A stretch of DNA of 64,000 nt from a virus, in IMG/VR virus record IMGVR_UViG_3300033143_001219, positions 1 through 64,000 of that record, one strand, 5' to 3'. Shown here one piece after another: positions 1-64,000 of the stretch; position 1 is the first letter of the stretch, and each line of letters starts with the position of its first letter. The notes beneath the pieces were generated by a model. The model was not told the DNA's origin. It did no database searches and saw nothing but the letters and a program-made list of their open reading frames with translations. A program made the translations under genes and the position numbers.

Positions 1-31
1 TAATCTGGTTCGATTCCAGTTATAATCACCA
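1..31 (+). tRNA. tRNA 3' end (cut by window edge)
   Basis: Only the T arm (CTGG, loop TTCGATT, CCAG), the 3' acceptor strand TATAATC and an encoded ACCA end are present. The anticodon lies before the window, so the amino acid cannot be named. It is followed after 6 bases by the next tRNA, the same tight spacing seen through the cluster. Confidence 0.85.
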
Positions 32-37
32 AACAAT

Positions 38-113
38 GGTTAGTAAGCTTAGATGGTCGAAGCGTCTGCCTCTAAAACAGAATAGCTGGGCTCGTTTCCC
101 AGACTAACCACCA
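38..113 (+). tRNA. Amber suppressor tRNA, anticodon CTA
   Basis: Cloverleaf: acceptor GGTTAGT/ACTAACC (38-44/103-109), D stem GCTT/AAGC, anticodon stem TCTGC/ACAGA with a C-A mismatch next to the loop, loop CTCTAAA (70-76), T stem CTGGG/CCCAG, discriminator A and encoded CCA. With T71 as the universal T33, the anticodon is CTA, which reads UAG. The variable loop is short (4 bases). The T loop begins with C rather than T. Charging identity is unknown. The mismatch and odd T loop leave some chance that the gene is degenerate. Confidence 0.75.
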
Positions 114-134
114 TTTTAAAGGAGAATATAGGAA

Positions 135-218
135 ATGAAAAGAACATAGACTCATGATCCACCTTGGGATATTGTGCTAATAATAAACTATTATATCAAT
201 ATAAACAAGGAGAATTAA
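135..218 (+). other. Short reading frame interrupted by an in-frame amber codon
   Basis: After an AAAGGAG ribosome-binding site (about 118-124) an ATG at 135 opens a frame MKRT, then TAG at 147-149, then 22 further codons (THDPPWDIVLII and on) to TAA at 216-218, two bases before the next start. The continuation has a hydrophobic stretch and ends where genes in this cluster usually end. Read with amber suppression it would give 27 residues. The gene lies 22 bases after the CUA-anticodon tRNA. Inference only; it may be a non-coding leader. Confidence 0.3.
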
Positions 219-219
219 A

Positions 220-537
220 ATGAAAACTGAAGAAGAAAAGAAAGAATATAAAGAAATTAAGCGTGCTTGGGCACGTTCAGTAAATAATGAAGAATACAAG
301 CCATATAAAGACGAATATGGTACAAAATATGAGGGAAAACTTAATGCTTTGCACTTTTTAGTGTATAACATTGTAAGAGGATTTCCTCAATCACGCGGAT
401 TTGAACCTTTGGGACAAGGATATGAGAAGGCGGTAGCGGACTTAAACATGCTTATAAAGTTTGAGAGGGAAGCGAAGCTCTTATTTCCATTTGATAACCT
501 GATAACCTTAGAAACATTTAAGGAGTTAGTAAAATGA
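220..537 (+). CDS. Hypothetical protein, 105 residues
   Basis: I do not recognise this protein. It starts at ATG 220 after AAGGAG at 207-212 and has a charged, Lys/Glu-rich N-terminus followed by a mixed sequence with no membrane segment or metal-binding motif. Its last codon overlaps the next gene (ATGA at 534-537), so the two are probably translated together. Composition suggests a small soluble cytoplasmic protein. The neighbour is a peptidyl-tRNA hydrolase-like gene in the middle of a tRNA cluster, but nothing in this sequence itself points to a role in translation. Confidence 0.75.
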   Translation: MKTEEEKKEYKEIKRAWARSVNNEEYKPYKDEYGTKYEGKLNALHFLVYNIVRGFPQSRGFEPLGQGYEKAVADLNMLIKFEREAKLLFPFDNLITLETFKELVK

Positions 538-845
538 CCCCTTACATGTATATAGTTGTTAGAACCGATCTAAGAAAGGAATTCCAATTAGTTCAAGCCT
601 GTCATGCGGCCATAGAGTCTGCATTCACGTTTGATAGACCAGATGATATCATACATTTAGTAGTGTTACAAGTAGCTAATAAACAGGAACTTGCAGAAGT
701 TGCCCTCCAACTATATAATGAAGGAAAACCTTACGAGGAGTTCTTTGAGAGCTGGGGTAACTTACAAAATACTGCATTAGCAACTAAACCAATTACTAAA
801 CAAAAGGAGGGAGTGCTTTCTAAGTTATCCCTCCTTACTTATTAA
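534..845 (+). CDS. PTH2-like protein (peptidyl-tRNA hydrolase II fold)
   Basis: Residues 5-26 (MYIVVRTDLRK ... LVQACHAA) match the N-terminal strand and first helix of the PTH2 family: the IVVRTDL segment and the QxxHA motif with His24. PTH2 enzymes release peptides from peptidyl-tRNA that has dropped off the ribosome. At 103 residues it is slightly shorter than cellular PTH2 (about 115-120), as is common in phage versions. It overlaps the upstream stop by four bases and is followed at once by tRNA-Glu. Activity is inferred; phage PTH2-like proteins are poorly tested. Confidence 0.7.
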   Translation: MTPYMYIVVRTDLRKEFQLVQACHAAIESAFTFDRPDDIIHLVVLQVANKQELAEVALQLYNEGKPYEEFFESWGNLQNTALATKPITKQKEGVLSKLSLLTY

Positions 846-846
846 T

Positions 847-920
847 ATACCCGTAGTTCAATGGTAGATCACACGGCTTTCAACCGTCAGATGCGGGTTC
901 AACTCCCGTCGGGTATACCA
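847..920 (+). tRNA. tRNA-Glu (TTC)
   Basis: Acceptor ATACCCG/CGGGTAT, anticodon loop CTTTCAA with anticodon TTC, T arm GCGGG with loop TTCAACT, discriminator A and encoded CCA. The D stem has one mismatch (GTTC/GATC). It begins one base after the stop of the preceding gene. Confidence 0.9.
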
Positions 921-970
921 GTATTTCCCACCTACCAATGAGTAGAAAGGGGTATCCGCATTATCCGGAC

Positions 971-1048
971 TATAATAGATGACCATAAAGGCCGTACTTG
1001 CCCGTCTGACGAAATGTACATCAGCCTCGATTGAACTCGGGGTTTTTT
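971..1048 (+). ncRNA. Possible small RNA between tRNA-Glu and tRNA-Gln
   Basis: The 128-base gap 921-1048 has no convincing ORF. A TATAAT hexamer at 971-976 would start RNA near 983, and an intrinsic terminator ends at 1048, which would give a transcript of about 65 bases. No good -35 box is visible and I recognise no family. It could equally be spacer with a leader-type terminator for tRNA-Gln. Confidence 0.22.
1025..1048 (+). terminator. Intrinsic terminator abutting tRNA-Gln
   Basis: Stem CCTCGA (1025-1030) pairs with TCGGGG (1037-1042) around a six-base loop and is followed by six T (1043-1048). The tRNA-Gln gene starts at the very next base, so the terminator and the tRNA 5' end are fused; partial read-through is presumably needed for the downstream tRNAs. 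Confidence 0.65.
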
Positions 1049-1124
1049 AGCTCCGTGGTGAAGTGGCAAACACATCTGGTTTTGATCCAGACATTCGTAG
1101 GTTCGAGTCCTACCGGAGCCGCCA
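1049..1124 (+). tRNA. tRNA-Gln (TTG)
   Basis: Acceptor AGCTCCG/CGGAGCC with an unpaired A1-C72, anticodon stem TCTGG/CCAGA, loop TTTTGAT (anticodon TTG), T arm GTAGG/CCTAC, discriminator G and encoded CCA. A weak 1-72 pair and G73 suit glutamine tRNA. Confidence 0.88.
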
Positions 1125-1132
1125 AACAATAT

Positions 1133-1205
1133 GCCCCGGCCAGCGGAAGGGATCTAGGCTACGAACCTAGTTAATTTGTGAGTTCGACTCTCACTCGGGG
1201 TTCCA
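1133..1205 (+). tRNA. tRNA-Arg (ACG)
   Basis: Acceptor GCCCCGG pairs with TCGGGGT, allowing G-T pairs; anticodon stem CTAGG/CCTAG with loop CTACGAA (anticodon ACG); T stem GTGAG/CTCAC; encoded CCA. The D arm is short and lacks the usual T8. A34 would need deamination to inosine by the host enzyme TadA. Confidence 0.82.
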
Positions 1206-1211
1206 AATAAT

Positions 1212-1298
1212 GGTAGATGCCGGCCAGTGGAGGCCGCCCAGTCTTGAAAACTGGTGGTGACCGTGAGGTTAGGGGTTCAACTCCTCCATCTACTTCCA
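1212..1298 (+). tRNA. tRNA-Ser (TGA)
   Basis: An 87-base class II tRNA with a long variable arm. Acceptor GGTAGAT/ATCTACT, anticodon stem CCAGT/ACTGG, loop CTTGAAA (anticodon TGA), T arm with loop TTCAACT, encoded CCA. Confidence 0.88.
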
Positions 1299-1306
1299 AA
1301 CATAAT

Positions 1307-1381
1307 GGTGACGTAGCTAACAGGTAAAGCAATATCTTCATAAGGTACGAAATAAGGGTTCAATTCCCTTCGTCACTACCA
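1307..1381 (+). tRNA. tRNA-Met (CAT), elongator type or Ile2
   Basis: Acceptor GGTGACG/CGTCACT, anticodon loop TTCATAA (anticodon CAT), T arm AAGGG/CCCTT, encoded ACCA. Position 11 is C, as in elongators. Whether C34 becomes lysidine (Ile2) cannot be told from the gene. Confidence 0.85.
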
Positions 1382-1396
1382 AATATAGGAAACAAT

Positions 1397-1570
1397 ATGA
1401 TATGTCCAGTATGTGACATGGGGGTATTAGAGCCTTTTACGGATGAAAAAGGTTTACGATATAATATATGTGATGCTTGTGGTAGTGAAATAGCAACACC
1501 ACATGACTTACGATATAATAAAGCTAAATTTTTAGCTAAGAGGGATAAAGATGGAAACAAGAAATGGTAA
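1397..1570 (+). CDS. Small zinc-finger protein, YgiT/MqsA-N-like
   Basis: A 57-residue frame starting at ATG 1397 (MICPVCDMGVLEPF), with two CxxC knuckles at about residues 3-6 and 25-28 (CPVC, CDAC). This spacing, with the CPVCxxG opening, resembles the YgiT/MqsA N-terminal zinc-binding domain that occurs in antitoxins and in stand-alone phage proteins. No toxin partner is seen next to it. The 3' end overlaps the next start by 20 bases. The similarity is by motif only, and the role is unknown. Confidence 0.6.
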   Translation: MICPVCDMGVLEPFTDEKGLRYNICDACGSEIATPHDLRYNKAKFLAKRDKDGNKKW

Positions 1571-1778
1571 TGGTGACGTACTTAGTAATGAAGTATTTGA
1601 AGAGAAGAAAGAAATAACAGAAGCTTTTGAAAAAGCTATGGATAATGTAGAAGTTAAAACAATTAAAATTACTAAAGATATTCCTATGACCGAAGAGCGT
1701 AGAAGAACAGTAGAAAAGAAACTTAGACGTACATTATTAAAAGCCGCTGAACTAGAGCGAGAAATAAAAGAAGGATAA
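1551..1778 (+). CDS. Hypothetical charged protein, 75 residues
   Basis: Not recognised. The start at ATG 1551 lies inside the end of the zinc-finger gene, with GAGGGA upstream at about 1540-1545 as ribosome-binding site. The protein is highly charged (Glu/Lys/Arg-rich), and residues 45-75 look strongly helical, so a short coiled coil is plausible. It ends two bases before the tRNA-Ser gene. No catalytic or metal motif is visible. Confidence 0.65.
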   Translation: METRNGNGDVLSNEVFEEKKEITEAFEKAMDNVEVKTIKITKDIPMTEERRRTVEKKLRRTLLKAAELEREIKEG

Positions 1779-1780
1779 TT

Positions 1781-1869
1781 GGAAGGTTGGCAGAACGGTA
1801 ATGCAGTAGTTTGCTAAACTATACAACCTGAGAATGGTTGAGTGGGTTCGACTCCCACACTTTCCACCA
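1781..1869 (+). tRNA. tRNA-Ser (GCT)
   Basis: An 89-base class II tRNA. Acceptor GGAAGGT/ACTTTCC, anticodon stem GTAGT/ACTAT with loop TTGCTAA (anticodon GCT), long variable arm (CAACC ... GGTTG), T stem GTGGG/CCCAC, encoded ACCA. Confidence 0.9.
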
Positions 1870-1875
1870 AATACT

Positions 1876-2139
1876 ATGATTAAAACATTAAAAGATAACT
1901 TAGGTGCAACAATGAATTTAGTGGGTTTAATTACAGCATCTTTTGCTGTACTAATATACTTACAAGCAAACTTTGTACAAGCAGCAGACTTTAAAGATTT
2001 TAAAGTACAAGACTGGGAAGACCAAATTTATAAGTTAGCAATCAAAGAAAACAGATTAGCTGAAGAGGGTAAAGTTCTGAAACCAGAAGAAAAAGCCTAC
2101 TTGGAAATGCTTAAGGCTAGATTAGCTAAAGAAAAATAA
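1876..2139 (+). CDS. Small membrane or exported protein, 87 residues
   Basis: I chose ATG 1876 because an earlier in-frame ATG (1834) lies inside the tRNA-Ser gene. Residues about 13-36 are hydrophobic (LVGLITASFAVLIYL) and end in VQAA, so this is either a membrane anchor or a cleavable signal peptide. The rest is charged and helical. The function is unknown. A strong promoter for the next gene follows directly after its stop. No clear ribosome-binding site precedes the ATG, which lowers confidence in the exact start. Confidence 0.6.
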   Translation: MIKTLKDNLGATMNLVGLITASFAVLIYLQANFVQAADFKDFKVQDWEDQIYKLAIKENRLAEEGKVLKPEEKAYLEMLKARLAKEK

Positions 2140-2142
2140 TAG

Positions 2143-2171
2143 TTGACATAGAGGTTATATTTTAGTATAAT
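2143..2171 (+). promoter_or_regulatory. Sigma70-like promoter P1
   Basis: Consensus TTGACA (2143-2148), 17-base spacer and TATAAT (2166-2171), followed by ATG. Transcription would be expected to start near 2178, exactly at the ATG of the next gene, implying a leaderless mRNA. Confidence 0.85.
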
Positions 2172-2177
2172 ATGTTT

Positions 2178-2402
2178 ATGAAATCAGAAAAGCCAAAAAT
2201 TACAGAAATGTTTGATAAACTACCTAAAGTAATATCAAGCTGTAAGACAGAAATGCAATTAGCATATGCACAAAGATATGCACACTTAGCCTATAGACTA
2301 TATATAGATTCTAGAGTTCTGCGTATACTTGGTGATCAGTTACTAAGTAACAAAAGAGAAAAATTAATTAATGCTCCGGTGGTGGAACGGCATACACGCT
2401 AG
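2178..2402 (+). CDS. Hypothetical protein, 74 residues, 3' end inside tRNA-Leu
   Basis: Not recognised. The frame has ATGs at 2172 and 2178. I chose 2178 because promoter P1 should start RNA there; 2172 would lie upstream of the transcript. The protein is mostly helical with no known motif. Its last ten codons and TAG stop (2400-2402) lie within the tRNA-Leu gene that begins at 2373, so tRNA processing would cut the end off the reading frame on the same transcript. Because the stop is TAG, the amber suppressor tRNA could also read through it. Confidence 0.6.
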   Translation: MKSEKPKITEMFDKLPKVISSCKTEMQLAYAQRYAHLAYRLYIDSRVLRILGDQLLSNKREKLINAPVVERHTR

Positions 2403-2458
2403 GTTTAGGTTCTAGTGCCTTAATCGGTATGAGGGTTCGAGTCCCTCTCGGAGTACCA
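2373..2458 (+). tRNA. tRNA-Leu (TAG)
   Basis: An 86-base class II tRNA. Acceptor GCTCCGG/TCGGAGT, anticodon stem CTAGG/TCTAG, loop TTTAGGT (anticodon TAG, reading CUA), long variable arm, T stem GAGGG/CCCTC, encoded ACCA. Confidence 0.9.
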
Positions 2459-2463
2459 AATTT

Positions 2464-2538
2464 GGGGACGTGGTGATAACGGGAACACGCCGCGCTTGCA
2501 ACGCGGAAATGAGGGTTCGATTCCCTCTGTCTCCACCA
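2464..2538 (+). tRNA. tRNA-Ala (TGC)
   Basis: Acceptor GGGGACG/TGTCTCC contains the G3-U70 pair that marks alanine tRNAs. Anticodon stem CCGCG/CGCGG with loop CTTGCAA (anticodon TGC), T stem GAGGG/CCCTC, encoded ACCA. Confidence 0.92.
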
Positions 2539-2544
2539 AATTAA

Positions 2545-2668
2545 AGATGCTAGACGATAACCCGCTACAGTCTGTGTGAGGCAGACCATCAATTTGATAT
2601 GTATTTAAATATAAAAATTCGTGCATGGCTAAAGAGCCCTAATGTTTTTAAGTACATATCAAATTTTA
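2545..2668 (+). ncRNA. Structured non-coding segment of unknown family
   Basis: No gene occupies 2539-2673, but the segment is full of self-pairing sequence: GATG with CATC enclosing a GTCTG/CAGAC hairpin, then a stem of about 19 pairs (AATTTGATATGTATTTAAA with its near-perfect complement at about 2648-2667), whose loop holds a second GGCT/AGCC hairpin. It resembles neither a tRNA nor a terminator. It may be a stable phage RNA or a processing signal. Confidence 0.4.
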
Positions 2669-2673
2669 ACAAT

Positions 2674-2748
2674 GCTGGGTAGGCCGATTGGCGAGGCGTT
2701 AGTTTTACATACTAATAGTATACGGTTCGATTCCGTGACCCAGTACCA
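2674..2748 (+). tRNA. tRNA-Val (TAC)
   Basis: Acceptor GCTGGGT/ACCCAGT, anticodon stem TTAGT/ACTAA with loop TTTACAT (anticodon TAC), T arm ACGG/CCGT with loop TTCGATT, encoded ACCA. Confidence 0.9.
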
Positions 2749-2766
2749 ACTTATAGGAATAGAACA

Positions 2767-3579
2767 ATGTTTATCAGAGCAGTATCAGACCTACACCTAG
2801 AATTTAGCTATGGTGATGTGCGTTTGAATGAATTACCTACAGATAAAGATACAGTTCTTATTCTAGCAGGTGATATTGGCATAGCCAGTAAGCCACATAC
2901 TTATTTGAAGTTTTTTGAAGATAAAGCTAATCGCTTTCGCGATGTTATTTATATCTTGGGAAACCATGAGCATTACAAAGGTAGTTTTACTAAGTCTAAA
3001 AATAGAATTAAAGATACTCTAGCAGAATTCGTAAATGTTTCCGTTATTGAGAAAGAAACTATTGTTATAGATGGTGTAGCTTTTGTAGGTGCAACCTTAT
3101 GGACAGATATGAATCATCATGACTGCTTATGTATGAATAATTCTCAACTAATGATGAGTGATTATAGTAGTATCCGATTCGGACCTACTGCTGAGCCTTG
3201 GAAGTTTAATCTTAAGCCAGTTAATACGGTAGAAGACCATATTAATGCAAAGCATTATATCTTTAAAGAAATTAAAAAGCAAAAGGATGTGGGAAACAAA
3301 GTAGTAGTTATTAGTCATCATTTGCCAAGTTACTTATCTTTAGCACAGGAGTTCAAAGGTGATACATCAGGAGGTTCATTAAATGGCGCATACGCTTCAG
3401 AGTTATTTGAAGATATTATGGATACGCAGCCTAATATTTGGATTCATGGTCATACCCATAGCTCTTTTGATTATAAGATTGGTGATACAAACGTTATTTG
3501 CAATCCAAGAGGATACTTCACATTAGGTGGAAACTACTTAAACTTAGATTTTAATGAGGAGTTATTATTAAATGTGTAA
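2767..3579 (+). CDS. Calcineurin-like metallophosphoesterase, 270 residues
   Basis: The full set of metallophosphoesterase metal-binding motifs is visible in order: SDLHLE (Asp8, His10), AGDI (Asp36), GNHEH (Asn66, His67), SHHLPS near residue 185 and HGHTH near residue 228. Such enzymes use a two-metal centre to hydrolyse phosphoesters. Phage members have varied or unknown substrates, including nucleotides and RNA or DNA ends. Length is normal for the family. The start ATG 2767 follows TAGGAA. A second, shorter phosphoesterase lies at 4884. The specific substrate cannot be read from sequence. Confidence 0.85.
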   Translation: MFIRAVSDLHLEFSYGDVRLNELPTDKDTVLILAGDIGIASKPHTYLKFFEDKANRFRDVIYILGNHEHYKGSFTKSKNRIKDTLAEFVNVSVIEKETIVIDGVAFVGATLWTDMNHHDCLCMNNSQLMMSDYSSIRFGPTAEPWKFNLKPVNTVEDHINAKHYIFKEIKKQKDVGNKVVVISHHLPSYLSLAQEFKGDTSGGSLNGAYASELFEDIMDTQPNIWIHGHTHSSFDYKIGDTNVICNPRGYFTLGGNYLNLDFNEELLLNV

Positions 3580-3739
3580 ACTATTATATATTGTAAAATT
3601 TTGTACTAAAAGTCAGGTTTATGATAATAAACCTGACAGGCACTTTTATAATGAAAAGAAAGCTTATAGTTTAGTAGATGAATATAGAACTAATGATTAT
3701 CATTGGGCTACACTACATACAATTCAACCTGAGGAATAA
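3572..3739 (+). CDS. Hypothetical protein, 55 residues
   Basis: Not recognised. The ATG at 3572 overlaps the phosphoesterase stop by eight bases, with GAGGAG upstream at about 3555-3560, which argues for coupled translation. The sequence (MCKLLYIVKFC ...) is rich in Tyr and Lys with a short hydrophobic start. It looks soluble, and no motif is evident. Confidence 0.55.
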   Translation: MCKLLYIVKFCTKSQVYDNKPDRHFYNEKKAYSLVDEYRTNDYHWATLHTIQPEE

Positions 3740-3741
3740 CA

Positions 3742-3888
3742 ATGAAAAATGAACGAAAAGATTATATGAGCAGAGCACAGAAAGATGCAATGGGTAACTT
3801 ACCAAGAACTCATGCCAACTGTAAGTTAAAAACTAAAGTAATGAGACCGGGCAAGACAGCTAAAGATAGAGCCTTATCGGGTCATTAA
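3742..3888 (+). CDS. Hypothetical basic protein, 48 residues
   Basis: Not recognised. It starts two bases after the previous stop; the ribosome-binding site GAGGAA lies inside the previous gene end. Strongly basic (many Lys and Arg, for example KLKTKVMRPGKTAKDR), so it could bind nucleic acid, but this is inference from composition only. A tRNA begins nine bases after its stop. Confidence 0.55.
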   Translation: MKNERKDYMSRAQKDAMGNLPRTHANCKLKTKVMRPGKTAKDRALSGH

Positions 3889-3896
3889 AGAACAAT

Positions 3897-3986
3897 AGCA
3901 AGGTCGAGAAGTCAGGTCATCTCATGGGGCTCATAACCCTATACGCTCTCGCGAGTTCGCAGGTTCGAATCCTGCCTTTGCTTCCA
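3897..3986 (+). tRNA. Initiator-like tRNA-Met (CAT) with a long variable arm
   Basis: Acceptor AGCAAGG/CTTTGCT, D stem GAGA/TCTC (A11-T24, the purine-pyrimidine order typical of initiators), anticodon arm with three consecutive G-C pairs next to loop CTCATAA (GGG ... CCC, the initiator hallmark), T arm GCAGG/CCTGC, encoded CCA. Unusually, the variable region is 17 bases and can form a stem (GCTC/GAGT), as in class II tRNAs. The 1-72 pair is A-T instead of the initiator C-A mismatch. Confidence 0.8.
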
Positions 3987-3992
3987 AACAAT

Positions 3993-4068
3993 TCCTCGGT
4001 GGCTGATTAGGTAAAGCAGCAGACTGTTAATCTGTGACATGAAGGTTCGAGTCCTTCGCGGGGAGCCA
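3993..4068 (+). tRNA. tRNA-Asn (GTT)
   Basis: Acceptor TCCTCGG/GCGGGGA with one mismatch, anticodon stem GCAGA/TCTGT with loop CTGTTAA (anticodon GTT), T stem GAAGG/CCTTC, discriminator G, encoded CCA. Confidence 0.9.
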
Positions 4069-4074
4069 AACAAT

Positions 4075-4145
4075 ATCGGTGATGCTGGGACTGGCAGAGG
4101 TCTCCAAAACCTTAGTAGGGGGTTCGATTCCCTCCACCGGTGCCA
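4075..4145 (+). tRNA. tRNA-Trp (CCA)
   Basis: Acceptor ATCGGTG/CACCGGT, anticodon stem GAGGT/ACCTT with loop CTCCAAA (anticodon CCA), T arm with loop TTCGATT, discriminator G as expected for tryptophan, encoded CCA. The D arm is short. Confidence 0.9.
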
Positions 4146-4160
4146 ACTTAAGGTAATAAA

Positions 4161-4349
4161 ATGTCAACTATTTGTCAGAAAATTGAAGATTTAAAAGGTA
4201 CTTGTAATCACTTAGATTTAGATGATTTTACAGTAGTAGAATTACAATTATTAGATGAAGAAATATTTGAATGTGAACAATGCGGCTGGTGGTGTGAACT
4301 GAACGAAATGTCAGAAGATGCTATGGTATGTACGGATTGTGTAGAATAA
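4161..4349 (+). CDS. Small zinc-ribbon-like protein, 62 residues
   Basis: Starts at ATG 4161 after AAGGTAA. The C-terminal half contains two CxxC pairs, CEQC at about residues 38-41 and CTDC at about 57-60, separated by an acidic segment. That is the layout of a treble-clef or zinc-ribbon fold. The N-terminal part is acidic and helical. Its partner is unknown; small zinc ribbons in phages often bind nucleic acid or host polymerase, but nothing here decides that. Confidence 0.6.
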   Translation: MSTICQKIEDLKGTCNHLDLDDFTVVELQLLDEEIFECEQCGWWCELNEMSEDAMVCTDCVE

Positions 4350-4358
4350 AAGAATAAT

Positions 4359-4435
4359 ACCTCATTAGGCTAGCTTGGTAAGTCACTCCGTTTGGGGCGG
4401 AGAGATCGCTGGTTCAAATCCAGCATGGGGTACCA
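4359..4435 (+). tRNA. tRNA-Pro (TGG)
   Basis: Acceptor ACCTCAT/ATGGGGT, anticodon stem CTCCG/CGGAG with loop TTTGGGG (anticodon TGG), T stem GCTGG/CCAGC, encoded ACCA. Confidence 0.92.
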
Positions 4436-4456
4436 AATTTCCCTCTCTATAATAAA

Positions 4457-4521
4457 AAATGACTGGAGAGTATAACAGGTTCAAGGTCTGGCCTACCTAT
4501 TGTTGGTAGAGCAAGTCATTT
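4457..4521 (+). ncRNA. tRNA-sized structured RNA candidate
   Basis: An eight-base closing stem AAATGACT/AGTCATTT (4457-4464 and 4514-4521) encloses a CTACC/GGTAG hairpin with a seven-base loop and a CAG/CTG hairpin containing GTTCAAG. A TATAAT at 4448-4453 would start RNA at about 4460. The size (65 bases) and closing stem recall a tRNA, but arms and CCA do not fit. It could be a degraded tRNA or a separate small RNA. Confidence 0.35.
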
Positions 4522-4538
4522 AGGAAATAAATATTAAA

Positions 4539-4613
4539 GGCATTGTGGCAGATTGGTAATGCAGTTGATTGTCTATCAACCGAATGAGGGTTCGATTCCC
4601 TTCAATGTCGCCA
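4539..4613 (+). tRNA. tRNA-Asp (GTC)
   Basis: Acceptor GGCATTG/CAATGTC, anticodon stem GTTGA/TCAAC with loop TTGTCTA (anticodon GTC), T arm with loop TTCGATT, discriminator G (typical for aspartate), encoded CCA. Confidence 0.92.
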
Positions 4614-4630
4614 ATTTAAAGAGAAATAAA

Positions 4631-4768
4631 ATGACTAAGCAGGAAATAGCAGCACTAAGGAAAATATGTGAAGATTATACTACAGATATTATATCTCGTA
4701 TAGAAGCTTCTTATGATGCTGCATATAAAAAGTATAATGTACCCGTGGTCGAATGGTTAGACTGCTGA
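4631..4768 (+). CDS. Hypothetical protein, 45 residues, 3' end inside tRNA-Cys
   Basis: I chose ATG 4631 (MTKQEIAALRK), with AAAGAG at 4618-4623 as ribosome-binding site; the longer frame from 4553 would run through tRNA-Asp. The protein is helical and charged with no known motif. Its last ten codons and TGA stop (4766-4768) lie inside tRNA-Cys, which starts at 4739, so the final residues VPVVEWLDC are set by tRNA sequence. Confidence 0.5.
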   Translation: MTKQEIAALRKICEDYTTDIISRIEASYDAAYKKYNVPVVEWLDC

Positions 4769-4813
4769 TTGCAAACCAGTAACACGCAGGTTCGAATCCT
4801 GTCGGGTATTCCA
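4739..4813 (+). tRNA. tRNA-Cys (GCA)
   Basis: Acceptor GTACCCG/CGGGTAT, anticodon stem GCTGA/CCAGT with an A-C mismatch beside loop TTGCAAA (anticodon GCA), T arm GCAGG/CCTGT, discriminator T as in cysteine tRNAs, encoded CCA. Confidence 0.9.
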
Positions 4814-4883
4814 ATATTAAGCCTCTCACACCACGCAAGTAGAGCGGAAATGTCAAGCTTATTTAAATAAAGGAAGTAGTAAA

Positions 4884-5408
4884 ATGATCAACGTATTTTT
4901 TATCGCTGATTTACATTTTGGGCACAAGAACATTATCGGCTTTTGCCGACCACAGTTCCAAGACCATTTTGAAATGGCAGATAAACTAATTGTAAATTGG
5001 AATAAAGTAGTAAAACCAAAAGATGTAGTATATGTATTAGGTGACGTTGCCTTCGGCAAAGATAACCTACATTACCTTTCACAAATGAATGGCAGAAAGC
5101 ACTTAGTTATGGGAAACCATGATGTATATGCTATTAAAGAATATGTACCTTACTTTGACCATATTTGGGGATGTAACAACTATAAAGGTTGTATCTTAAC
5201 TCACGTCCCAATTATTGAGAGTCAATTTTATAGGTTTAAATTAAACATTCATGGGCATGTACATTGTGCAGATGATGATGTAAAATTACGGGACGACCCA
5301 CGATACTTCAATGTATGTGCGGATAGTATTGATTTAACACCAATTAGCTGGGAAGAAATTAAAGAAAGAACAAATTTCGACTTTATACCTACACGCTCAA
5401 TTTTATAA
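4884..5408 (+). CDS. Calcineurin-like phosphoesterase, 174 residues
   Basis: A short metallophosphoesterase of the phage/YfcE-like type. Visible motifs: ADLHFGH (Asp9, His11, His14), LGDVAFG near residue 54, GNHD near residue 79, LTHVP near 110, and HGHVH near residue 124. This is a complete two-metal site. Start ATG 4884 follows AAAGGAAG. Unlike the larger gene at 2767 it lacks extra domains. Small phage enzymes of this kind have been linked to nucleotide or RNA-end phosphate removal, but the substrate here is unknown. Confidence 0.85.
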   Translation: MINVFFIADLHFGHKNIIGFCRPQFQDHFEMADKLIVNWNKVVKPKDVVYVLGDVAFGKDNLHYLSQMNGRKHLVMGNHDVYAIKEYVPYFDHIWGCNNYKGCILTHVPIIESQFYRFKLNIHGHVHCADDDVKLRDDPRYFNVCADSIDLTPISWEEIKERTNFDFIPTRSIL

Positions 5409-5431
5409 GTATTAAAACAAAGGACTGGATT

Positions 5432-5692
5432 ATGAAAACATTAGAACAAATAGAAGTTGAAATTAAACAAACTAATGAACACTTAGAAGATGTAGCGTTT
5501 ATGGCATTTGTTAAAGATAAGCATACAGAACTAATGGCTAGAGTAGATAAAGCTACAAATGACTTGAAGTGTTTAGAAAAAACAAAAGTGCAAAAAACGT
5601 TAGCTGTATATAGAGAACAATTTGATGGTTTTTGCCCTGAGCATTGTTCAACATATAAAGAATATTATATGGATAAAGTAACAATTAAATAA
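5432..5692 (+). CDS. Hypothetical coiled-coil protein, 86 residues
   Basis: Not recognised. Residues 1-60 are a charged helical region with heptad-like spacing (MKTLEQIEVEIKQTNEH ...), so a coiled coil is likely. The C-terminal part contains two Cys (CPEHC) close to a His, possibly a metal site but incomplete. Start ATG 5432 follows AAAGGA. The stop is two bases before tRNA-His. Confidence 0.65.
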   Translation: MKTLEQIEVEIKQTNEHLEDVAFMAFVKDKHTELMARVDKATNDLKCLEKTKVQKTLAVYREQFDGFCPEHCSTYKEYYMDKVTIK

Positions 5693-5693
5693 T

Positions 5694-5766
5694 GTAGCGA
5701 TGGCTCAATGGTAGAGCGTCGAGTTGTGGCCTCGAAGGCAAGGGTTCGATTCCCTACGCTACCCCA
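5694..5766 (+). tRNA. tRNA-His (GTG)
   Basis: Acceptor GTAGCGA/ACGCTAC with the 7-66 pair mismatched, D stem GCTC/GAGC, anticodon stem TCGAG/CTCGA with loop TTGTGGC (anticodon GTG), discriminator C as in bacterial histidine tRNAs, encoded CCA. The base before position 1 is T, so the required G-1 is not encoded. Confidence 0.9.
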
Positions 5767-5772
5767 AATTAT

Positions 5773-5847
5773 AGCCTCGTAGCTTAACGGTAAAGCAATC
5801 GGCTGATAACCGATAGAGTACAAGTTCGATTCTTGTCGAGGCTACCA
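5773..5847 (+). tRNA. tRNA-Ile (GAT)
   Basis: Acceptor AGCCTCG/CGAGGCT, D stem GCTT/AAGC, anticodon stem ATCGG/CCGAT with loop CTGATAA (anticodon GAT), T stem ACAAG/CTTGT, encoded ACCA. Confidence 0.93.
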
Positions 5848-5862
5848 AATAAAAGGAAGATT

Positions 5863-6075
5863 ATGTCTGAAAAGATGCAAGAATATATTATGGATATATG
5901 TGTAGCTTATGAAGAAGGTTATGCTATTGGAGAACAAAATATGAGTTCTTCCCTCAATACATACCCCGTTAGTTCAGAAAGATATTATGCATGGTACTAT
6001 GGACATACAAACTCATTAACTAATCAAATGCTACAAGACGATGATATGGAAATAGCATTTAATTTGGAAGTATAG
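5863..6075 (+). CDS. Hypothetical protein, 70 residues, stop inside tRNA-Phe
   Basis: I chose ATG 5863 (MSEKMQEYIMD) with AAAGGAAG just upstream; the longer frame from 5833 would start inside tRNA-Ile. Acidic, Tyr-rich protein (SERYYAWYYGH) without a recognised domain. Its TAG stop (6073-6075) lies within the first bases of tRNA-Phe (6066 on), so stop and tRNA acceptor stem are the same bases. Confidence 0.6.
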   Translation: MSEKMQEYIMDICVAYEEGYAIGEQNMSSSLNTYPVSSERYYAWYYGHTNSLTNQMLQDDDMEIAFNLEV

Positions 6076-6141
6076 CTCAGTAGGTAGAGCAACTGGTTGA
6101 AGCCCAGTGTGTCGTAGGTTCGATTCCTACTACTTCCACCA
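6066..6141 (+). tRNA. tRNA-Phe (GAA)
   Basis: Acceptor GGAAGTA/TACTTCC, D stem GCTC/GAGC, anticodon stem ACTGG/CCAGT with loop TTGAAGC (anticodon GAA), T stem GTAGG/CCTAC, encoded ACCA. Confidence 0.93.
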
Positions 6142-6156
6142 AATTAAAGGTAACTT

Positions 6157-6681
6157 ATGTTAAAATATTTTAATAGGTATACATTAATAGCTGCAATCAC
6201 AACCTTAAGTATGAGTTTCTTCATGCTTCCAATACAAAATCAAAAGAAAATTATAGTAGCAAAACCAAAGCCTATCTCAATTCCATTAGAAATGGAGTTG
6301 AAGTGCTTAGCTGATAATATATATCATGAGGCTAGGAATGAGTCTATAAAAGGTCAAGTAGCTGTAGCATTAGTAACTATAAATAGGGTAAACTCTCAGT
6401 ATTACCCAAATACAATTTGTGAAGTAGTTTGGGAATACAAACAGTTTTCGTGGACATTAGATAAAGTATTGGCTAAAACTAAGTATAATAAAAGAGCCTA
6501 TGATAAAGCAGAGTTAATTGCATTAGTTTTTATAACTAAAACAATGGCTAATGAAGAAATTAGAGATTTTACTAATAACTCCACTCATTATCATGCTAAC
6601 TATGTAAGTCCTTATTGGGCTAGTAACTTAAAGTATATAATGAAAATAGACAACCACATATTTTATAAATTCAAAAAATAA
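6157..6681 (+). CDS. SleB/CwlJ-type cell wall hydrolase with N-terminal anchor
   Basis: Residues about 8-26 form a hydrophobic N-terminal segment (signal anchor or signal peptide), followed by a basic linker. From residue 48 the sequence matches the Hydrolase_2 (SleB/CwlJ) domain: LADNIYHEARNES with the probable catalytic Glu58, GQVAVALVTINRV, CEVVWEYKQFSW, and the C-terminal THYHA ... YWAS. These enzymes cleave peptidoglycan glycan strands. The anchor suggests export by the host secretion machinery. This is a second wall enzyme besides the M15 peptidase at 32507. Start ATG 6157 follows AAAGGTAA. Confidence 0.82.
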   Translation: MLKYFNRYTLIAAITTLSMSFFMLPIQNQKKIIVAKPKPISIPLEMELKCLADNIYHEARNESIKGQVAVALVTINRVNSQYYPNTICEVVWEYKQFSWTLDKVLAKTKYNKRAYDKAELIALVFITKTMANEEIRDFTNNSTHYHANYVSPYWASNLKYIMKIDNHIFYKFKK

Positions 6682-6684
6682 TAG

Positions 6685-6713
6685 TTGACTTCGCAACTAT
6701 AATTTGATATAAT
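6685..6713 (+). promoter_or_regulatory. Sigma70-like promoter P2
   Basis: TTGACT (6685-6690), 17-base spacer, TATAAT (6708-6713). The downstream bases ATGTTTTAGAAAT nearly repeat those after P1 and P3. Start of RNA is expected near 6720, giving a 19-base leader that contains a GGAG ribosome-binding site. Confidence 0.85.
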
Positions 6714-6738
6714 ATGTTTTAGAAATTGGAGATACTAT

Positions 6739-6855
6739 ATGAAATATTTATTAACTGCTCCATTTTGGATTCCACTATCTATATTATTTCTTATACTATG
6801 GATTAAACTAGGAAGAGAATATATTATACAACGGGACGCTAACTCAATTGGCTAG
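6739..6855 (+). CDS. Small single-pass membrane protein, 38 residues
   Basis: ATG 6739 follows TTGGAGAT at a good distance and is the first gene after promoter P2. Residues 4-23 are hydrophobic (LLTAPFWIPLSILFLILW), then the chain is basic. The TAG stop (6853-6855) lies inside tRNA-Lys (6833 on). Size and topology would suit a holin-like, anti-holin-like or regulatory membrane peptide, and a wall hydrolase lies just upstream, but no family is recognised. Confidence 0.6.
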   Translation: MKYLLTAPFWIPLSILFLILWIKLGREYIIQRDANSIG

Positions 6856-6909
6856 AGTATCCGGCTTTTAACCGGCAGGTTCCGAGTTCAAGTCTCGGGC
6901 GTCCCACCA
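6833..6909 (+). tRNA. tRNA-Lys (TTT)
   Basis: Acceptor GGGACGC/GCGTCCC, D arm with GGC in the loop, anticodon stem CCGG/CCGG around loop CTTTTAA (anticodon TTT), T stem CCGAG/CTCGG, encoded ACCA. Confidence 0.93.
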
Positions 6910-6916
6910 AACAACT

Positions 6917-6995
6917 AAAAGAGTAAATAAAATGATAGATTTCGTAAATATATGCAGTATATTGGGACACTATTATTATATTTACTCTTTTTTTA
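6917..6995 (+). terminator. Terminator-like long-stem structure
   Basis: A 13-pair stem AAAAGAGTAAATA (6917-6929) with TATTTACTCTTTT (6979-6991) closes a 49-base loop that contains its own AATATA/TATATT hairpin, and a T run follows the stem. It probably ends transcripts from promoter P2 or protects the tRNA-Lys precursor. Confidence 0.5.
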
Positions 6996-7007
6996 TCGAG
7001 AAATTAT

Positions 7008-7199
7008 ATGACACCAGAAAGGTACAAAGAATTACAACTATTTAAATCTAAACTAACACAAGAAGAAATTAAAGAAGGCTGGCATTACTGTTTAGAATGG
7101 GATGAAATGCTTTGTCATCCAGAATGGGAAGAGGCGAGAGTTTGTGGATGTGAAGTTAAAGAGTTTATACCCAATACAGGTAATGTAACAAAAATATAG
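7008..7199 (+). CDS. Hypothetical protein, 63 residues
   Basis: Not recognised. ATG 7008 is preceded only by a weak purine stretch. Contains several Trp and Cys (GWHYCLEWDEMLCHPEW, CGC), which could bind metal, but no standard finger spacing is present. It ends with TAG whose last base is the first base of tRNA-Thr, the tightest gene-tRNA junction in the window. Confidence 0.6.
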   Translation: MTPERYKELQLFKSKLTQEEIKEGWHYCLEWDEMLCHPEWEEARVCGCEVKEFIPNTGNVTKI

Positions 7200-7272
7200 C
7201 CGAGGTAACTCAGTCAGGCTAGAGTACCGTACTAGTACTACGGTGGCGGAGGTTCGAAGCCTTCCCTCGGCA
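7199..7272 (+). tRNA. tRNA-Thr (AGT), no encoded CCA
   Basis: Acceptor GCCGAGG/CCTCGGC, anticodon stem CCGTA/TACGG with loop CTAGTAC (anticodon AGT), T arm GGAGG/CCTTC with loop TTCGAAG, discriminator A followed by CTT. It is the only complete tRNA here without an encoded CCA and has an A34 anticodon rare for threonine in bacteria. It may come from a different source than the others. Confidence 0.8.
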
Positions 7273-7299
7273 CTTTATAAATTAACAAGTGAGAAACAC

Positions 7300-7947
7300 A
7301 TGATAAAACCATATATGAAAGTAATTACAGAAGATTTATATCCATATTTAGTAAGTATTGAAACTGTACCAAATTCGCCAAGAGAATTAAAGTATACTTT
7401 CAAAATTACCAATATGTCAAAACAAGCCTATAAACAACTTTTAGGCTTAACCCATAGATTAAAATGTTGGAGACACGTAAAAACATTTACTTTTACATGG
7501 AATACAGATTCCATAGTATTAAGGGATATGTACAATAATAAGAATAGTGTAATACGAAGAAGTGCACAATTAAAAGATGTGGAAGATATACCATCGGATA
7601 TGCTAGATTATACAATAAATGATACTAAAAGCTGCTGTAAAGGTACAACAGCCCCAATTATGAAAGGAAAAGAAATGAGCAATAAATTTAAAGTAAATTA
7701 TAAAATAAACATTAAAGTTAATGGTAAGGCAATTTCAATTAAAGATCCAATTAATTCTGACGACGCTTTAGAAGTAGTATTAGAATTAAATGAAAGGTTA
7801 AATGCGTTAAATGCTCAATTAAAGAACGTAGAAGCTATTAATGATGATAGTATTTCTGTTAATAAAGTTACTGAAGTTGTAACTAATGAAATTGATGAGA
7901 TCAAAGAATTTATTAACTACGTCAACGATAATATTGAAGAAGAATGA
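7300..7947 (+). CDS. Hypothetical protein, 215 residues
   Basis: I chose ATG 7300 (MIKPYMKVITEDLY) after AAGTGAG; the frame open from 7243 lies in tRNA-Thr. Not recognised. Residues 1-120 look like a mixed alpha/beta domain, and residues about 185-215 are acidic and helical (IDEIKEFINYVND). An internal ATG at 7675 (MSNKFKVNYK) with GGAAAAG upstream could start a second, shorter product of about 90 residues. The stop overlaps the next start by four bases. Confidence 0.65.
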   Translation: MIKPYMKVITEDLYPYLVSIETVPNSPRELKYTFKITNMSKQAYKQLLGLTHRLKCWRHVKTFTFTWNTDSIVLRDMYNNKNSVIRRSAQLKDVEDIPSDMLDYTINDTKSCCKGTTAPIMKGKEMSNKFKVNYKINIKVNGKAISIKDPINSDDALEVVLELNERLNALNAQLKNVEAINDDSISVNKVTEVVTNEIDEIKEFINYVNDNIEEE

Positions 7948-8240
7948 AAACTATAATTGCGGGGTCTAGAGAAATAAATGACTTCGCATTAGTAGAAGAA
8001 GCCATTAAGTTGTCAAATTTTAAAATTACTACTGTTGTTAGTGGCGGAGCACGAGGTGTGGACTCATTAGGTGAATGGTATGCAAATAAAAATAACCTAG
8101 AAATAGATAGGTATTTACCAGAATGGAATAAGTTTGGTAGAGGTGCAGGCCACATACGTAATGAACTAATGGCTAAAAATGCAGATGCATTAGTAGATAT
8201 CTGGGACGGTAAGAGTCCTGGCACTAAAAAATATGATTAA
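7944..8240 (+). CDS. YspA/DUF2493-type SLOG protein, apparently frameshifted near its end
   Basis: The sequence MKTIIAGSRE, VVSGGARGVDSLGEWYA, GRGAGHIRNELMA and ADALVDIWDGKSPGTK is the signature of the DUF2493/YspA branch of the SLOG (Rossmann-like, DprA/LOG) superfamily, thought to bind nucleotide ligands. Homologues usually continue after GTK with a hydrophobic helix and strand. Here the frame stops at 8240, but dropping one A of the A6 run 8226-8231 opens a frame NMIKNALTHKLKKYIY ending at 8292, just before the next gene. The window therefore shows a one-base expansion or a slippage site. Confidence 0.8.
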   Translation: MKTIIAGSREINDFALVEEAIKLSNFKITTVVSGGARGVDSLGEWYANKNNLEIDRYLPEWNKFGRGAGHIRNELMAKNADALVDIWDGKSPGTKKYD

Positions 8241-8293
8241 AAATGCGCTAACGCACAAATTAAAAAAATATATATATAACACAGGAGAGTAAT

Positions 8294-9370
8294 ATGAAAA
8301 GAATTGGCTTATATGTTTTAGGCTTAACAGCAATGTTTAATAGTTACGCAGTAACATTAGACGCACCAGTTAGTGTAGAACTAAGTTCTGGTGGTGTAAG
8401 AACATACCTTGTTGAAGATTTCAACAACGGTGGAATTAAAGATTTAATGGTAGCAGATACAGACTCGGGTAAGGTAACTGTTTACTTTGGTGAGAATCCA
8501 AAAGAAGGTTTATACAATGATGGAAAGACACTACCAACATTAGGAATTGCAGCGTACTGGAATCCAGTTAATTTCCTAGTATCAGCAGATTTTGATAATG
8601 ATGGTGATTTAGATGTAGCATTAGGTGCTTATATGTGTGATGGTGATAATCACAACTTCCCCGTTATGTTAAATGACGGTAAAGGTAAATTTACTACAGC
8701 CCCATGTCTAAGACGTGCTGGTGGTAGTACATATATTGATACATATATTAACTTCATGTCTACAGGTGATGTGAACCTAGATGGTAATGAAGATTTAGTT
8801 ATCAGCGTTACTGGTAACTATGGTGAGAAAGGCGTATACTTATATTTAGGTAATGGTGATGGAACATTTAGTGACAGAATAACTGTATATGATGCAGGCA
8901 CTTCAGGGTTCAGACCTATAAATATGGTTGTTGGTGATTATACTTCAGAAGGTATTCCAGATATTATTGTACTATCAGGTATTAGTTTAACTGGTGAACG
9001 CGAAAATACATTATTTATTGGCGACGGTGTTGGAAACTTCACAGAATCAGTATATGAAGGTAATATTGAGTTTACAGACGAGTTTGAAAACGACCCCGTT
9101 ACTGCTTTAGTACGTACATGGAGTACTTGGCATCCAGTAGATGTTCATATTGTTAATGACTTTAATGGCGATGGTTTAACTGACGTAGTTACTTTACTTA
9201 CTGAAGTTGGCAAGAATACAACAGCAGTACTATATTTACAATATACAGGTAACACACCACCTCCAGCTCCAGTAAAAACTAAAGAAGTAGATCCTATTGA
9301 AGTTGAAGAAGTAGAAGAAATTGAAATTGAAGAAATTGAAGAAATTGAACCTGAAGAGGCTCAAGAATAA
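8294..9370 (+). CDS. Exported FG-GAP/VCBS repeat protein 1, 358 residues
   Basis: The N-terminus (MKRIGLYVLGLTAMFNSYAVT) is a signal peptide. The body contains repeated DxDxDGxxD calcium-binding loops typical of FG-GAP/VCBS beta-propeller blades: DFDNDGDLDVALG, DVNLDGNEDLVIS, DFNGDGLTDVVTL, and degenerate copies near the start. The last about 45 residues are a low-complexity acidic tail of VEE/IEE units beginning VKTKEVDPIEVEEVE. Start ATG 8294 follows AGGAGAG. Directly followed by a paralogue with the same architecture. The role is unknown; such folds usually bind proteins or sugars outside the cytoplasm. Confidence 0.8.
   Translation: MKRIGLYVLGLTAMFNSYAVTLDAPVSVELSSGGVRTYLVEDFNNGGIKDLMVADTDSGKVTVYFGENPKEGLYNDGKTLPTLGIAAYWNPVNFLVSADFDNDGDLDVALGAYMCDGDNHNFPVMLNDGKGKFTTAPCLRRAGGSTYIDTYINFMSTGDVNLDGNEDLVISVTGNYGEKGVYLYLGNGDGTFSDRITVYDAGTSGFRPINMVVGDYTSEGIPDIIVLSGISLTGERENTLFIGDGVGNFTESVYEGNIEFTDEFENDPVTALVRTWSTWHPVDVHIVNDFNGDGLTDVVTLLTEVGKNTTAVLYLQYTGNTPPPAPVKTKEVDPIEVEEVEEIEIEEIEEIEPEEAQE
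9268..9316 (+). repeat. Direct repeat, copy 1 (acidic-tail module)
   Basis: A 49-base segment inside the first FG-GAP gene that recurs at 10338-10386 with one difference (AAA versus AAG in one Lys codon). It encodes the shared VKTKEVDPIEVEEVE start of the tail. The near-identity beside diverged bodies suggests recent duplication or gene conversion of the tail. Confidence 0.85.
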
Positions 9371-9381
9371 AGGAGAAATAA

Positions 9382-10443
9382 ATGAAAAAATTAATTATAT
9401 TACTAGCTATGCTAGTATCTACTAGTATTCACGCCACTAATTTTGAGCCTCCCGTTGAGGCAGAACTTAATGATGAAGGTGTCAGAACGTATTTAGTAGA
9501 AGATTTTAATGGTAAGGGTGTTAACGATTTAATGGTATCAGACCTATCAGGTTCTGTACGTGTTTATTTAGGCGAAGACCTTGAATCAGGATTATTTAAT
9601 GATAGTCGTGGTATTCCAAATACCAGTATACTAAATAATAACTTAGTTGTCAATGCACTAGCTAGCACAGATTTTGATAATGATGGTGACTTAGATTTAG
9701 CATTAGGTTCTTTTTTCTGTGAAAACTCATTAATTCATTTTGCAGTAATGTTAAATGATGGTAAAGCTAGATTCACTCCCGCACCTTGTGTAGGACCACA
9801 GGATGGTAGATTTACTTATCTTGAAACAGGTGTTGTTGATATTGAAGCAGGTGATTTAAACAGTGACGGTAACGCAGATTTATTAGTTGCTACATTTGGC
9901 GAAGATATTGGTGTATATTCTTATCTTGGTAATGGTGATGGTACTTTTAGTAACAGAGTTCTTGTTTATAAACCTAGAACTACGGCTTTTAGCCCTAAAA
10001 ATTTAACTATTATTGATGTTAATATGGATGGTGCAGTTGATATTATAATTCATACAGGTCTATATTCCCCAAATGAAACTTTATTGTTTGTTGGGAATGG
10101 AGCTGGTGACTTTATACAAACTGCTTGGAATCAAGTTGTACCTGTTGAAGCACCTGAATTCCCAGAAGTTCAAGCTATCGCAGACGCATGGCCAACGGAT
10201 TATTTAATAGATGCACATATCGTTGATGACTTCACAGGCAATGGCCTAGGTGATATTATTACTTTATATACACCAGCAGGTTTAAATACGGGTGCAATTT
10301 TATATGTACAATCCGGAGGGGTAGCAATTCCAACAGATCCAGTAAAGACTAAAGAAGTAGATCCTATTGAAGTTGAAGAAGTAGAACCAGAAGAAGTAGA
10401 AGAAGTTGAAATTGAAGAAATTGAGCCTGAAGAGGTTCAATAG
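9382..10443 (+). CDS. Exported FG-GAP/VCBS repeat protein 2, 353 residues
   Basis: Paralogue of the upstream gene: signal peptide MKKLIILLAMLVSTSIHA, FG-GAP loops (DFNGKGVNDLMVS, DFDNDGDLDLALG, DLNSDGNADLLVA, DVNMDGAVDIIIH) and the same acidic tail VKTKEVDPIEVEEVE. The tail coding region is nearly identical in DNA between the two genes while the bodies have diverged. Start ATG 9382 after AAAGGAG, 11 bases downstream of its twin, so the two form one operon. The stop (TAG) lies within the first helix of the tmRNA acceptor piece. Confidence 0.8.
   Translation: MKKLIILLAMLVSTSIHATNFEPPVEAELNDEGVRTYLVEDFNGKGVNDLMVSDLSGSVRVYLGEDLESGLFNDSRGIPNTSILNNNLVVNALASTDFDNDGDLDLALGSFFCENSLIHFAVMLNDGKARFTPAPCVGPQDGRFTYLETGVVDIEAGDLNSDGNADLLVATFGEDIGVYSYLGNGDGTFSNRVLVYKPRTTAFSPKNLTIIDVNMDGAVDIIIHTGLYSPNETLLFVGNGAGDFIQTAWNQVVPVEAPEFPEVQAIADAWPTDYLIDAHIVDDFTGNGLGDIITLYTPAGLNTGAILYVQSGGVAIPTDPVKTKEVDPIEVEEVEPEEVEEVEIEEIEPEEVQ
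10338..10386 (+). repeat. Direct repeat, copy 2 (acidic-tail module)
   Basis: Second copy of the 49-base segment described at 9268-9316, in the second FG-GAP gene. Confidence 0.85.
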
Positions 10444-10507
10444 TATTATTGTATGATGTTAATGATAGAGTTATAAGACGCGGGTTCGATTCCCGCCAGC
10501 TCCACCA
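10437..10507 (+). ncRNA. ssrA: Permuted tmRNA, acceptor piece
   Basis: Contains the T arm GCGGG/CCCGC with loop TTCGATT (10480-10496), the 3' acceptor strand CAGCTCC (10497-10503) and ACCA (10504-10507). The segment AGACGCGGG ... CCAGCTCCACCA is almost the textbook 3' end of bacterial tmRNA. No matching 5' strand lies upstream, but GGGGCTG at 10688 pairs perfectly with it, including the G3-U70 alanine determinant. Bases 10459-10476 pair with 10707-10724 (15 of 18 positions, two of them G-U) as the long P2 helix, and 10437-10451 pairs with 10901-10914 as the helix joining the two piece ends. Confidence 0.88.
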
Positions 10508-10687
10508 CAAGTATTCTCTAACAAGGTAGCATATTGTTCAGAATATGTTGCGTTAGACAGATATAAATAGTACCTTTAAGCTGAAACCTTATAAAAGCAT
10601 TGGGATTTGAAAACCTCGGTATGTTGGTACTTCATTACTAGAGTGCATAACCTAGTATAGTGTAAGATATTTGAGAATACTTTTGAT
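10508..10687 (+). other. tmRNA intervening segment
   Basis: This segment lies between the CCA end and the GGGG start and should be removed on maturation. It is about 180 bases and strongly structured: CTAAC/GTTAG (10518-10522/10552-10556) stacked on a ten-pair stem (10526-10535/10542-10551), and AGTACC (10569-10574) with GGTACT (10626-10631). It contains no convincing ORF. Confidence 0.65.
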
Positions 10688-10915
10688 GGGGCTGCCATGG
10701 CTTCGATTGTAATTGGATAATTAATTGACAATACGTTATCAGACGTAATCTGGTATAAAATAATTGCAAACGATAATGACTTCGCAATGGCTGCCTAATC
10801 TTTAAATAGATTAGAGTAAGCATGGGTTTGGGCTACCTTGAAACAGAAAGCCCACTAATTATGGATGGAGCATGTAGTCATGCATCCTGAGAGTGCTGCA
10901 CAATTTACTATTGAT
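10688..10915 (+). ncRNA. ssrA: Permuted tmRNA, coding piece with tag ANDNDFAMAA
   Basis: Starts GGGGCTG (10688-10694). An H-type pseudoknot precedes the tag: TACGT/ACGTA (10732-10736/10743-10747) with ATCAG/CTGGT (10738-10742/10750-10754). The resume codon GCA at 10766 opens the tag A-N-D-N-D-F-A-M-A-A, stop TAA at 10796-10798, in the same context as other tmRNAs. The stop lies at the base of hairpin AATCT/AGATT (10797-10801/10808-10812), then TGGGCT/AGCCCA (10829-10834/10849-10854). The 3' limit is placed just after TACTATTGA (10906-10914), which pairs with the acceptor piece start. No SmpB gene is visible, so host SmpB is presumably used. Confidence 0.88.
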
Positions 10916-10997
10916 AAGTAAGGGTTGTAAGCTGGGATACTTGCGATGTTATCAGCATTTAGAAAGTAGAAGTCACAGACGGTCTTCCCATCCACCA
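10916..10997 (+). other. Unassigned segment ending in a CCA-like sequence
   Basis: Between the inferred end of the tmRNA coding piece and the next gene. It ends CCCATCCACCA, and CCATCCA (10988-10994) is complementary to TGGATGG at 10862-10868 inside the coding piece. No complete tRNA can be folded. It may be the precursor 3' end of the tmRNA or a remnant of an older, non-permuted acceptor end. Confidence 0.35.
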
Positions 10998-11014
10998 CAT
11001 TAAAGGAGAATATA

Positions 11015-11104
11015 ATGATAGTATTAATTATACTTAGTATACCTTGGATATTTTTGCATATTGAACATAGAGTTATATTTGGAGAATGGGAGTTCTTTTT
11101 ATGA
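11015..11104 (+). CDS. Small membrane protein, 29 residues
   Basis: AAAGGAG sits at an ideal distance before ATG 11015. Residues 2-15 are hydrophobic (IVLIILSIPWIFLH), followed by a short charged tail. The stop overlaps the next start (ATGA at 11101-11104), which supports real, coupled translation. Too short to assign to a family; it could be a small regulatory membrane peptide. Confidence 0.55.
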   Translation: MIVLIILSIPWIFLHIEHRVIFGEWEFFL

Positions 11105-11277
11105 AACTTATAATAACAGACAAATGGTTAAAGAGCAAGATTGAAAATTCTGATATGGAAGAAAGCTGCGAGGCAGGTTTTAGACCAACAACAGAGCGAT
11201 TGAAAGAGCTTTGTGACCAAAGTAGAATATTTCTTGAAAATGCAACAGAAGAACAACTAGGGGATTTTCATGAGTAA
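11101..11277 (+). CDS. Hypothetical protein, 58 residues
   Basis: I chose ATG 11101 (MKLIITDKWLKSKIENS), with GGGAG at 11088-11092; an in-frame ATG at 11086 has no spaced ribosome-binding site. Acidic and helical, no recognised motif. It overlaps the previous stop and the next start (11270), so it sits in a tightly coupled run of small genes leading to groES. Confidence 0.6.
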   Translation: MKLIITDKWLKSKIENSDMEESCEAGFRPTTERLKELCDQSRIFLENATEEQLGDFHE

Positions 11278-11644
11278 AATATCATTATTAGAAGCTAAGA
11301 AGATAGTAGAAAATATAGAAGTAAAAGATACCTTTGCATCCTTAATTAATAAGACTGTAGCTGAAGACCAACTAAAATTATATACATATGAAATACTATG
11401 TGAGAAGATATTTGTAGCTGAAAGATATTTTAATCTTGATGCACTATATAACCAAATTAATTGTTTAAAAAGAAAGGAACAATATTATGCCCCATGTAAT
11501 GCTGTATTTTATTACAAAGAGGGTATAACTGCGGAAGATAAACTAACAAATAGAATTATATGGCTTGACATAATATCTCAATTCGAGTTATTAGAAGATA
11601 AGATTGAAAGTATATCTGAGCATATATACATTGAGGTAGATTAA
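11270..11644 (+). CDS. Hypothetical protein, 124 residues
   Basis: Not recognised. ATG 11270 overlaps the preceding gene by eight bases after GGGGA. Predicted to be largely helical and acidic, with two Cys that do not form a metal motif. It ends at the first base of the next start codon (TAATG), so translation is probably coupled to the GroES homologue, but no link to chaperonin function can be seen in its sequence. Confidence 0.65.
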   Translation: MSKISLLEAKKIVENIEVKDTFASLINKTVAEDQLKLYTYEILCEKIFVAERYFNLDALYNQINCLKRKEQYYAPCNAVFYYKEGITAEDKLTNRIIWLDIISQFELLEDKIESISEHIYIEVD

Positions 11645-11913
11645 TGAATTTAAGACCGATGAGAGATAGAGTAGTAATTAAAGCTACCAAAGTTGAAGAA
11701 AAGTCTGGTGGTGGAATTATATTACCAGAAGATGCTAAAAAAACGTCAACAACTGGAGAAGTACTAGCAATTGGTGTACATGAAAAAGATTGTAGTATGG
11801 ATATTGGGGATATGGTACTTTTTGGTAAGTTCGCAGGAACAAATATAAAAGTGCAGAATGAAGATTTTATTATAATGAACATAAGTGAAGTAATAGCAGT
11901 AGTACAAAATTAA
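11644..11913 (+). CDS. GroES-like co-chaperonin, 89 residues
   Basis: Matches Cpn10 along its length: N-terminal LRPMRDRVVIKATKVEEKSGGGIILPE (shown in parts: MRDRVVIK, SGGGIILPEDA), the TGEVLAIG turn, DIGDMVLFGKFAG, and the C-terminal EDFIIMNISEVIAVV. The mobile loop (KSGGGIILPEDA), which docks onto GroEL, is well conserved. Cpn10 forms a seven-membered lid on GroEL. Phage versions such as T4 gp31 replace the host lid for folding capsid proteins. No GroEL is encoded here. Length is slightly below the usual 95-97. Confidence 0.9.
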   Translation: MNLRPMRDRVVIKATKVEEKSGGGIILPEDAKKTSTTGEVLAIGVHEKDCSMDIGDMVLFGKFAGTNIKVQNEDFIIMNISEVIAVVQN

Positions 11914-11930
11914 CAATTAAAAAATAAGTG

Positions 11931-11959
11931 TTGACTTTATAAGTTAATATTGATATAAT
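11931..11959 (+). promoter_or_regulatory. Sigma70-like promoter P3
   Basis: TTGACT (11931-11936), 17-base spacer, TATAAT (11954-11959), then ATGTTTTTAAAAT as at P1 and P2. RNA should start near 11966, leaving a leader of about 33 bases with AAAGGAG before ATG 11999. Confidence 0.87.
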
Positions 11960-11998
11960 ATGTTTTTAAAATTAAAGAAGTAAAGGAGAAAATTTACA

Positions 11999-12367
11999 AT
12001 GGCAGAATGGAGTGATGAGTTAAAAGAACAGGTAGTTACAGATTATGAAGGCAAAAATCCAACACCTGATACAAGTACGGAAATCGTAAAAGACATAGCA
12101 GAAGATATTGATATGACAGTCAATGGAGTACGCGCAGTTCTAGTACGAGCTGGAGTTTATATTAAAAAGACACCTGCAACGGGTGCCAAGAGTGAATCTA
12201 AAACAGGTAGCACTCGTGTAAACAAGGCAGATGCTATTAAAGCATTAAAAGAAATTATAACAAACAATAGTCTAGATGTTGAGGACGACATCATTGATAA
12301 ACTTACTGGTAAAGCAGCAGTTTATTTCAAAGGACTCTTCGAGGGCTTAACAACTAAGGAATCTTAA
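11999..12367 (+). CDS. Myb/HTH-like DNA-binding protein, 122 residues
   Basis: First gene after promoter P3. Residues 3-58 (WSDELKEQVVTDYE ... VNGVRAVLVRAGVYIK) have the pattern of one helix-turn-helix unit that is repeated about four times in the larger protein at 16044, including the W/Y-S-D-E start and the SVR-xxL-xxxG recognition helix end. The C-terminal half is a separate helical segment. Probably a DNA-binding or regulatory protein of early infection; this is inference from the repeat pattern, not from a known family match. Confidence 0.6.
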   Translation: MAEWSDELKEQVVTDYEGKNPTPDTSTEIVKDIAEDIDMTVNGVRAVLVRAGVYIKKTPATGAKSESKTGSTRVNKADAIKALKEIITNNSLDVEDDIIDKLTGKAAVYFKGLFEGLTTKES

Positions 12368-12368
12368 T

Positions 12369-13034
12369 ATGGCTCGTATCCGCAAAAAAGCAGGTGAAAA
12401 TCTTTCAGAACAGAATATTGAAAGAGTAATAACTCTTCTAGATCAAGAAAAACCCATAACTAAAAAAGAAGCGTGTGAGATATTAAATATATCTTATAAT
12501 ACCACTCGGCTTAATAAAATCATTGAAGAGTATAAAGCTACAATGAAGCAGCGTGTCGAGTTGAGAAAGCGTTTCAGAAATAAACCATTAGAGAAGGAAG
12601 ATTTAAAACTTATTATATCTTCATATTTAGAAGGGGTTTCACTTGCTGACATTGCGGATAGTATATTTAGAAGTGTTGCATTAATTAAGAGAACACTAAC
12701 TAAATACCATATTCCTTTAAGGAACGCTAATATTGATTATTGGCATCCGGTAGAAGTACCTTTAGAAGCAATGCAGGATGATTATATTAAAGATGATTTA
12801 GTATTCTCAGCTAGATATAATCAACCTGCTAGTATTATGAAAAAAATTAAAGAAGGGATTTATCGTATTTGGCTTTATAAAGACCATCAGTTTGCATTAC
12901 AACCTTATTATGAATTGTCTGATTTACGACATGTACAAAAGGAGTTAGGTGTAACTATTGCGGATTTCCCTATAGAAGAAATTCAAAGACTAATTTATGA
13001 AGCTAGATTAAAATCAAGGAAAACAAAGAAATGA
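12369..13034 (+). CDS. Helix-turn-helix DNA-binding protein, 221 residues
   Basis: Two helix-turn-helix segments are visible: residues about 20-50 (TKKEACEILNISYNTTRLNKII) and about 75-110 (GVSLADIADSIFRSVALIKRTL). The rest contains a Tyr-rich region and a basic C-terminus (ARLKSRKTKK). It starts one base after the previous stop region, so it belongs to the P3 operon. Its position ahead of the ligase genes recalls the regulatory D genes of T5, but I cannot confirm homology. Likely a transcriptional regulator. Confidence 0.65.
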   Translation: MARIRKKAGENLSEQNIERVITLLDQEKPITKKEACEILNISYNTTRLNKIIEEYKATMKQRVELRKRFRNKPLEKEDLKLIISSYLEGVSLADIADSIFRSVALIKRTLTKYHIPLRNANIDYWHPVEVPLEAMQDDYIKDDLVFSARYNQPASIMKKIKEGIYRIWLYKDHQFALQPYYELSDLRHVQKELGVTIADFPIEEIQRLIYEARLKSRKTKK

Positions 13035-13492
13035 AATTAAAAAGACACACATGGCATCACCAGCTCTATACATTTTTAGATAGGCACATGTACAATGGAG
13101 ACACCAATGTATGTAAATATATACGTGGTGTAACAACAGGAGCAATTCTAGCATTATTATTATCAATTGTGCTAGCAGCATTCTCACTAGTATTACTAGA
13201 CCCTATTGTAAGTGCATTAGCATACTGGATTACGGGTATATCTTTTGTATCGTTTTTTGGTGTAGCATTTGGAAGTATACTAATGCCATTATCAGCAGGG
13301 TTTGCTATATATGTAGCATTTTCTGTATTTTTAATAGGGTTTGGTATTTATCATGGATATCACTATATTTTACAGAAAGCTAAGCCCTCATATACAGATT
13401 CTAAGCTAAACACGTTTACAGATGTAGTATATGCTAAAATTAAGAGTAAACACGACAAAATTTGTCACAATATTGAATTTACAAATAGGTAA
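13031..13492 (+). CDS. Membrane protein with three or so transmembrane segments, 153 residues
   Basis: ATG 13031 overlaps the previous stop. Residues about 36-60, 66-90 and 92-117 are hydrophobic and probably span the membrane, flanked by a basic N-terminus and a basic C-terminal cytoplasmic tail. No enzymatic motif is seen. An early-expressed phage membrane protein in a DNA-metabolism operon might tether replication or alter the host envelope, but nothing specific can be shown. Confidence 0.7.
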   Translation: MKLKRHTWHHQLYTFLDRHMYNGDTNVCKYIRGVTTGAILALLLSIVLAAFSLVLLDPIVSALAYWITGISFVSFFGVAFGSILMPLSAGFAIYVAFSVFLIGFGIYHGYHYILQKAKPSYTDSKLNTFTDVVYAKIKSKHDKICHNIEFTNR

Positions 13493-13497
13493 GAAAA

Positions 13498-13761
13498 ATG
13501 AACAAATTCCATATATTAACATACATGAGAAAAAATGGCGATAGCATATTAACTCTAAAGGACGAAGACGGAATCGTTGCAACAACTGACTTTTCTACTA
13601 AATATATTAGGGACAAGAAATATGGAAGGTTCACTATCAAAAAGAACCAAATACTGGTATTCTCATGGACAGATGATAGATTCAGAAATCTAGAAGTAGA
13701 TATTATTAGAAATATCAAAGCTTTAAGCTCACTATTAGGGAATAAACGCGATGAAAGGTAA
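13498..13761 (+). CDS. Hypothetical protein, 87 residues
   Basis: Not recognised. ATG 13498 is preceded by GGTAAGAA. It looks like a small mostly-beta protein (MNKFHILTYMRKNGDS ..., FTIKKNQILVFSWTDD) followed by a helix. It overlaps the next gene by 11 bases, in keeping with the coupled layout of this operon. Confidence 0.6.
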   Translation: MNKFHILTYMRKNGDSILTLKDEDGIVATTDFSTKYIRDKKYGRFTIKKNQILVFSWTDDRFRNLEVDIIRNIKALSSLLGNKRDER

Positions 13762-14107
13762 GAAAGGATTTAGAAGTGGTTCTGCTTACAAAACGTACTA
13801 TAAGTTGTACAAATTAGGTAAGTGGGAATCAAATGCAGAGAAAGCATTAAAACGCCATATTAAGGCACAACCTAATGATAAAGCAGCTATTGAGGCTTTA
13901 AATAGGCTAGATCGTAATAGAAAGAAATATACACGGGATAGACAATCAGACGGGCATATTTGTAAAGTAGCCCCAAGTATTGCACTTAGAACTTCACGTG
14001 GTGATGATAGGCTAACGGTTATTCAACAAATGGAAAATATAGGATTCAAATATCGTGGAAGACGCAATAAAAAAACTACTAGACAGAGCGTGGCACGCGT
14101 ACGATAG
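13751..14107 (+). CDS. Hypothetical very basic protein, 118 residues
   Basis: Not recognised. Very rich in Lys and Arg (about a quarter of residues), for example KGKKGFRSG at the start and GRRNKKTTRQS at the end, with Tyr-rich helical repeats between (YKTYYKLYKLGKW). Likely binds nucleic acid. Its last 53 bases, ending in TAG, overlap the start of the ligase gene in another frame, a long overlap for this genome. Confidence 0.6.
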   Translation: MKGKKGFRSGSAYKTYYKLYKLGKWESNAEKALKRHIKAQPNDKAAIEALNRLDRNRKKYTRDRQSDGHICKVAPSIALRTSRGDDRLTVIQQMENIGFKYRGRRNKKTTRQSVARVR

Positions 14108-15005
14108 CGGTAAACCTTTTATGTCAGATGCTGCTTTTGACACTTTAGTAGCAGAATATGGATATGACGATTTTGGCTCGGAGCCAGACATAAAAGCTAA
14201 ACATCTGTATAAGATGTATAGTTTACAAAAAGTGTATGATAGCGAACCAGAACCATCTACAATGCAAGGAATTTCCGTATGCTCGCCAAAGCTGGACGGA
14301 GCAGCCATTAGTTTGATTTATGTAGATGGAACTCTAGTAAATGGAATTACTAGGGGTCGGGACGGTGTCGAAGGTGAAGATATCACACAGAATATATATC
14401 ATTTAGTGCAAACTGAAATAGCACTAAAGAGTATTGTGCAGATTACTGGAGAAGTAGTCTGTGACAAAGAAATAGATAATGCTAGAAACTTCGCAGCAGG
14501 TTCTGTTAGATTAAAAGATGTGGAAGAATTTAAAGAACGCGCTAAGCACTTGAACTTCATTGCTTATGGCTTACAACCCTATCAATGTGAAACTTATGTT
14601 GAAGACATGCATTTAGTTGAAGATATGCGATTCTTTACGGTATTTTCTAATGAAATAGAAGATCAGTATAGAATGGATGGTGAAGTTCATCGTTTAAACG
14701 ATAATAAACTATTTAAAGAATTAGGCTATACAGCAAAGCATCCACGAGGTGCATATGCTCGTAAACAGTCCAGTGATGTTGCTATTGTAGAGACAACATT
14801 ATTAAAGGTTGAGTGGGGAGTTGGACGTACCGGCAAAGTAACCCCAGTAGCTATATTTGAAACTATTAATATAGATGATGCAAATATAAGTAGAGCTACG
14901 CTGAACAATGCGGGATTTATTGAAGAAATGGAATTAGAGATAGGAGATACTATCCTTGTTACAAGAGCTGGTGGTATTATTCCTAAAGTAATAGGGAGAG
15001 TATAA
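14055..15005 (+). CDS. NAD-dependent DNA ligase, adenylation/OB subunit, 316 residues
   Basis: The catalytic SPKLDG motif (Lys79) with the preceding NAD-contact segment SLQKVY, then TRGRDGVEGEDITQN, TGEVV, NFAAGSVR and the OB-fold GRTGKVTPVA ... GDTILVTRAGGIIPKV show the nucleotidyltransferase and OB domains of a LigA-type enzyme. The zinc finger, HhH and BRCT parts are missing here and form the separate gene at 15289. Phage T5 splits its ligase the same way. The start is GTG 14055, inside the previous gene; the next ATG would remove conserved residues. Seals nicks in replicating DNA using NAD. Confidence 0.88.
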   Translation: MEDAIKKLLDRAWHAYDSGKPFMSDAAFDTLVAEYGYDDFGSEPDIKAKHLYKMYSLQKVYDSEPEPSTMQGISVCSPKLDGAAISLIYVDGTLVNGITRGRDGVEGEDITQNIYHLVQTEIALKSIVQITGEVVCDKEIDNARNFAAGSVRLKDVEEFKERAKHLNFIAYGLQPYQCETYVEDMHLVEDMRFFTVFSNEIEDQYRMDGEVHRLNDNKLFKELGYTAKHPRGAYARKQSSDVAIVETTLLKVEWGVGRTGKVTPVAIFETINIDDANISRATLNNAGFIEEMELEIGDTILVTRAGGIIPKVIGRV

Positions 15006-15178
15006 TGGAAGGTTTACAAATGAAATATTTTGTGCTTAGTCCAACTAAGCAGAGCGAATATGGTTCTGCATCTTGCAAAGCCTTGCTAGCCTATGCAGAA
15101 GAGATAGAAATAGTAAATGAAGAGTTGGCTAAAGACTTACGAATGTGGGTATATAATATACAACATGGTAGCAAGTAA
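15005..15178 (+). CDS. Hypothetical protein, 57 residues, between the ligase genes
   Basis: ATG 15005 overlaps the ligase stop (TAATG). Not recognised; an amphipathic helical protein (CKALLAYAEEIEIVNEELAK). An alternative start lies at residue 6 (MKYFVLSPTK). It is followed by the intergenic region that holds promoter P4, so the two ligase genes are transcribed at least partly independently. Confidence 0.55.
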   Translation: MEGLQMKYFVLSPTKQSEYGSASCKALLAYAEEIEIVNEELAKDLRMWVYNIQHGSK

Positions 15179-15220
15179 TTTTAACCCCGCGCCGACCACA
15201 CCAAATTTTGCAACATTAAT

Positions 15221-15251
15221 CAACTTACACGTTAGCATGTAAAAAATTTGA
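15221..15251 (+). promoter_or_regulatory. Possible operator near promoter P4
   Basis: An inverted repeat TTACA ... TGTAA lies directly upstream of the -35 box of P4. Its position would suit binding of a regulator. Short AT-rich palindromes are common in such DNA, so this is weak. Confidence 0.25.
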
Positions 15252-15252
15252 C

Positions 15253-15281
15253 TTGACATTTTATTAAAAAGTGAGTATAAT
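15253..15281 (+). promoter_or_regulatory. Sigma70-like promoter P4
   Basis: TTGACA (15253-15258), 17-base spacer, TATAAT (15276-15281). RNA should start near 15288, one base before the ATG of the second ligase gene, again implying a leaderless or nearly leaderless message. Confidence 0.87.
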
Positions 15282-15288
15282 ATACAAA

Positions 15289-16032
15289 ATGAAAATAGAA
15301 ATACCAATACAGTGTCCCGTTTGCAATTCTAAATTAGTTAGGATTAAAGACCAGTTATTTTGTCAAAATAATTTATGTGACGCAAAAGTATTTAAAAGCA
15401 TTATACATTTCGTCAAGGCTATGAAAATAAAAGGACTTGGTGAAAAAACAATTGAGAAATTGAATTTAGAAAGTATTAATTCAATCTATACTTTATCTAA
15501 AGAGTTGTTAACTAATGAACTTGGTGAGAAACTAGGGATTAAGTTATACAATGAGATAGAGAAAAGTAAAAATACCACGGTAGATAAATATATCACCGGA
15601 TTTGGTATCCCACTTGTGGGAAAAACAGCATCTGAAAAACTTGCTCAGCATACAGATAATATATGGAATATTAATGAAGAAGTCTGTAAGTTAGCTGGTT
15701 TAGGTGAAAAGGCAACAAATAATCTATTGGACTGGATATTGCACAATAAGTTAGAATATGAAAACTTACCTATAAAAACAGTGGAAGGAATTAAACAATC
15801 TGAAGCTACTTTAAAAGTATGTATAACAGGGAAGTTAAAGGATTTTACATCTAGGGAAAAGGCAAAAACATATCTTAAAGATTATGGAATACAAGTAGTA
15901 AGTAGTGTAAGTAGTAACATTGAATATTTAATTTGCGACGTAGAAAATAGTAGTTCATCTAGTATTAAGAAAGCAGAAAAATTAAATATACCTGTAGTTA
16001 CTATGAATCATTTATTAAATAAATTAATTTAA
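15289..16032 (+). CDS. NAD-dependent DNA ligase, zinc-finger/HhH/BRCT subunit, 247 residues
   Basis: Cys9, Cys12, Cys25 and Cys30 form the LigA zinc finger (CPVC ... CQNNLC). Residues about 48-165 contain helix-hairpin-helix repeats (KGLGEKTIEKL, FGIPLVGKTASEKLA, AGLGEKATNNLL). Residues about 172-247 are a BRCT domain (VCITGKLKDFTSREKA). This completes the enzyme begun at 14055. I chose ATG 15289 because a GTG at 15271 in the same frame lies within promoter P4 upstream of the predicted RNA start. Confidence 0.88.
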   Translation: MKIEIPIQCPVCNSKLVRIKDQLFCQNNLCDAKVFKSIIHFVKAMKIKGLGEKTIEKLNLESINSIYTLSKELLTNELGEKLGIKLYNEIEKSKNTTVDKYITGFGIPLVGKTASEKLAQHTDNIWNINEEVCKLAGLGEKATNNLLDWILHNKLEYENLPIKTVEGIKQSEATLKVCITGKLKDFTSREKAKTYLKDYGIQVVSSVSSNIEYLICDVENSSSSSIKKAEKLNIPVVTMNHLLNKLI

Positions 16033-16043
16033 AGGAGATTTAA

Positions 16044-16787
16044 ATGAGTAATAACGTACCTAAGTGGAACGAAGAAAGAGAAGCAACATTAACAAATATT
16101 GTTGGTTCAACAAGCCCAGTAACAGCAACTGTTGTAGCAAATGCAGCAGAAACATTAGAAACTACTACACGTTCAGTAGCATCTAAATTACGTAAAATGG
16201 GTTTTGAAGTTGACTCTGTAAGTAAAAATGCAACTAAAAAATATTCAGATAAGCAGGAAGCTGAGTTATCTAAGTTCTTAGAAAAGCATAGTGGTCAATA
16301 TACATACGCAGAAGTAGCTTCTGCAGTTCTTGGTGGAGACTTCTCTACTAAACAAATACAAGGCAAAATTCTTTCTATGGAATTAACAGGCCATGTTAAA
16401 CCTACCCCAAAACCTGAAGTTGTTAAAACTTACTCTGATGCAGAAGAAACTAAATTACTTGGTTTATTAGCTAAAGGTGATATGTTCATTGAAGATATCG
16501 CAGCTAAAATGAACCGTGAAGTTAACTCTGTTCGTGGAAAGATTTTATCTTTAAGTAGAACAAACGAAGGGATCACAATTCCAAAACAAAAAAATTACAA
16601 AGCTAAAGCTGCTGATGCCTTAGATACTTTAGGTGATATTGCTGACTTAACAGTTGACGAAATTGCTGAAAAGATTGAAAAGACAGCTCGTGGTGTTAAA
16701 ACAATGTTAACTCATCGTGGATTAACATGCAAAAACTATGATGGTGCTAAACGCGCTAACAAGATTGCAGAAGCTAAAGCTAGCTAA
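16044..16787 (+). CDS. Repeat-containing Myb/HTH-like DNA-binding protein, 247 residues
   Basis: About four copies of one helix-turn-helix-like unit are visible, starting near residues 7 (KWNEEREATL), 66 (YSDKQEAELS), 126 (YSDAEETKLL) and 190 (LDTLGDIADL). Each ends in a segment like SVRGKILSL. Position (just upstream of the DnaB-type helicase) and size match T5 D5, a DNA-binding protein needed for late transcription and replication, so an equivalent role is a reasonable guess. ATG 16044 follows AAAGGAG. A strong terminator follows, so it may be expressed at a high level on its own. Confidence 0.65.
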   Translation: MSNNVPKWNEEREATLTNIVGSTSPVTATVVANAAETLETTTRSVASKLRKMGFEVDSVSKNATKKYSDKQEAELSKFLEKHSGQYTYAEVASAVLGGDFSTKQIQGKILSMELTGHVKPTPKPEVVKTYSDAEETKLLGLLAKGDMFIEDIAAKMNREVNSVRGKILSLSRTNEGITIPKQKNYKAKAADALDTLGDIADLTVDEIAEKIEKTARGVKTMLTHRGLTCKNYDGAKRANKIAEAKAS

Positions 16788-16814
16788 TACGTAACAAAAG
16801 TAGAGTATATATAT

Positions 16815-16842
16815 ACTGGGTATTAATTTACCCAGTATTTTT
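16815..16842 (+). terminator. Intrinsic terminator
   Basis: Stem ACTGGGTA (16815-16822) with TACCCAGT (16829-16836) around loop TTAATT, followed by ATTTTTTAT. It ends the P4 transcript after the Myb-like gene. Confidence 0.9.
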
Positions 16843-16887
16843 TATACTTTAAATTTTAAGCTAAAAATATAAAAAGGGTATATCAGT

Positions 16888-18213
16888 GTGTCAGATGTTG
16901 CAGGAATTGTATTACATAACGTACTAAAAAATCCTGAAAGTTCTTTAGAAATTTGGCCTAAACTTAAAATTCACTTTTTCAATTCAGACTATGAAGAAAT
17001 TTTCAGGTCTATTAATAAGTATTATAATAAAAATAATACCCTACCTACCTTCGCAGACTTAAAGATAACACTAAGAGAACAATCTATTATTCAAAAGATA
17101 ATAGCTCTAGAATTACTAGATGTTTCAGATGATATTGATAATTTAATAGCTACAGAAGCATTAAAAGATCAATTTACACAAGATGAAACATTAAATCAAT
17201 TATCTACTTTTGTAGATAAGATACCTACATATGATACCGTGGAAGTTAAAGAAGAATTAGCTAACATACTATTAGACCTTGAACAAAAAACAGAAACTTC
17301 AGAAGAAATATTTTTAATGAATGATATATTCGTTATAGATAATGAAGAAGTTCACAGTAGAGTTACATTGGGATTAAACAATAATTTTGATGCAATTACA
17401 GGGGGTCTATCTTTAACTGAATTAATCATGATAGGCGGACATAGAGGCTCTGGAAAAACTGTTGCTGCTTGTAACATTGCCGTTAACCAATATGAACAAG
17501 GAAATGTAGGACTATTTTTCTCTATCGAAATGCGATACAGAGAGATATTTAATAGATTTATATCTATATTATCCGATGTAGATAACAACAAATTAAGAAA
17601 TATGCGCTGTAATCTAGATGATTACATGAAGATTGCAAATACTAGAAGCAACATGTTTGTTGACAGTGAGGAAGTATTACAAGATTATATAAAACATAGA
17701 GACTATGAAAAATTTGAAATAGATTTAGTAAAGTCTAAACGACTGAAATCAGATAGCCAATTAATTATTGTAGATAATCAATCATTAACTATGGCTGATA
17801 TTGATTTGAATATCACTAAGTTTAAAATGCAGTTTGGAGACAAGCTAAAGGTTGTTATAGTTGACTATGTAAATCAGATACAAACACCAGACATATTTGA
17901 TTGGAAAAATCAAATATCAATGTCTAAAGGATTAAAATCATTAGCTAGGAAGCATAACATTGTTATGGTTACACCGTATCAAACAGATACATCTGGTGAA
18001 GCTAGATTTGCAAAGGGATTACTAGATGCGGCAGACGTAGCTGCAAACTTAGAAGCCTCTGATGATTACATAACATTTACAAGTACAAAAACTAGGAATA
18101 TTGCTCCATTTCAATTCAACTCTCCAATAAACTGGGATAGTTTTGCAATGTCATCAACGGATGCAGTGCTAGAAAGTGCAGATGGAGAGAAACCAGAAGA
18201 TACTCCAATTTAA
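16888..18213 (+). CDS. DnaB-type replicative helicase, 441 residues
   Basis: A RecA-like helicase core with Walker A GHRGSGKT (residues about 184-191), the FFSIEM segment typical of DnaB motif H1a downstream, and Walker B VVIVDYVNQI near residue 323. The N-terminal about 150 residues form a helical DnaB-N-like domain. It unwinds DNA at the phage fork together with the primase at 18940. The start is GTG 16888, preceded by AAAAAGGG; no ATG gives the full N-terminus. The acidic C-terminus (ESADGEKPEDTPI) may bind partners. It corresponds in order to T5 D6. Confidence 0.85.
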   Translation: MSDVAGIVLHNVLKNPESSLEIWPKLKIHFFNSDYEEIFRSINKYYNKNNTLPTFADLKITLREQSIIQKIIALELLDVSDDIDNLIATEALKDQFTQDETLNQLSTFVDKIPTYDTVEVKEELANILLDLEQKTETSEEIFLMNDIFVIDNEEVHSRVTLGLNNNFDAITGGLSLTELIMIGGHRGSGKTVAACNIAVNQYEQGNVGLFFSIEMRYREIFNRFISILSDVDNNKLRNMRCNLDDYMKIANTRSNMFVDSEEVLQDYIKHRDYEKFEIDLVKSKRLKSDSQLIIVDNQSLTMADIDLNITKFKMQFGDKLKVVIVDYVNQIQTPDIFDWKNQISMSKGLKSLARKHNIVMVTPYQTDTSGEARFAKGLLDAADVAANLEASDDYITFTSTKTRNIAPFQFNSPINWDSFAMSSTDAVLESADGEKPEDTPI

Positions 18214-18227
18214 AAGGAAATTAAATT

Positions 18228-18701
18228 ATGTTTATTACACAAACAAAATATAGCAATATGAAAGATAGAATTACTAATCTTGAAGGTCAAGTAGAAGCAC
18301 TTCACGTAGATAAAGTATTAGAACGAGATAAAAAATTAGCAGAAATAGGTAATCTAGATGATAAAATAATTCACCTAGAAAAGTCAAAAAGAAAATTACA
18401 AAACGATGTAGATGATAAAGTAGCTGAAAATAAAAGAGCTGAAGAGAATATAAAACATAAAGTTAAAATTGTAATGGAAAAGCATGACCTAGAAGTAGCT
18501 CAGAAGAAACAAGACCTTGTAGTAGAAAAGAATGATGAAGTTGCTAGCCTTAAAGATAAGTTTAGGGATAAGCGTGAGAAACAATTAGAATTACAAGGCA
18601 GTGAAATGAAAGGTATGTATACTGAAATGATGAAAATCTTAACTAGTGTTCAAGGGACTATAACTGCCCCAACAGGTGCCCGTCATGGCAATAGCGACTA
18701 A
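18228..18701 (+). CDS. Coiled-coil protein, 157 residues
   Basis: Residues about 10-135 are a long heptad-patterned helix rich in Glu, Lys and Asp (ITNLEGQVEALHVDK, EKSKRKLQNDVDDKVAENK), so the protein should form an extended coiled coil, perhaps a dimer. The last 20 residues are unstructured. No enzyme motif. It lies between helicase and primase genes and starts 14 bases after the helicase, so it may be a replication accessory or scaffold; this is context only. Confidence 0.65.
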   Translation: MFITQTKYSNMKDRITNLEGQVEALHVDKVLERDKKLAEIGNLDDKIIHLEKSKRKLQNDVDDKVAENKRAEENIKHKVKIVMEKHDLEVAQKKQDLVVEKNDEVASLKDKFRDKREKQLELQGSEMKGMYTEMMKILTSVQGTITAPTGARHGNSD

Positions 18702-18927
18702 TTATCCACAACCTTATACAGGCGTAGGTGGAGGCGCGGGTACAAGTACATTTACAGGTACTACTTGGTATAATCATTACGCTTTTGATGTATATAATAA
18801 TAGATATGTAGCAGAAAATAATATTATATTAGCTTATGACCCGGCAGCACCCGCAACTCCTAAGAAGAAAACTTTTGAAGAGAAAATGCAAAAAGAAGTT
18901 GATGATTGGTTAAGTATATTTAATTAA
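18685..18927 (+). CDS. Hypothetical protein, 80 residues
   Basis: I chose ATG 18685 (MAIATNYPQPY); a GTG at 18676 in the same frame is possible. It overlaps the previous gene end. The first 30 residues are Gly/Thr-rich (GVGGGAGTSTFTGTTW), followed by a Tyr/Asn-rich middle and a helical acidic C-terminus (FEEKMQKEVDDWLSIF). Not recognised. Confidence 0.55.
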   Translation: MAIATNYPQPYTGVGGGAGTSTFTGTTWYNHYAFDVYNNRYVAENNIILAYDPAAPATPKKKTFEEKMQKEVDDWLSIFN

Positions 18928-18939
18928 AGAGAAATTATA

Positions 18940-19815
18940 ATGGACGTTAGAACTTTATTAGAAGATAAAGGTATTGTATTTAAATCTCAAGGAAGAGATT
19001 ATGTTACTAAGTGCTTAAATCCAGAACATGAAGATAGTAATCCCTCTATGAGAATTGATAAGATCTCAGGATTGTTTGGCTGCTTTAGTTGTGGTTTTGG
19101 TGGTGACATATTTGATTACTATAATATTAATAAAGAGAAGTTTATTGATATTAAAGTAGCTGAAGTAAAGGATAAAATACAAAATCTACTGGCACAAAAA
19201 TCAATTCCGATGCCATTAGATGCAATACCTTTCAAAGAAGATTTTAGGAATATTAAGGGAAGTACATATGAGTTATTTGGTGCTTTCACCACAGAATCCT
19301 TATATGGTATGGAAGGTAGATTAGTATTTCCAATTAAGGATATTCAAGGAAATATAATAGCGTTTCAAGGAAGATATATGTACTCGGATTTAGACCCTAA
19401 GTACAAATTCTACCCAGAACATACTACAGTACAGTTTCACCCCATGATACCTAAGCCTATAGATAATAGTATTATTTTAGTTGAGGGTATATTTGATATG
19501 ATAAACTTATGGGATAAAGGATTGCATAATGCAGTTACTTCATTTGGTATTAGTTTAGGGACTGTTAAGAGGCATAAGAAGAAGGCTCTAGTTGCTAGTA
19601 GATTTAATGTATTTAAACTGCAAGGCATTGAGACTATATGGATAATGTATGATGGTGATAAACGTGGTAAAGATGCTGGTGAAGGTTTGAAAGAAACTTT
19701 ACAGCAAGATAGAAAATTCTTTGTAGATACAATAGATTTACAAGAAGGAATGGACCCAGGTGAATTTACATTGGATGAAGTTAAAGGATTAAGAGTACAA
19801 TTGTATGGCGAATAA
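18940..19815 (+). CDS. DNA primase (zinc-finger and TOPRIM), 291 residues
   Basis: The N-terminal CHC2-type zinc-binding domain has Cys25, His30, Cys48 and Cys51 (CLNPEH ... CFSC). A TOPRIM-like core follows with the glutamate motif ILVEGIFD near residue 180 and the DxD-type motif YDGDKRGKDAG near 236. Such phage primases make RNA primers on the lagging strand. Length is typical for short phage primases without a fused helicase. The stop overlaps the start of the polymerase gene by 11 bases. Confidence 0.85.
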   Translation: MDVRTLLEDKGIVFKSQGRDYVTKCLNPEHEDSNPSMRIDKISGLFGCFSCGFGGDIFDYYNINKEKFIDIKVAEVKDKIQNLLAQKSIPMPLDAIPFKEDFRNIKGSTYELFGAFTTESLYGMEGRLVFPIKDIQGNIIAFQGRYMYSDLDPKYKFYPEHTTVQFHPMIPKPIDNSIILVEGIFDMINLWDKGLHNAVTSFGISLGTVKRHKKKALVASRFNVFKLQGIETIWIMYDGDKRGKDAGEGLKETLQQDRKFFVDTIDLQEGMDPGEFTLDEVKGLRVQLYGE

Positions 19816-22000
19816 TATTGCAGTAGTAGAGAAGTACCCATCAAATTATAATTACGAGGCATTACTACCTTTTGATTTTGATAGATTATCTCTAGTAGAT
19901 GAAAGAATGGATAAAGTACTAAAACGAGATATTACTTTAGATATTGACCTAGTTAAGGAAGAATATGAATATATAATACTTATTGGAAAGGAACCCAGTA
20001 AGTTTGTAGGTAACATATCTTCTGTCACAGAATATCAAGGATACTTGTTAGATGATAAGTTCTTAGCTTTAATGAACCCCGTAGCGGTAGCTTTGCGACC
20101 CTCACTAAAAACAGCCTTTGATAAGTCTGTTAATGATATAATTATAACTATAACTAAGGGTGAACTAGTACTACAGAATGTAGATGTTACACCACTTGAA
20201 ACTGAAAGTGATATATTAAAGTACTTAGATGAAGTTATTGAGTACAATCCTGAGTTTATTGCAATGGATACAGAAACCTCAGCATTATACCCTAGAGATG
20301 GGTATGTACTAGGTATATCTATGACACACAGAGATAATCAAGGTGTATACATAGATAGTATGGTTGTATCGGATAAAGTAGTTGAAAAGCTACAATATAT
20401 ATGTAATAAATTTAAAATAGTATTTCATAATGCTAAGTTTGATATCAAGATGCTTGCATATCATTTTGGATTAGTATTCCCAGACTGGGATGATACAATG
20501 CTTCTACATTTTGATTTAGATGAAAATAGTCCACATGGATTAAAACATCTAGCTATTAAGTATACTAACTTAGGTGATTATGATGCTGAGTTAAACAAAT
20601 TTAAAATACAGTATTGTAAAGATCATAATATTAAAAGAGCAGACTTTACTTATGATTTAATACCTTTCCATATTATGTTTCCTTATGCAGCTAAAGATAC
20701 AACCGCTACTTTTGAACTATATCAAAAGTTTATGCCACTTATTGCTAAAAATACTAGACTTAAGTATGTATACGATGATTTATTAGTAAAGGGTACTAAG
20801 TTTCTAATAGATGTTGAAGAGACTGGGATTCCTATCAATAAGGAACTTATAGAGTTTCATATTATAAGAGTAAGTGATGAAATAAAAGTATTAACAGCTT
20901 CATTATATGAACATGATGAAATAAAGAAAGTAGAAGAAATTAAGAAGAAATTATTTAATGTTAATAGTACACATGATTTAAGAGCACTATTCTTTGATAT
21001 ATTAGATATGCCTTATACTAAGCTGACTGATACAGGGCAGCCAAGTACAGATGCAGAAGTGTTAGAAGAACTATCTACTACACACCCTATTGCTAATATA
21101 ATTAATAAAATTAAGAAGCTTAAAAAGATTAAATCTACCTACCTAGAAAAGATGTTACAAGGTTGTGACATGGATGGTAGACTAAGAACAGGATTTAACT
21201 TACATATAACTACATCTGGGAGACTAAGTTCATCTGGAAAGATTAATGCTCAACAATTACCTAGAAAGGATAAGACACCTAAACTTTGTATAGAAGCTAA
21301 GGAAGGTTTCAGTATTGTGAGTCAGGATTTGAAAACAGCGGAAATGTATATTGCCGCAGTATTATCTGGAGATAAAAACTTACAGAAAGTATTTATAGAT
21401 AAGCAAGATTATCACGGAACAATGGCAGTTATGAAGTTTGGGTTAACTTGTAAACCAAATGATGTTGCAAAGTTATTTCCAGATTTAAGACAAGCAGCTA
21501 AAACTGTTTCGTTTGAAATTCTATACAAACTAAATTATAGAGAGCCAGCATTAGAGAAGTTTAAAAGGCTTAAGCGCTGGTTACAAGAACAAGAAGAGTG
21601 GATTAAAGATAAAGGATATATCTATTCAGCCTTCGGTAGAAAACGCAGAGTATCTGACGTATTCTCACCAAATAGAAAAGAAGCACAACATCAAGTAAGA
21701 AGTGCAATTAACTTCTTAGTACAAAGCGTATCTAGTGATGTTAATCTATTGGCAGGAATTGAAATGCAAGAATGGATTGTAAAGAATGGATATACTGAAC
21801 AAATGAAAATATTTGGTTTAGTACATGACTCAATCTTAGCAGAAGTTAAAAATGAATATATTGATATGTATTTAGAAAAACTGGCTTACTTTACCCAGAT
21901 GGATAGAGGAGTTTCAATTCCAAACAGTCCTATAGGATTAGATATCGAGATTGGCAGTAGTTACGCATTTACTGATGAGAATTACAAATATGCAGCCTAA
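19805..22000 (+). CDS. Family A DNA polymerase with 3'-5' exonuclease, 731 residues
   Basis: Exonuclease motifs: AMDTETSALYP (Asp155, Glu157), FHNAKFDIKML and YAAKDTTATFE. Polymerase motifs: motif A SQDLKTAEMYIA near residue 506, where the usual DYSQIE is replaced by QDLKTAE but the metal-binding Asp is kept, motif B RQAAKTVSFEILYKL near 560, and motif C LVHDS near 676. No 5' nuclease domain; that job falls to the flap nuclease at 28155. It is the main replicative polymerase, equivalent in position to T5 D9. Confidence 0.9.
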   Translation: MANNIAVVEKYPSNYNYEALLPFDFDRLSLVDERMDKVLKRDITLDIDLVKEEYEYIILIGKEPSKFVGNISSVTEYQGYLLDDKFLALMNPVAVALRPSLKTAFDKSVNDIIITITKGELVLQNVDVTPLETESDILKYLDEVIEYNPEFIAMDTETSALYPRDGYVLGISMTHRDNQGVYIDSMVVSDKVVEKLQYICNKFKIVFHNAKFDIKMLAYHFGLVFPDWDDTMLLHFDLDENSPHGLKHLAIKYTNLGDYDAELNKFKIQYCKDHNIKRADFTYDLIPFHIMFPYAAKDTTATFELYQKFMPLIAKNTRLKYVYDDLLVKGTKFLIDVEETGIPINKELIEFHIIRVSDEIKVLTASLYEHDEIKKVEEIKKKLFNVNSTHDLRALFFDILDMPYTKLTDTGQPSTDAEVLEELSTTHPIANIINKIKKLKKIKSTYLEKMLQGCDMDGRLRTGFNLHITTSGRLSSSGKINAQQLPRKDKTPKLCIEAKEGFSIVSQDLKTAEMYIAAVLSGDKNLQKVFIDKQDYHGTMAVMKFGLTCKPNDVAKLFPDLRQAAKTVSFEILYKLNYREPALEKFKRLKRWLQEQEEWIKDKGYIYSAFGRKRRVSDVFSPNRKEAQHQVRSAINFLVQSVSSDVNLLAGIEMQEWIVKNGYTEQMKIFGLVHDSILAEVKNEYIDMYLEKLAYFTQMDRGVSIPNSPIGLDIEIGSSYAFTDENYKYAA

Positions 22001-22493
22001 GACATGGTCAGATATTAATTTTCCCATATTCGTTATAACACCAAATTATAAGAGAATATGGGATGAATTTAATGTTAAGTATATAGAAACCGAAAGTGGA
22101 ACATATGTACTTGACAATATGAACATGACTGGAGACACATTAGGCGAGCGAAGATTACAGATTAGAAACAGTTTGCGATACATCCCTCGCAAAGCATACT
22201 ACAATATTACGCAGCTCATAAAAAGTAATAACAAGACGTATATCGACAACACAGGATGTGTATTTACTTATAAGAAAACAAGGATGGTTCCTTTAAAGTA
22301 TTACAAAGTCATGGATGTAGTTAGCACGGAGGAGGGGTGTATCCTTTTAATTAAGGGTATAAACTTTAGAATTAGAACCCACTGTAGAGAAGCCTATAAT
22401 ATTAATTATGTAGGTTTATTAATTGTAGCTAACAATTATATTCTCTATGATACAAGTGAAGTAAAGAAGAAGGATACAATTAGGAAAATATAA
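21990..22493 (+). CDS. Hypothetical protein, 167 residues
   Basis: Not recognised. The most likely start is ATG 21990 (MQPKTWSDINFPIF) at the end of the polymerase gene; ATG 21975 in the same frame is an alternative. Mixed alpha/beta composition with several Tyr and basic stretches, no membrane segment. Sits between polymerase and SF2 helicase within the coupled replication operon, so a DNA-metabolism role is likely but unproven. Confidence 0.6.
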   Translation: MQPKTWSDINFPIFVITPNYKRIWDEFNVKYIETESGTYVLDNMNMTGDTLGERRLQIRNSLRYIPRKAYYNITQLIKSNNKTYIDNTGCVFTYKKTRMVPLKYYKVMDVVSTEEGCILLIKGINFRIRTHCREAYNINYVGLLIVANNYILYDTSEVKKKDTIRKI

Positions 22494-22495
22494 GT

Positions 22496-23755
22496 ATGAA
22501 AGCAGTATTAAGTAACAGAATATATTTAACTAGGACTCCTGAGTTACACAATAGTTTAATTGAAGAACTAACATATAGATTGCCACCTAAGAAACCGGGC
22601 AATCCCTATGAAATAGAATGTGATGTAACTAGAATCAATAAAGATATACTAACAATACCCTCAGGTAGGTTAGACTTAATACCTAAAGATTACGAAGTAG
22701 TAGATAAACGTACGTTGAATCCAACTACGTTTCCTGAGTTTAAATTTACACTAAGAGAATCCCAGCAAGAGATATATGATTTAGTAGATGATAATTGTAT
22801 GATAATTGCTAACCCTAGTTATGGTAAAACATTCACGGCTATTTCAATTGCTACAAAGCTAAAGCAGAAAACTTTAATCATAGTACATACTAAATTTCTA
22901 TTAGAACAATGGGTAGATGAAATAAATAAAACTTTAGGCATTAAAGCTGGTATAGTAGGTGTAGGTAAGTTTAAAATTGATTCTCCTATAGTTGTAGCAT
23001 TATTTCAAACATTGCGAAATAAAGGCCACACCATAAGTAAAGAGTTTGGTACTGTAATAGTAGATGAAGTACATCATACACCAGCTAAAGTCTTTAAAGG
23101 TATTGTTGATAAGTTTAATGCACGATATAAAATAGGGCTAACAGCGACACCTTGGCGCAAAGATGGCAGACATGTAATGTTGGCAGATTACTTTGGAATG
23201 AAGGAATACAACCCTAAAGACGAGAATGAATTAACACCTAGTGTGATAATGGTTGAGTCAGGCATTAAGTTTGATTCTTCACCTATGACCCCTTGGGCTA
23301 ATAAAGTGAATGAATTAGTTAATAATACAAATTACTTAGAACTAGTACTAAATCTAGCACAAATTCAGGCTCAGCGTGGACACAAAGTGTTAGTAGTAGC
23401 TGATCGTACCGAATTTCTCGAGACTTGCGCCGACGTCCTAGATAATTCGATGTGCATTATAGGAAACACAGAAGACAGAGATTTCTTAGGTAGTGGAAAA
23501 GATATATGTTTTGGTTCTATTAAAATATTTGCAGAGGGTGTAAATATGCCACCTCTCAGTTGCTTAATAATAGCAAATCCACTTAACAATAGAGGCTTGC
23601 TAAAACAGCTAATAGGTAGAATAGCGAGACCGTGTGAGGGGAAGAAAAACCCTGAAATAATAGATATTATACTAACTGGTAAGACTGGTAAAAATCAAGC
23701 AGCACAAAGAATAAGCTATTATACAGAGAAAGGATATAAAATTAAATACATATGA
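22496..23755 (+). CDS. SF2 DNA helicase (T5 D10/UvsW-like), 419 residues
   Basis: Superfamily 2 motifs in order: motif I ANPSYGKTFTA (near residue 104, with the usual Gly replaced by Tyr-Gly-Lys-Thr), Ia TLIIVHTKFL, motif II VDEVHH (near 190), motif III GLTATPWRKDGR, motif IV region VLVVADR, motif V FAEGVNMPPL and motif VI QLIGRIARP. Related phage proteins (T4 UvsW, T5 D10) remodel branched DNA and act at origins and recombination intermediates. It starts three bases after the previous gene. Confidence 0.88.
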   Translation: MKAVLSNRIYLTRTPELHNSLIEELTYRLPPKKPGNPYEIECDVTRINKDILTIPSGRLDLIPKDYEVVDKRTLNPTTFPEFKFTLRESQQEIYDLVDDNCMIIANPSYGKTFTAISIATKLKQKTLIIVHTKFLLEQWVDEINKTLGIKAGIVGVGKFKIDSPIVVALFQTLRNKGHTISKEFGTVIVDEVHHTPAKVFKGIVDKFNARYKIGLTATPWRKDGRHVMLADYFGMKEYNPKDENELTPSVIMVESGIKFDSSPMTPWANKVNELVNNTNYLELVLNLAQIQAQRGHKVLVVADRTEFLETCADVLDNSMCIIGNTEDRDFLGSGKDICFGSIKIFAEGVNMPPLSCLIIANPLNNRGLLKQLIGRIARPCEGKKNPEIIDIILTGKTGKNQAAQRISYYTEKGYKIKYI

Positions 23756-24180
23756 TAAGATATAATTGGGAAGTAATTAAAAAGTATACAGAATGTAAAC
23801 CCGAATTAGTAATTGATTATTTTAAAAATATATATGTACTAAAAGGCGAAATGTATTCATACATGCAAGCAAATAAGTATGCTAGAAATATAGTTAGAAG
23901 TAAAGAAATTAAATCAAGTTATTTATTACATATAGATAGCTTAATTAAAAATGATGCTAAGGCAACACTCACAGAGCAGTTTATATACTTAGACTTAGCT
24001 AGTATGAGGGATGCCTTTTCATTATTTAATAGCAAGGGTCGTAAACGCTATCTGCACGAATGGGAGATAGCGGGTAATTACGATATTAAAAAACTAGAAA
24101 TAAACAAATTGTTAAATATAAGTGACAAGAAAATTTATTTTATTTATGAAGAAGGAGATGACTATGGGAATGGCTTTTAA
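23752..24180 (+). CDS. Hypothetical protein, 142 residues
   Basis: Not recognised. ATG 23752 overlaps the helicase stop. Rich in Tyr, Lys and Ile and predicted mostly helical, with an acidic end (YEEGDDYGNGF). Its position between the D10-like helicase and the D12-like nuclease corresponds to T5 D11, for which no clear activity is known to me. The last 17 bases overlap the single-strand binding protein gene. Confidence 0.6.
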   Translation: MIRYNWEVIKKYTECKPELVIDYFKNIYVLKGEMYSYMQANKYARNIVRSKEIKSSYLLHIDSLIKNDAKATLTEQFIYLDLASMRDAFSLFNSKGRKRYLHEWEIAGNYDIKKLEINKLLNISDKKIYFIYEEGDDYGNGF

Positions 24181-24838
24181 TGCCTCTAATGGCGCAGCAA
24201 AGAAAAGTGGTTTAGATTATATTAAATTAGAATTAGGTGAGAACAAATTTAGAATGGTAGGTGAGTTACTTGCCCGCTATTGCTATTGGAAGAAAATGGG
24301 TGATCATAACATCCCTGTTGAATGCTTAGCATTTGATAGAGATAAGGAAAGGTTTACTAATGTAACTCAGGATTGGTTTAGACATTATTACCCAGATCAA
24401 AAATGTGTATGGTCTTACGTTATTCAAGTAATTGATAGCAAGGACGGTAAACTAAAGTTAATGGGATTAAAGAAAAAGTTATTTGACCAGATTATGGACT
24501 TAGCAAATGATTTAGGTGATCCTACTGACCCAATTAATGGTTGGGATGTTATTGTAGATAAAAAGAAAACAGGCCCTCACATCTTTAATATAGAGTACAA
24601 ATTAAAAGAACGCTCTATTGAAAAACGTGAATTAACTGATGATGAGAAAGAGGCTATAAAAGATATCAAATCTATTGATGATTTAATACCCCGTCCAGAT
24701 GCAGAAGAACAAAAAGCATTTATTGAACAAAATTGGGTTAATAAGCAAGAAGAAAATACTGATAGTGAAGCTATTGATGAATTTGATGCTGCCGAAAAAC
24801 CTAAAAAGGATACTTTTGACGACGACATCCCGTTCTAA
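24164..24838 (+). CDS. Single-stranded DNA-binding protein, 224 residues
   Basis: I chose ATG 24164 (MGMAFNASNGAAKKSGLDYIKL) because AAGGAGATGACT precedes it; the frame is open from 24122. The start, the CYWKKMGDHNIPVECL segment, and above all the acidic tail ending DTFDDDIPF are typical of phage SSBs, where the tail recruits replication proteins. The middle has an OB-like pattern (RMVGELLARYC, VWSYVIQVID). Followed by a strong terminator, as expected for a product needed in bulk. Confidence 0.75.
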   Translation: MGMAFNASNGAAKKSGLDYIKLELGENKFRMVGELLARYCYWKKMGDHNIPVECLAFDRDKERFTNVTQDWFRHYYPDQKCVWSYVIQVIDSKDGKLKLMGLKKKLFDQIMDLANDLGDPTDPINGWDVIVDKKKTGPHIFNIEYKLKERSIEKRELTDDEKEAIKDIKSIDDLIPRPDAEEQKAFIEQNWVNKQEENTDSEAIDEFDAAEKPKKDTFDDDIPF

Positions 24839-24860
24839 TAAAACCTAGCGTTTATTTATA

Positions 24861-24892
24861 GTGAGAGAGGCTAATAACCTCTCTCATTTTTT
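24861..24892 (+). terminator. Intrinsic terminator after ssb
   Basis: Stem TGAGAGAGG (24862-24870) with CCTCTCTCA (24878-24886), loop CTAATAA, then TTTTTT. Nine perfect pairs. Confidence 0.92.
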
Positions 24893-24943
24893 AACTTATG
24901 AAAACTAAAACACAAAAAGATTTAAAACAACTTGGAAATACTT

Positions 24944-25894
24944 ATGAAAATACTCTTCTCCGCGGATCATCACATAAAATTAGGTCAAAAGAACGTGCCA
25001 AAAGAGTGGCAAAAGAAAAGATATAGTATGTTATGGAAGAAGCTACACGAGCTTGAGGCAGAGTGTGATATTCATATTATGGGTGGAGATATCTTTGATA
25101 AGATACCTAATCCTGAAGAAATATCAATGTACTTTGAATTTATAGTTGGTTGTAATATACCTACATTTATATATGATGGAAATCATGAGGCACTTAAGAA
25201 AGGCCACACATTCCTAAAATATCTAGAGCAAGCCAGTAATGATATAAATAATAATGTTCACATTATTGACGGTATATATGAAATTGGAGATATAGATATC
25301 ATTCCTTATACATGCCTAAAAACTTTCAATCCTAAAGACTTCAATAATAAGATTCTATGCACACATGTTAGAGGTAATATTCCTCCCTATGTTATAGAAG
25401 AAGTTGATTTAGAAAAATTTGATGGTTGGGAAGTTGTGCTTGCAGGTGATCTACACTCTTATGAAAACAGTCAAGGTAATATACTATATCCAGGTAGTCC
25501 TTTATCAATTACATTCCATAGAAATAAAATAGATAATGGAGTGATTATATTTGATACTGAAACAATGGAACATGAGTTTATACCTTTAGGCTTGCCACAA
25601 TTACTAAGAAAAACAGTAGATAATAAAGACGATGTTATTCCCACGGAATATGATCATACTATCTACGAAATTACTGGTAACCTATTAGAGTTATCAGATA
25701 TAGATACTACATCTGAATTTATAGATAAAAAAATAGTAAATAAGAAAAATGATAGTGTACTTAATCTAAAAGATATTACATTAGAGAAAGAGCTAGATTT
25801 ATACTTAACAATTATTTTAAAGTTTTCAGCAGAAGAAGTAGTATCAGTACTAAAGGTTTTCAATGATTATACTAAAGAATTTGACATGGAGTAA
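24944..25894 (+). CDS. SbcD-like nuclease subunit (T5 D12/T4 gp47-like), 316 residues
   Basis: Metallophosphoesterase motifs of the Mre11/SbcD family: FSADHHIK (Asp8, His10), MGGDIFDK near residue 49, YDGNHEA near 82, CTHVRGN near 140 and GDLHSYEN near 170. With SbcC it forms an ATP-dependent nuclease that processes DNA ends and hairpins. I chose ATG 24944 (MKILFSADHH); the TTG at 24932 adds nothing conserved. It overlaps the SbcC gene by 32 bases, which couples their synthesis. Confidence 0.85.
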   Translation: MKILFSADHHIKLGQKNVPKEWQKKRYSMLWKKLHELEAECDIHIMGGDIFDKIPNPEEISMYFEFIVGCNIPTFIYDGNHEALKKGHTFLKYLEQASNDINNNVHIIDGIYEIGDIDIIPYTCLKTFNPKDFNNKILCTHVRGNIPPYVIEEVDLEKFDGWEVVLAGDLHSYENSQGNILYPGSPLSITFHRNKIDNGVIIFDTETMEHEFIPLGLPQLLRKTVDNKDDVIPTEYDHTIYEITGNLLELSDIDTTSEFIDKKIVNKKNDSVLNLKDITLEKELDLYLTIILKFSAEEVVSVLKVFNDYTKEFDME

Positions 25895-27710
25895 CTGGTT
25901 CTCATATGGTGAAGATAACTATATAGATTTAGAAGAGACTCCATTAATGCAGATATCAGGTAAAAACGGTAGTGGTAAAAGTTCTATACCTTTAATAATA
26001 GAAGAAGTATTATATGGTAAAAATCATATAGGTAAGAGAAAGCAAACTTTAGTTAATAGATATATAAAAAATCCTATCCTTACAGCAGAATTAAACTTTT
26101 CAAGGGATGAGGTAGATTATAAAGTGAAAATTTCTCGAAAAAGCACCGTGAAAATACAATTTTTTCGTGAAAATGAGGATTTATCATCACATACATCAAC
26201 CAATACGTTCAAGTCAATACAAGAGGTTTTAGGTATTGATTTCAAAGTATTCGTTCAACTTATATACCAAAGTTCAAAAATTAACTTAGAGTTCTTAGAG
26301 GCTACAGATACTAATAGGAAGAAATTCCTTATTAGCTTATTTAAGCTACATAAATACTTAGAGATACATGAAGTATTTAAGAAAGCTGAGAGTGGTATTA
26401 ATAATGAAGTATTAATACTATCAAGTAAGTTAAGTACTATTGAAGCTTGGATAACTAAGCATATTAATAAAGAGTTAATACATATAGATACCAAAGAACT
26501 ACCAGAAGTTAATAAGGATGATATAGATAAATTAGCAGTATTTAAAGTTGAATTATTAAATATTAAAGATACCAATACAAAAATAAATAAAAATAATGAA
26601 TATAAAAACTTATTAAAAACATTAGATTTAAGTGCTCTTTCTTATGTAGGTGAAGTACCAAATGATAAGGATAAGCATGAAGAGTACAGAAGATTAGGTC
26701 AACATAAACTGACTGAAATTAAAACTAAAATTAAAACACATAAAAATAGTATTGATAAGGTAAAGAGATTTGAAGACAGGTGTCCTACTTGTGCTCAAGA
26801 TATAACAGAAGATTTTAAAAATAAACTGATACATACTGATCAACGTAATATATCAGACCTAGAGACTGACGCCTCTATAGTTAATAAAGCTATAAAAGAT
26901 GTTGAAGATAAGTTAAAAAATTATCAGCAAATAGCTAATAAGGTAAAAGAACGTGAAAGGGTATCAGATGATTTCTCTACACTACAAAATTTAGTTGATA
27001 ATTCAATATTAAGTGATATAATGGTTGAGGGTGATATACTAAAAAATATAACTGCGCTAGAGACTAAACTTAGAAATATTACTGAAGATATTAAACGCAT
27101 ATCTACTTTTAATAACAAAGCTGAAAGTAATAATTCGACTGTTAAAGTTATAACTGCACAGCTAGAAGAGTACAAATTACAAGCAGAAGATGTACGTGAA
27201 CAATTATATGAAATAGAAGAACAGAAAAATAAATTAGGCATACTTAAAAAGGCTTTTAGCACAAATGGACTGTTGAATTATAAATTGGATTATTTAATAA
27301 AAGACTTAGAGTTACAAATTAACTCTTATTTACAAGAATTATCTTCAGGGAAATTCCAAATAGTATTTATATTACAGGAAGAAAAACTTAATATAGAGAT
27401 ATTGGACGAAGGTGCATCTATAACTATTGAAGAACTATCAGCAGGTGAACTAGCACGTATCAATACAGCAACACTGTTAGCTATACGGAAGTTAATGTCT
27501 GCAATATCTTCAACAAAGCTTAATATCTTATTTTTAGATGAGGTAATGGGAGTTCTAGATGAAGAAGGCAAAGAAAAGCTAATAGAAGTATTACTGAAAG
27601 AGAAGGACTTAAATACGTTTTTAGTTAGTCATGAGTATTCACATCCATTAATCCCTAAGATAAATATAATAAAGGAAAATAAAATAAGTAGGATAGATAA
27701 TGGTAGATAG
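25863..27710 (+). CDS. SbcC-like SMC ATPase (T5 D13/T4 gp46-like), 615 residues
   Basis: Walker A GKNGSGKS at residues 33-40, coiled-coil arms, a zinc hook CPTC at residues 307-310 in the middle, the ABC signature LSAGELARI near 540 and Walker B LNILFLDEVMG near 570. At 615 residues the arms are short compared with bacterial SbcC (over 1000). Partner of the SbcD-like subunit just upstream. The gene ends with TAG and overlaps the resolvase gene by 11 bases. Confidence 0.9.
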   Translation: MIILKNLTWSNWFSYGEDNYIDLEETPLMQISGKNGSGKSSIPLIIEEVLYGKNHIGKRKQTLVNRYIKNPILTAELNFSRDEVDYKVKISRKSTVKIQFFRENEDLSSHTSTNTFKSIQEVLGIDFKVFVQLIYQSSKINLEFLEATDTNRKKFLISLFKLHKYLEIHEVFKKAESGINNEVLILSSKLSTIEAWITKHINKELIHIDTKELPEVNKDDIDKLAVFKVELLNIKDTNTKINKNNEYKNLLKTLDLSALSYVGEVPNDKDKHEEYRRLGQHKLTEIKTKIKTHKNSIDKVKRFEDRCPTCAQDITEDFKNKLIHTDQRNISDLETDASIVNKAIKDVEDKLKNYQQIANKVKERERVSDDFSTLQNLVDNSILSDIMVEGDILKNITALETKLRNITEDIKRISTFNNKAESNNSTVKVITAQLEEYKLQAEDVREQLYEIEEQKNKLGILKKAFSTNGLLNYKLDYLIKDLELQINSYLQELSSGKFQIVFILQEEKLNIEILDEGASITIEELSAGELARINTATLLAIRKLMSAISSTKLNILFLDEVMGVLDEEGKEKLIEVLLKEKDLNTFLVSHEYSHPLIPKINIIKENKISRIDNGR

Positions 27711-28155
27711 TCGAGCAAAAGGTGCAAGAGCAGAATCTAAAGCTAAAGAGATACTTACTAAACATACAGGATTAAATTGGCAAAGAATACCTGCTTCAGG
27801 TGCATTAGATGCAGTACATGGATTGAAGGGTGATTTATACATTCCTGATGAAAGTAATAAATATTGCATAGAAGTTAAGTCATATAAGGAGTCTGCAATT
27901 AATCATTTATTGGTTAGTGGTGCTGGACTACCTTTACGAGACTGGATGGTTCAGGCAATAAGACAAGGTATACAGGTAAATAAAAAACCCTTACTAATAT
28001 TTAAACATGATAGAAGTAAATTTTATATTTGTAGTTGGGAAGAACCTGCTAATTTAGAAGTATATTTAATGTACTTTTATGATGGTGAGGAATTACCAGT
28101 ATATATAGCACTCCTAGAAGAGTGGCTAATACACGAAAAGGTAGAGTTTATATAA
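27700..28155 (+). CDS. PD-(D/E)XK Holliday-junction resolvase-like nuclease, 151 residues
   Basis: The pattern fits archaeal Hjc-like and phage resolvases: Glu14 in RAESKAKE, Asp near residue 45 in LKGDLYIP, and EVKSYK (Glu59, Lys61), then a Gln-containing helix (MVQAIRQG). These residues form the PD-(D/E)XK metal site. It would cut four-way junctions formed during recombination-driven replication and before packaging. Position corresponds to T5 D14. The stop and the next start share TAATG. Confidence 0.8.
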   Translation: MVDSRAKGARAESKAKEILTKHTGLNWQRIPASGALDAVHGLKGDLYIPDESNKYCIEVKSYKESAINHLLVSGAGLPLRDWMVQAIRQGIQVNKKPLLIFKHDRSKFYICSWEEPANLEVYLMYFYDGEELPVYIALLEEWLIHEKVEFI

Positions 28156-28979
28156 TGGGAACAGATTTTATAAAGAAAAATAGATACGAAAACTTGCTTA
28201 TAATAGATGGATTAAATCTAGCATTTAGGTATAAGTTTGCAAATAAGAAAGATTTTGCACCCTTGTATGTAAAGACAGTACAATCCTTAGCTAAATCGTA
28301 TGATGCTAGGAGAGTTGTTGTTCTAGGTGATGGAGGTTCCTCTTATAGAGAAGCTTTATACCCAGATTATAAAGCAAATCGTAAGGATCTTAGAGCAAAG
28401 CAAACGCAACAAGAGGCTGATGATTTTCAAGATTTCTTAGAGGAGTTTGGTGTAGCATTTGAATTGTTAGGCTTACAGTACGATACTTTTAGATTTAAAG
28501 GTGTTGAAGCTGATGATATTGCAGCCTATCTTGTTAAATACTACAAGGATAGTTTTGAGCATACTTGGATGATTTCATCTGATAAAGATTGGGATTTGAT
28601 GATTGCAGATAATGTTTCAAGATTCGCATATACAAGTAGGAAAGAAATCACATTAGATACATGGAATGACTTTTACGAGTATCAACCAGAACAACACATA
28701 AGTATTAAAGTACTTATGGGTGATAAGGGAGATAATGTACCGGGTGTGGAAGGTATTGGTGAAAAACGCGCTAATACCATACTAAGAGATTATGAGACTG
28801 CTTATGATGTGTATGCAAGCTTACCAATAGCTAGTAAATATAAGTATATACAGAACTTAAATAAATTTGGTGATCAATTATTAGTAAATTATGAGCTTAT
28901 GGATTTGCTCACTTATTGTGAGGATGCCATAGGTAAAGAAAATATAGAAAAAATAGAAGAGGTATTTAATGGCGATTAG
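28155..28979 (+). CDS. 5'-3' exonuclease / flap endonuclease (T5 D15-like), 274 residues
   Basis: FEN-type acidic motifs are visible: LLIIDGLNLAFRY, VVVLGDGGSSYRE ... YPDYKANR, KGVEADDIAAY, ISSDKDWDLM and MGDKGDNVPGVEGIGEKRA with the helix-hairpin-helix. It removes RNA primers and 5' flaps, supplying the domain missing from the polymerase at 19805. I chose ATG 28155 over the upstream in-frame ATG at 28122 because the latter lies within the resolvase gene. Confidence 0.9.
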   Translation: MGTDFIKKNRYENLLIIDGLNLAFRYKFANKKDFAPLYVKTVQSLAKSYDARRVVVLGDGGSSYREALYPDYKANRKDLRAKQTQQEADDFQDFLEEFGVAFELLGLQYDTFRFKGVEADDIAAYLVKYYKDSFEHTWMISSDKDWDLMIADNVSRFAYTSRKEITLDTWNDFYEYQPEQHISIKVLMGDKGDNVPGVEGIGEKRANTILRDYETAYDVYASLPIASKYKYIQNLNKFGDQLLVNYELMDLLTYCEDAIGKENIEKIEEVFNGD

Positions 28980-29400
28980 AATAGTTTTAGATAATGAAGA
29001 TTGTGAGCCATATAAAGGCAATCGATGGGATGGTGGTTGGGACTTACGTTCAAACAATCCAGATATTACAATAGAACCCGGACAAAAGGTTAAGATATAT
29101 ACAGGTGTTAGAATGGAAATACCTGTAAGACACATAGGTATGGTAGTACCTAGAAGTGGTTTAGGATCTAAATATAGACTAACTTTAGCTAATACCGTGG
29201 GTGTAATTGATTCAGACTACAGAGGTGAAATTATAGTTAACTTAGTTAACGGCGGTGATGAAGCTGTAGAAATCAATCAATTTGATAGATTTTGTCAAAT
29301 ACTAGTTGTACCAGTTAGAATAGATACTTTTAGAGTAGTAACTAAACTACAGGAAACTGGAAGAGGCGAACAAGGGTTCGGAAGTAGTGGAGTAGAATAA
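28969..29400 (+). CDS. dut: dUTP diphosphatase, 143 residues
   Basis: All trimeric dUTPase motifs appear in order: DLRSNNPDITIEPG (motif I region), VVPRSGLGSKY (II), NTVGVIDSDYRGEI (III, with the catalytic Asp), RFCQILVVPV (IV) and the C-terminal GRGEQGFGSSG (V). It removes dUTP and supplies dUMP. Overlaps the flap nuclease gene by 11 bases and abuts the ribonucleotide reductase gene, forming a nucleotide-metabolism pair. Confidence 0.95.
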   Translation: MAIRIVLDNEDCEPYKGNRWDGGWDLRSNNPDITIEPGQKVKIYTGVRMEIPVRHIGMVVPRSGLGSKYRLTLANTVGVIDSDYRGEIIVNLVNGGDEAVEINQFDRFCQILVVPVRIDTFRVVTKLQETGRGEQGFGSSGVE

Positions 29401-31440
29401 ATGCCAAGTACTAGAGCAGAGATTATAACAAGAAGAACATATAATAGACCTATTGACTTTGACGAAACAAGATTTGAAACTTGGGACGATACTATAGATA
29501 GAGTTGTTGGGCATCAAAGATGGTTATGGGAAAGAGCCTTAACACATAATAAACTTAAGAATATGCCTTTACATGATATCACGGAAGATATGCTAGAATG
29601 GGCATACTTAAATAGTGACCAAGAATATGAGTTAGAAGAGTTAAGAGAGGTCATGCTAGCACGTGAAGCTTTACCAAGTGGTAGAACACTTTGGTTAGGT
29701 GGTACTGAAGTAGCAAAACGAAGAGAAGCTAGTCAATTTAACTGTGCACATTTAAATGTTGAAACAGTTTATGACGTTGTAGATTCTTTATGGTTATTAT
29801 TACAAGGTACTGGTATTGGTGGTACTGCGAAAGTAGGTACTTTAACCGGTTTTAGAAAACCTATAAAAAATATACAAGTTATTAACTCTACTAGAACTGC
29901 TAAAGGCGGAAGATCTACTAATGAGGAACATTATATTAATGGTGTATGGACTATTTCAGTTGGTGATAGTGCTGAAGCCTGGGCTAAATCAATAGGTAAA
30001 CTATTGGCAGGAAAATACCCAGCCCATACACTTATATTTGACTTCTCAGAAATAAGACCAGCAGGTGACAGATTAGCCGGATATGGTTGGATCTCTTCAG
30101 GAGACGGACCTATATCTAGAGCGTATCCTAAAATTGCTGAGATACTTAATAAGAGAGCTGGTGGCCTACTTAGTAAGTTAGATATAATTGAAGTACTAAA
30201 TCATCTGGGAACTGTCTTAAGTTCTAGACGATCTGCTGAAATTATGCTAATGGAGTATGGTAGTGATGAATGGTTAGAGTTTGCTAACTTTAAAGAGAAA
30301 TGTTATGAGGAAGGCTATATACATAGACAGCAATCTAATAACTCTTTAGTGTTTTATCAGAAACCTTCCAATGAACAACTGACAGAGATATTCGATAAGA
30401 TGATAGCTGCTGGTGGTTCTGAACCCGGTTTTATTAATGGTCAAACTGCTAAAAACAGAGCTCCATGGTTCGCGGGAGTTAATCCTTGTGCAGAGATACT
30501 ATTAGGTAACAAGTCATTTTGTAACTTAGTGGAGATTGATGTATCAAAATTTATTGGTAACAGCGCCGACCTTCATAAAGTAGCAACCCTTGTTGCAAGA
30601 GCAAACTATAGACAGACTGTAGTTGATTTCAGGGATGGTGTGTTACAAGAAGCTTGGCATCTTAACAATGAATTCTTACGTTTATGTGGTACTGGTGTCA
30701 CGGGTATCGCGCAGCGCGATGATATGACAGAGTATGATTGGAAAGATTTACGTTACTCTGCAGTTACAGCTGCTAGAGGTATGGCGAATGAATTAGGTTT
30801 GCAACACCCAAAGAATGTAACCACAGTTAAGCCTAGTGGAACACTATCTAAAATAATGGATACTACAGAAGGCGTACATAAGCCAGCAGGTAAGTACTTA
30901 TTTAATTGGATTAACTTTAATGAGCTAGATCCCTTAGTTCAAAAATTAAAGGATGCAAATTATCGATCGTTGGTCAATCCTACTGATTCGACTGGTGTGT
31001 TAGTATGCCTTCCAGTAAAATTTGAAAATGTAGATTTTACAACGAAAATAGTAACTAGATCTGACGGTTCTGAAGATGTTCTCGAAGTAACTGATGAATG
31101 TGCCATAACGCAATTGGAAAGATATCGTAAGATTCAAACCCATTATTGTGACCAGAATGTAAGTAATACAATATATTACAATCCAGATGAAAAAGAAAAA
31201 ATTGTGAATTGGCTGTTACAACATTGGGACGTATATGTAGGTGTTTCATTTCTGTTTAAGAATGACCCGACTGTAAGTGCTAAAGACCTAGGTTTTAGTT
31301 ATTTACCACAAGAGTATGTTACTAAAGTTAAATATGATGAATATGTTAAAGACATATTACCAGTTAATTTTGATAATACTGATTCTTTTGAAGAATTGGA
31401 AGAGGACGACTGCCCACAGGGTGTTTGTCCTGTTAAATAA
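29401..31440 (+). CDS. Adenosylcobalamin-dependent ribonucleoside-triphosphate reductase (class II), 679 residues
   Basis: Single-chain class II enzyme like Lactobacillus RTPR. Cys115 (FNCAHL) and Cys374 (FCNLVE) form the redox pair, and NPCAE at 361-365 holds the thiyl-radical Cys363 with Glu365; the Cys363 to Cys374 spacing of 11 equals that of the RTPR residues 408 and 419. The C-terminal CPQGVC gives the relay cysteines. Converts ribonucleoside triphosphates to deoxy forms without oxygen but needs vitamin B12 from the host. Directly follows dut, so both are probably cotranscribed. Confidence 0.92.
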   Translation: MPSTRAEIITRRTYNRPIDFDETRFETWDDTIDRVVGHQRWLWERALTHNKLKNMPLHDITEDMLEWAYLNSDQEYELEELREVMLAREALPSGRTLWLGGTEVAKRREASQFNCAHLNVETVYDVVDSLWLLLQGTGIGGTAKVGTLTGFRKPIKNIQVINSTRTAKGGRSTNEEHYINGVWTISVGDSAEAWAKSIGKLLAGKYPAHTLIFDFSEIRPAGDRLAGYGWISSGDGPISRAYPKIAEILNKRAGGLLSKLDIIEVLNHLGTVLSSRRSAEIMLMEYGSDEWLEFANFKEKCYEEGYIHRQQSNNSLVFYQKPSNEQLTEIFDKMIAAGGSEPGFINGQTAKNRAPWFAGVNPCAEILLGNKSFCNLVEIDVSKFIGNSADLHKVATLVARANYRQTVVDFRDGVLQEAWHLNNEFLRLCGTGVTGIAQRDDMTEYDWKDLRYSAVTAARGMANELGLQHPKNVTTVKPSGTLSKIMDTTEGVHKPAGKYLFNWINFNELDPLVQKLKDANYRSLVNPTDSTGVLVCLPVKFENVDFTTKIVTRSDGSEDVLEVTDECAITQLERYRKIQTHYCDQNVSNTIYYNPDEKEKIVNWLLQHWDVYVGVSFLFKNDPTVSAKDLGFSYLPQEYVTKVKYDEYVKDILPVNFDNTDSFEELEEDDCPQGVCPVK

Positions 31441-31450
31441 GGAGAAGTAA

Positions 31451-31642
31451 ATGACCACAACTGTTAAGGTAGAAGCACATTGTGATGACAATACAGAAGT
31501 TATTGTCAGTGTTACTGATTATAGTATTAATACTGATAATGCTAATTTTGAAGATGTAGTAATGCAAGATGGGGAATCTGTAGACTTTTATGTATATGAT
31601 AATCGTGAAATTACAATAAAAGAAATAGAAAAGGAGAAGTAA
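31451..31642 (+). CDS. Hypothetical protein, 63 residues
   Basis: Not recognised. ATG 31451 follows AAGGAG. Acidic, mostly beta (TVKVEAHCDDNTEVIVSV). Located after the reductase in the same operon. Ends four bases before the next gene. Confidence 0.65.
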   Translation: MTTTVKVEAHCDDNTEVIVSVTDYSINTDNANFEDVVMQDGESVDFYVYDNREITIKEIEKEK

Positions 31643-31645
31643 GAA

Positions 31646-31894
31646 ATGGATGTTAAACTAGGAGATAGTGTAAAAGATATAGTTTCAGGTTTTATGGGTG
31701 TTATAGTATCTCAACATGACTACCTAAATGGCTGTACTAGATTTACTATACAACCAAGAGTTGATAAGGATGGAAAGTTACCTGAAACTCAAACTTTTGA
31801 TTTTCCACAACTTGAGTTAGTTAAATTTGAAGTGGCAAAGAAAGATGATGGAATGACCGGTGGTCCTTCAAAGTATGAAGATACTACAAGGTAA
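31646..31894 (+). CDS. Hypothetical conserved-looking phage protein, 82 residues
   Basis: Not assigned to a family. The sequence MDVKLGDSVKDIVSGFMGVIVSQ with a TIQP strand pattern looks like a small SH3-like or KOW-like beta barrel of the kind found in many phages. Start ATG 31646 follows AAGGAGAAGTAAG. Last gene before the convergent terminator that separates early and late regions. Confidence 0.65.
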   Translation: MDVKLGDSVKDIVSGFMGVIVSQHDYLNGCTRFTIQPRVDKDGKLPETQTFDFPQLELVKFEVAKKDDGMTGGPSKYEDTTR

Positions 31895-31902
31895 ATAAAA
31901 AG

Positions 31903-31930
31903 AAAAGGGGCTTGCGCCCCTTTTTTTTAT
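31903..31930. terminator. Bidirectional terminator between early and late regions
   Basis: Perfect nine-pair stem AAAAGGGGC/GCCCCTTTT (31903-31911 and 31916-31924) with loop TTGC. An A run on one side and a T run on the other let it work for both the rightward early genes and the leftward late genes. Confidence 0.93.
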
Positions 31931-32505
31931 TTCTTAAATAAGTTAAATAATGGTTTAAAGTCTTCACCCAATGCAGCGCGTTTTTCCTTACCACGTTGAT
32001 ATGCTGAAATACCTAGTACCGCTAAAGGTACAGACCAAAATACTTGTAAAGATGCTATAGAGCTAATAATAGCTGGTGCCGTTGCAGGTACTGCTATCAT
32101 AACATATATAAGTGCAACTGTCTGTATAAAGAAAGCCACCCCTGATATATACCCCCAGAAAGGTCTCCATCTACGTTGCCAAGCATCACCTGAAACAGCC
32201 TCTGTTCGCATAGTAGCATTTACTGATTCAACTTGAGAAGTTTCATGAGCTAACTCATTAGATCTACCTTGTATAATCAGTCTCTCAAGATCTACTTTAT
32301 GTGTATATTCTAATTCTTTTAGTTTAACAGCAGCTTGTGGATCTGCTTCAATTAGTCTAGCTAACTGCTCAGGACTATCATCTGGCTTTCCACCAAACAT
32401 ATTAGATATTAAACTACCTATTGCAGCCCCACCAGGACCACCCACTGCACCACCTAAAATCGGTGCTATACTTGCTAGGCTTGAGCCTAAATCACTCCAT
32501 TCCAT
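31927..32505 (-). CDS. Holin-like protein (GTA 3TM holin type), 192 residues
   Basis: The C-terminal half matches the three-transmembrane holin family known from gene transfer agents: a DAWQRRWRPFWGYISG entry followed by hydrophobic segments at about residues 118-137 and 143-165, with a further short one. The N-terminus is Gly/Ala-rich and hydrophobic (LGSSLASIAPILGGAVGG), then an amphipathic charged region. A holin would permeabilise the inner membrane at lysis, releasing or activating the M15 peptidase encoded next to it. Last gene of the late transcript before the terminator. Confidence 0.75.
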   Translation of the reverse strand: MEWSDLGSSLASIAPILGGAVGGPGGAAIGSLISNMFGGKPDDSPEQLARLIEADPQAAVKLKELEYTHKVDLERLIIQGRSNELAHETSQVESVNATMRTEAVSGDAWQRRWRPFWGYISGVAFFIQTVALIYVMIAVPATAPAIISSIASLQVFWSVPLAVLGISAYQRGKEKRAALGEDFKPLFNLFKK

Positions 32506-32506
32506 A

Positions 32507-32923
32507 TTAATCTCCTACTATTTCAAAATGTACTAAGTCATCAAATTTATTATCGGTATAGTCATAATCTCTATCCCAATCACCACCCCACCTAATTGTA
32601 ATCCCTTTCTTAGCAGCTTCATAAAAGATAATTGCTTTTAGTTCATAAAATTTAGTGCGTTCTTTCCATTCTGTAGCACCCCAATCTGTGGGAATTGGCC
32701 AAGGGGCCACATCCACTGCCATTGAGGGTATAGAATTATGTTTACTATTTGGCCAACTAACCTCTGAAAGGTTTTGGTCAAATTTAGCGTTTTGTTCTTC
32801 TTTTGTTCTGTGTCCTGTGATAATAGTACAATCATAATATTTAACGACTTCGCTTAATATATGAAGCCATCTAGCATCACAAGTACCTAATCTATCCCTA
32901 GATGTTCTTCCAAAATTTGGCAT
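32507..32923 (-). CDS. M15-family L-Ala-D-Glu-type peptidase (endolysin), 138 residues
   Basis: Motifs of the VanY/M15C peptidases: ITGHRTKEEQN, SKHNSIPSMAVDVAPW (zinc His and Asp), and the C-terminal HFEI with the third zinc ligand. It lacks a signal peptide, so it depends on the holin at 31927 to reach the wall. Phage T5 uses the same class of endolysin. The overlap with the neighbour at 32923 suggests one lysis operon. Confidence 0.88.
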   Translation of the reverse strand: MPNFGRTSRDRLGTCDARWLHILSEVVKYYDCTIITGHRTKEEQNAKFDQNLSEVSWPNSKHNSIPSMAVDVAPWPIPTDWGATEWKERTKFYELKAIIFYEAAKKGITIRWGGDWDRDYDYTDNKFDDLVHFEIVGD

Positions 32924-33195
32924 TATCTTCCTCCGTGATGTTCTTTCTCATGTTCTCTAATATTTGAGCCACAATCAAGTAACTTAACAACTACTTTTGT
33001 TTCTGTAGGATTCCATCTTTCGTGATCCTGTTTAGCTGGAACAGCATCAACTTCTTCCTCAATGACTATAGTCTCTACTGGTGTAGTATCAGATAAATAC
33101 GCCTGCATACCATTAGTACCAAATAAAGCTATTAAGAATAACCACATTTTATATGCGTCTACAAAAGCTTTAACTCTTTTATATAAGTTTTTCAT
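32923..33195 (-). CDS. Membrane-anchored small protein in lysis cluster, 90 residues
   Basis: I chose ATG at 33195 (MKNLYKRVKAF) because GGAGCTATTAAT precedes it and the longer start at 33219 lies in the previous gene. One hydrophobic segment at about residues 16-32 (MWLFLIALFGTNG), then an acidic, Pro-containing linker and a charged His-rich end (REHEKEHHGG). Size, topology and position next to holin and endolysin would suit an inner-membrane spanin or a holin modulator, but no family is recognised. Confidence 0.6.
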   Translation of the reverse strand: MKNLYKRVKAFVDAYKMWLFLIALFGTNGMQAYLSDTTPVETIVIEEEVDAVPAKQDHERWNPTETKVVVKLLDCGSNIREHEKEHHGGR

Positions 33196-33196
33196 A

Positions 33197-33556
33197 TTAA
33201 TAGCTCCATGTATAGCCAATACCTATACCTATTTGTGTATCATTATTAACGTTACCCGCTGATATTGATGCACTAAATAACCCACAATCTCGACACTCTC
33301 TATGTGCTAATGCAGCGGAGACTGCTGATGAATCTCCATATACTGCGGCAGTTACAGACTTTTGATATGCATAAGTACCATAATCAAAGTGATGTTGACC
33401 TGCAGCTATTGCTATAGCAGACTGTATGTTATATTCATTATATATACTTGTACTAGTATTAGTAACTACAGATTCTTTTTCCTCATCGTGATGTGGATTA
33501 TCTGCATATATATTCATTGAAATAGCCATTATAGCTATCATAATTATCTTATTCAT
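33197..33556 (-). CDS. Exported small protein, possibly outer-membrane, 119 residues
   Basis: I chose ATG at 33556 (MNKIIMIAIMAISMNIYA) with GGGAGAAG directly upstream. A clear signal peptide ends at ...IYA-DNP. The mature part contains Ala/Ser-rich repeats (AVYGDSSAVSAALAH) and ends in alternating small and aromatic residues GIGIGYTWSY, like the last strand of an outer-membrane barrel or a YadA-type anchor. Likely an envelope protein made late in infection; function unknown. Confidence 0.6.
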   Translation of the reverse strand: MNKIIMIAIMAISMNIYADNPHHDEEKESVVTNTSTSIYNEYNIQSAIAIAAGQHHFDYGTYAYQKSVTAAVYGDSSAVSAALAHRECRDCGLFSASISAGNVNNDTQIGIGIGYTWSY

Positions 33557-33888
33557 CTTCTCTCCCAAAAAGTACAACTATCAGCATTTTTAGCTGTATG
33601 GTAATGACCATATATACAGTGGAACAATTCATGTCCAGCTACACACATAGCTTTATCATCATATACATCTAATAATGGTAAAATGTAAATATAACATTTA
33701 TTATTTTTAAAAACCGTTAATCCTTGTATTGGTATCTTTATGTTATATTTTTCTCTAAGTTCAGTAAAATCTTCTGTGATATTTACATCTATTCTTGGTT
33801 GCATATTTTCCCAAGAGTGTATTGCTTTAGGTGATGAACATCCGAGTAACACCAATGCTATTAGTAATAATACTACCAGATTTTCCAT
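33553..33888 (-). CDS. Lipoprotein with HExxH metalloprotease motif, 111 residues
   Basis: The N-terminus MENLVVLLLIALVLLGCSS is a lipoprotein signal with lipobox LLGC (Cys17). Near residue 87 the sequence GHELFHCIYGHYH contains HExxH, the zinc site of many metallopeptidases. No other known domain is visible. A phage lipoprotein could be an outer-membrane spanin, a superinfection-exclusion protein like T5 Llp, or a periplasmic protease. It overlaps both neighbours by a few bases. Confidence 0.65.
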   Translation of the reverse strand: MENLVVLLLIALVLLGCSSPKAIHSWENMQPRIDVNITEDFTELREKYNIKIPIQGLTVFKNNKCYIYILPLLDVYDDKAMCVAGHELFHCIYGHYHTAKNADSCTFWERR

Positions 33889-34349
33889 TCAATTACAATA
33901 CCCAGTGAATCATATGCATTATCGTCAGGATTTAAAGCACAACTGTGATGCGTGTACTTTAAGCCAATATTCATAACATCATCTGTTATCATGTTTTGAA
34001 CAAATCCAATGTTACTGGACAAACGGTTATTTATACCGCCCCCTTTACAAAATGGGCTAGGCCTTAATGTATTATCTATACCTACAAATACCGTTGCGCT
34101 GTCGAAATATGTTGTATCTGCCGCATTACTATTACCAGCATATAATATTCCCGCTAGAATAATGGGAACTATTAAGATTACTGATACTCCTTTCCATACT
34201 GAGGTTTTACCACCTTCCGCATGTACCCAGTTCTTCATAAACTGCTCCTTAGACCAGTTTGCTTTATAAAAGGCATACACTATTAGTGCGCCTAATAAAA
34301 TCATTTCTAACCCTAGAAAGGTTAGTGCTTGTGCTATAAATATTTCCAT
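33873..34349 (-). CDS. Membrane protein with a beta-rich C-terminus, 158 residues
   Basis: Two hydrophobic segments at about residues 8-28 and 53-72. The second ends GNSNAADTTYF like a signal-peptidase site. The remaining about 80 residues alternate as in a beta barrel (ATVFVGIDNT, NIGLKYTHHS) and end in the aromatic KIW. It may be a fusion of a membrane segment with an exported barrel-like domain, or a late-cleaved precursor. No family is recognised; it belongs to the envelope cluster. Confidence 0.6.
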   Translation of the reverse strand: MEIFIAQALTFLGLEMILLGALIVYAFYKANWSKEQFMKNWVHAEGGKTSVWKGVSVILIVPIILAGILYAGNSNAADTTYFDSATVFVGIDNTLRPSPFCKGGGINNRLSSNIGFVQNMITDDVMNIGLKYTHHSCALNPDDNAYDSLGIVIEWKIW

Positions 34350-34359
34350 TTGTTTCTCC

Positions 34360-34713
34360 TTATAATTTTGCTTTAATTGCAGTTTTTAATTGTTGAACTG
34401 TTCTACTAGGCAATCCTGCCTGAGTTCTAAGAATGTTAATTTCATCTAAAACGACTAAGGCGAAGGCTTTTAATGTTGAGTCAAAAACTAATTCTATATC
34501 TGCTTCAGCTGTTTTTTCTACATCAATTTCTATATCAATTGCAGCCTGATTAATGGTATCTAAACCATCATTAGTTGCATTTAGTCTCTCCGTTGTAGTA
34601 TCAGGAGTATATCCTATCTGTAAACTTACCTGCGTAACTGAGTCCCAACGTAAATCATCATATTGAGAAAAAACTTCTATTTTCTTGGTTATTTTATTAC
34701 ATATTACTTGCAT
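34360..34713 (-). CDS. Hypothetical tail-associated protein, 117 residues
   Basis: Not recognised. MQVICNKITKKIEVFSQYDD start with a helical, acidic middle and a basic C-terminus (RTVQQLKTAIKAKL). The residues INILRTQAGLP resemble the short C-terminal proteins that accompany phage tail fibres. It overlaps the fibre gene at 34713 by one base, so it is cotranslated with it and may be a fibre assembly or cap protein. Confidence 0.6.
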   Translation of the reverse strand: MQVICNKITKKIEVFSQYDDLRWDSVTQVSLQIGYTPDTTTERLNATNDGLDTINQAAIDIEIDVEKTAEADIELVFDSTLKAFALVVLDEINILRTQAGLPSRTVQQLKTAIKAKL

Positions 34714-36767
34714 TAATTCTTTCCTCTGAAATCAGTGTAACCTATAGAATTTATTGCTCCAGAAATACTAGCTGAGCTTGAAAAATAATAGTAAAGCCCA
34801 TCTTGTTGTAGTGAGTAAAATACACTACAACCATAATCGTAGTTGTCTCTTGTTGGGCCTATAAGATATAGTGTACTTTCTAAATCTGAACGATAATATA
34901 GTGATCCACCCCCCGTTGCACCACAAGTAGCATATCCCTGTATATGCGCCAAACAGTTTATACCTAGTGGTTTATACATATTTTCTACATAAGTACTAGA
35001 TGTAACAATAGAATTTGTAATTGTTTTATTATCTAGCCAAATAATAGTATCCCCATCTTGAACAAACGCATATATATTAGAACTACCATCCGTTCTTATT
35101 GAACCAATACGTCTATATGCTGTATATCCAGAAGGAATTCCAGCAGCACTAGTAGATAAATCAAAATATGCATCTATTACTCCATTTGAAACTTTCTTAA
35201 TTAAATGCGTATGATACCATGTATTAGGGGCTAGACCATTTTTCTTAACAGTATCTGCTACAGATACGTCTGTAGTAAATGCACTCTCTATTGTCATAGT
35301 AGTTGAATTAGTAACAACTGTTATCCTTCTACCTTCTACCTTATCATCAGAATATAGAACATCATTAACTGCAAATTCTGTATTAAAAGATGAACTAGAA
35401 CCAGTTACCGCCGTACCTGAAGTAGTAAATGTACCTGTCTCAGTAGTTATTACAGCCATACCACCAGCATTAGTACCCACTGCCCAAGTAGCATCCAATT
35501 GTTTAACCATAGTAGCAGATAATTCTGCAAATGTAGTATCGGATAAACCACACTCTCCAGCTGCTATATCTATATCTTTATTGGCATCTGTTGTATTATT
35601 TGATAAATTAAGTCCTGATATATAATTAAGAGGTACTTTAACAGCCGCAGCCTCCGTAGCTGCTGTATCGGCATATGCTGTAGTAGCTAATTTAGTACTG
35701 TTATCATCTATTGTTTGAGTAGTTGCAGTAGTACCAGTTGGCAAACTAGGAGTTCCAGTAAATGTTGGACTAGCTAAGGGTGCATAATATATACCTTCGT
35801 TACCATCTAATAAATCTGCATTTAAACCGGACCCTACACCATCATTACCAACATGCCATACTGCATTATTATTAACAAACATAGTACTTGCATTAATTGA
35901 TCCAACACCCTTAGGACCACCTGTAGGACTACCAATAACTAATCCACCTAAACTATCGAAGTATCCGCGTTGTGTATTTGTTGTATAAAATACAAGATCA
36001 CTCGCGCTCTCTGTAATTAATTCAAGATTACCTGTGCCTTTATGGAGTATTTGTGAGGTTGCATTAGCACCAGTATTATTTCGTACAATTCTTAAGCCGT
36101 AGTCTGTATGTGTAACATCACTAATTAAGTCTATGTGGCTGGTACCATTACCTGATCTTCCTAAACCTACTTCTATTGCTACAGTTTCTGTGCTTGGGGC
36201 ATTTCCTACAGTTATACCATTTAATGTCGTTCTTAGTTTTTCAGTGTCATCATGGTATAATCTTATATAGGGTGTAGGTCCACCAAGTATTATATTGTTT
36301 TTCTGTGTGTTACCACTATCTTGTGTTCTTAAATATGTATATTGGGATACTGTTAAATTATCTAAAAATAAATCACTAGTTACACCAGAATTTCTAATAT
36401 ACATATTCCCAACAGTATTAGATATATAGCTATTAGTACCACTATGATATAAATACATATCACTATCAGTACCTAAATATATACGGTTATTATCCCCAAA
36501 AATTGCATTGTTACTAGCATCTAATGTTAAAGTTGTAGCTGTGGAATTATCATCTATACCAGTAGAAGTAAAATTAGTAATAGTACCAGACATAGCTCCA
36601 CCAGCTAAACTTAATTTCAAGTTAATACTATCCAATAAATTAGCTTCACCATTCCTAGCTGTTTCTACTTCTGTATCTATAGCTTCACTTGCTACAATGA
36701 AATTAGATATTTGTACATCATATGTTGTAGATCCTAATGCTGGTATATATGCTGTATAATTAGCCAT
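34713..36767 (-). CDS. Tail fibre protein A, 684 residues
   Basis: The N-terminus MANYTAYIPALGSTTYDVQI and residues about 30-62 (AIDTEVETARNGE, INLKLSLAGGAMSGTI) are shared with the fibres at 37652 and 38632, so this is the particle-binding part. The module SPTFTGTPSLPTGTTATTQ ... LATTAYAD, common in phage fibres, lies in the middle. The C-terminal half is Gly/Ser/Tyr-rich and probably the exposed tip. No chaperone domain is seen. Confidence 0.8.
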   Translation of the reverse strand: MANYTAYIPALGSTTYDVQISNFIVASEAIDTEVETARNGEANLLDSINLKLSLAGGAMSGTITNFTSTGIDDNSTATTLTLDASNNAIFGDNNRIYLGTDSDMYLYHSGTNSYISNTVGNMYIRNSGVTSDLFLDNLTVSQYTYLRTQDSGNTQKNNIILGGPTPYIRLYHDDTEKLRTTLNGITVGNAPSTETVAIEVGLGRSGNGTSHIDLISDVTHTDYGLRIVRNNTGANATSQILHKGTGNLELITESASDLVFYTTNTQRGYFDSLGGLVIGSPTGGPKGVGSINASTMFVNNNAVWHVGNDGVGSGLNADLLDGNEGIYYAPLASPTFTGTPSLPTGTTATTQTIDDNSTKLATTAYADTAATEAAAVKVPLNYISGLNLSNNTTDANKDIDIAAGECGLSDTTFAELSATMVKQLDATWAVGTNAGGMAVITTETGTFTTSGTAVTGSSSSFNTEFAVNDVLYSDDKVEGRRITVVTNSTTMTIESAFTTDVSVADTVKKNGLAPNTWYHTHLIKKVSNGVIDAYFDLSTSAAGIPSGYTAYRRIGSIRTDGSSNIYAFVQDGDTIIWLDNKTITNSIVTSSTYVENMYKPLGINCLAHIQGYATCGATGGGSLYYRSDLESTLYLIGPTRDNYDYGCSVFYSLQQDGLYYYFSSSASISGAINSIGYTDFRGKN

Positions 36768-36786
36768 TTGTTGTTTTCTCCATTAC

Positions 36787-37671
36787 TTATGCAACTGATC
36801 CTTTAACCTGATCTCCATTATTACCACCATCCCAAGTTATAGAATTACCATTTAAACTAACTGCGTTACCAGCTGAACCACCTGAGCCTCCAGCATTAGT
36901 AGGACATATAGCGCTACCACTAGAAGTACCAGAATTACCAGTAATACCATATTCACCGCCATCACCACCAGCACCCGTAGCACCATTTGCTACATTTGTT
37001 AATGCACCACCCGTACCACCTACTGTTGTACCTGCTAACCCTACATTACCTCCAGAACCACCGGATCCACCAGTATCACCGGCCCCGCCACCACCGCCGC
37101 CACCATCTGCTTCACCTGCATCTCCACAAGTTCCAGTACCACCATATGAATGACCACCACCGCCGCCGCCGCCACCACCACTAAATACATCACCATTTGT
37201 ATTATCTATAGTTAAATCTAGTGTAGTAGTTATGGCATCTCCACCGTTATTACCAACAGAGCCTATAGGAGTTCCAGAAGTACCACCAGCTCCACCATCA
37301 CCACCAGCTCCAATTATTTGTCCATTATTAATAATAGTTATTATTGAGCCTGAGGGAAAGTTTCCAATTGTTAGTGCAGCATTTGTTGTAGATGTTGAAC
37401 CTATAATTACTGCACTGTTAATTATTAGTTCATACTGAATAACTGCTGTAGGAGAATCAAATAAAGTAAACATATTTTGATCATCTGCATTTGTTGTAAT
37501 TGTATAACTTTTTAATGCATGTGATTTATGACCCGCTGCTGCTCTTAAACTTTTTAACACAGTTTTCTCCTGTTTTATTGGTTGTTCTATTAGTTGTTCT
37601 ATTGGTTTATTTTTTATACCAAATAGTCTTTTAAAAAACTTTATAATGTTATTAAGCATAATTCTGTCCAA
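36787..37671 (-). CDS. Glycine-rich receptor-binding adhesin, 294 residues
   Basis: Residues from about 115 to 290 carry many Gly-rich stretches (GAGGDGGAGG, GGGGGGGGG, GGSGGSGGNVG, GAGGDGGEYG) separated by short variable loops. This is the layout of phage gp38-type adhesins (for example phage S16), in which polyglycine helices form a sandwich that displays receptor-binding loops at the fibre tip. The N-terminal about 110 residues are a basic helix and beta region for attachment. A shorter start (MLNNIIKFF, 37659) is possible. Likely host-range determinant. Confidence 0.75.
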   Translation of the reverse strand: MDRIMLNNIIKFFKRLFGIKNKPIEQLIEQPIKQEKTVLKSLRAAAGHKSHALKSYTITTNADDQNMFTLFDSPTAVIQYELIINSAVIIGSTSTTNAALTIGNFPSGSIITIINNGQIIGAGGDGGAGGTSGTPIGSVGNNGGDAITTTLDLTIDNTNGDVFSGGGGGGGGGHSYGGTGTCGDAGEADGGGGGGGAGDTGGSGGSGGNVGLAGTTVGGTGGALTNVANGATGAGGDGGEYGITGNSGTSSGSAICPTNAGGSGGSAGNAVSLNGNSITWDGGNNGDQVKGSVA

Positions 37672-38632
37672 CTAAGTTTCCACGCCACTTTGTACCTCCA
37701 TCATAGGTGAATACTGTTACTACATCTTCGTTACCTGATGTAGTGCCCCATGTTGGTAAAATACCTCCATCCCAATCAACAGATGCTGGAAATGCAGGTA
37801 CTCTATTACCGGTACCATCTTGAATTAATACAAAAGTAACTGTGGTACTTTTGCCTGTTATTGGTATATTTGAAAAAGATATTGTAGTATTTCCCCCCAT
37901 AGTTAACTGAAAAAGACTTCCAGTACTTAAATCCGCAGTATATGTAGTAGTTGGGGTAGCTGTAATACTAGTTTCAGTAATTAGTTTTGTATCTATAATA
38001 GAGAAAGTATTAGTAAGTGTAAAAGTATTAGTAACTCCAGTACCCGCAGCACTCAACGTTGCTCTAGCTGCTGTTGCACTAGTATCATCAATAAGACTTG
38101 CACCAAAGGTGCTAATTGTTGTACTGGCAGGTAAAGAAATAGAACCTAAATCAGTATCTAAACCCAGTGTAGTTAATACTGTATTAGCATCAGCATCATC
38201 AACAACAGTAGCACCGAAGGCGCTAATTGTTGTATTGGCTGGTAACGCTAAGGTTTTAATATCTGCATCAACTTCTGAATCCATTAAAGCACCGGCAGTA
38301 GTTACATTAGTTGTATCTGTTACATCTGCTAAAGCTTCTATAGCATCTAACTTAGTGCCATCAATAGATATATCTCTACCATCTACGGTTCCCGAGACTA
38401 TTATGTTACCTGCTGTTAGTGTAACACCCCCTGTCGAAATAGTTAAAGCCCCAGTCATAGTTCCACCTGATAGATTTAACTTTAAATTAATTCCATCTAA
38501 TAAAGTAGATTCACCATTTCTAGCTGTTTCTACTTCTGTATCTATAGCCTCACTAATAGTAATGAAGTTAGATATTTGCGTTGGGTAATCTATAGCGCCC
38601 ACAGCTGGTATATAAGCTGAATAATTAGCCAT
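37652..38632 (-). CDS. Tail fibre protein B, 326 residues
   Basis: Shares its first about 65 residues with fibre A (MANYSAYIPAVG, AIDTEVETARNGE, INLKLNLSGGTMTGAL), then continues with VDGRDISIDGTKLDAIEA, also found in fibre C, and repeats of TISAFGAT/TISTFGAS. The C-terminus ends in VVTVFTYDGGTKWRGNLVGQNYA, typical of short phage structural proteins that display a surface domain. It overlaps the adhesin gene by 20 bases, and together they may form one tip complex. Confidence 0.75.
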   Translation of the reverse strand: MANYSAYIPAVGAIDYPTQISNFITISEAIDTEVETARNGESTLLDGINLKLNLSGGTMTGALTISTGGVTLTAGNIIVSGTVDGRDISIDGTKLDAIEALADVTDTTNVTTAGALMDSEVDADIKTLALPANTTISAFGATVVDDADANTVLTTLGLDTDLGSISLPASTTISTFGASLIDDTSATAARATLSAAGTGVTNTFTLTNTFSIIDTKLITETSITATPTTTYTADLSTGSLFQLTMGGNTTISFSNIPITGKSTTVTFVLIQDGTGNRVPAFPASVDWDGGILPTWGTTSGNEDVVTVFTYDGGTKWRGNLVGQNYA

Positions 38633-39720
38633 TACTCTATAACCTCCATTGCGAACCAGTTATACTGTCCACCAGTTTTTAGCCAAATAGCTGCCCCACC
38701 TGAAGTATCTAATGTTATACTTACTGTAAAATAGTCTGTATCCGTTACTTCTAAAATAGGTGATGTTAACTGTATACAAGCCTCCTGACTTAAAGGTGTA
38801 TAATCAATCCTAGAATGAGGTGCCCCCGTATAATTACTTAATCCATTTTTAAGAATAAAATACTGCTCATCTGTTATAGTAGTTCTATCTGCATCAGACA
38901 TGAAAATTTGTGCAGTCATCCTAACTTTAGTTACACCTGTTGGTACATATAATCTATCTTTATTAGTAGTAAGATCATGTATAGTATCCGTATCATATTG
39001 TTCTATATTATAAAGTACACTTGTAGCAGACTCATCATTTATTGTTAAAGTATTTGTAAGTCCTACCAAACATCCCCTAAAGGAAGGTAAAACAGCATCA
39101 GCATAAGCTGTAGTAGCTAATTTAGTACTATTATCAGCTGCCGATTGAGTAGTGCCTGTTGTACCTGTTGGTAAACTAGGAGTTCCAGTAAATGTTGGAC
39201 TAGCTATGGGGGCTTTGGCTGCTATAGTGCCTACACTAGTTACTGCGGCGTCATCATATGCATTAGTATCTGCTTCTAGTTCATATGCAGTTTTAATCTC
39301 TGCACCTGTTTGATCTGCAGTTGCTAAAGTTTCAATATTACCTAATTTAGTTACAGCTGCATCATCATAAGCATTAGTATCTGCTTCTAGTTCATATGCA
39401 GTTTTAATCTCTGCACCTGTTTGATCTGCAGTAGCTGAAGCTTCTATAGCATCTAATTTTGTACCATCAGTTGCTATATCTCTACCATCTACTGTACCTG
39501 AGACTATCATATTACCAGCGGATAGTGTTAAATTTCCAGCTGTAAGCGTAGCACCTCCTGTAGATATTATAAGAGCACCAGTCATAGTACCTCCAGCTAA
39601 ATTTAATTTATCTGTTTCTAAGGCTGATACATCCGTAGTTAATGCTGTAAAACAGTCGTTAATGCTTACAGGGTATGTAGTACTATTTACAGCAGGTATA
39701 TATTGTGTATAATTTGCCAT
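38632..39720 (-). CDS. Tail fibre protein C with internal repeat, 362 residues
   Basis: N-terminus MANYTQYIPAVNSTTYPVS related to fibres A and B, then LNLAGGTMTGAL and VDGRDIATDGTKLDAIEA. Residues about 100-160 contain a 37-residue tandem repeat (ATADQTGAEIKTAYELEA ...). The SPTFTGTPSLPTGTTGTTQ module follows. The C-terminal about 140 residues (SFRGCLVGLTNTLTIND ... NWFAMEVIE) look like a small beta-sandwich such as a C1q- or TNF-like tip. Overlaps fibre B by one base. Confidence 0.78.
   Translation of the reverse strand: MANYTQYIPAVNSTTYPVSINDCFTALTTDVSALETDKLNLAGGTMTGALIISTGGATLTAGNLTLSAGNMIVSGTVDGRDIATDGTKLDAIEASATADQTGAEIKTAYELEADTNAYDDAAVTKLGNIETLATADQTGAEIKTAYELEADTNAYDDAAVTSVGTIAAKAPIASPTFTGTPSLPTGTTGTTQSAADNSTKLATTAYADAVLPSFRGCLVGLTNTLTINDESATSVLYNIEQYDTDTIHDLTTNKDRLYVPTGVTKVRMTAQIFMSDADRTTITDEQYFILKNGLSNYTGAPHSRIDYTPLSQEACIQLTSPILEVTDTDYFTVSITLDTSGGAAIWLKTGGQYNWFAMEVIE
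39251..39436 (-). repeat. Tandem duplication within fibre C
   Basis: A 75-base segment at 39251-39325 recurs at 39362-39436 with only a few differences, period 111 bases (37 codons). It encodes the TADQTGAEIKTAYELEAD unit. The high identity suggests recent expansion or ongoing exchange. Confidence 0.9.
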
Positions 39721-39723
39721 GTA

Positions 39724-41310
39724 TTAAACCTCTTCCATTATATATTTTGATTTGTAATAGTTTTGTGCAAATTCAGTAAATTTAGGTACTTTTGTCATTT
39801 TTACTATTCCACTATAATCTTCTTTTTTATCATTTGATACATCTTCTGGAAATAAACTAACAAACATATCGCGCCTTAATCCAGCATTTCTTAATTCATG
39901 TTGTAAAGTTATTCTATCTGTTTCCGTAATAGTACCTAAGCTAAATTCAAACTTTCTGTAAGGAATAGATACGTCTGATCTTAGACTTCCGGAGTCTGTT
40001 CTATATTGTTTAGTTGTTTCTTCCCATGTTAATGAATGGCCATAACCAATATTATATGTAGGTTGTATATACTTACCTACTATTAATCTACCAACCTCAA
40101 AATATGAAATATTACTACCAGCACTAAATAATTCTATTTTAAAACCCCTAATACCGGTTTGAACTGTAGGTATCCACTCAACTATATTAGAGGGGGGGGA
40201 AAATTCTACAGTTATTTTATCTGATCCCCATGCTTCTACACCCCATAAAAATGATCCCCACTCCCATAAGCTAGTAGCTTCAGTTTCAGAAGTAACATTT
40301 AATATACCACTATCCCAAGCTAAGAAATCTGGTAATATTATACCATCAAAATTAGGTGTTGTGATTGTATTAGTAACAACAGGTATAGTAGTATATATAG
40401 GCAATATGTCCCCATCAAAGGAATGGCCTGAAATATCTTCTTCAACTGTAATCTCTGTTCTAGTAGATCCTCCATTATATGCTACACCCACTATGCTATA
40501 TGTAATATTAGAGGCTGTATTAGTATCTCCTGTTACAGTGATTGATGTAGCCCTATTTATTATAGCAGTTTGATCTCCTGTGATATAAAAAATATCATTT
40601 GTAGGATCTGCATTATCTACACCGCCGGTTACAGCAAATGTTGTAACGTTTTCTGTAGCCCCACCAGTATCAACAGTATAGCTTGCATAAGGTGCTAAGC
40701 TACCATCGAAAATAGCTCCACCTGTTTCTTCTTCTACAGTTATAAATGTATCTGGAGCACTATACGTAGAACTAACTACTGTATATATTCTGTTAGAAGT
40801 AGTTGTAGTATCCCCGGTATAATTAAACTTAGTTCCTAAAATATAGTCAGTAGTTACATCTGTAGCTACTTGAAATATATCTTGTGTAGGAGAAGTATTA
40901 TTAGTACCACCTGCACAAGAATGAATATATGAAGTATCCCCTATAACATCAAAATCAACACCAGCAATAAAAATACTTGCACGATTTCCTGCAATATAGA
41001 AATCATCATTGGCACTCTCTGTGCCACCTGTATTAGTATATTCTGTATCTAAAATACTACTATTATATAGTGTTATTCTATATTGCATATCTATAACAAA
41101 GTTATGTCTACCAATAACAATAGCTGAGACATCTTTAACACTTGAAAAGAACCCTTTTATTACTTGGTTAGTATTATCAACACTTCTAGTAATTTTTGAT
41201 CTAGAAGACTCCTGTACATTAAATACAGGTAAATTAGTATCCATAGTAGGCTCTGCAGATATACTTGCAGTATTTATATAATTATCTATAATGAATCTTA
41301 TTTTGCTCAT
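39724..41310 (-). CDS. Tail tip/fibre-base structural protein, 528 residues
   Basis: Not matched to a named family. N-terminus MSKIRFIIDNYINTASISA, a middle with three repeats of a beta unit (VTNITYSI/VVSSTYSAPDTFITVEEE, ITVEEDISGHSFDGD), and a C-terminus with WEETTKQYRTDSGSLRSD. Lies just downstream of the 672-residue tail protein and upstream of the fibres, the usual place for tail-tip proteins connecting the tube to side fibres. Assigned as structural from position and beta-rich repeat content. Confidence 0.65.
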   Translation of the reverse strand: MSKIRFIIDNYINTASISAEPTMDTNLPVFNVQESSRSKITRSVDNTNQVIKGFFSSVKDVSAIVIGRHNFVIDMQYRITLYNSSILDTEYTNTGGTESANDDFYIAGNRASIFIAGVDFDVIGDTSYIHSCAGGTNNTSPTQDIFQVATDVTTDYILGTKFNYTGDTTTTSNRIYTVVSSTYSAPDTFITVEEETGGAIFDGSLAPYASYTVDTGGATENVTTFAVTGGVDNADPTNDIFYITGDQTAIINRATSITVTGDTNTASNITYSIVGVAYNGGSTRTEITVEEDISGHSFDGDILPIYTTIPVVTNTITTPNFDGIILPDFLAWDSGILNVTSETEATSLWEWGSFLWGVEAWGSDKITVEFSPPSNIVEWIPTVQTGIRGFKIELFSAGSNISYFEVGRLIVGKYIQPTYNIGYGHSLTWEETTKQYRTDSGSLRSDVSIPYRKFEFSLGTITETDRITLQHELRNAGLRRDMFVSLFPEDVSNDKKEDYSGIVKMTKVPKFTEFAQNYYKSKYIMEEV

Positions 41311-41311
41311 T

Positions 41312-43330
41312 TTATCCCCAAACCTCCAATATTACTCGTTTATCCGTTGGGTACTCTTCCAACCCTATTATTATTACTTTTTTACCTGGGTATGTAAAGT
41401 CATACCTACTATTTAATACTGTTATAACATCCCCTATACTTAATGTAAATGGAGAAGCTACGGCTTCTATTTTATTTATATATCTTTTTTTGCTTCTTAT
41501 TACTGATCTTCTATTTGCTTCAGTATCTGCATCTGTACTTGAATATATTAAAGTACCAACTAAATCTGAATCTGTAAGTAAAGGATATTCAGTATTAGTT
41601 AATCCAGTATATTTAATAACATTACTGTACTCAGTAGTAAGCTGATCTAAGAAGTCTAAATTATCACTCTCTAATACCGAACCAGCTACAGCGGCTTTAT
41701 CTTGTACTGTCCAATTCTTCATATAACCTAGATTAATAGACTTCTCTGGCAGTTCTATACTAGTTATACTTAGACCCTTTTCAACAATTAAATCTTCAGT
41801 TAACGTTAAATTAGATGTTTCAAAAAGTGGATCTACAAATCTGAATATCTGTAATACACATAAGCGTTCAAATCTAATATACCCACCAACTGAGGCCATG
41901 ACTTCTGTTATAACATTTAATACATTTGATTCATCTTTTATATAGATACCTAAACTATCTGTATTAGTAAAAGGTAGTGACCCTGTGGGACTGAATGTTT
42001 GTGGGCATATATCAGTATCAATAGTACTTACTACAGCTAAACTTGTTTTCTCTAGTGTTAAATATTCTACTATAAACGCTGCACTGTGTGAAATTATTCC
42101 CGGCACAATAGCGTTACTGGTATATTGAGTTCTAGCTGCTTGTCCAGTAATATCACAAGTAATTTGTGTACTTTGATCATGTACTAATAAACGTATGCAA
42201 CCAGCTTGTAAGTTTTCTTCATATTGTAATGCATCCACTGTTGGCGCCGTAGTACTTAACCAACCTTCATATGTATGCCCCGTTAACCATCCCGCTACTG
42301 TTGCAGTTTGATCTGTTGCATTAGTATTTACAGTCACGGTATCCGCATCTGTAAAACCTATAACGTATCTAGACTCATCTAAAGTTATATTTCTTATTAC
42401 ACCTCTAGAGTATGTGCCTGTAGTCCATGTTAAACCTGTGCAATCTATTACATTTCCTGTAATAGTTACACTTGTTAATGTTGTACCAGTACCATTTAAA
42501 CTATTATCAACTAACTTATCTAAATTAGCATCATTAATACCAGTTAACTTCACGCCATTAGCGCGCACTTCAGTTACTTCAGATATACCATAATTAGTAT
42601 TATCTGGACATTCATGTATTTGATATACATGATTGTAAGAATCTACTAATACTGGTTCAATATTAAATACTTTACCTAAACATATAGGTACTAAAGTGTT
42701 CTCGGTACCTGAGGGTATAACACCTAAAGAGGTGTCAAAATCTAAATATGCTCCAGAAGTATCATATAACTTCTTGGAAAATATAGTAGGAAACTTATCA
42801 TATAGTCCAACACTATTACCGTTTAAATAATCAACTGTAACACTTGTATAATAAAGTGTAGCTTCTTGCGTTGTTACATTTAAAACTTCTTTCTTATCTC
42901 GTATATTTATAGCTAATAAGTGAGGTTCTGGCGCCGTTAGTGAATCTAATACGCCTTCTAAAATTAAAATAAATTGATTTCTAGTCCAGTTAGGATCACC
43001 TATATATATTTTAATAGTGTGACCTTCCCAAGAATTACTTATACCTAGCATATCATCATATTCACCTTCAGTATTAAGTAATGTAATATTACCAATAGAC
43101 TTGGATGAATTGATTTTAGTTGTTATTCTAGATACATCAAATACTATATCATCATATGATATACTAGATATTGAATCACCCAAAATATTTATGAAGCTTT
43201 CCCCATATCTTTGAACATAGGGATAGCTACTAAAGTACTTTGTGTTTAAACTAGTTCCATCATGATAGGAAATATCTACTAAGACAATTTTATGATTATC
43301 TGCATCTAGCCAATCTTGCTCAGTTGCCAT
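41312..43330 (-). CDS. Tail tip/hub-like structural protein, 672 residues
   Basis: Starts MATEQDWLDADNHKIVLVD, a beta-rich protein with segments such as GESFINILGDSISSISYDD and SIGNITLLNTEGEYDDML that recall distal tail or hub proteins of siphoviruses, which sit next to the tape measure. It directly follows the tape measure gene, abutting it with no spacer, as hub genes usually do. No lysozyme or peptidase motif is apparent. The precise type (distal tail protein versus baseplate hub) cannot be settled by eye. Confidence 0.65.
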   Translation of the reverse strand: MATEQDWLDADNHKIVLVDISYHDGTSLNTKYFSSYPYVQRYGESFINILGDSISSISYDDIVFDVSRITTKINSSKSIGNITLLNTEGEYDDMLGISNSWEGHTIKIYIGDPNWTRNQFILILEGVLDSLTAPEPHLLAINIRDKKEVLNVTTQEATLYYTSVTVDYLNGNSVGLYDKFPTIFSKKLYDTSGAYLDFDTSLGVIPSGTENTLVPICLGKVFNIEPVLVDSYNHVYQIHECPDNTNYGISEVTEVRANGVKLTGINDANLDKLVDNSLNGTGTTLTSVTITGNVIDCTGLTWTTGTYSRGVIRNITLDESRYVIGFTDADTVTVNTNATDQTATVAGWLTGHTYEGWLSTTAPTVDALQYEENLQAGCIRLLVHDQSTQITCDITGQAARTQYTSNAIVPGIISHSAAFIVEYLTLEKTSLAVVSTIDTDICPQTFSPTGSLPFTNTDSLGIYIKDESNVLNVITEVMASVGGYIRFERLCVLQIFRFVDPLFETSNLTLTEDLIVEKGLSITSIELPEKSINLGYMKNWTVQDKAAVAGSVLESDNLDFLDQLTTEYSNVIKYTGLTNTEYPLLTDSDLVGTLIYSSTDADTEANRRSVIRSKKRYINKIEAVASPFTLSIGDVITVLNSRYDFTYPGKKVIIIGLEEYPTDKRVILEVWG

Positions 43331-46300
43331 TTATACTATACCTTTTGTGCTCGCTGTTTTAGAAAAGCCTATACTAGTCCCAACATCTTTAGTTGCAACT
43401 CTAAGTTCTTCATTTTTATTAAGCATATCCTCATTTCCTGAAGCTACTACTTGAGTTAAAATACTAATTGCAGATACTATGTCAGAGTTGTCTCCACTGT
43501 TTGTAGATAGTGCATCTGCTGTACCATAAATAGAATCACCACTTCTAATAGATTTAGAAGTATCAGATGTTAATATTGTTTCACCTTTATGTATCATAGC
43601 TACTTGGTCATAACTGATTTCCTCAGCACCAGAAGCAAATGAATTCATTGCAAAGTTACCCATTGTATTATTTAACATTGTTAATTGAGTTAATATAGGA
43701 TTCCAAGAATCATTATTAACTTGATCTAGCTTAACTAATATAGCATCTAGATTATTAACAACTGAAGGCATTAATGCCGTTAGCTCATTATTTAAGTTAA
43801 TTGTATTTTGTTCGTTTAAAGCTACAAGTATATCATCTAATGTTTGTAGTTGTGTTATTGTTTGTAGCTGAAGCTCAGTCAGTGAGTCTTCTAGTGAATT
43901 AATAGCAAGAGTTTCCTCAGATAACCCAATTTCAGCTAATAGATTTTGATCTATAGATTCTAAAGCACCTACAACATTATTAAATATAGCTTGGTATTCC
44001 GGACCAATTGCCCAGAATACGTTTGCTAATTCTAATAATGTAGAAGCACTTTGTAAAAGATCTCCTCTAGCAGCTTCCGCTAACTCAGTATCTTGAGACA
44101 ATACATTTTGAAGGTTCGTATCAAATTGTGTTTGAGCCTCAGCTAATTTTTGTGCATTTGTTAATGGCGATAAATCACCTACAAATAGGTCATCTAAGAA
44201 GTTACCTATTTCTTCAGATAAGTCTTTAAGTGCAGATATTGAATCCATTATACTAGATTCTAAATCTTCTGCTGCTGCAACTTCTGCCTCATATCTTGCC
44301 ATTACTGCGTTTTGTAGTTCTTCAACTAAGTTGATTTGATCAGTAATAGTCTCACCACTACCAACAGTAATTTCTATAAATTTCTCTAATGTAGTTAAGA
44401 ACTCACTAGTATCAGATAAATCTGAAAATACTGAGAAGTTAATACCTTGTCCAATATTACCTAAGCTAGTTGCTAATTTATCAACTATCTTTGTAACACG
44501 AATACTTTGGTATGATACTTCATTCCAACCTAAAGCTGATTGAAGCACAGTTAATATTGAACCATTAATTGAAAGCATAGTATCTTCAATTGAATCAACT
44601 ATTCTTTGGTTATAATCTCTAATAATATCAAGGCGTAGTAAACCATAGTATGTTTCAACTAGTGACATTTCCGTACCTGTTTCCATAGCTTCTTTTACTG
44701 CATCTTCAAAGTCGAAACTTAATTGTAATAATTCTAACTCTTTACCCAGTAAACCAAATAAAGCTATTTGTCTTTCATATTGTTGGTTTAAATTATCAAT
44801 ACTATCTTCTAACTCTACTATTGCTTGTTGTTGATCATCTAAAGCTGCGCCAAGTTGAATCATAGTAGCAAATAAATCTGCACCTGATGAATCTATCTCA
44901 CCTGTTGCAACGTCAACGACTGTAGCGAAAGCATTTGTTTCTTGTCCTAATTCATATACTGCTCTTAGTGCTTCTGAAGTATTATCAGGACCTAGCGTAG
45001 CTAATAAATCTAAATCACCTCTAGCTATTAATTCTTGACGTAAAATGTCAAAACCATTACCTACTGTATCAGTTGCTGTTGCTAAACTTATTTCAAGTAG
45101 TTCTGTTTCTGTAAATAAAGCATTAGAAAACTTATCAAATAATACATTAAATTCATCTAAATCTTTAAAGTTTCTTAAAAATGCTTCTTGCCAAGAGGCA
45201 ACCATTTCTAGCTTTAAAGCTTCAAGTGCTGAATTTATAGTAGTACTTAAATTACCTGTAGATACAATAAATGAAATATCTAAACCTAGTTTATTAAATG
45301 AATTTGATAACTGTATAGTTGTATTAGTTATTCTAATTAATGTATCTGATAACTCTTCACCAGCTCTTGCAAAATCAGTTATAAATGGTATTACCTTCGA
45401 AATTACTGTATTACCCATATTAGAGAACCATGCTGCAATTGCATCACTTTGCTCTTGTACTGATTTATCTTTTAAACTAATTCTTAATGTATCTATACTT
45501 ATAATACCTATATCTGAAAATAATGTTGTTAAATTAGTATCTACAGCGTTGCCAAATACTGTAAAAATACTTGTAATAGTATTAAGAGTATTTGCTAATG
45601 CAAAACTAAGTGCGTTTTCTAATGTCTGTGGTAATGCTCTGTATAATGTTTCTAATCTTGTACTTGTTTTAGAAATTAAACCCCACCAATCATTTGTAGT
45701 TGTAGTTACTTGTGTAACCAATACTGCAGAAGCGTTTTCTAAATTAAATGACAGTTCACTACCTACTAATTGAATTGTAGCACCAAATTGAATACCAGAG
45801 TCTACTAATGAATTAGTTATCTCTTGGGTACTGAAACCTATTTCTTTTAAGAAATCAGATATCCCTGCTTCAGCTAATCCTGAAGTTTCTGTTTTATTTA
45901 TTAGTTCATTGATTTCAGAATAACTTTGCCCACTACCTGACTTTATAGCAAATTCTTGTTTTCCAAATACTTGACCAAAATTAGTAGCTGCTGAAGCCTC
46001 ACCAAATCCACCTAATTGAACTGCAAATACTCTAGCAACACCTAAAAATATATCACCTAAATTATTTATAGCTATTTGTAATTCTCTTTCTGCACTAAAT
46101 AGTTCAGTGTTAGTTTTAACTAATTCATCTATAGAGTTTACTAATGAGTTAGAAATTAAATCAGTACCAACTAAGCCTTGTGATCCTATTGTTGCTGTGT
46201 AATCTTCACCAGCAGTTGCACTACCACTAACACCACCAAATGACATATTAGCTGCAGAAAGTATAGACGTAACTAATCCAGCCATTGCCGCTATTCTTGC

Positions 46301-49300
46301 AAAAGCTGAGTAAGGGTCACCTTTACCTTGTTCAAGTACTGCGACTACGGCGCTTATTATTGCTAACCCTTGTTGTACTGCTGCGAATGCTTCTGCTTGT
46401 TTAGAACCCTCATCAAATGCTTTAGATAATGCACCTACAGCTTGACTAGCTAGTTGTAAATAATCTTGCATTTCTGCTTTATTCTTTCCAGAGAATTTCT
46501 CCCCAAAAGATTCAAACGCTAAGGCTAGTGAGAATATAGCTTCACTAACATTGTCTCCAGCTTCTTTAGCTATTTTAGTCATAGCTAATAAACCTGCAGT
46601 GAAATTATTAATCTTGTCATTATCTAGAGCAGCGTATAATTCATTTATAGTTTCTCTAAAAGGATCTAAGTTATCTATTACAGATTTTATTTGTGAATTA
46701 ATATTAGTTGCAAAATCAATATCATCTTTATCCTTTAATTCTTTTTCAATATCATCTGTATTAGTAACACCATTTTTCTTTAATTTAGCTATCACCTGCA
46801 ATCTTTTAATCTGTGCCAGCTCTTGTTTAGTAGCTAAAGCACCCGCTTTTAGTATTTCGAAAGCATTAGCATTAGTAGCTTTTAATTGTAAAACCATTTC
46901 CGCAGTTAACTTCTTAATATTAACTAATCTACTTGCATCATTAGCGGCTATGTTTTTAGTTATTTGTTCTACAAGTTTCTGGGCTGTTGCATATGCCGTC
47001 GTTTCCTTAGTACCCTTTAGCGCAAGTTCTGCGGCTTTAGCAGTCGCTAGATTTGATTGTAGTTTTTGTTTAGTTATTATAAATTCTTTATCCACACGAT
47101 CACTTAGTAGTACACCAAATTCACGCATATACTCTAACTCTGCTTTTTCAGATACAATTCTCTGCTGTATAATTTTGTTCTGTGCTATCAATGAGTCTAC
47201 AGAAGGAAGGCTATTTTTAGATATAGCTATAGCGAAATCTTCTGCAGCTTTTGAAGAAGCTACCATACGCTCTGCTAATTCCAAAGCTTTTACTGATATA
47301 CCTTCTATAGATATAGCAACATCAAGATAACCTTGATACAATTCTTCTCTAATTACTCTTGCTTGTTCTACAGACACACTTAAGCCTGCAGCAACTTCCT
47401 TAGTAGTTTTACCAAGTTCTTTCTGCAATACCTTAACTTGCTTTATATAATTAGCAGTAATTTTACTTCTATTCTCTAACAACTTATTATTTAACTGTTG
47501 TCTTAAACTTTCACCAGACTTTAAAGACTTCTCAAGTCCTGCAATATCTTTTTTAGGTGCCGTTTCTATTTCTTTTTTAGTATCTTTTATAGCTTGTTCT
47601 ACAGCTTTTAAATCAAATCTAACTTGTGATGTAACAGTATTTACATACTTGTTCTCAGCATCTGTTAATTCATTTAATAACCTTAATCTTGTTTTTAGTC
47701 CCTTACTTTCCTCAATATTAGAAACAGCATTTCTAGACCTTATATCTGCTATTTCTTTTTGGGCATTTACTATTGCTTGGAATCTTTTTTGTACCCTACC
47801 AAGTTGCTCAATTATGCCTGCAGATTGTTCTTTAAGTTTTGCATTAATTTCCTCTATACTACTTGAATACGATTGTATAAGAGATGTTAAAATCCCAAAC
47901 TCCCTTTCTGTTTCTTTAGTTATAAATGATGTATAATCTTGGCCACCACCAGTAGCTAGTCCACCAGATGAAGCTCGTAGATCTTGCAACTTCTTTAATT
48001 CTTTCTTAGCATTTGTAAGATTTTTAGTATAATCATCTAAGTCAACTTTAATATTCGATATATTTTTAGCAATACCCGATAAACCTAGTTGACGTAAATC
48101 AAAATTATTTAACTTTTCTATTGCTGATATTACTGTAAAAATATTCGTAGCATCTAGGTTGCGTAGTATAACATTTAAATTAAAGAAAGCTTTTTCAATA
48201 CCAGTCAATGCTGGTAGCCCGTCGTTTAGTTGTGTTAAACCTTTACTAAGTTCATCCAGAGATTCTGTAATAACATTATTTAAGTCTAATGTTCCAGCAG
48301 CATCCTCTTGCTTAGCTCTTAATAATTTAAATAATTTTTCTGCAGCATATTCTGCTTCCTCGCCACTAAGTCTAGTTAGTTTATTGAATTGTTTAAGTAT
48401 TCTATTTGTATCTTCGCTAAACCCAAATTTATTCAATACCTTAGTAATTGTTACTAATTGGTCTTTTAATTCATCTAGATTTCCTAATGCGAATGCATCT
48501 AAGAAATTATCTATGCTATCAAATCCACCACTTAAGTCAAGATCTTTTAATGTATTTTCTAAGTTAGCTGATAGTGTACCAAATGTATTAGATAATAATT
48601 TTGCTTTCTTTGCTATGTTATCTAAAGTATCTGGTAAATCTTTTAATTTTGAGTTATAGTATTCCGCACTTTTAGCTGCCGTTTTAAGTGCCTCTGTATT
48701 ATCTTCTAATGTTTCACTAAAATCTACTAAAGATCCCTCATATATGAATCCTTTAATTGCCTCAAATGCTGAGGAAAGTAGTGACCATGCAAATACAACT
48801 TGCCCTATAATAGGTATCCATTTTAGAAAAGCCCCTCCAATACCACCTATAGTAGCACCTAATAAAGAGAATGCTCTAGTTAAACCTTTCGTAGTTAGTG
48901 CTAGATACTTAAGTTCATCTCTCAATCCTGCAAAACCGTGCTGATAACCTGCTAATGCACCTGATATAGTTGCTGAGGAAATCGCACTAGTAAATGCTAG
49001 AACCTTAGTTTTTGCAAAGGCAAATGTTGTTGAAACACCTTGACCAAATTGTTGCAAGCTACTTTGAGCCTTTATAGCACCACCGCTTATTTTTTTTATT
49101 ACAGAATTTGTTTCGCCTAACTCTTCACGTAATTCATCTAAGTGAGTTTCATTAAATCCCTGTGATACTTTAGTACCATTTTCCAGAGCTCGTATAACTC
49201 CCTGTAATCCTTTCTTATAAGATTTTAAACCCCTCTCCGTATCAGTACCAAATTTAAATGCATCTTGAAAGTTTTTACCTACTCTGTTAGTTTTCTGCAC

Positions 49301-50431
49301 TACCTTTTGTATACCTTCTACACCCCTAGCAAACTTAGTTAATTCTTTCCTAGCAGCTTCGCTGGTTCCCTTTATATTTTTAGCCCAGTTGACTTGAGTG
49401 GCTTCAGCTTTCTTTAATGCTGCGGAGGCTCTTTCTGTAGCACTTATTAATTTAGTTTCCATTACTTCTACAAAGTTAGATAACGCCGGAAATGCTTTTC
49501 TTAATATAGAAACTGAAAACAATACTATGGCGGCAGTTAGCGCAGCCACATTCTCAGTTAAAAAGGTTAATACCGGAGTAATAGGTACATTTATTATTTG
49601 TATTAATGATGCCGAAATATTTTGGAATGATGAAGATAGTTGTGTAAATGCATTAACATCTACTTCAGAAAATTCACTAAATTTATCTTCACCTTGTTCT
49701 AGTACAGCATTTACAACTGCTTGTTGTTTTTCAAAAGTAGTTAAGGCATTAGCTGACTTACCTAAAGCAGCGGCGTAATTTCTAGCTGCAGTATCTAATC
49801 TAAGTATAATACCTAATTCATCTAATAGTTCCGGTTCAGCTTTTATGGCACCTTTAAATACACGATTTAAAGAGTCTGTCATATCTCTACCTAAAGCTAC
49901 AGATGCGTTTCTAGCTACTTGAGTTAGGTTTTTAATAGTTTTATCATCAAAACCTGCAGACGCAGCTATACTAGCGCTTTCCAACGCTTCTTTCATAGTT
50001 ATAGCATTATTTGTAATTTCTTGCATACCTTCACTTAAGGTAACAAGAGATCTACCAGTTTGTACGGCTAAAGTTTCTGCAGAGTCTGTTAGAATTTTCA
50101 AGTCAGCGGCACGTTTAAGTGCGCCGAAAGCAGCTGTTAGTGCGAAGACGGTAGCTGCTACTGTTGCATAGGCGGGAACAAGAGTGCCTGTCATACCTTG
50201 AGCCATTTTAGAAAATGACTTAGTTTGATTATTAGTAAGCTGACCTACACCTTTAGCTTTTTTAGAATACTTATCTTGTTTATTACTAACCTTATCAAAT
50301 GATTCACCAGTATCTTGTACTGTAGAACTCATACCCGTTAAATTACGGTTGAGATTTTGTATCTCTTTTGTAATGCCTTTAAATCCAGTTCCGATTAACT
50401 TTAAAATATATTCTTGCTTAATTGCTGCCAT
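43331..50431 (-). CDS. Tape measure protein, 2366 residues
   Basis: By far the largest gene. Long helical, coiled-coil rich chain with a hydrophobic, Ala-rich segment near residues 80-115 (LVPAYATVAATVFALTAAFGALK), an early helical region resembling the phage tape-measure TMP core (ESMQEITNNAIT..., IVRNASVALGRDMTDSL), and further hydrophobic stretches near 500-540. The C-terminal part ends GEETILTSDTS-like loops common to tape measures (MIHKGETILTSD). At about 1.5 angstrom per residue it would set a tail of roughly 350 nm. Start ATG shares TAATG with the GIY-YIG gene. Confidence 0.92.
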   Translation of the reverse strand: MAAIKQEYILKLIGTGFKGITKEIQNLNRNLTGMSSTVQDTGESFDKVSNKQDKYSKKAKGVGQLTNNQTKSFSKMAQGMTGTLVPAYATVAATVFALTAAFGALKRAADLKILTDSAETLAVQTGRSLVTLSEGMQEITNNAITMKEALESASIAASAGFDDKTIKNLTQVARNASVALGRDMTDSLNRVFKGAIKAEPELLDELGIILRLDTAARNYAAALGKSANALTTFEKQQAVVNAVLEQGEDKFSEFSEVDVNAFTQLSSSFQNISASLIQIINVPITPVLTFLTENVAALTAAIVLFSVSILRKAFPALSNFVEVMETKLISATERASAALKKAEATQVNWAKNIKGTSEAARKELTKFARGVEGIQKVVQKTNRVGKNFQDAFKFGTDTERGLKSYKKGLQGVIRALENGTKVSQGFNETHLDELREELGETNSVIKKISGGAIKAQSSLQQFGQGVSTTFAFAKTKVLAFTSAISSATISGALAGYQHGFAGLRDELKYLALTTKGLTRAFSLLGATIGGIGGAFLKWIPIIGQVVFAWSLLSSAFEAIKGFIYEGSLVDFSETLEDNTEALKTAAKSAEYYNSKLKDLPDTLDNIAKKAKLLSNTFGTLSANLENTLKDLDLSGGFDSIDNFLDAFALGNLDELKDQLVTITKVLNKFGFSEDTNRILKQFNKLTRLSGEEAEYAAEKLFKLLRAKQEDAAGTLDLNNVITESLDELSKGLTQLNDGLPALTGIEKAFFNLNVILRNLDATNIFTVISAIEKLNNFDLRQLGLSGIAKNISNIKVDLDDYTKNLTNAKKELKKLQDLRASSGGLATGGGQDYTSFITKETEREFGILTSLIQSYSSSIEEINAKLKEQSAGIIEQLGRVQKRFQAIVNAQKEIADIRSRNAVSNIEESKGLKTRLRLLNELTDAENKYVNTVTSQVRFDLKAVEQAIKDTKKEIETAPKKDIAGLEKSLKSGESLRQQLNNKLLENRSKITANYIKQVKVLQKELGKTTKEVAAGLSVSVEQARVIREELYQGYLDVAISIEGISVKALELAERMVASSKAAEDFAIAISKNSLPSVDSLIAQNKIIQQRIVSEKAELEYMREFGVLLSDRVDKEFIITKQKLQSNLATAKAAELALKGTKETTAYATAQKLVEQITKNIAANDASRLVNIKKLTAEMVLQLKATNANAFEILKAGALATKQELAQIKRLQVIAKLKKNGVTNTDDIEKELKDKDDIDFATNINSQIKSVIDNLDPFRETINELYAALDNDKINNFTAGLLAMTKIAKEAGDNVSEAIFSLALAFESFGEKFSGKNKAEMQDYLQLASQAVGALSKAFDEGSKQAEAFAAVQQGLAIISAVVAVLEQGKGDPYSAFARIAAMAGLVTSILSAANMSFGGVSGSATAGEDYTATIGSQGLVGTDLISNSLVNSIDELVKTNTELFSAERELQIAINNLGDIFLGVARVFAVQLGGFGEASAATNFGQVFGKQEFAIKSGSGQSYSEINELINKTETSGLAEAGISDFLKEIGFSTQEITNSLVDSGIQFGATIQLVGSELSFNLENASAVLVTQVTTTTNDWWGLISKTSTRLETLYRALPQTLENALSFALANTLNTITSIFTVFGNAVDTNLTTLFSDIGIISIDTLRISLKDKSVQEQSDAIAAWFSNMGNTVISKVIPFITDFARAGEELSDTLIRITNTTIQLSNSFNKLGLDISFIVSTGNLSTTINSALEALKLEMVASWQEAFLRNFKDLDEFNVLFDKFSNALFTETELLEISLATATDTVGNGFDILRQELIARGDLDLLATLGPDNTSEALRAVYELGQETNAFATVVDVATGEIDSSGADLFATMIQLGAALDDQQQAIVELEDSIDNLNQQYERQIALFGLLGKELELLQLSFDFEDAVKEAMETGTEMSLVETYYGLLRLDIIRDYNQRIVDSIEDTMLSINGSILTVLQSALGWNEVSYQSIRVTKIVDKLATSLGNIGQGINFSVFSDLSDTSEFLTTLEKFIEITVGSGETITDQINLVEELQNAVMARYEAEVAAAEDLESSIMDSISALKDLSEEIGNFLDDLFVGDLSPLTNAQKLAEAQTQFDTNLQNVLSQDTELAEAARGDLLQSASTLLELANVFWAIGPEYQAIFNNVVGALESIDQNLLAEIGLSEETLAINSLEDSLTELQLQTITQLQTLDDILVALNEQNTINLNNELTALMPSVVNNLDAILVKLDQVNNDSWNPILTQLTMLNNTMGNFAMNSFASGAEEISYDQVAMIHKGETILTSDTSKSIRSGDSIYGTADALSTNSGDNSDIVSAISILTQVVASGNEDMLNKNEELRVATKDVGTSIGFSKTASTKGIV

Positions 50432-51018
50432 TAAGGTACCTTGAATGTTTCTGTATTACCAGACGTTAATAATCCAGTATTTATTTTTAAATGATCTATA
50501 TTTTTAGACCATTGTTTTTCTAATTCTCTAGCTTCTGAGCCTAGAGTAAATTCTCTCAGTAATATTATTTCCGGAATGCTACCGAAATGCTTAAATCTTA
50601 TTGAGGGTTTATTACTAATACCAAATTTATATATGTCATAATCTGAAAAATATATTAAGTAAGTTGTACCTGATATACTGCTATTGAATGAACTATTACA
50701 CATAGGACACCCATGACCACTTAATATTGTGCGTGGTGGTACTTTCCATTCAAAGCCACATGAATGCTTATGTAATATTTTAATATTTGCACCCAAATAT
50801 AATTCAAGCACTAGTATATCGGTAGGTACTTGAGTTATATATTTAGCATGTGTTTTATTATAATTTGTACTATATAATTTAAATCTATTAGCTTGATGAC
50901 TTACTGATATTGAAGTCCTTTTAAGCTCATTTCCTATTTCTTTATGAGTCCATCCTTTTTCTAAAGCTACACTCATAAAATCTATTTCATCTAATTCCCA
51001 TTTCATATTTATCCCCAA
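50431..51018 (-). CDS. GIY-YIG-type homing nuclease with HTH and zinc ribbon, 195 residues
   Basis: Residues 5-48 resemble a SANT/HTH DNA-binding unit (WTHKEIGNELKRTSISVSHQA). Residues about 85-110 form a treble-clef-like zinc element (HSCGFEWKVPP ... GCPMCN). The C-terminal part has TYLIYFSDYDIYKFGIS with downstream Arg and Glu (SIRFKHFG, EARELEKQW), the GIY-YIG catalytic layout. It sits between the tail chaperone and tape measure genes, where it interrupts the usual order. Probably a free-standing mobile gene. Confidence 0.78.
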   Translation of the reverse strand: MGINMKWELDEIDFMSVALEKGWTHKEIGNELKRTSISVSHQANRFKLYSTNYNKTHAKYITQVPTDILVLELYLGANIKILHKHSCGFEWKVPPRTILSGHGCPMCNSSFNSSISGTTYLIYFSDYDIYKFGISNKPSIRFKHFGSIPEIILLREFTLGSEARELEKQWSKNIDHLKINTGLLTSGNTETFKVP

Positions 51019-51073
51019 TAAGATAGGCTAGGGGATGTATTGGCATCCCCAAGGTGATCAAACCGTTTCGCCT
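51019..51073 (-). repeat. Hairpin between tail chaperone and GIY-YIG gene
   Basis: On the minus strand, GGGGATG and CATCCCC enclose a six-base loop (about 51032-51051), followed by the GGGGATAA ribosome-binding site of the GIY-YIG gene. It may be an mRNA processing or regulatory hairpin that keeps expression of the inserted gene low. Confidence 0.45.
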
Positions 51074-51403
51074 TTATTTTTTACTATTCTTGTTTTTTCG
51101 TTGTTTATGTTTTTGTTCCGCAGCCCTCTGTGCCATAATTAATCTATCTATTAAAGTAATAAACTGAACTAGCTGAGCCTTGTTATCTACCTTATAAACT
51201 TCTTCTGCTAAATAAGGTAATAATATGTAGTCTTTACCCATATAGGTTCCACTCATACCCTCCCACTTGTCTGGGAGGATTGCGTGAATATTCATGGCTG
51301 TTTGAACGATATGTGGAAAATCTTCAAAGTCGGCAGGCATCTCGTCATCTAGAGGTACTTTGCCTAACTGCTCACACATATCAATATACTTATTTTTAGT
51401 CAT
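51074..51403 (-). CDS. Tail assembly chaperone, T-part (frameshift extension), 109 residues
   Basis: Begins at ATG 51403 but is in the -1 frame of the preceding chaperone gene, with no stop codon from the slippery site (51469) onward, so it is mainly made as the C-terminal part of a G-T fusion, as in lambda. Independent initiation at the ATG has only a weak ribosome-binding site. Basic C-terminus (KHKQRKNKNSKK). Such fusions guide the tape measure protein during tail assembly. Confidence 0.82.
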   Translation of the reverse strand: MTKNKYIDMCEQLGKVPLDDEMPADFEDFPHIVQTAMNIHAILPDKWEGMSGTYMGKDYILLPYLAEEVYKVDNKAQLVQFITLIDRLIMAQRAAEQKHKQRKNKNSKK

Positions 51404-51447
51404 TTTAACACTAGAATTATTATAAAAATTCTTTAATTTAATTTCTA

Positions 51448-51864
51448 TTAATTCGAGCTGCTTTTCGAAAAATTTTCAACATCATCAAGTACCGAAGTAA
51501 CCCAGTTGTCAAAGTCTACACCATTCTTCATTAGCATTTCTGCATTTGCTGTACTAAATTCTAATTCATCTTCCATATCATCGACAATAGATAAGTCTAT
51601 TGGTAACATAGTTTTTAAGTATTTATACTTAAGGCCTTCCCATCCATTAAGGATAGCTGCTATATATAACTCTTGAAACAAGTCATTATCGACTTCTTCC
51701 TTCATTTGTCTTGTTTTTCTATCTAATTTTTGACTAGTACACTTATCTCTTATTTTCATTAATTCATCTTTAGTAAGATAAGATAATGTTACCACGAAGC
51801 CAGGCATACCTGGGTAGTCTACTTCCGTAGTTGAAATTGGTACCATTAATTTTGATAAATCCAT
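51448..51864 (-). CDS. Tail assembly chaperone, G-part, 138 residues
   Basis: Follows the major tail protein gene and precedes the tape measure, the standard place for lambda G-like chaperones. MDLSKLMVPISTTEVDYPG start, helical acidic middle, and end VENFSKSSSN. Near its end GAA AAT TTT TCG contains the heptamer A AAT TTT (51475-51469), a canonical -1 slippery site, linking it to the T-part. Start ATG 51864 follows AAGGAGAT. Confidence 0.85.
   Translation of the reverse strand: MDLSKLMVPISTTEVDYPGMPGFVVTLSYLTKDELMKIRDKCTSQKLDRKTRQMKEEVDNDLFQELYIAAILNGWEGLKYKYLKTMLPIDLSIVDDMEDELEFSTANAEMLMKNGVDFDNWVTSVLDDVENFSKSSSN
51469..51475 (-). promoter_or_regulatory. -1 programmed frameshift slippery site A AAT TTT
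   Basis: Read 5'-3' on the minus strand in the frame of the G-part, this heptamer matches X XXY YYZ. Shifting back one base gives 22 sense codons (TTC GAA AAG ... GTT AAA) that lead without a stop into ATG 51403 of the T-part. Both reading frames meet all requirements for the lambda-type G-GT arrangement. Confidence 0.88.
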
Positions 51865-51885
51865 TTTGTAAATCTCCTTAAAAGT

Positions 51886-51905
51886 GAGGGGGATTAATCC
51901 CCCTC
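51886..51905 (-). terminator. Terminator or processing hairpin after major tail protein
   Basis: A perfect 20-base palindrome made of GAGGGGGATT and AATCCCCCTC, followed on the minus strand by ACTTTT. It lies between the highly expressed major tail protein and the low-expressed chaperones, where partial termination is expected. Confidence 0.75.
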
Positions 51906-51912
51906 TATATTA

Positions 51913-53316
51913 TTATGTTGCTGGTAAATATTGAACTGTTATTTCATTTGTATCTTCAAAACTAGCAATACCGTTACCAGTATCCCAAGGTTGAGCACTA
52001 AATGTAATTTCTGTTGTTAATACGTCTTCTACACCTGTACTAGGAATACCTATCTGTGCATAAGGTATATTGAAGTATACTCTTGGATTAGTAGTTGTAG
52101 TACCACCCATTTGAAATGTTAACGTAAAGTTATTTGACACTTCATTGATCTTAACTAATAGATCTTGTAGTAACCCACCTGAACCTTCGGCACCAGTATT
52201 TAAGTATGCTGTTAATGTACCTGAAGTTGATCTGCTTCCTGAAAAACCAGCTAAAGGTTGGTTAACCACTGCTAATTCTTCCGGTGTTAAATATGTGAAG
52301 TTATTTTCAATTGTTAGAGTTGCTCCAGTAATTGGAATTGTATAAGAAACAGCTGCATGTGACCCTGGTAAATGTAAATCAAGGACATCTGCTGCGTTCC
52401 ACGCAGTAATATCATCTGCACCAGATACAGTTACTGTAGAGGCTGCACCAGTTGTATGTGAAATAATAGTTGCCCAAGAAGTTGTATCTGTATTATATAT
52501 TCTACCACCATCATATTCATTAGCAGTAACTATATTAATATCTGTAGTTATAACTTGAGATGCTGCAGAAGTAAAGGTTCCTGATTGCTCACCTGTACCT
52601 GCCACACCTTGATTATCAGTTAATACTAAAGTACTTAACTTATTACGTATAAATGATGCTGACGTTGTTGTAGGCATCGCTGTATAATCAGTTCCAGCAA
52701 TCCAAGTTGCAACTTCTGTATCCATATTTTCACTTTCTGTAAGTGTTGATCCTTGTCCAGACCAGTTAATTGTTGCAATACCATCAATACTGAAATCAAC
52801 TTCTGTAGTAGAGATATTAAAATCTTCTATTACATATGTTGTATTACCTAGATCAAATATTAGTGTTAAAGCTAATAATTCATTAGAATTAGATGTTTCT
52901 AATCCAAATGTCATATCTTCTGTACCTGCACCATTAGTTGAACTATAAGTAGATGGTGGTGTACCTGCACCTGCATCGTTACTATTAGTGAAACCTGTTG
53001 CAGTACCTAAAGCACTAGACCATAGAATTTTTTCACCTGAATCTCCATATGTTGATGTTATAAATGATCTGATATATGTACTGAATGATACATCTACAGG
53101 ATTAAGAGCAGTATTAAATGTTCTTGATCCACGTACTGGTGATGTACCAGCTTCGTTAATACTAATCTCTTGATTAGTTAAGTCTTGTGAGAAACTGTAC
53201 CCGTCTAATACCTTTACTTCGAATGTATCTGCTGTAGATGCACTTCCTGCTTCTAAAGCAGTTCTAGTTAATGTAGATGCATACAGTTTCGTATCTCTTG
53301 CTAAACTTCTAGCCAT
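51913..53316 (-). CDS. Major tail (tube) protein, 467 residues
   Basis: Position before the G-GT chaperones and a strong downstream hairpin support this. Starts MARSLARDTKLYASTLTRTALEAGS; contains FEVKVLDGYSFSQDLTNQEI and SRTFNTALNPVDVSFSTYIR, the beta pattern of siphovirus tube subunits. At 467 residues it is long, about the size of T5 pb6 (464), and the middle part (near 190-320, GVAGTGEQSGTF ... TVSGADDITAW) may be an inserted Ig-like or beta domain. ATG 53316 follows AAGGAGAA. Confidence 0.82.
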   Translation of the reverse strand: MARSLARDTKLYASTLTRTALEAGSASTADTFEVKVLDGYSFSQDLTNQEISINEAGTSPVRGSRTFNTALNPVDVSFSTYIRSFITSTYGDSGEKILWSSALGTATGFTNSNDAGAGTPPSTYSSTNGAGTEDMTFGLETSNSNELLALTLIFDLGNTTYVIEDFNISTTEVDFSIDGIATINWSGQGSTLTESENMDTEVATWIAGTDYTAMPTTTSASFIRNKLSTLVLTDNQGVAGTGEQSGTFTSAASQVITTDINIVTANEYDGGRIYNTDTTSWATIISHTTGAASTVTVSGADDITAWNAADVLDLHLPGSHAAVSYTIPITGATLTIENNFTYLTPEELAVVNQPLAGFSGSRSTSGTLTAYLNTGAEGSGGLLQDLLVKINEVSNNFTLTFQMGGTTTTNPRVYFNIPYAQIGIPSTGVEDVLTTEITFSAQPWDTGNGIASFEDTNEITVQYLPAT

Positions 53317-53364
53317 TAGTTTATTCTCCTTAATATTTGTAGTTTAGATTTATTAGATTTTTAT

Positions 53365-53805
53365 CTAATTACTCTCTAAATCATACAATATTTTAATAGT
53401 CATCTCGCCTACGCCGATAGGTGCTAATAACCCTTCATCTGTGTTTATAGTTAATATTTGCATATCTTCTATCATTTTATTTGTATCATACTCTAGGGTG
53501 CCGAACCCATCTATGATTCTTTCTATATCTTCTAGAATCCCTTCTAATTCTTCCTCTGGGTTTTCGCTTTTAACATATATTCTTATGTTTACTAAAAGGT
53601 TTGCCCATTTAAATGCTGATGGGAGGTAGTCTCTTGTTTCTTGTCCTGCTGTTAAAAATACAGTAGGGTAGTCATCTACCTCGTCCCAAAATTTTAATTT
53701 GTTGTAAACTCTACGTCTTAAGTCTGAATTATAGAGCCCTGCTCCATTCACTTCTTCAGAAATTGTGTTTACTAATGCAGTTACTATTTTTGTTCTATAT
53801 GACAT
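53365..53805 (-). CDS. Tail terminator/completion-like protein, 146 residues
   Basis: Sequence layout of lambda gpU-like tail terminator proteins: helical start MSYRTKIVTALVNTIS, DYPTVFLTAGQETRDYLPSA, a strand WANLLVNIRIYVKSENPEEELEG, a helix ILEDIERII, then MQILTINTDEGLL and GVGEMTIKILYDL. It sits directly upstream of the major tail protein, which is the usual order. It would cap the tail tube at the head-proximal end. Confidence 0.75.
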   Translation of the reverse strand: MSYRTKIVTALVNTISEEVNGAGLYNSDLRRRVYNKLKFWDEVDDYPTVFLTAGQETRDYLPSAFKWANLLVNIRIYVKSENPEEELEGILEDIERIIDGFGTLEYDTNKMIEDMQILTINTDEGLLAPIGVGEMTIKILYDLESN

Positions 53806-55068
53806 TTATACTAACCCCAATGCTATGCCAGGAAACTTTCTCTTCATGATAGCTAATGCTAATTCTCTAATAGAACCCTCAATATATAAACTAGGGTTTC
53901 TTTTGAGTGTACCTAATCTATGACCGGGTGCAAATACTTCATAAGGATTTTTCTGATACGTATAAGTACCAGCTAATACTCCTGCTTTATTTCTTGTCAA
54001 TGTAAGCATCTTTGCTGACTCAGCAAATCTACCTGTTTGATTTCTTAGTAATACCGGAGGATCATGTGGCTCTCCCATATTATCTTTAATTTGTTGAGAT
54101 AGTGATTCATTTATTAATGCCATTATACTAAATAATGGTAAATCCGCACCAGCTCCTAACTGTTTGAATGTTGGTAACTTTGGTAACTTTTTATTTTTAA
54201 GCTTATCTCTAGCAGCTCTTACTTTCGTAGACCTTGCCTTTTTGATTTCAGTTTTACTTACATTCTTTCTATTCTGATTTCTACCTTTCTTACCTAGTAT
54301 CGCGGTAGTTAACATATTCTGTACATCTTTTACAAAGTTTGGCGAAAAGCCAACATTTTGTATTCCTAGTTGTTGTGCTAACTCTTCCACTTTGTAAGTA
54401 GTCTTCAGTTCTTTTTCTACCATAGATACAACTAACTTAGACAATTTACCTTTATAAGCATTTATTGCAGTTGGCTTTACTTCTATGGAAATTTTGCCTC
54501 TACCATTACTTAAACTAACATTTGTTTCTTTCAGTAGTTTAACTGATAATGACATATCATTTTCTGATAATGATATAAGCTCTGGTATTTCTTTTATGGT
54601 AGCTCCAGAACTGTTAAGATTTTTAATTTTACTTAGTACTACTTTAGCTTTACTTATAAGTACAGCTTGTCTTTTACTTATATTTCCTAAGTGTCTTAAG
54701 TTAGTTTCAAGTATATTCATTTTTAATAATGCTAATGATATATCACCCTTATCTAACATATCATCACTAAATATATTTCTAATATCTTGTAGATAAGCTA
54801 AGTTTTCTATACTACTGCCATCTACACTTTCATCTTTATTAGCTTTAACTATTTCTAAATTTATTATACTTATTAAGTAATCTTTTTCTTGTGCTAATAA
54901 ATTCATGTATTGCAAAGGTAAATCTTCTAAGATTCTACCTATTGATTTTGCTGTAACTGCGGATCTTTTCTTAGATGCAGTTTCAAATTGTTTTATTGAT
55001 AAATGCACGGAATCAGAACTTGAGTTACCTAATACTTTGAAACTTTTAAAACTTTTAAATTTTATCAT
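53806..55068 (-). CDS. Head-tail joining or neck protein candidate, 420 residues
   Basis: Not firmly recognised. N-terminal 300 residues are helical with many Lys and Ser (long LSK-type stretches). The last about 110 residues (GEPHDPPVLLRNQTGRFAESAK ... YTYQKNPYEVFAPGHRLGTLKRNPSLYIEGSIRELA) resemble the HK97-gp10 type tail-component domain. Position between connector and tail terminator fits a neck or tail completion protein, with an unusual long N-terminal extension. Abuts the neighbouring gene at 53805. Confidence 0.65.
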   Translation of the reverse strand: MIKFKSFKSFKVLGNSSSDSVHLSIKQFETASKKRSAVTAKSIGRILEDLPLQYMNLLAQEKDYLISIINLEIVKANKDESVDGSSIENLAYLQDIRNIFSDDMLDKGDISLALLKMNILETNLRHLGNISKRQAVLISKAKVVLSKIKNLNSSGATIKEIPELISLSENDMSLSVKLLKETNVSLSNGRGKISIEVKPTAINAYKGKLSKLVVSMVEKELKTTYKVEELAQQLGIQNVGFSPNFVKDVQNMLTTAILGKKGRNQNRKNVSKTEIKKARSTKVRAARDKLKNKKLPKLPTFKQLGAGADLPLFSIMALINESLSQQIKDNMGEPHDPPVLLRNQTGRFAESAKMLTLTRNKAGVLAGTYTYQKNPYEVFAPGHRLGTLKRNPSLYIEGSIRELALAIMKRKFPGIALGLV

Positions 55069-55070
55069 AA

Positions 55071-55646
55071 TTATAAATCAACAGACCTATAGTGATCTAG
55101 TACTCTTCTTATATGTGCAGGTAATCTAGCTGTGTTATCTGCCATAATTATATTTTCAACTGTAACGCCCGAAAAAGCTTTCTTAGCTGTATATTGTTCA
55201 TCTAAAAAATACTCTACTAGATGCGCTGATGATAGTTTTAAATCTTCAGGTATTTTCTCATACCCTCCCTTATAAACTAACTCTACGCTGTTTGTTGGCA
55301 CTACTGCGTCAACAAAACAATCAATAGTAGAAACTATTCGAGAATTCGCTGTATCTATTACATAGTGAGTATACTCGTCCAATGTAGTAGCATATGTTTC
55401 TCCGTTATCCGAAGAAGTCTTTAATGTAGTTACTGATACGATTGGGTATACAGATGGGTATATTTCAATATTTGTACCATCAAAGTATTCCGTTTTATCA
55501 GTTGTATAATAATCAGTAAAAGACCTATTACAGTAACTAGATATAAATGAGTTTGTTGCTTTTATCACTTGCGTAATACCAGCATCTCTATCTGTACTTG
55601 TAATATTTTTTATTGCTTTATACTCTTGTAATGTTAAAATTGCCAT
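55071..55646 (-). CDS. Head-tail connector protein (gp6-like), 191 residues
   Basis: The order LTLQEYKAIKNITSTDRDAGI, ATNSFISSYCNRSF, TEYFDGTNIEIYPSVYPIVSVTTLK, VELVYKGGYEKIPEDLKLSSAHLVEYFL is typical of HK97 gp6/phi13-type adaptor proteins that form the ring below the portal. Its position directly downstream of the capsid gene agrees. ATG 55646 follows AAGGATAAC. Confidence 0.82.
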   Translation of the reverse strand: MAILTLQEYKAIKNITSTDRDAGITQVIKATNSFISSYCNRSFTDYYTTDKTEYFDGTNIEIYPSVYPIVSVTTLKTSSDNGETYATTLDEYTHYVIDTANSRIVSTIDCFVDAVVPTNSVELVYKGGYEKIPEDLKLSSAHLVEYFLDEQYTAKKAFSGVTVENIIMADNTARLPAHIRRVLDHYRSVDL

Positions 55647-55660
55647 TGTTATCCTTAAAA

Positions 55661-55688
55661 AGGGTGGGGGTGCAAAGCACCCCCTACC
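55661..55688 (-). terminator. Hairpin downstream of the capsid gene
   Basis: On the minus strand GGGGGTGC and GCACCCCC (55684-55677 and 55673-55666) form an eight-pair stem with a three-base loop, followed by ACCCTTTTTAAGG. A weaker GAACC/GGTTT hairpin precedes it. It probably limits read-through after the capsid gene, keeping capsid mRNA in excess. Confidence 0.72.
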
Positions 55689-55751
55689 TAAGCCAAATTA
55701 AGCAGCTCAAAAGTAAACCTAAGAAGGTTCACTGTTATCTTATTATGTAGC

Positions 55752-57692
55752 TTATGATGCTGGGTAAATTAATGCTGAAGAGCTTTTAGCTCCTGGAATT
55801 AATTCACTGAAAGCAAATCTACGTGTAGCAACTAAAAGATTCTTTTGGTTTGCAATATCACGGTCACGTTCAACCATCATACCACGTAACTCACCAAATA
55901 AGAAGTTAGCTGAATTTAATGCAACTGCAGCTACTGTTCCAACTGCTGGTACAGCAAACGAATCAGATACAACTACTGGCGAACCATTAACTGAACCAAT
56001 TTGTCCACGTAAGATAGTAGCCTTATCACCAACTAAATCAGAAGTACGGAAATCCGGATCTTCTAATAAGTCATAATATGCACCTTCACTTACAATGTAA
56101 ACTACGTCACTAGGATTTAAACCATAAGGACCCATTTGTCTACGTGTAGATTGTAAATCCGCAACAGTAATTGGGTTATTACTACCAAATGTACCATCTT
56201 GTGTGAAGCTACTACCATTATCTGTTGCAAGTGTTGCAACACCACTAATTAATGCAAGACCAGTTTGACCTGCAATAGTTTCAACACCTGCGTTACCACG
56301 AAGTAATTCAGTATCTGTTGTGCGAGCCATTCTACGAACGATAGCGTTACGTACAATTGGTGCAATTGCGATAATTGAATCTTCTTCTTCTTCATATCCT
56401 AAATACTCTTTAGAAGCTAATTTCTCAGCTTTTAATAGATTATCTGCTGGAGTATGAGTTCTAGCAACACCAGATGAATCTCCATTAGTAGATTTATATG
56501 CTGTATCTGCTACCCATGATGCGTGTCCTGCTTCTGGGTTATATGGGAAAACTAAAGTTCTAGAAGTCATTTTAACTCTGTTTGAGAACATTGGCTCTAA
56601 GATTAGTTTATCTTGCATATCTTGATATAAGTTAGTAGAGAATAAAGTCTCCCAATCACTACCATCACCAGCTCCACCGGAATCCATGCCACCTAAGTGA
56701 TCACCAATTTTTTCGATGTATGCTTTATATGAATCTAATTCCACAATACTCTTGCCCATAATTTTAGATGTTAAAACGAACTTATCAATTTCGTCCTGTG
56801 CAACTTGCTTATTAGAACGATTATCATCAAAACGCATTTTAGATGTAGTTAAAGCAATAATTTCATCTTGCTTTTCTTTCAAATCAGTTTCTAATGCTTT
56901 TAATGATTCCGCTATAGTTTGATCTTTAGCTTCAAGTCGTGCTTCAAGCTCTTTAACTAAACGTTCTGCGCCGGACGTACCAGCTTCAGCAGCAAGAGTA
57001 GCAATTTCTGCTTTCTTCTTGTCTGCAGCTTCTTTTTCAGCAAATGCTTTTTCAATAGCCTTTGTTTCTAATTTTTTAACCTCTTCAGGTGTTAAATTAA
57101 TTGTGTCTTTACTCACAGTTATTTCTCCTTTGTTTACAGTAGTATCCAGATCTGTATCTGGTAACTGTATATTATCATTGTTGAATAAGTTTTTAAACTC
57201 ATTATATTCTTCTTCATCTTTAAAAGATTTTTTCACAGAAAATATAGATTCGGCATTTGCTGGAATACTAACTACTGATAGTTCATATAGTTCGAGATCT
57301 TTTATTACAAAGATATCGGTGTCAGTGTCATAGTCGGCATCTTTGACTCTAAACCCTACTGAAAAAGCTTTTAGTACTCCTTCTTTTACTAGGTTATAAA
57401 CGTCACCAGCAGACTTGCTGATTTCGGCTATAACTCGTAAACCTTTATTATTTACGCTATAATCTGTTACCTCTCCAATAGGTTTTTCGTGATTATGAAA
57501 AGCAAGAACAATAGGATTTAGTAGATAATTATCCATCCCACCCTTAGTCCATGCTTCTTCAAGTATTACATCACCTACCCTATCTTTGTTTGTAGTATTT
57601 GCGTAACCTTCGATCGTGATAGTTTCTTTATCATCACTAACAGACTTAACTCTAAAAATAGAAGTTAGCTGCATATTTTTATTCATTTCCAT
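55752..57692 (-). CDS. Prohead protease-major capsid fusion protein, 646 residues
   Basis: The N-terminal about 170 residues are an HK97-type prohead protease: GYANTTNKDRVGDVI, AFHNHEKPIGEV (catalytic His), LKAFSVGFRV (catalytic Ser) and ELYELSVVSIPANAES. A charged coiled coil (scaffold-like, residues about 200-290) follows, then an HK97-fold capsid domain (GSDWETLFSTNLYQDMQDK ... VARTHTPADNLLKAEKLASKEYLGYEEEEDS ... DVVYIVSEGAYYDLLEDPDFRT). One chain thus provides protease, delta/scaffold and capsid, to be cut apart during maturation. I chose ATG 57692 (MEMNKNMQLTS) for its GAGG site. Confidence 0.88.
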   Translation of the reverse strand: MEMNKNMQLTSIFRVKSVSDDKETITIEGYANTTNKDRVGDVILEEAWTKGGMDNYLLNPIVLAFHNHEKPIGEVTDYSVNNKGLRVIAEISKSAGDVYNLVKEGVLKAFSVGFRVKDADYDTDTDIFVIKDLELYELSVVSIPANAESIFSVKKSFKDEEEYNEFKNLFNNDNIQLPDTDLDTTVNKGEITVSKDTINLTPEEVKKLETKAIEKAFAEKEAADKKKAEIATLAAEAGTSGAERLVKELEARLEAKDQTIAESLKALETDLKEKQDEIIALTTSKMRFDDNRSNKQVAQDEIDKFVLTSKIMGKSIVELDSYKAYIEKIGDHLGGMDSGGAGDGSDWETLFSTNLYQDMQDKLILEPMFSNRVKMTSRTLVFPYNPEAGHASWVADTAYKSTNGDSSGVARTHTPADNLLKAEKLASKEYLGYEEEEDSIIAIAPIVRNAIVRRMARTTDTELLRGNAGVETIAGQTGLALISGVATLATDNGSSFTQDGTFGSNNPITVADLQSTRRQMGPYGLNPSDVVYIVSEGAYYDLLEDPDFRTSDLVGDKATILRGQIGSVNGSPVVVSDSFAVPAVGTVAAVALNSANFLFGELRGMMVERDRDIANQKNLLVATRRFAFSELIPGAKSSSALIYPAS

Positions 57693-58875
57693 TATCGGAA
57701 TCCTCTTTTTTAGGTGCTCCACCTTCTCCTGCATCTAAAGCTGATCCAGCTATGTTTGCGGGTAAGATTAAGTCATCTGCAAATTCAGAATCTGAATCTT
57801 CGTAGCGTAATTCCGCCCTAGCTTCATTTCTTGATATAATACCAGCGTTAACTAAAGTACTATAGTAATTTGCAGAATCTCTAAGTTCCGGTCTCAGTGC
57901 TAATACATTTTGCGATATAGGTTTTATATCATAACCAAAGAAATATTCTAAACTTTGTATGGTCTTATTAACTAAGGGCATAACTGTGTTTATATAAAAC
58001 ATTCTTAAGTTTGGGTTTATATTTGCGTTGTTCCCAGAATCTAGTAATAGTGGAGGTACTCCTAAAGCTTTAAGTATTGCTTGCTCTTGTATTTTAATAC
58101 TTTCCGAGAAATCAAGTTCTTTAAAGTTATACTTAGATAAGGATTCCACTGAGAAATCTCCATCTAATACCATAGGTCTCTTTCCACCCCTACGTGGGTT
58201 ATATTTTGACATCCATTGGTGAACTATTCTATCCTTAACTCTCTGCGAAAGAGGATTAGGGGTTTTAAGAATAATACCCGGTATTGCTGAGTTGTCAAAA
58301 AAGTTCTTTTGAAAATCATTCATGCTCATTAATAGGTTAATATTTGATTTAGCGGAGTCTAATCTAGATTTTCCTTCGTAGATCGAATCTCCGGAATTAT
58401 CTTTGATATGTATTACTTCATTTGGTTTAAATGTAGTATTTCCATATCTAAATCCTTTTATGTATGTTTTTTTGTCCGTAATAATTTCAGTCTTCAAAGC
58501 TGGAAGATTGTACATAAATACACCATCATAGTATATAAACGCATCACCTTCTAGTATTAAATCTGTATATATATTCCTAAAGAATACATCTGCACTATGA
58601 TACGGATTAGGTCTAAATGTAAGTAACTGAGTTAGTTTCTTCTTTCGTATCCGTGTTTCTGAAGTAAACCAATCCTGTATTTCACCTACATCCATCTTGA
58701 TATCAGCACATGCGTCTATAATTAAATCTACACCTCTACTGACAGTTCCAACTGTATTATAAGCCTTTTGATTATTATAATGATCTCTAGATGGAGATAC
58801 TGTATCTCCAAAATCATCTGATATTTCGGGCTGAGCTGGGTTAATTTTTTCTCTTATTTTATCCCATATATTCAT
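57679..58875 (-). CDS. Portal protein (HK97 family), 398 residues
   Basis: Typical portal features: AYNTVGTVSRGVDLIIDA, a wing region with WFTSETRIRKKKLTQLLTFRPN, VFFRNIYTDLILEGDAFIYYDG, the LKTPNPLSQRVKDRI stem helix, NINPNLRMFYINTVMPLVNKTIQSLE and the C-terminal NAGIISRNEARAELRYE. It forms the dodecamer through which DNA enters and leaves. It precedes the protease-capsid gene and overlaps it by 14 bases. Confidence 0.88.
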   Translation of the reverse strand: MNIWDKIREKINPAQPEISDDFGDTVSPSRDHYNNQKAYNTVGTVSRGVDLIIDACADIKMDVGEIQDWFTSETRIRKKKLTQLLTFRPNPYHSADVFFRNIYTDLILEGDAFIYYDGVFMYNLPALKTEIITDKKTYIKGFRYGNTTFKPNEVIHIKDNSGDSIYEGKSRLDSAKSNINLLMSMNDFQKNFFDNSAIPGIILKTPNPLSQRVKDRIVHQWMSKYNPRRGGKRPMVLDGDFSVESLSKYNFKELDFSESIKIQEQAILKALGVPPLLLDSGNNANINPNLRMFYINTVMPLVNKTIQSLEYFFGYDIKPISQNVLALRPELRDSANYYSTLVNAGIISRNEARAELRYEDSDSEFADDLILPANIAGSALDAGEGGAPKKEDSDNGNE

Positions 58876-58930
58876 GTGTTTACCCTTAAAGTAAGTAGCC
58901 CCTTTCGAGGCTACCCATATCCATAAACTA

Positions 58931-59713
58931 TTAAGCTGATGGTAAGAACGCTAATGCTGTTCCTTGACCTTCTCTTAATAATTCCCAAGCTGCGCCGTCC
59001 CATCTAAATTCAGCACTCATACCTATTTCACCAGTAGTGAACAATGCTTCTACGGAAGCTGTTCCTGCGTCTGCTAAATGACCAACTAATGTTGGTGTGT
59101 CAGAACCTGCTGCTGCTTTGATAACTACTAGTACTGTATCGCCTACACTATTTCCGTCGTCTACAACATAGTACTCTTTATCTTGCGTACTACCTGTAGT
59201 ATCAATTGAAGAGTATTTATAGTTACCAGATACAACTTTTGCTGCTCTACCTAAAGATGCAGTTACTGGTTGAGTTAAAGTTGTAATATCCGCTGTCCCA
59301 CCTAAAGTTACTCCATTACCTCTAACTCCTGGGTAGAATGTTAACGTTAATGTAGCTGTTGTGAAATCACAACCTACTGCATCTACAGGATATAAATAAC
59401 CCCATGCACCAGTAGTTTCTGTTTCTGCTAAAACCTGAGCTTCTAAACTAGCTCCTGCTGTTGCTAAGTCAGTGATAGCTTGAAATAAATGTGGATCTGC
59501 TGCAGTACCTGCTGATGTTCCAGCAGCTTCTGATGCACCCGCTTGCGCTTCAAATACATAATCACCAATAATTACTGTTTCACCAGCTAAAGGGATATCT
59601 GTAAATAAGATTGAACCTACTGCCAATCTACCTGCGGCACCTACAAATTCTTCTGTACCCATCATAGCATTATAAAGACGTGCTCTTGATTTGTTTTTAC
59701 TAATATTTTTCAT
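58931..59713 (-). CDS. Structural protein, 260 residues
   Basis: Not matched with certainty. MKNISKNKSRARLYNAMMG start, then GSILFTDIPLAGETVIIGDYVFEAQAG and long Ala/Gly/Thr-rich beta stretches, ending SAEFRWDGAAWELLREG. Such beta-rich Ala/Thr sequences are usual in phage virion or decoration proteins. It lies upstream of the portal gene, ahead of a hairpin-containing gap. Could be a head fibre, decoration or head-vertex protein. Confidence 0.65.
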   Translation of the reverse strand: MKNISKNKSRARLYNAMMGTEEFVGAAGRLAVGSILFTDIPLAGETVIIGDYVFEAQAGASEAAGTSAGTAADPHLFQAITDLATAGASLEAQVLAETETTGAWGYLYPVDAVGCDFTTATLTLTFYPGVRGNGVTLGGTADITTLTQPVTASLGRAAKVVSGNYKYSSIDTTGSTQDKEYYVVDDGNSVGDTVLVVIKAAAGSDTPTLVGHLADAGTASVEALFTTGEIGMSAEFRWDGAAWELLREGQGTALAFLPSA

Positions 59714-59758
59714 TGTTTCTCCTAGTCCTTCTCTACGTTATTATAATTATTGTATAGA

Positions 59759-60130
59759 TTAGTTATTATATTTAAGTTTTTGTTTTTCGCACCAGCGTTC
59801 TTGCTTCGCAGCAGTACTTAATGCCGGTACTTTACCATAGACTTTATGAAGTCTATTCATGTGATGAAACTTACATAATGTAATAGTCTTATTATATATC
59901 TCATCATGAAATTTTTCTTTAAAGACTTCACGATGTTCTAATATATCATCCACACTATTAATTGTGATTTTTTCATCTTTCTTCCACTTTAACCAAAGCA
60001 GAGTCATTGAAAAGAAATGATGGAACTGTAATTCTTCTTCTGAGTTGCATATATAACAAGCATTTGCTTTCTTATATGCACCTTTAGCTAAGTCTCTTAC
60101 ATATTTTATCTCATCTCTTTTTAAATCCAT
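59759..60130 (-). CDS. HNH endonuclease, 123 residues
   Basis: Cys24 and Cys27 (ACYIC), the HHFF segment near residue 40 and the C-terminal CKFHHMNRLHK motif near residue 86 form an HNH fold with a zinc knuckle. The bulk of the protein is basic and helical. In HK97-like phages an HNH protein near the packaging genes assists terminase; in T5-like phages HNH genes are often mobile. The terminase genes are not in this window, so the two roles cannot be separated. Confidence 0.8.
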   Translation of the reverse strand: MDLKRDEIKYVRDLAKGAYKKANACYICNSEEELQFHHFFSMTLLWLKWKKDEKITINSVDDILEHREVFKEKFHDEIYNKTITLCKFHHMNRLHKVYGKVPALSTAAKQERWCEKQKLKYNN

Positions 60131-60132
60131 TT

Positions 60133-60510
60133 TTACTTTTCCTTATGTATATGTATACTGTCTTTACGTCTAGATTGTTCCCTATCTATTCTATATACTT
60201 TTCCAGATTGCTTATCAATTTTTCGTTCTAATTTATCAATTAAATCAATAAGTCTACCTAGACCTCCGTTATATTCAGCGGTGAGAGTTTCTAATTTAAT
60301 AACTCTCTCTAATAAATCAGGTCTTTGTTTAAACTGGGCAACGTCACTTGTTAATGTTGCTGCCCACCAAACTGTAGATACTATATTAACTAGTAATAAA
60401 CCTATAATAGATAGTGATAAACTTTTTGTCTGATGCCAATGTATATCACCAACTATAACTCTTCTTTCTTTACCTTGATATAAGGGTGCTTCATTTTTAT
60501 CTTTTGACAT
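60133..60510 (-). CDS. Membrane-anchored coiled-coil protein, 125 residues
   Basis: Residues about 28-52 are a single transmembrane segment (LSLSIIGLLLVNIVSTVWWAA), preceded by a charged N-terminus with a basic cluster (GKERRVIVGDIHWH) and followed by a coiled coil (ERVIKLETLTAEYN, LIDLIDKLERKIDK) and a basic tail. Comparable proteins in other phages lie in late clusters and are sometimes called spanin-like or holin-like. Unrelated in sequence to the lysis cluster at 31927-34349. Confidence 0.65.
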   Translation of the reverse strand: MSKDKNEAPLYQGKERRVIVGDIHWHQTKSLSLSIIGLLLVNIVSTVWWAATLTSDVAQFKQRPDLLERVIKLETLTAEYNGGLGRLIDLIDKLERKIDKQSGKVYRIDREQSRRKDSIHIHKEK

Positions 60511-61626
60511 TTATTTTAGTCCTAAGTATTTTGGTAAACTTAGTGCAGCACTTTCTTCCCACACACGTGTGGATGTTACTTGGTCTGCTATTGTAGTTCC
60601 CGTACTATTATCTGATATTTTCATTCCATCTCGTAAAGCTACTGTTCCATCCGTGTTTCCAGCTTGTAAAACACATAAACCCGATAACACATCTATACAT
60701 ACTATAGAATTGGCATCTGTTATGCCTGTTACTTCAAAAGGTCCTGCGTGACCCCTTATTGCACAACTTGCATGTCCATTTACATCTAATACAGGTCTTA
60801 AAATAGACTCTGCTCTAATAGTAAATGATCTAACAATTGTAAATACTCCACCAAGCACATAAGGCCCAGCACCTGCATATCCAAGATTATGAGCCTCTCC
60901 CTGTAAACCTGTCACACCATCGGGGTGCAGATCAACATTTTCAAAACGCATAGTAGTTCCATTTAAATCACCCTTAATACATAGATTTTTAAATACTGTA
61001 TTTGTAGTTGAGGAACCCGCAGTTAAGTCTAAAATTGTTGAATTAGAACTAACGGCTTGTACTACATAATTATCAATATTTTCTGCTGCACCTATAGTTA
61101 GGTTTCCAATAATATGTATTACTTTAATACCATAAATATTAGAAATAGCTTTCGTATCTGTTAAATTATTTGAAGGACTACTAGGAGTTCCTGCAGGATA
61201 ATCAGTTCCAGATATTCCATTTGCAACATCTATTGTTATTACATCATTAAATGTACCATGATTTAAGAATATAGGATCAATGAAACCAGTAGTATTATTA
61301 GTATTAACACTTACTTGATTTTTTACCTCTACATCTCGAATATTAGTATTACCATTAATAATGTTAACGGAGTATAACCCATCTTCAAATTGTAGTTCAT
61401 AATAATCTTCATTAACTTCTGTAATACTTGGTGTGGAAGAAGTTGCTGATATACGTGAATATATTACAGGAGATACAATACCTTCTGGACTATCTGCATA
61501 ATCTCTTAATAGTTGCCAAAATACATCTACTGTTAACTTGTATTTAGTACCTATATCCAATGTTAAATCAGATTTAGGTAATGTTATTAACCAAGGGGTA
61601 ACTGTATAATCAACACTAATTGCCAT
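60511..61626 (-). CDS. Virion structural protein, 371 residues
   Basis: I chose ATG 61626 (MAISVDYTVTPWLITL) after ACGGAA; a start at 61644 is possible but overlaps the neighbouring gene more. The N-terminal about 130 residues (LDIGTKYKLTVDVFWQLLRDYADSPEGI ... YSVNIINGN) followed by right-handed beta-helix-like repeats (IHIIGNLTIGAAENI, FKNLCIKGDLNGTTMRF) occur in many marine phage structural proteins. Likely a tail spike, head fibre or appendage. Confidence 0.72.
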   Translation of the reverse strand: MAISVDYTVTPWLITLPKSDLTLDIGTKYKLTVDVFWQLLRDYADSPEGIVSPVIYSRISATSSTPSITEVNEDYYELQFEDGLYSVNIINGNTNIRDVEVKNQVSVNTNNTTGFIDPIFLNHGTFNDVITIDVANGISGTDYPAGTPSSPSNNLTDTKAISNIYGIKVIHIIGNLTIGAAENIDNYVVQAVSSNSTILDLTAGSSTTNTVFKNLCIKGDLNGTTMRFENVDLHPDGVTGLQGEAHNLGYAGAGPYVLGGVFTIVRSFTIRAESILRPVLDVNGHASCAIRGHAGPFEVTGITDANSIVCIDVLSGLCVLQAGNTDGTVALRDGMKISDNSTGTTIADQVTSTRVWEESAALSLPKYLGLK

Positions 61627-61825
61627 TTTCCGTACTTCCACCATTGAAGCTTTTAGTTAGCATTAGATTAATCTTATTATTCATTAGACCCAATTTTTCA
61701 TCTTGAGTTCTAATTAATGCCTCTAAAAAGTCTACTTTTAATCTTAATTCATCCACAGCTTTTAAAGCCACCATAGTATTGCGCTTTACAACTTCTTCTC
61801 TTGCTTTTGCTATTGCATCATCCAT
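61616..61825 (-). CDS. Short coiled-coil protein, 69 residues
   Basis: Helical and charged throughout (AIAKAREEVVKRNTMVALKA, LKVDFLEALIRTQDEK), so a coiled coil is likely. Overlaps the structural gene downstream by 11 bases, suggesting the two products act together, for example as a trimerising segment or chaperone of the appendage. No family recognised. Confidence 0.6.
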   Translation of the reverse strand: MDDAIAKAREEVVKRNTMVALKAVDELRLKVDFLEALIRTQDEKLGLMNNKINLMLTKSFNGGSTENGN

Positions 61826-61834
61826 ATTATTTCC

Positions 61835-63679
61835 TTATTCGTCTGAGATCATTACTGCCGTTGAACTATATCCTGTAGAACTAGATATTATTCCAGTTAA
61901 TACACCCTCTTGTAAGAATGGTGATGCACTTGATTTTCTAGTCCAACCAACTACAGGTTGATCAGATGCATAAACTCTAGATGTACTTATTTCACCATTT
62001 ACATCTGTTAATCCAGTTAATGCTACAAATGTAGACTTAATTGTACCAGTTGGTGAAACCCCGGGTGTTGAATTCATAGTATATGTATATTCATTAGTAT
62101 TAGTTACTGTTATTTGCCAAACACCTCTATTAGCAGATACATCACCTTGTGTTATCTGTACATAATCATTAGTAGACATAGAATGTCCTGTATGTGCTAC
62201 AGTAGCCGTAGTTCCTGAATTTGATATTGTTACAGTTGCATTATATGGAAAAGGTCCTGTACCATCGGAGGCTCTTAATAATACTCTAGCTGATTGTATA
62301 CCTGTACCTGTATTACTAGCAGCTTTAGCTAACACTGTTACTGTTCCTGATACTATGCTAGTTGTAGCACTAGTACCATTTAAATATGTTGGAGTTGATG
62401 CACCATTAATTACGTTAATTGTTACTGCACCACCACTGTTATTGTATATAGTTGCATCAGTTGTACCAGTTGTACCATATCCACTCTCTGTATTTGCATC
62501 CCAATTATAACTGCCAGCCGTTGTTATTGTTACAGCATGCCCAGTACCTGCTGAAGTAAATGATGTACCTGTTACATTAGACATACTAGCTGTAGTTATT
62601 GCTGATGTTGCCGTACTACTATCTATAGTACATCCATCTAATGTTCCTGTTAATGTAATTAAATCACACTGATTAAAACTGCTTCCTGTTATATCATTAG
62701 CTATAGTAGAGGTCCCACCGGACTGGAATACTATACCACTCATTGTTTGCCCAGATGCTGTTGTTAGTGTATTAAAACCACCAAGTGAACCACCTGTCAT
62801 TGTGAAAGCAGTAGCGCCGGATGCATCAAAATTAAAATCTACAGCTCCGGAATTATTAATTATTGAGTTAGTTAAAGTTACTGTTCCAGTAATATCACAT
62901 TGATAAGTATAAGTACCACCTAATGTATCAGTAAATACAAGTGTTTCAGCAATAGATGTTTGAGCAGTACCACTAAATTCAATACTACCTTGAGAAAATA
63001 TAATACCATTAGATTCTGAAAGAATACCTATAGCTGTTGTACTATCAGCCACTTGAGACTCAGAAAATAATAAATCACTAGCTGTGGTTCCTTGAAATGT
63101 TAAACCATCACCAACTTCCATCGCGTCAACAACAAAATTATCAAATCTAGCTGTTGTACCACCAACATCAGTAACAAAACCAATCTCAGTAATATCCCCT
63201 AAATCTGCAGCTGTTCCACTATTTTCACTCTCTGTAATTCCTGTAAATGCAGCCCATTTTTGAAAGCCACCAGAATAGTCATCACTACCAGCCACATTCC
63301 AGTAAGAAATATTTGTACCATCACCTAAATAAATCTGTAAACCACCATTGGCTTTTGTAAATGCAGAACCTGCCGCTAAAAACGCCGCCCAGATATAAAT
63401 AATTCCATCAGGTATAGCAGTTGCTCCTGCTCCTGTAGTACCTGTAGTAAAATCAAATCCAGCTGTTTCAGTAAAAATTATAGCTACGCGTTGCTTATTA
63501 GTACGAGCAGCTCTAGCATCACTACCTTCAGCAACTAAATCAATAGTGCCTACGGAGGCAAGTAGAGTCGGTGCACCACCGGCTCCCTCTAGTTTAATAG
63601 CAGACCAATTGGTTGCTGTATCAGCTGTATCTACCCTTGAAACAGTGTAGGTACCCCCCGTATTAATAGTAATAGCCAT
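61835..63679 (-). CDS. Large beta-rich appendage protein, 614 residues
   Basis: Starts MAITINTGGTYTVSRVDTADTATNW, then a lectin- or concanavalin-like region (residues about 30-190) and a long Thr/Ser/Gly-rich series of short repeats (SGTAQTSIAETLVFTD, NSIINNSGAVDFNFD, TASGQTMSGIVFQSGG) typical of a right-handed beta helix. C-terminus VNGEISTSRVYASDQPVVGWTRKSS. Related in style to the protein at 60511. Probably a virion appendage or spike. Confidence 0.72.
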   Translation of the reverse strand: MAITINTGGTYTVSRVDTADTATNWSAIKLEGAGGAPTLLASVGTIDLVAEGSDARAARTNKQRVAIIFTETAGFDFTTGTTGAGATAIPDGIIYIWAAFLAAGSAFTKANGGLQIYLGDGTNISYWNVAGSDDYSGGFQKWAAFTGITESENSGTAADLGDITEIGFVTDVGGTTARFDNFVVDAMEVGDGLTFQGTTASDLLFSESQVADSTTAIGILSESNGIIFSQGSIEFSGTAQTSIAETLVFTDTLGGTYTYQCDITGTVTLTNSIINNSGAVDFNFDASGATAFTMTGGSLGGFNTLTTASGQTMSGIVFQSGGTSTIANDITGSSFNQCDLITLTGTLDGCTIDSSTATSAITTASMSNVTGTSFTSAGTGHAVTITTAGSYNWDANTESGYGTTGTTDATIYNNSGGAVTINVINGASTPTYLNGTSATTSIVSGTVTVLAKAASNTGTGIQSARVLLRASDGTGPFPYNATVTISNSGTTATVAHTGHSMSTNDYVQITQGDVSANRGVWQITVTNTNEYTYTMNSTPGVSPTGTIKSTFVALTGLTDVNGEISTSRVYASDQPVVGWTRKSSASPFLQEGVLTGIISSSTGYSSTAVMISDE

Positions 63680-63682
63680 TTT

Positions 63683-64000
63683 TTAAGCATCCACTGTTCT
63701 AATCGCGTTAGATGAACCACCTGTATTTGTTAGTGTACCTGTAGTAATGTACTCCTTAATAGGAGTTCCACCACCGTCTCTAACTTTAATAACTAAAGTT
63801 CTATCTGCGTCATATACTCCAATAAATGAATGTGAAGTATTATATGTATAAGTATCTCCTGTTCCCGTGCCTGGGCCAGAAGCTGTAAATATTGTACCTG
63901 GGTCACTATTTGCTGCACCAATTAAAGTGAAATCAGTAGTACCCGTAGTTTGGATTACATATGTTGTACCATTTACACAACCTGTAGCCACAACCGTTGT
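63683..64000 (-). CDS. Structural protein, 5' end beyond window
   Basis: The frame is open to the end of the window and continues past it; a GTG at 63991 within the frame is unlikely to be the real start because the upstream codons still read in frame. Visible residues VATGCVNGTTYVIQTTGTTDFTLIG ... SGPGTGTGDTYTY match a short beta unit often repeated in phage virion proteins. Located upstream of the 614-residue appendage gene with a four-base gap. Confidence 0.65.
   Translation of the reverse strand, partial: TTVVATGCVNGTTYVIQTTGTTDFTLIGAANSDPGTIFTASGPGTGTGDTYTYNTSHSFIGVYDADRTLVIKVRDGGGTPIKEYITTGTLTNTGGSSNAIRTVDA

Follow-up and report, generated by a model that had tools for sequence, protein, structure and literature searches.

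The 64,000-nt stretch of DNA analysed here (the window), part of an 81,105-base virus record, raises the question of whether a tmRNA-like locus whose 3' end is encoded ahead of its 5' end is a genuine and working tmRNA gene, and from which source a phage could have obtained it. A comparison with Rfam covariance models by cmscan, a check proposed together with the initial annotation, gave a match to the tmRNA_permuted family RF04321 at 10447-10798 (108.9 bits, cut-off 47, E 6e-22), and ARAGORN reported a permuted tmRNA at 10415-10889 with the tag ANDNDFAMAA. The alpha_tmRNA model also matched in the window (61.3 bits, cut-off 50); the standard family RF00023 was not among the matches for the region. 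The permuted order first read from the letters alone, that is, the T arm, CAGCTCC and ACCA followed by a 180-nt spacer and then by GGGGCTG at 10688, is the order in which both RF04321 and ARAGORN agree.

The individual parts of the molecule are listed below. As initially described, the acceptor stem forms all seven pairs and carries G3-U70, and the pre-tag pseudoknot is intact, its stems pairing 5/5 and 6/6. The P2 helix had been credited with 15 paired positions of 18; what stands of it here is two six-pair segments, both fully paired (10447-10452 with 10728-10733, and 10469-10474 with 10709-10714). The tag, the same from ARAGORN as in the original reading of the sequence, is alanine-rich, and the resume codon is GCA. 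Judged from its sequence, the tmRNA gene is genuine and permuted, and its carrier is a T5-like phage. The conserved RNA spans approximately 10447-10860, and these are better feature bounds than the 10437-10915 proposed at first.

Features of the permuted tmRNA locus, with positions in the window
Feature	Position	Strand	Remarks
tRNA cluster, ~20 genes	38..7273	+	upstream of the tmRNA, same strand; context
3' tRNA-like piece: P2 5' strand, T arm, acceptor 3' strand, encoded ACCA	10447..10507	+	start of the RF04321 match; ARAGORN; conservation with L123 begins here
T arm GCGGG-UUCGAUU-CCCGC	10480..10496	+	two pairs compensated in L123
Acceptor 3' strand CAGCUCC (10497-10503) plus ACCA (10504-10507)	10497..10507	+	7/7 pairs with 10688-10694, G3-U70
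Intervening segment (IVS), 180 nt	10508..10687	+	no ORF >17 aa; fold z-score -1.9
IVS-closing helix, 5' arm AAGUAUUCUC	10509..10518	+	10/10 pairs with 10673-10682
IVS-closing helix, 3' arm GAGAAUACUU	10673..10682	+	pairs with 10509-10518
UGAU motif, last four IVS bases	10684-10687	+	conserved in 33/41 phage genes
Acceptor 5' strand GGGGCUG, start of coding piece	10688..10694	+	RNase P cut expected 5' of 10688
P2 3' strand (10728-10733) and pre-tag pseudoknot UACGU/ACGUA, UAUCAG/CUGGUA	10728..10755	+	identical in L123
Tag frame GCA AAC GAT AAT GAC TTC GCA ATG GCT GCC TAA (ANDNDFAMAA)	10766..10798	+	ARAGORN
Post-tag hairpin UAAUCU...AGAUUA	10796..10813	+	in folds of the precursor and of the coding piece
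3' pseudoknot GGGU/ACCU with GGGCU/AGCCC	10824..10853	+	one compensatory change in L123, C-G to U-A
Probable mature 3' end region of coding piece, ACUAAUUA	10854..10861	+	homology to L123
Stretch between tmRNA and next gene, without counterpart in L123	10862..11003	+	outside the conserved RNA

By the similarity of its polymerase, ligase, portal and capsid genes, the phage that carries the tmRNA is T5-like and related to Demerecviridae, which served as the reference phages in this comparison. Its genes for DNA polymerase, DnaB-like helicase, the split NAD-dependent ligase, portal, capsid and major tail protein are of the T5-like type. Identity to Providencia phage PR1 is 44% for the polymerase, identity to Vibrio phages is 41% for the portal protein, and the ligase matches the PHROG ligase A and B families, in agreement with the T5-like assignment made initially. 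With 41-44% identity, polymerase and portal are roughly as far from the T5-like phages of enterobacteria as from those of Vibrio, and so favour neither group of hosts. The tmRNA gene closes a cluster of about 20 tRNA genes on the same strand. Just upstream of it (8294-10443) lie the genes of two neighbouring, related FG-GAP-repeat proteins, whose N termini resemble signal peptides and whose tails are Glu-rich; both are missing at the same position in a sister contig, L123. A phage-encoded GroES-like co-chaperonin (11644-11913; Pfam Cpn10, E 3.7e-23) is conserved in L123.

The helicase of L123 is 89% identical to that of the window phage, and the contig has a permuted tmRNA with the tag ANDETFAIAA at the same position and with the same genes downstream. 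Between the two genes, compensatory changes are found in three of the seven acceptor pairs, in two pairs of the T stem and in one pair of the 3' pseudoknot, and G3-U70 is kept. Since six pairs changed on both sides, the permuted pairing is directly supported. The tags differ in sequence, with the reading frame and the alanine-rich end retained. The L123 gene has a spacer of only 7 nt, no encoded CCA and no stretch corresponding to 10862-11003. The window and L123 thereby form a natural experiment on the processing of two-piece tmRNAs, with a spacer of 180 versus 7 nt and with or without an encoded CCA. The L123 segment with the spacer AUACGAC and no encoded CCA is L123:6780-6802; CCA is encoded in the 13 tRNA genes that ARAGORN finds in the L123 locus, unlike in the tmRNA gene there. 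At the DNA level, the only matches to annotated phages are the T-arm/acceptor stretch and one 26-base stretch.

We consider it very probable that the locus is a working, phage-borne, circularly permuted tmRNA gene of the two-piece type. In the known two-piece type, the intervening segment is not part of the mature RNA. A single transcript would contain the P2/T-arm piece, the 180-nt spacer and the coding piece. By analogy with known tRNA and tmRNA maturation, RNase P could cut 5' of 10688, 3' processing would leave the CCA at 10507, and the spacer would be discarded, the two pieces being held together by the acceptor stem and P2. Alanyl-tRNA synthetase would then charge the RNA via G3-U70, and together with host SmpB the RNA could rescue stalled ribosomes, adding ANDNDFAMAA, a typical C-terminal degradation tag. 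Dependence on host SmpB is suggested because a search of the 81-kb phage record yielded no SmpB gene. Since the gene ends the tRNA cluster, its likeliest use would be to sustain translation in the late phase of infection, once the RNA genes of the host have been lost or its tRNAs and tmRNA cleaved. If the gene is used, the phage's own translation kit of about 20 tRNAs gains ribosome rescue.

In the predicted fold the 180-nt spacer prolongs the acceptor stem, and its excess of stability is modest (z -1.9). Comparison of sequences gives a precursor in which the acceptor stem is followed by an internal loop of ACCA and UGAU and then by a covarying spacer helix, with the future ends opposite each other on one long hairpin. 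The alignment of 41 phage genes (A1) was built from fixed-length ends and was not fitted to the helix. In this alignment the helix register is paired in 86.3% of cells, compared with 60.0% (sd 1.8) for shuffled partners, and two-sided changes are seen in all 11 pairs. The covariation score of the spacer helix together with the acceptor stem is 0.571; shuffling lowers it to 0.172, and sliding the register by 1-3 columns gives no more than 0.191. The helix is absent from the RF04321 and alpha_tmRNA alignments shown, and no report of a covarying spacer helix was found in the literature searched. Among approximately 35 bacterial loci the spacers measure 4-47 nt, and some, including genes with alphaproteobacterial-type tags, are likewise closed by the helix and end in UGAU or UGCU. 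We infer that in the precursor the helix would bring both cut sites face to face. The helix is not essential, since the 7-nt spacer of L123 leaves no room for it. Two other identities of the window spacer were considered and rejected. Against a mobile element, the spacer recurs neither elsewhere in the window nor in any of the loci retrieved, and its 10-base terminal inverted repeats are the arms of the conserved spacer helix; against a protein gene, it lacks any ORF longer than 17 aa.

Several other readings of the RNA have to be weighed against a working two-piece tmRNA. That the gene is inactive or in decay, acquired along with other RNA genes and left unused like the tag-less tmRNA of phage DS6A, is decidedly unlikely. 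The spacer at 10508-10687 and the stretch at 10862-11003 are present here and not in L123, as if insertions were accumulating, and the DS6A tmRNA without a coding sequence inhibits the endogenous tmRNA when expressed (PMC11915505). Against decay, no damage is seen in the acceptor stem, the T arm, P2, the two pseudoknots checked or the tag frame. Since the split from L123, six pairs have changed in compensation, and the tag has changed in sequence with its frame and alanine-rich end retained. Still less probable is an RNA that is not cut in two, with the spacer either kept on the acceptor arm in the form of a long hairpin or lost by an unrelated route. The continuous extension of the acceptor stem by the spacer is compatible with this, as is a loop of only 7 nt in L123, and one study (PMC9433436) reports that formation of the RNase P encounter complex is inhibited when the 5' leader pairs with the 3' RCCA. 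Yet an uncut acceptor end would not be chargeable with alanine, while G3-U70 is present in 41/41 phage genes, and for bacterial genes of the permuted form it is established that the mature RNA consists of two pieces (PMC11915505). The chance of a tmRNA in standard order, running from 10688 to about 10997 (CCCATCCACCA), is close to negligible. The sequence near 10997 resembles a CCA-ended acceptor strand and has a six-pair match to GGATGG (10864-10869), but CCCATCC is not complementary to GGGGCTG and lacks a preceding T arm, the segment 10840-11020 contains no Rfam family at E 10, RF00023 is missing from the matches as described above, and the whole stretch is absent from L123.

As to the source of the gene, the initial annotation suggested an alphaproteobacterial host or donor. 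We regard this as unlikely. The window gene taken alone scores slightly higher with alpha_tmRNA (61 bits) than with beta_tmRNA (56), and its 3' pseudoknot resembles the alpha consensus. On the other side, the beta model takes a short spacer only and may penalise the 180 nt of the window, and the L123 gene scores 111 bits with the beta model versus 45 with the alpha model. A FastTree tree of 83 permuted tmRNAs (196 columns; short sequences, cyanobacteria left out) placed the window and L123 genes as sisters with support 1.0, among phage genes together with Rhodocyclales-type genes from betaproteobacteria; the bacterial sequences with alphaproteobacterial-type tags fell on the opposite side of a split with support 0.977. 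The tag also ends in the FAMAA type. A phage pool with betaproteobacterial affinity appears to fit better than an alphaproteobacterial source. L177, which was read through locus L209, is the third T5-like contig with a permuted tmRNA, a more distant one with the tag ANDNSIVEDYALAA, G3-U70 and a 12-pair spacer helix. Because this gene is not the sister of the window gene on the tree, T5-like phages may have acquired their copies in separate events. The tag frame is intact in all three T5-like genes.

One element of the first description, a 13-pair end helix between 10437-10451 and 10901-10914, was dropped from the mature RNA. A shuffled 3' partner paired equally well or better in 9-20% of trials, and the helix has no counterpart in L123, where the stretch containing its 3' arm is missing. 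Its 5' arm shares bases with two other features, the stop codon that ends the upstream ORF (9382-10443) and a 9-pair hairpin at 10420-10441 that competes with it. The stretch 10862-11003 was also considered as a second tRNA-like element and rejected: 6-7 closing pairs and CCACCA are present, but there is no T arm and the fold z-score is -0.5. No Rfam match was obtained in 10840-11020 even at E 10, and no homologue of 10862-11003 was found. This stretch of about 140 bases is closed by UGGAUGG/CCAUCCA plus CCACA, and a second copy of the acceptor-end TCCACCACA results.

In other phages the spacer contains protein genes. An ORF for a 50-aa protein (MKYKIVVK...ENTII) lies wholly within a 175-nt spacer, as delimited by ARAGORN, in 12 of the 16 contigs having it; a thirteenth contig, L258, has it in a spacer judged by eye near the contig end. 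The nested loci are L246-L251 and L254-L260 in IMG/VR (for example, L248:1501-1653). Differences by codon position number 116/99/272, and pairwise comparison of the six distinct sequences gave 173 synonymous versus 65 non-synonymous single steps. Because of this excess at synonymous and third positions, the ORF has the appearance of a true gene kept by purifying selection. Relatives of the protein stand free in L252, L253 and L261, in the last case beside an apparent broken acceptor end. A second, unrelated family of 56-59 aa is found inside the spacer in six contigs (L262-L267) and free in three (L268-L270); the spacers around it measure 196-205 nt, and the indels have lengths divisible by three. 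Single cases of other spacer ORFs were seen in L071, L107, L274 and L275 (41 aa) and in L111 (47 aa). No Pfam match above the cut-off and no convincing PHROG match was obtained for the spacer proteins, and the partial literature covered by our search yielded no report of nested spacer genes.

We give about even chances to the idea that the phage spacer is a structured and sometimes used element. Its closing helix would present both cut sites and let the spacer reach about 200 nt harmlessly, so that it could become a landing place for genes; the 180 nt in the window could then be an expanded spacer with an unidentified RNA or a lost cargo gene. The helix and the nested genes make the purpose of the spacer directly testable, and we consider this the most interesting lead.

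The initial annotation called a permuted tmRNA in a T5-like phage unexpected. This is appropriate for the carrier, where the gene is rare; it is not for phages at large, since permuted phage tmRNAs have been published. Two-piece tmRNAs account for 53 of 133 distinct phage tmRNAs, 50 of these 53 being from marine or aquatic phages, in the 2022 paper on phage Melnitz (PMC9004378). Phage tmRNAs are also listed in the 2025 tmRNA database paper (PMC11915505), and one pattern scan of IMG/VR gave at least about 50 permuted calls. The permuted tmRNA in a phage is an already known kind of gene, and the T5-like carrier is unusual. RF04321 and the genes of methylophage Melnitz and the pelagiphages (PMC9004378) share with the window gene the order of pieces, the acceptor stem with G3-U70, the CCA, the pre-tag pseudoknot, the resume codon GCA, the alanine-rich tag and the phage carrier. 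The Melnitz-type carriers are T4-like myophages, whereas the window phage is T5-like; unlike in Melnitz-type phages, no glutamine riboswitch was found by Rfam in the window. The window spacer is near the top of the phage range, which among the matches listed is 4 to about 220 nt with a median of 78.

With beta_tmRNA (RF01850), L123 scores 111.3 bits, above the cut-off, and the window 55.6, below the cut-off of 84. The FAMAA end of the window tag occurs in the ANDERFAMAA tags of Rhodocyclales, and the 7-nt spacer of L123 is short like the 4-nt spacer of that group, in contrast to the 180 nt in the window, which also lacks the terminal hairpin of the beta type. With alpha_tmRNA (RF01849) the ranking is reversed, L123 giving 45.1 bits, below both the cut-off and the score of the window gene. 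The window tag does not have the alphaproteobacterial form ANDNYAxxxLAA, and the gene stands apart from such sequences on the tree.

Among T5-like phages the permuted tmRNA is rare and not a usual trait: it was present in none of the 8 complete Demerecviridae genomes and in 2 of 29 T5-like ligase contigs (L123 and L177), most of these contigs being fragments. Standard tmRNAs above the cut-off were likewise absent from the eight references and from the L123 and L177 contigs. The range of permuted tmRNAs is extended to a T5-like lineage whose complete reference genomes tested do not have the gene. An unannotated permuted tmRNA with the tag ANDDNFRPALRLAA was also observed in a cultured, soil-derived phage, Xanthomonas phage Rb1 (PQ569993.1; L122:3939-4367).
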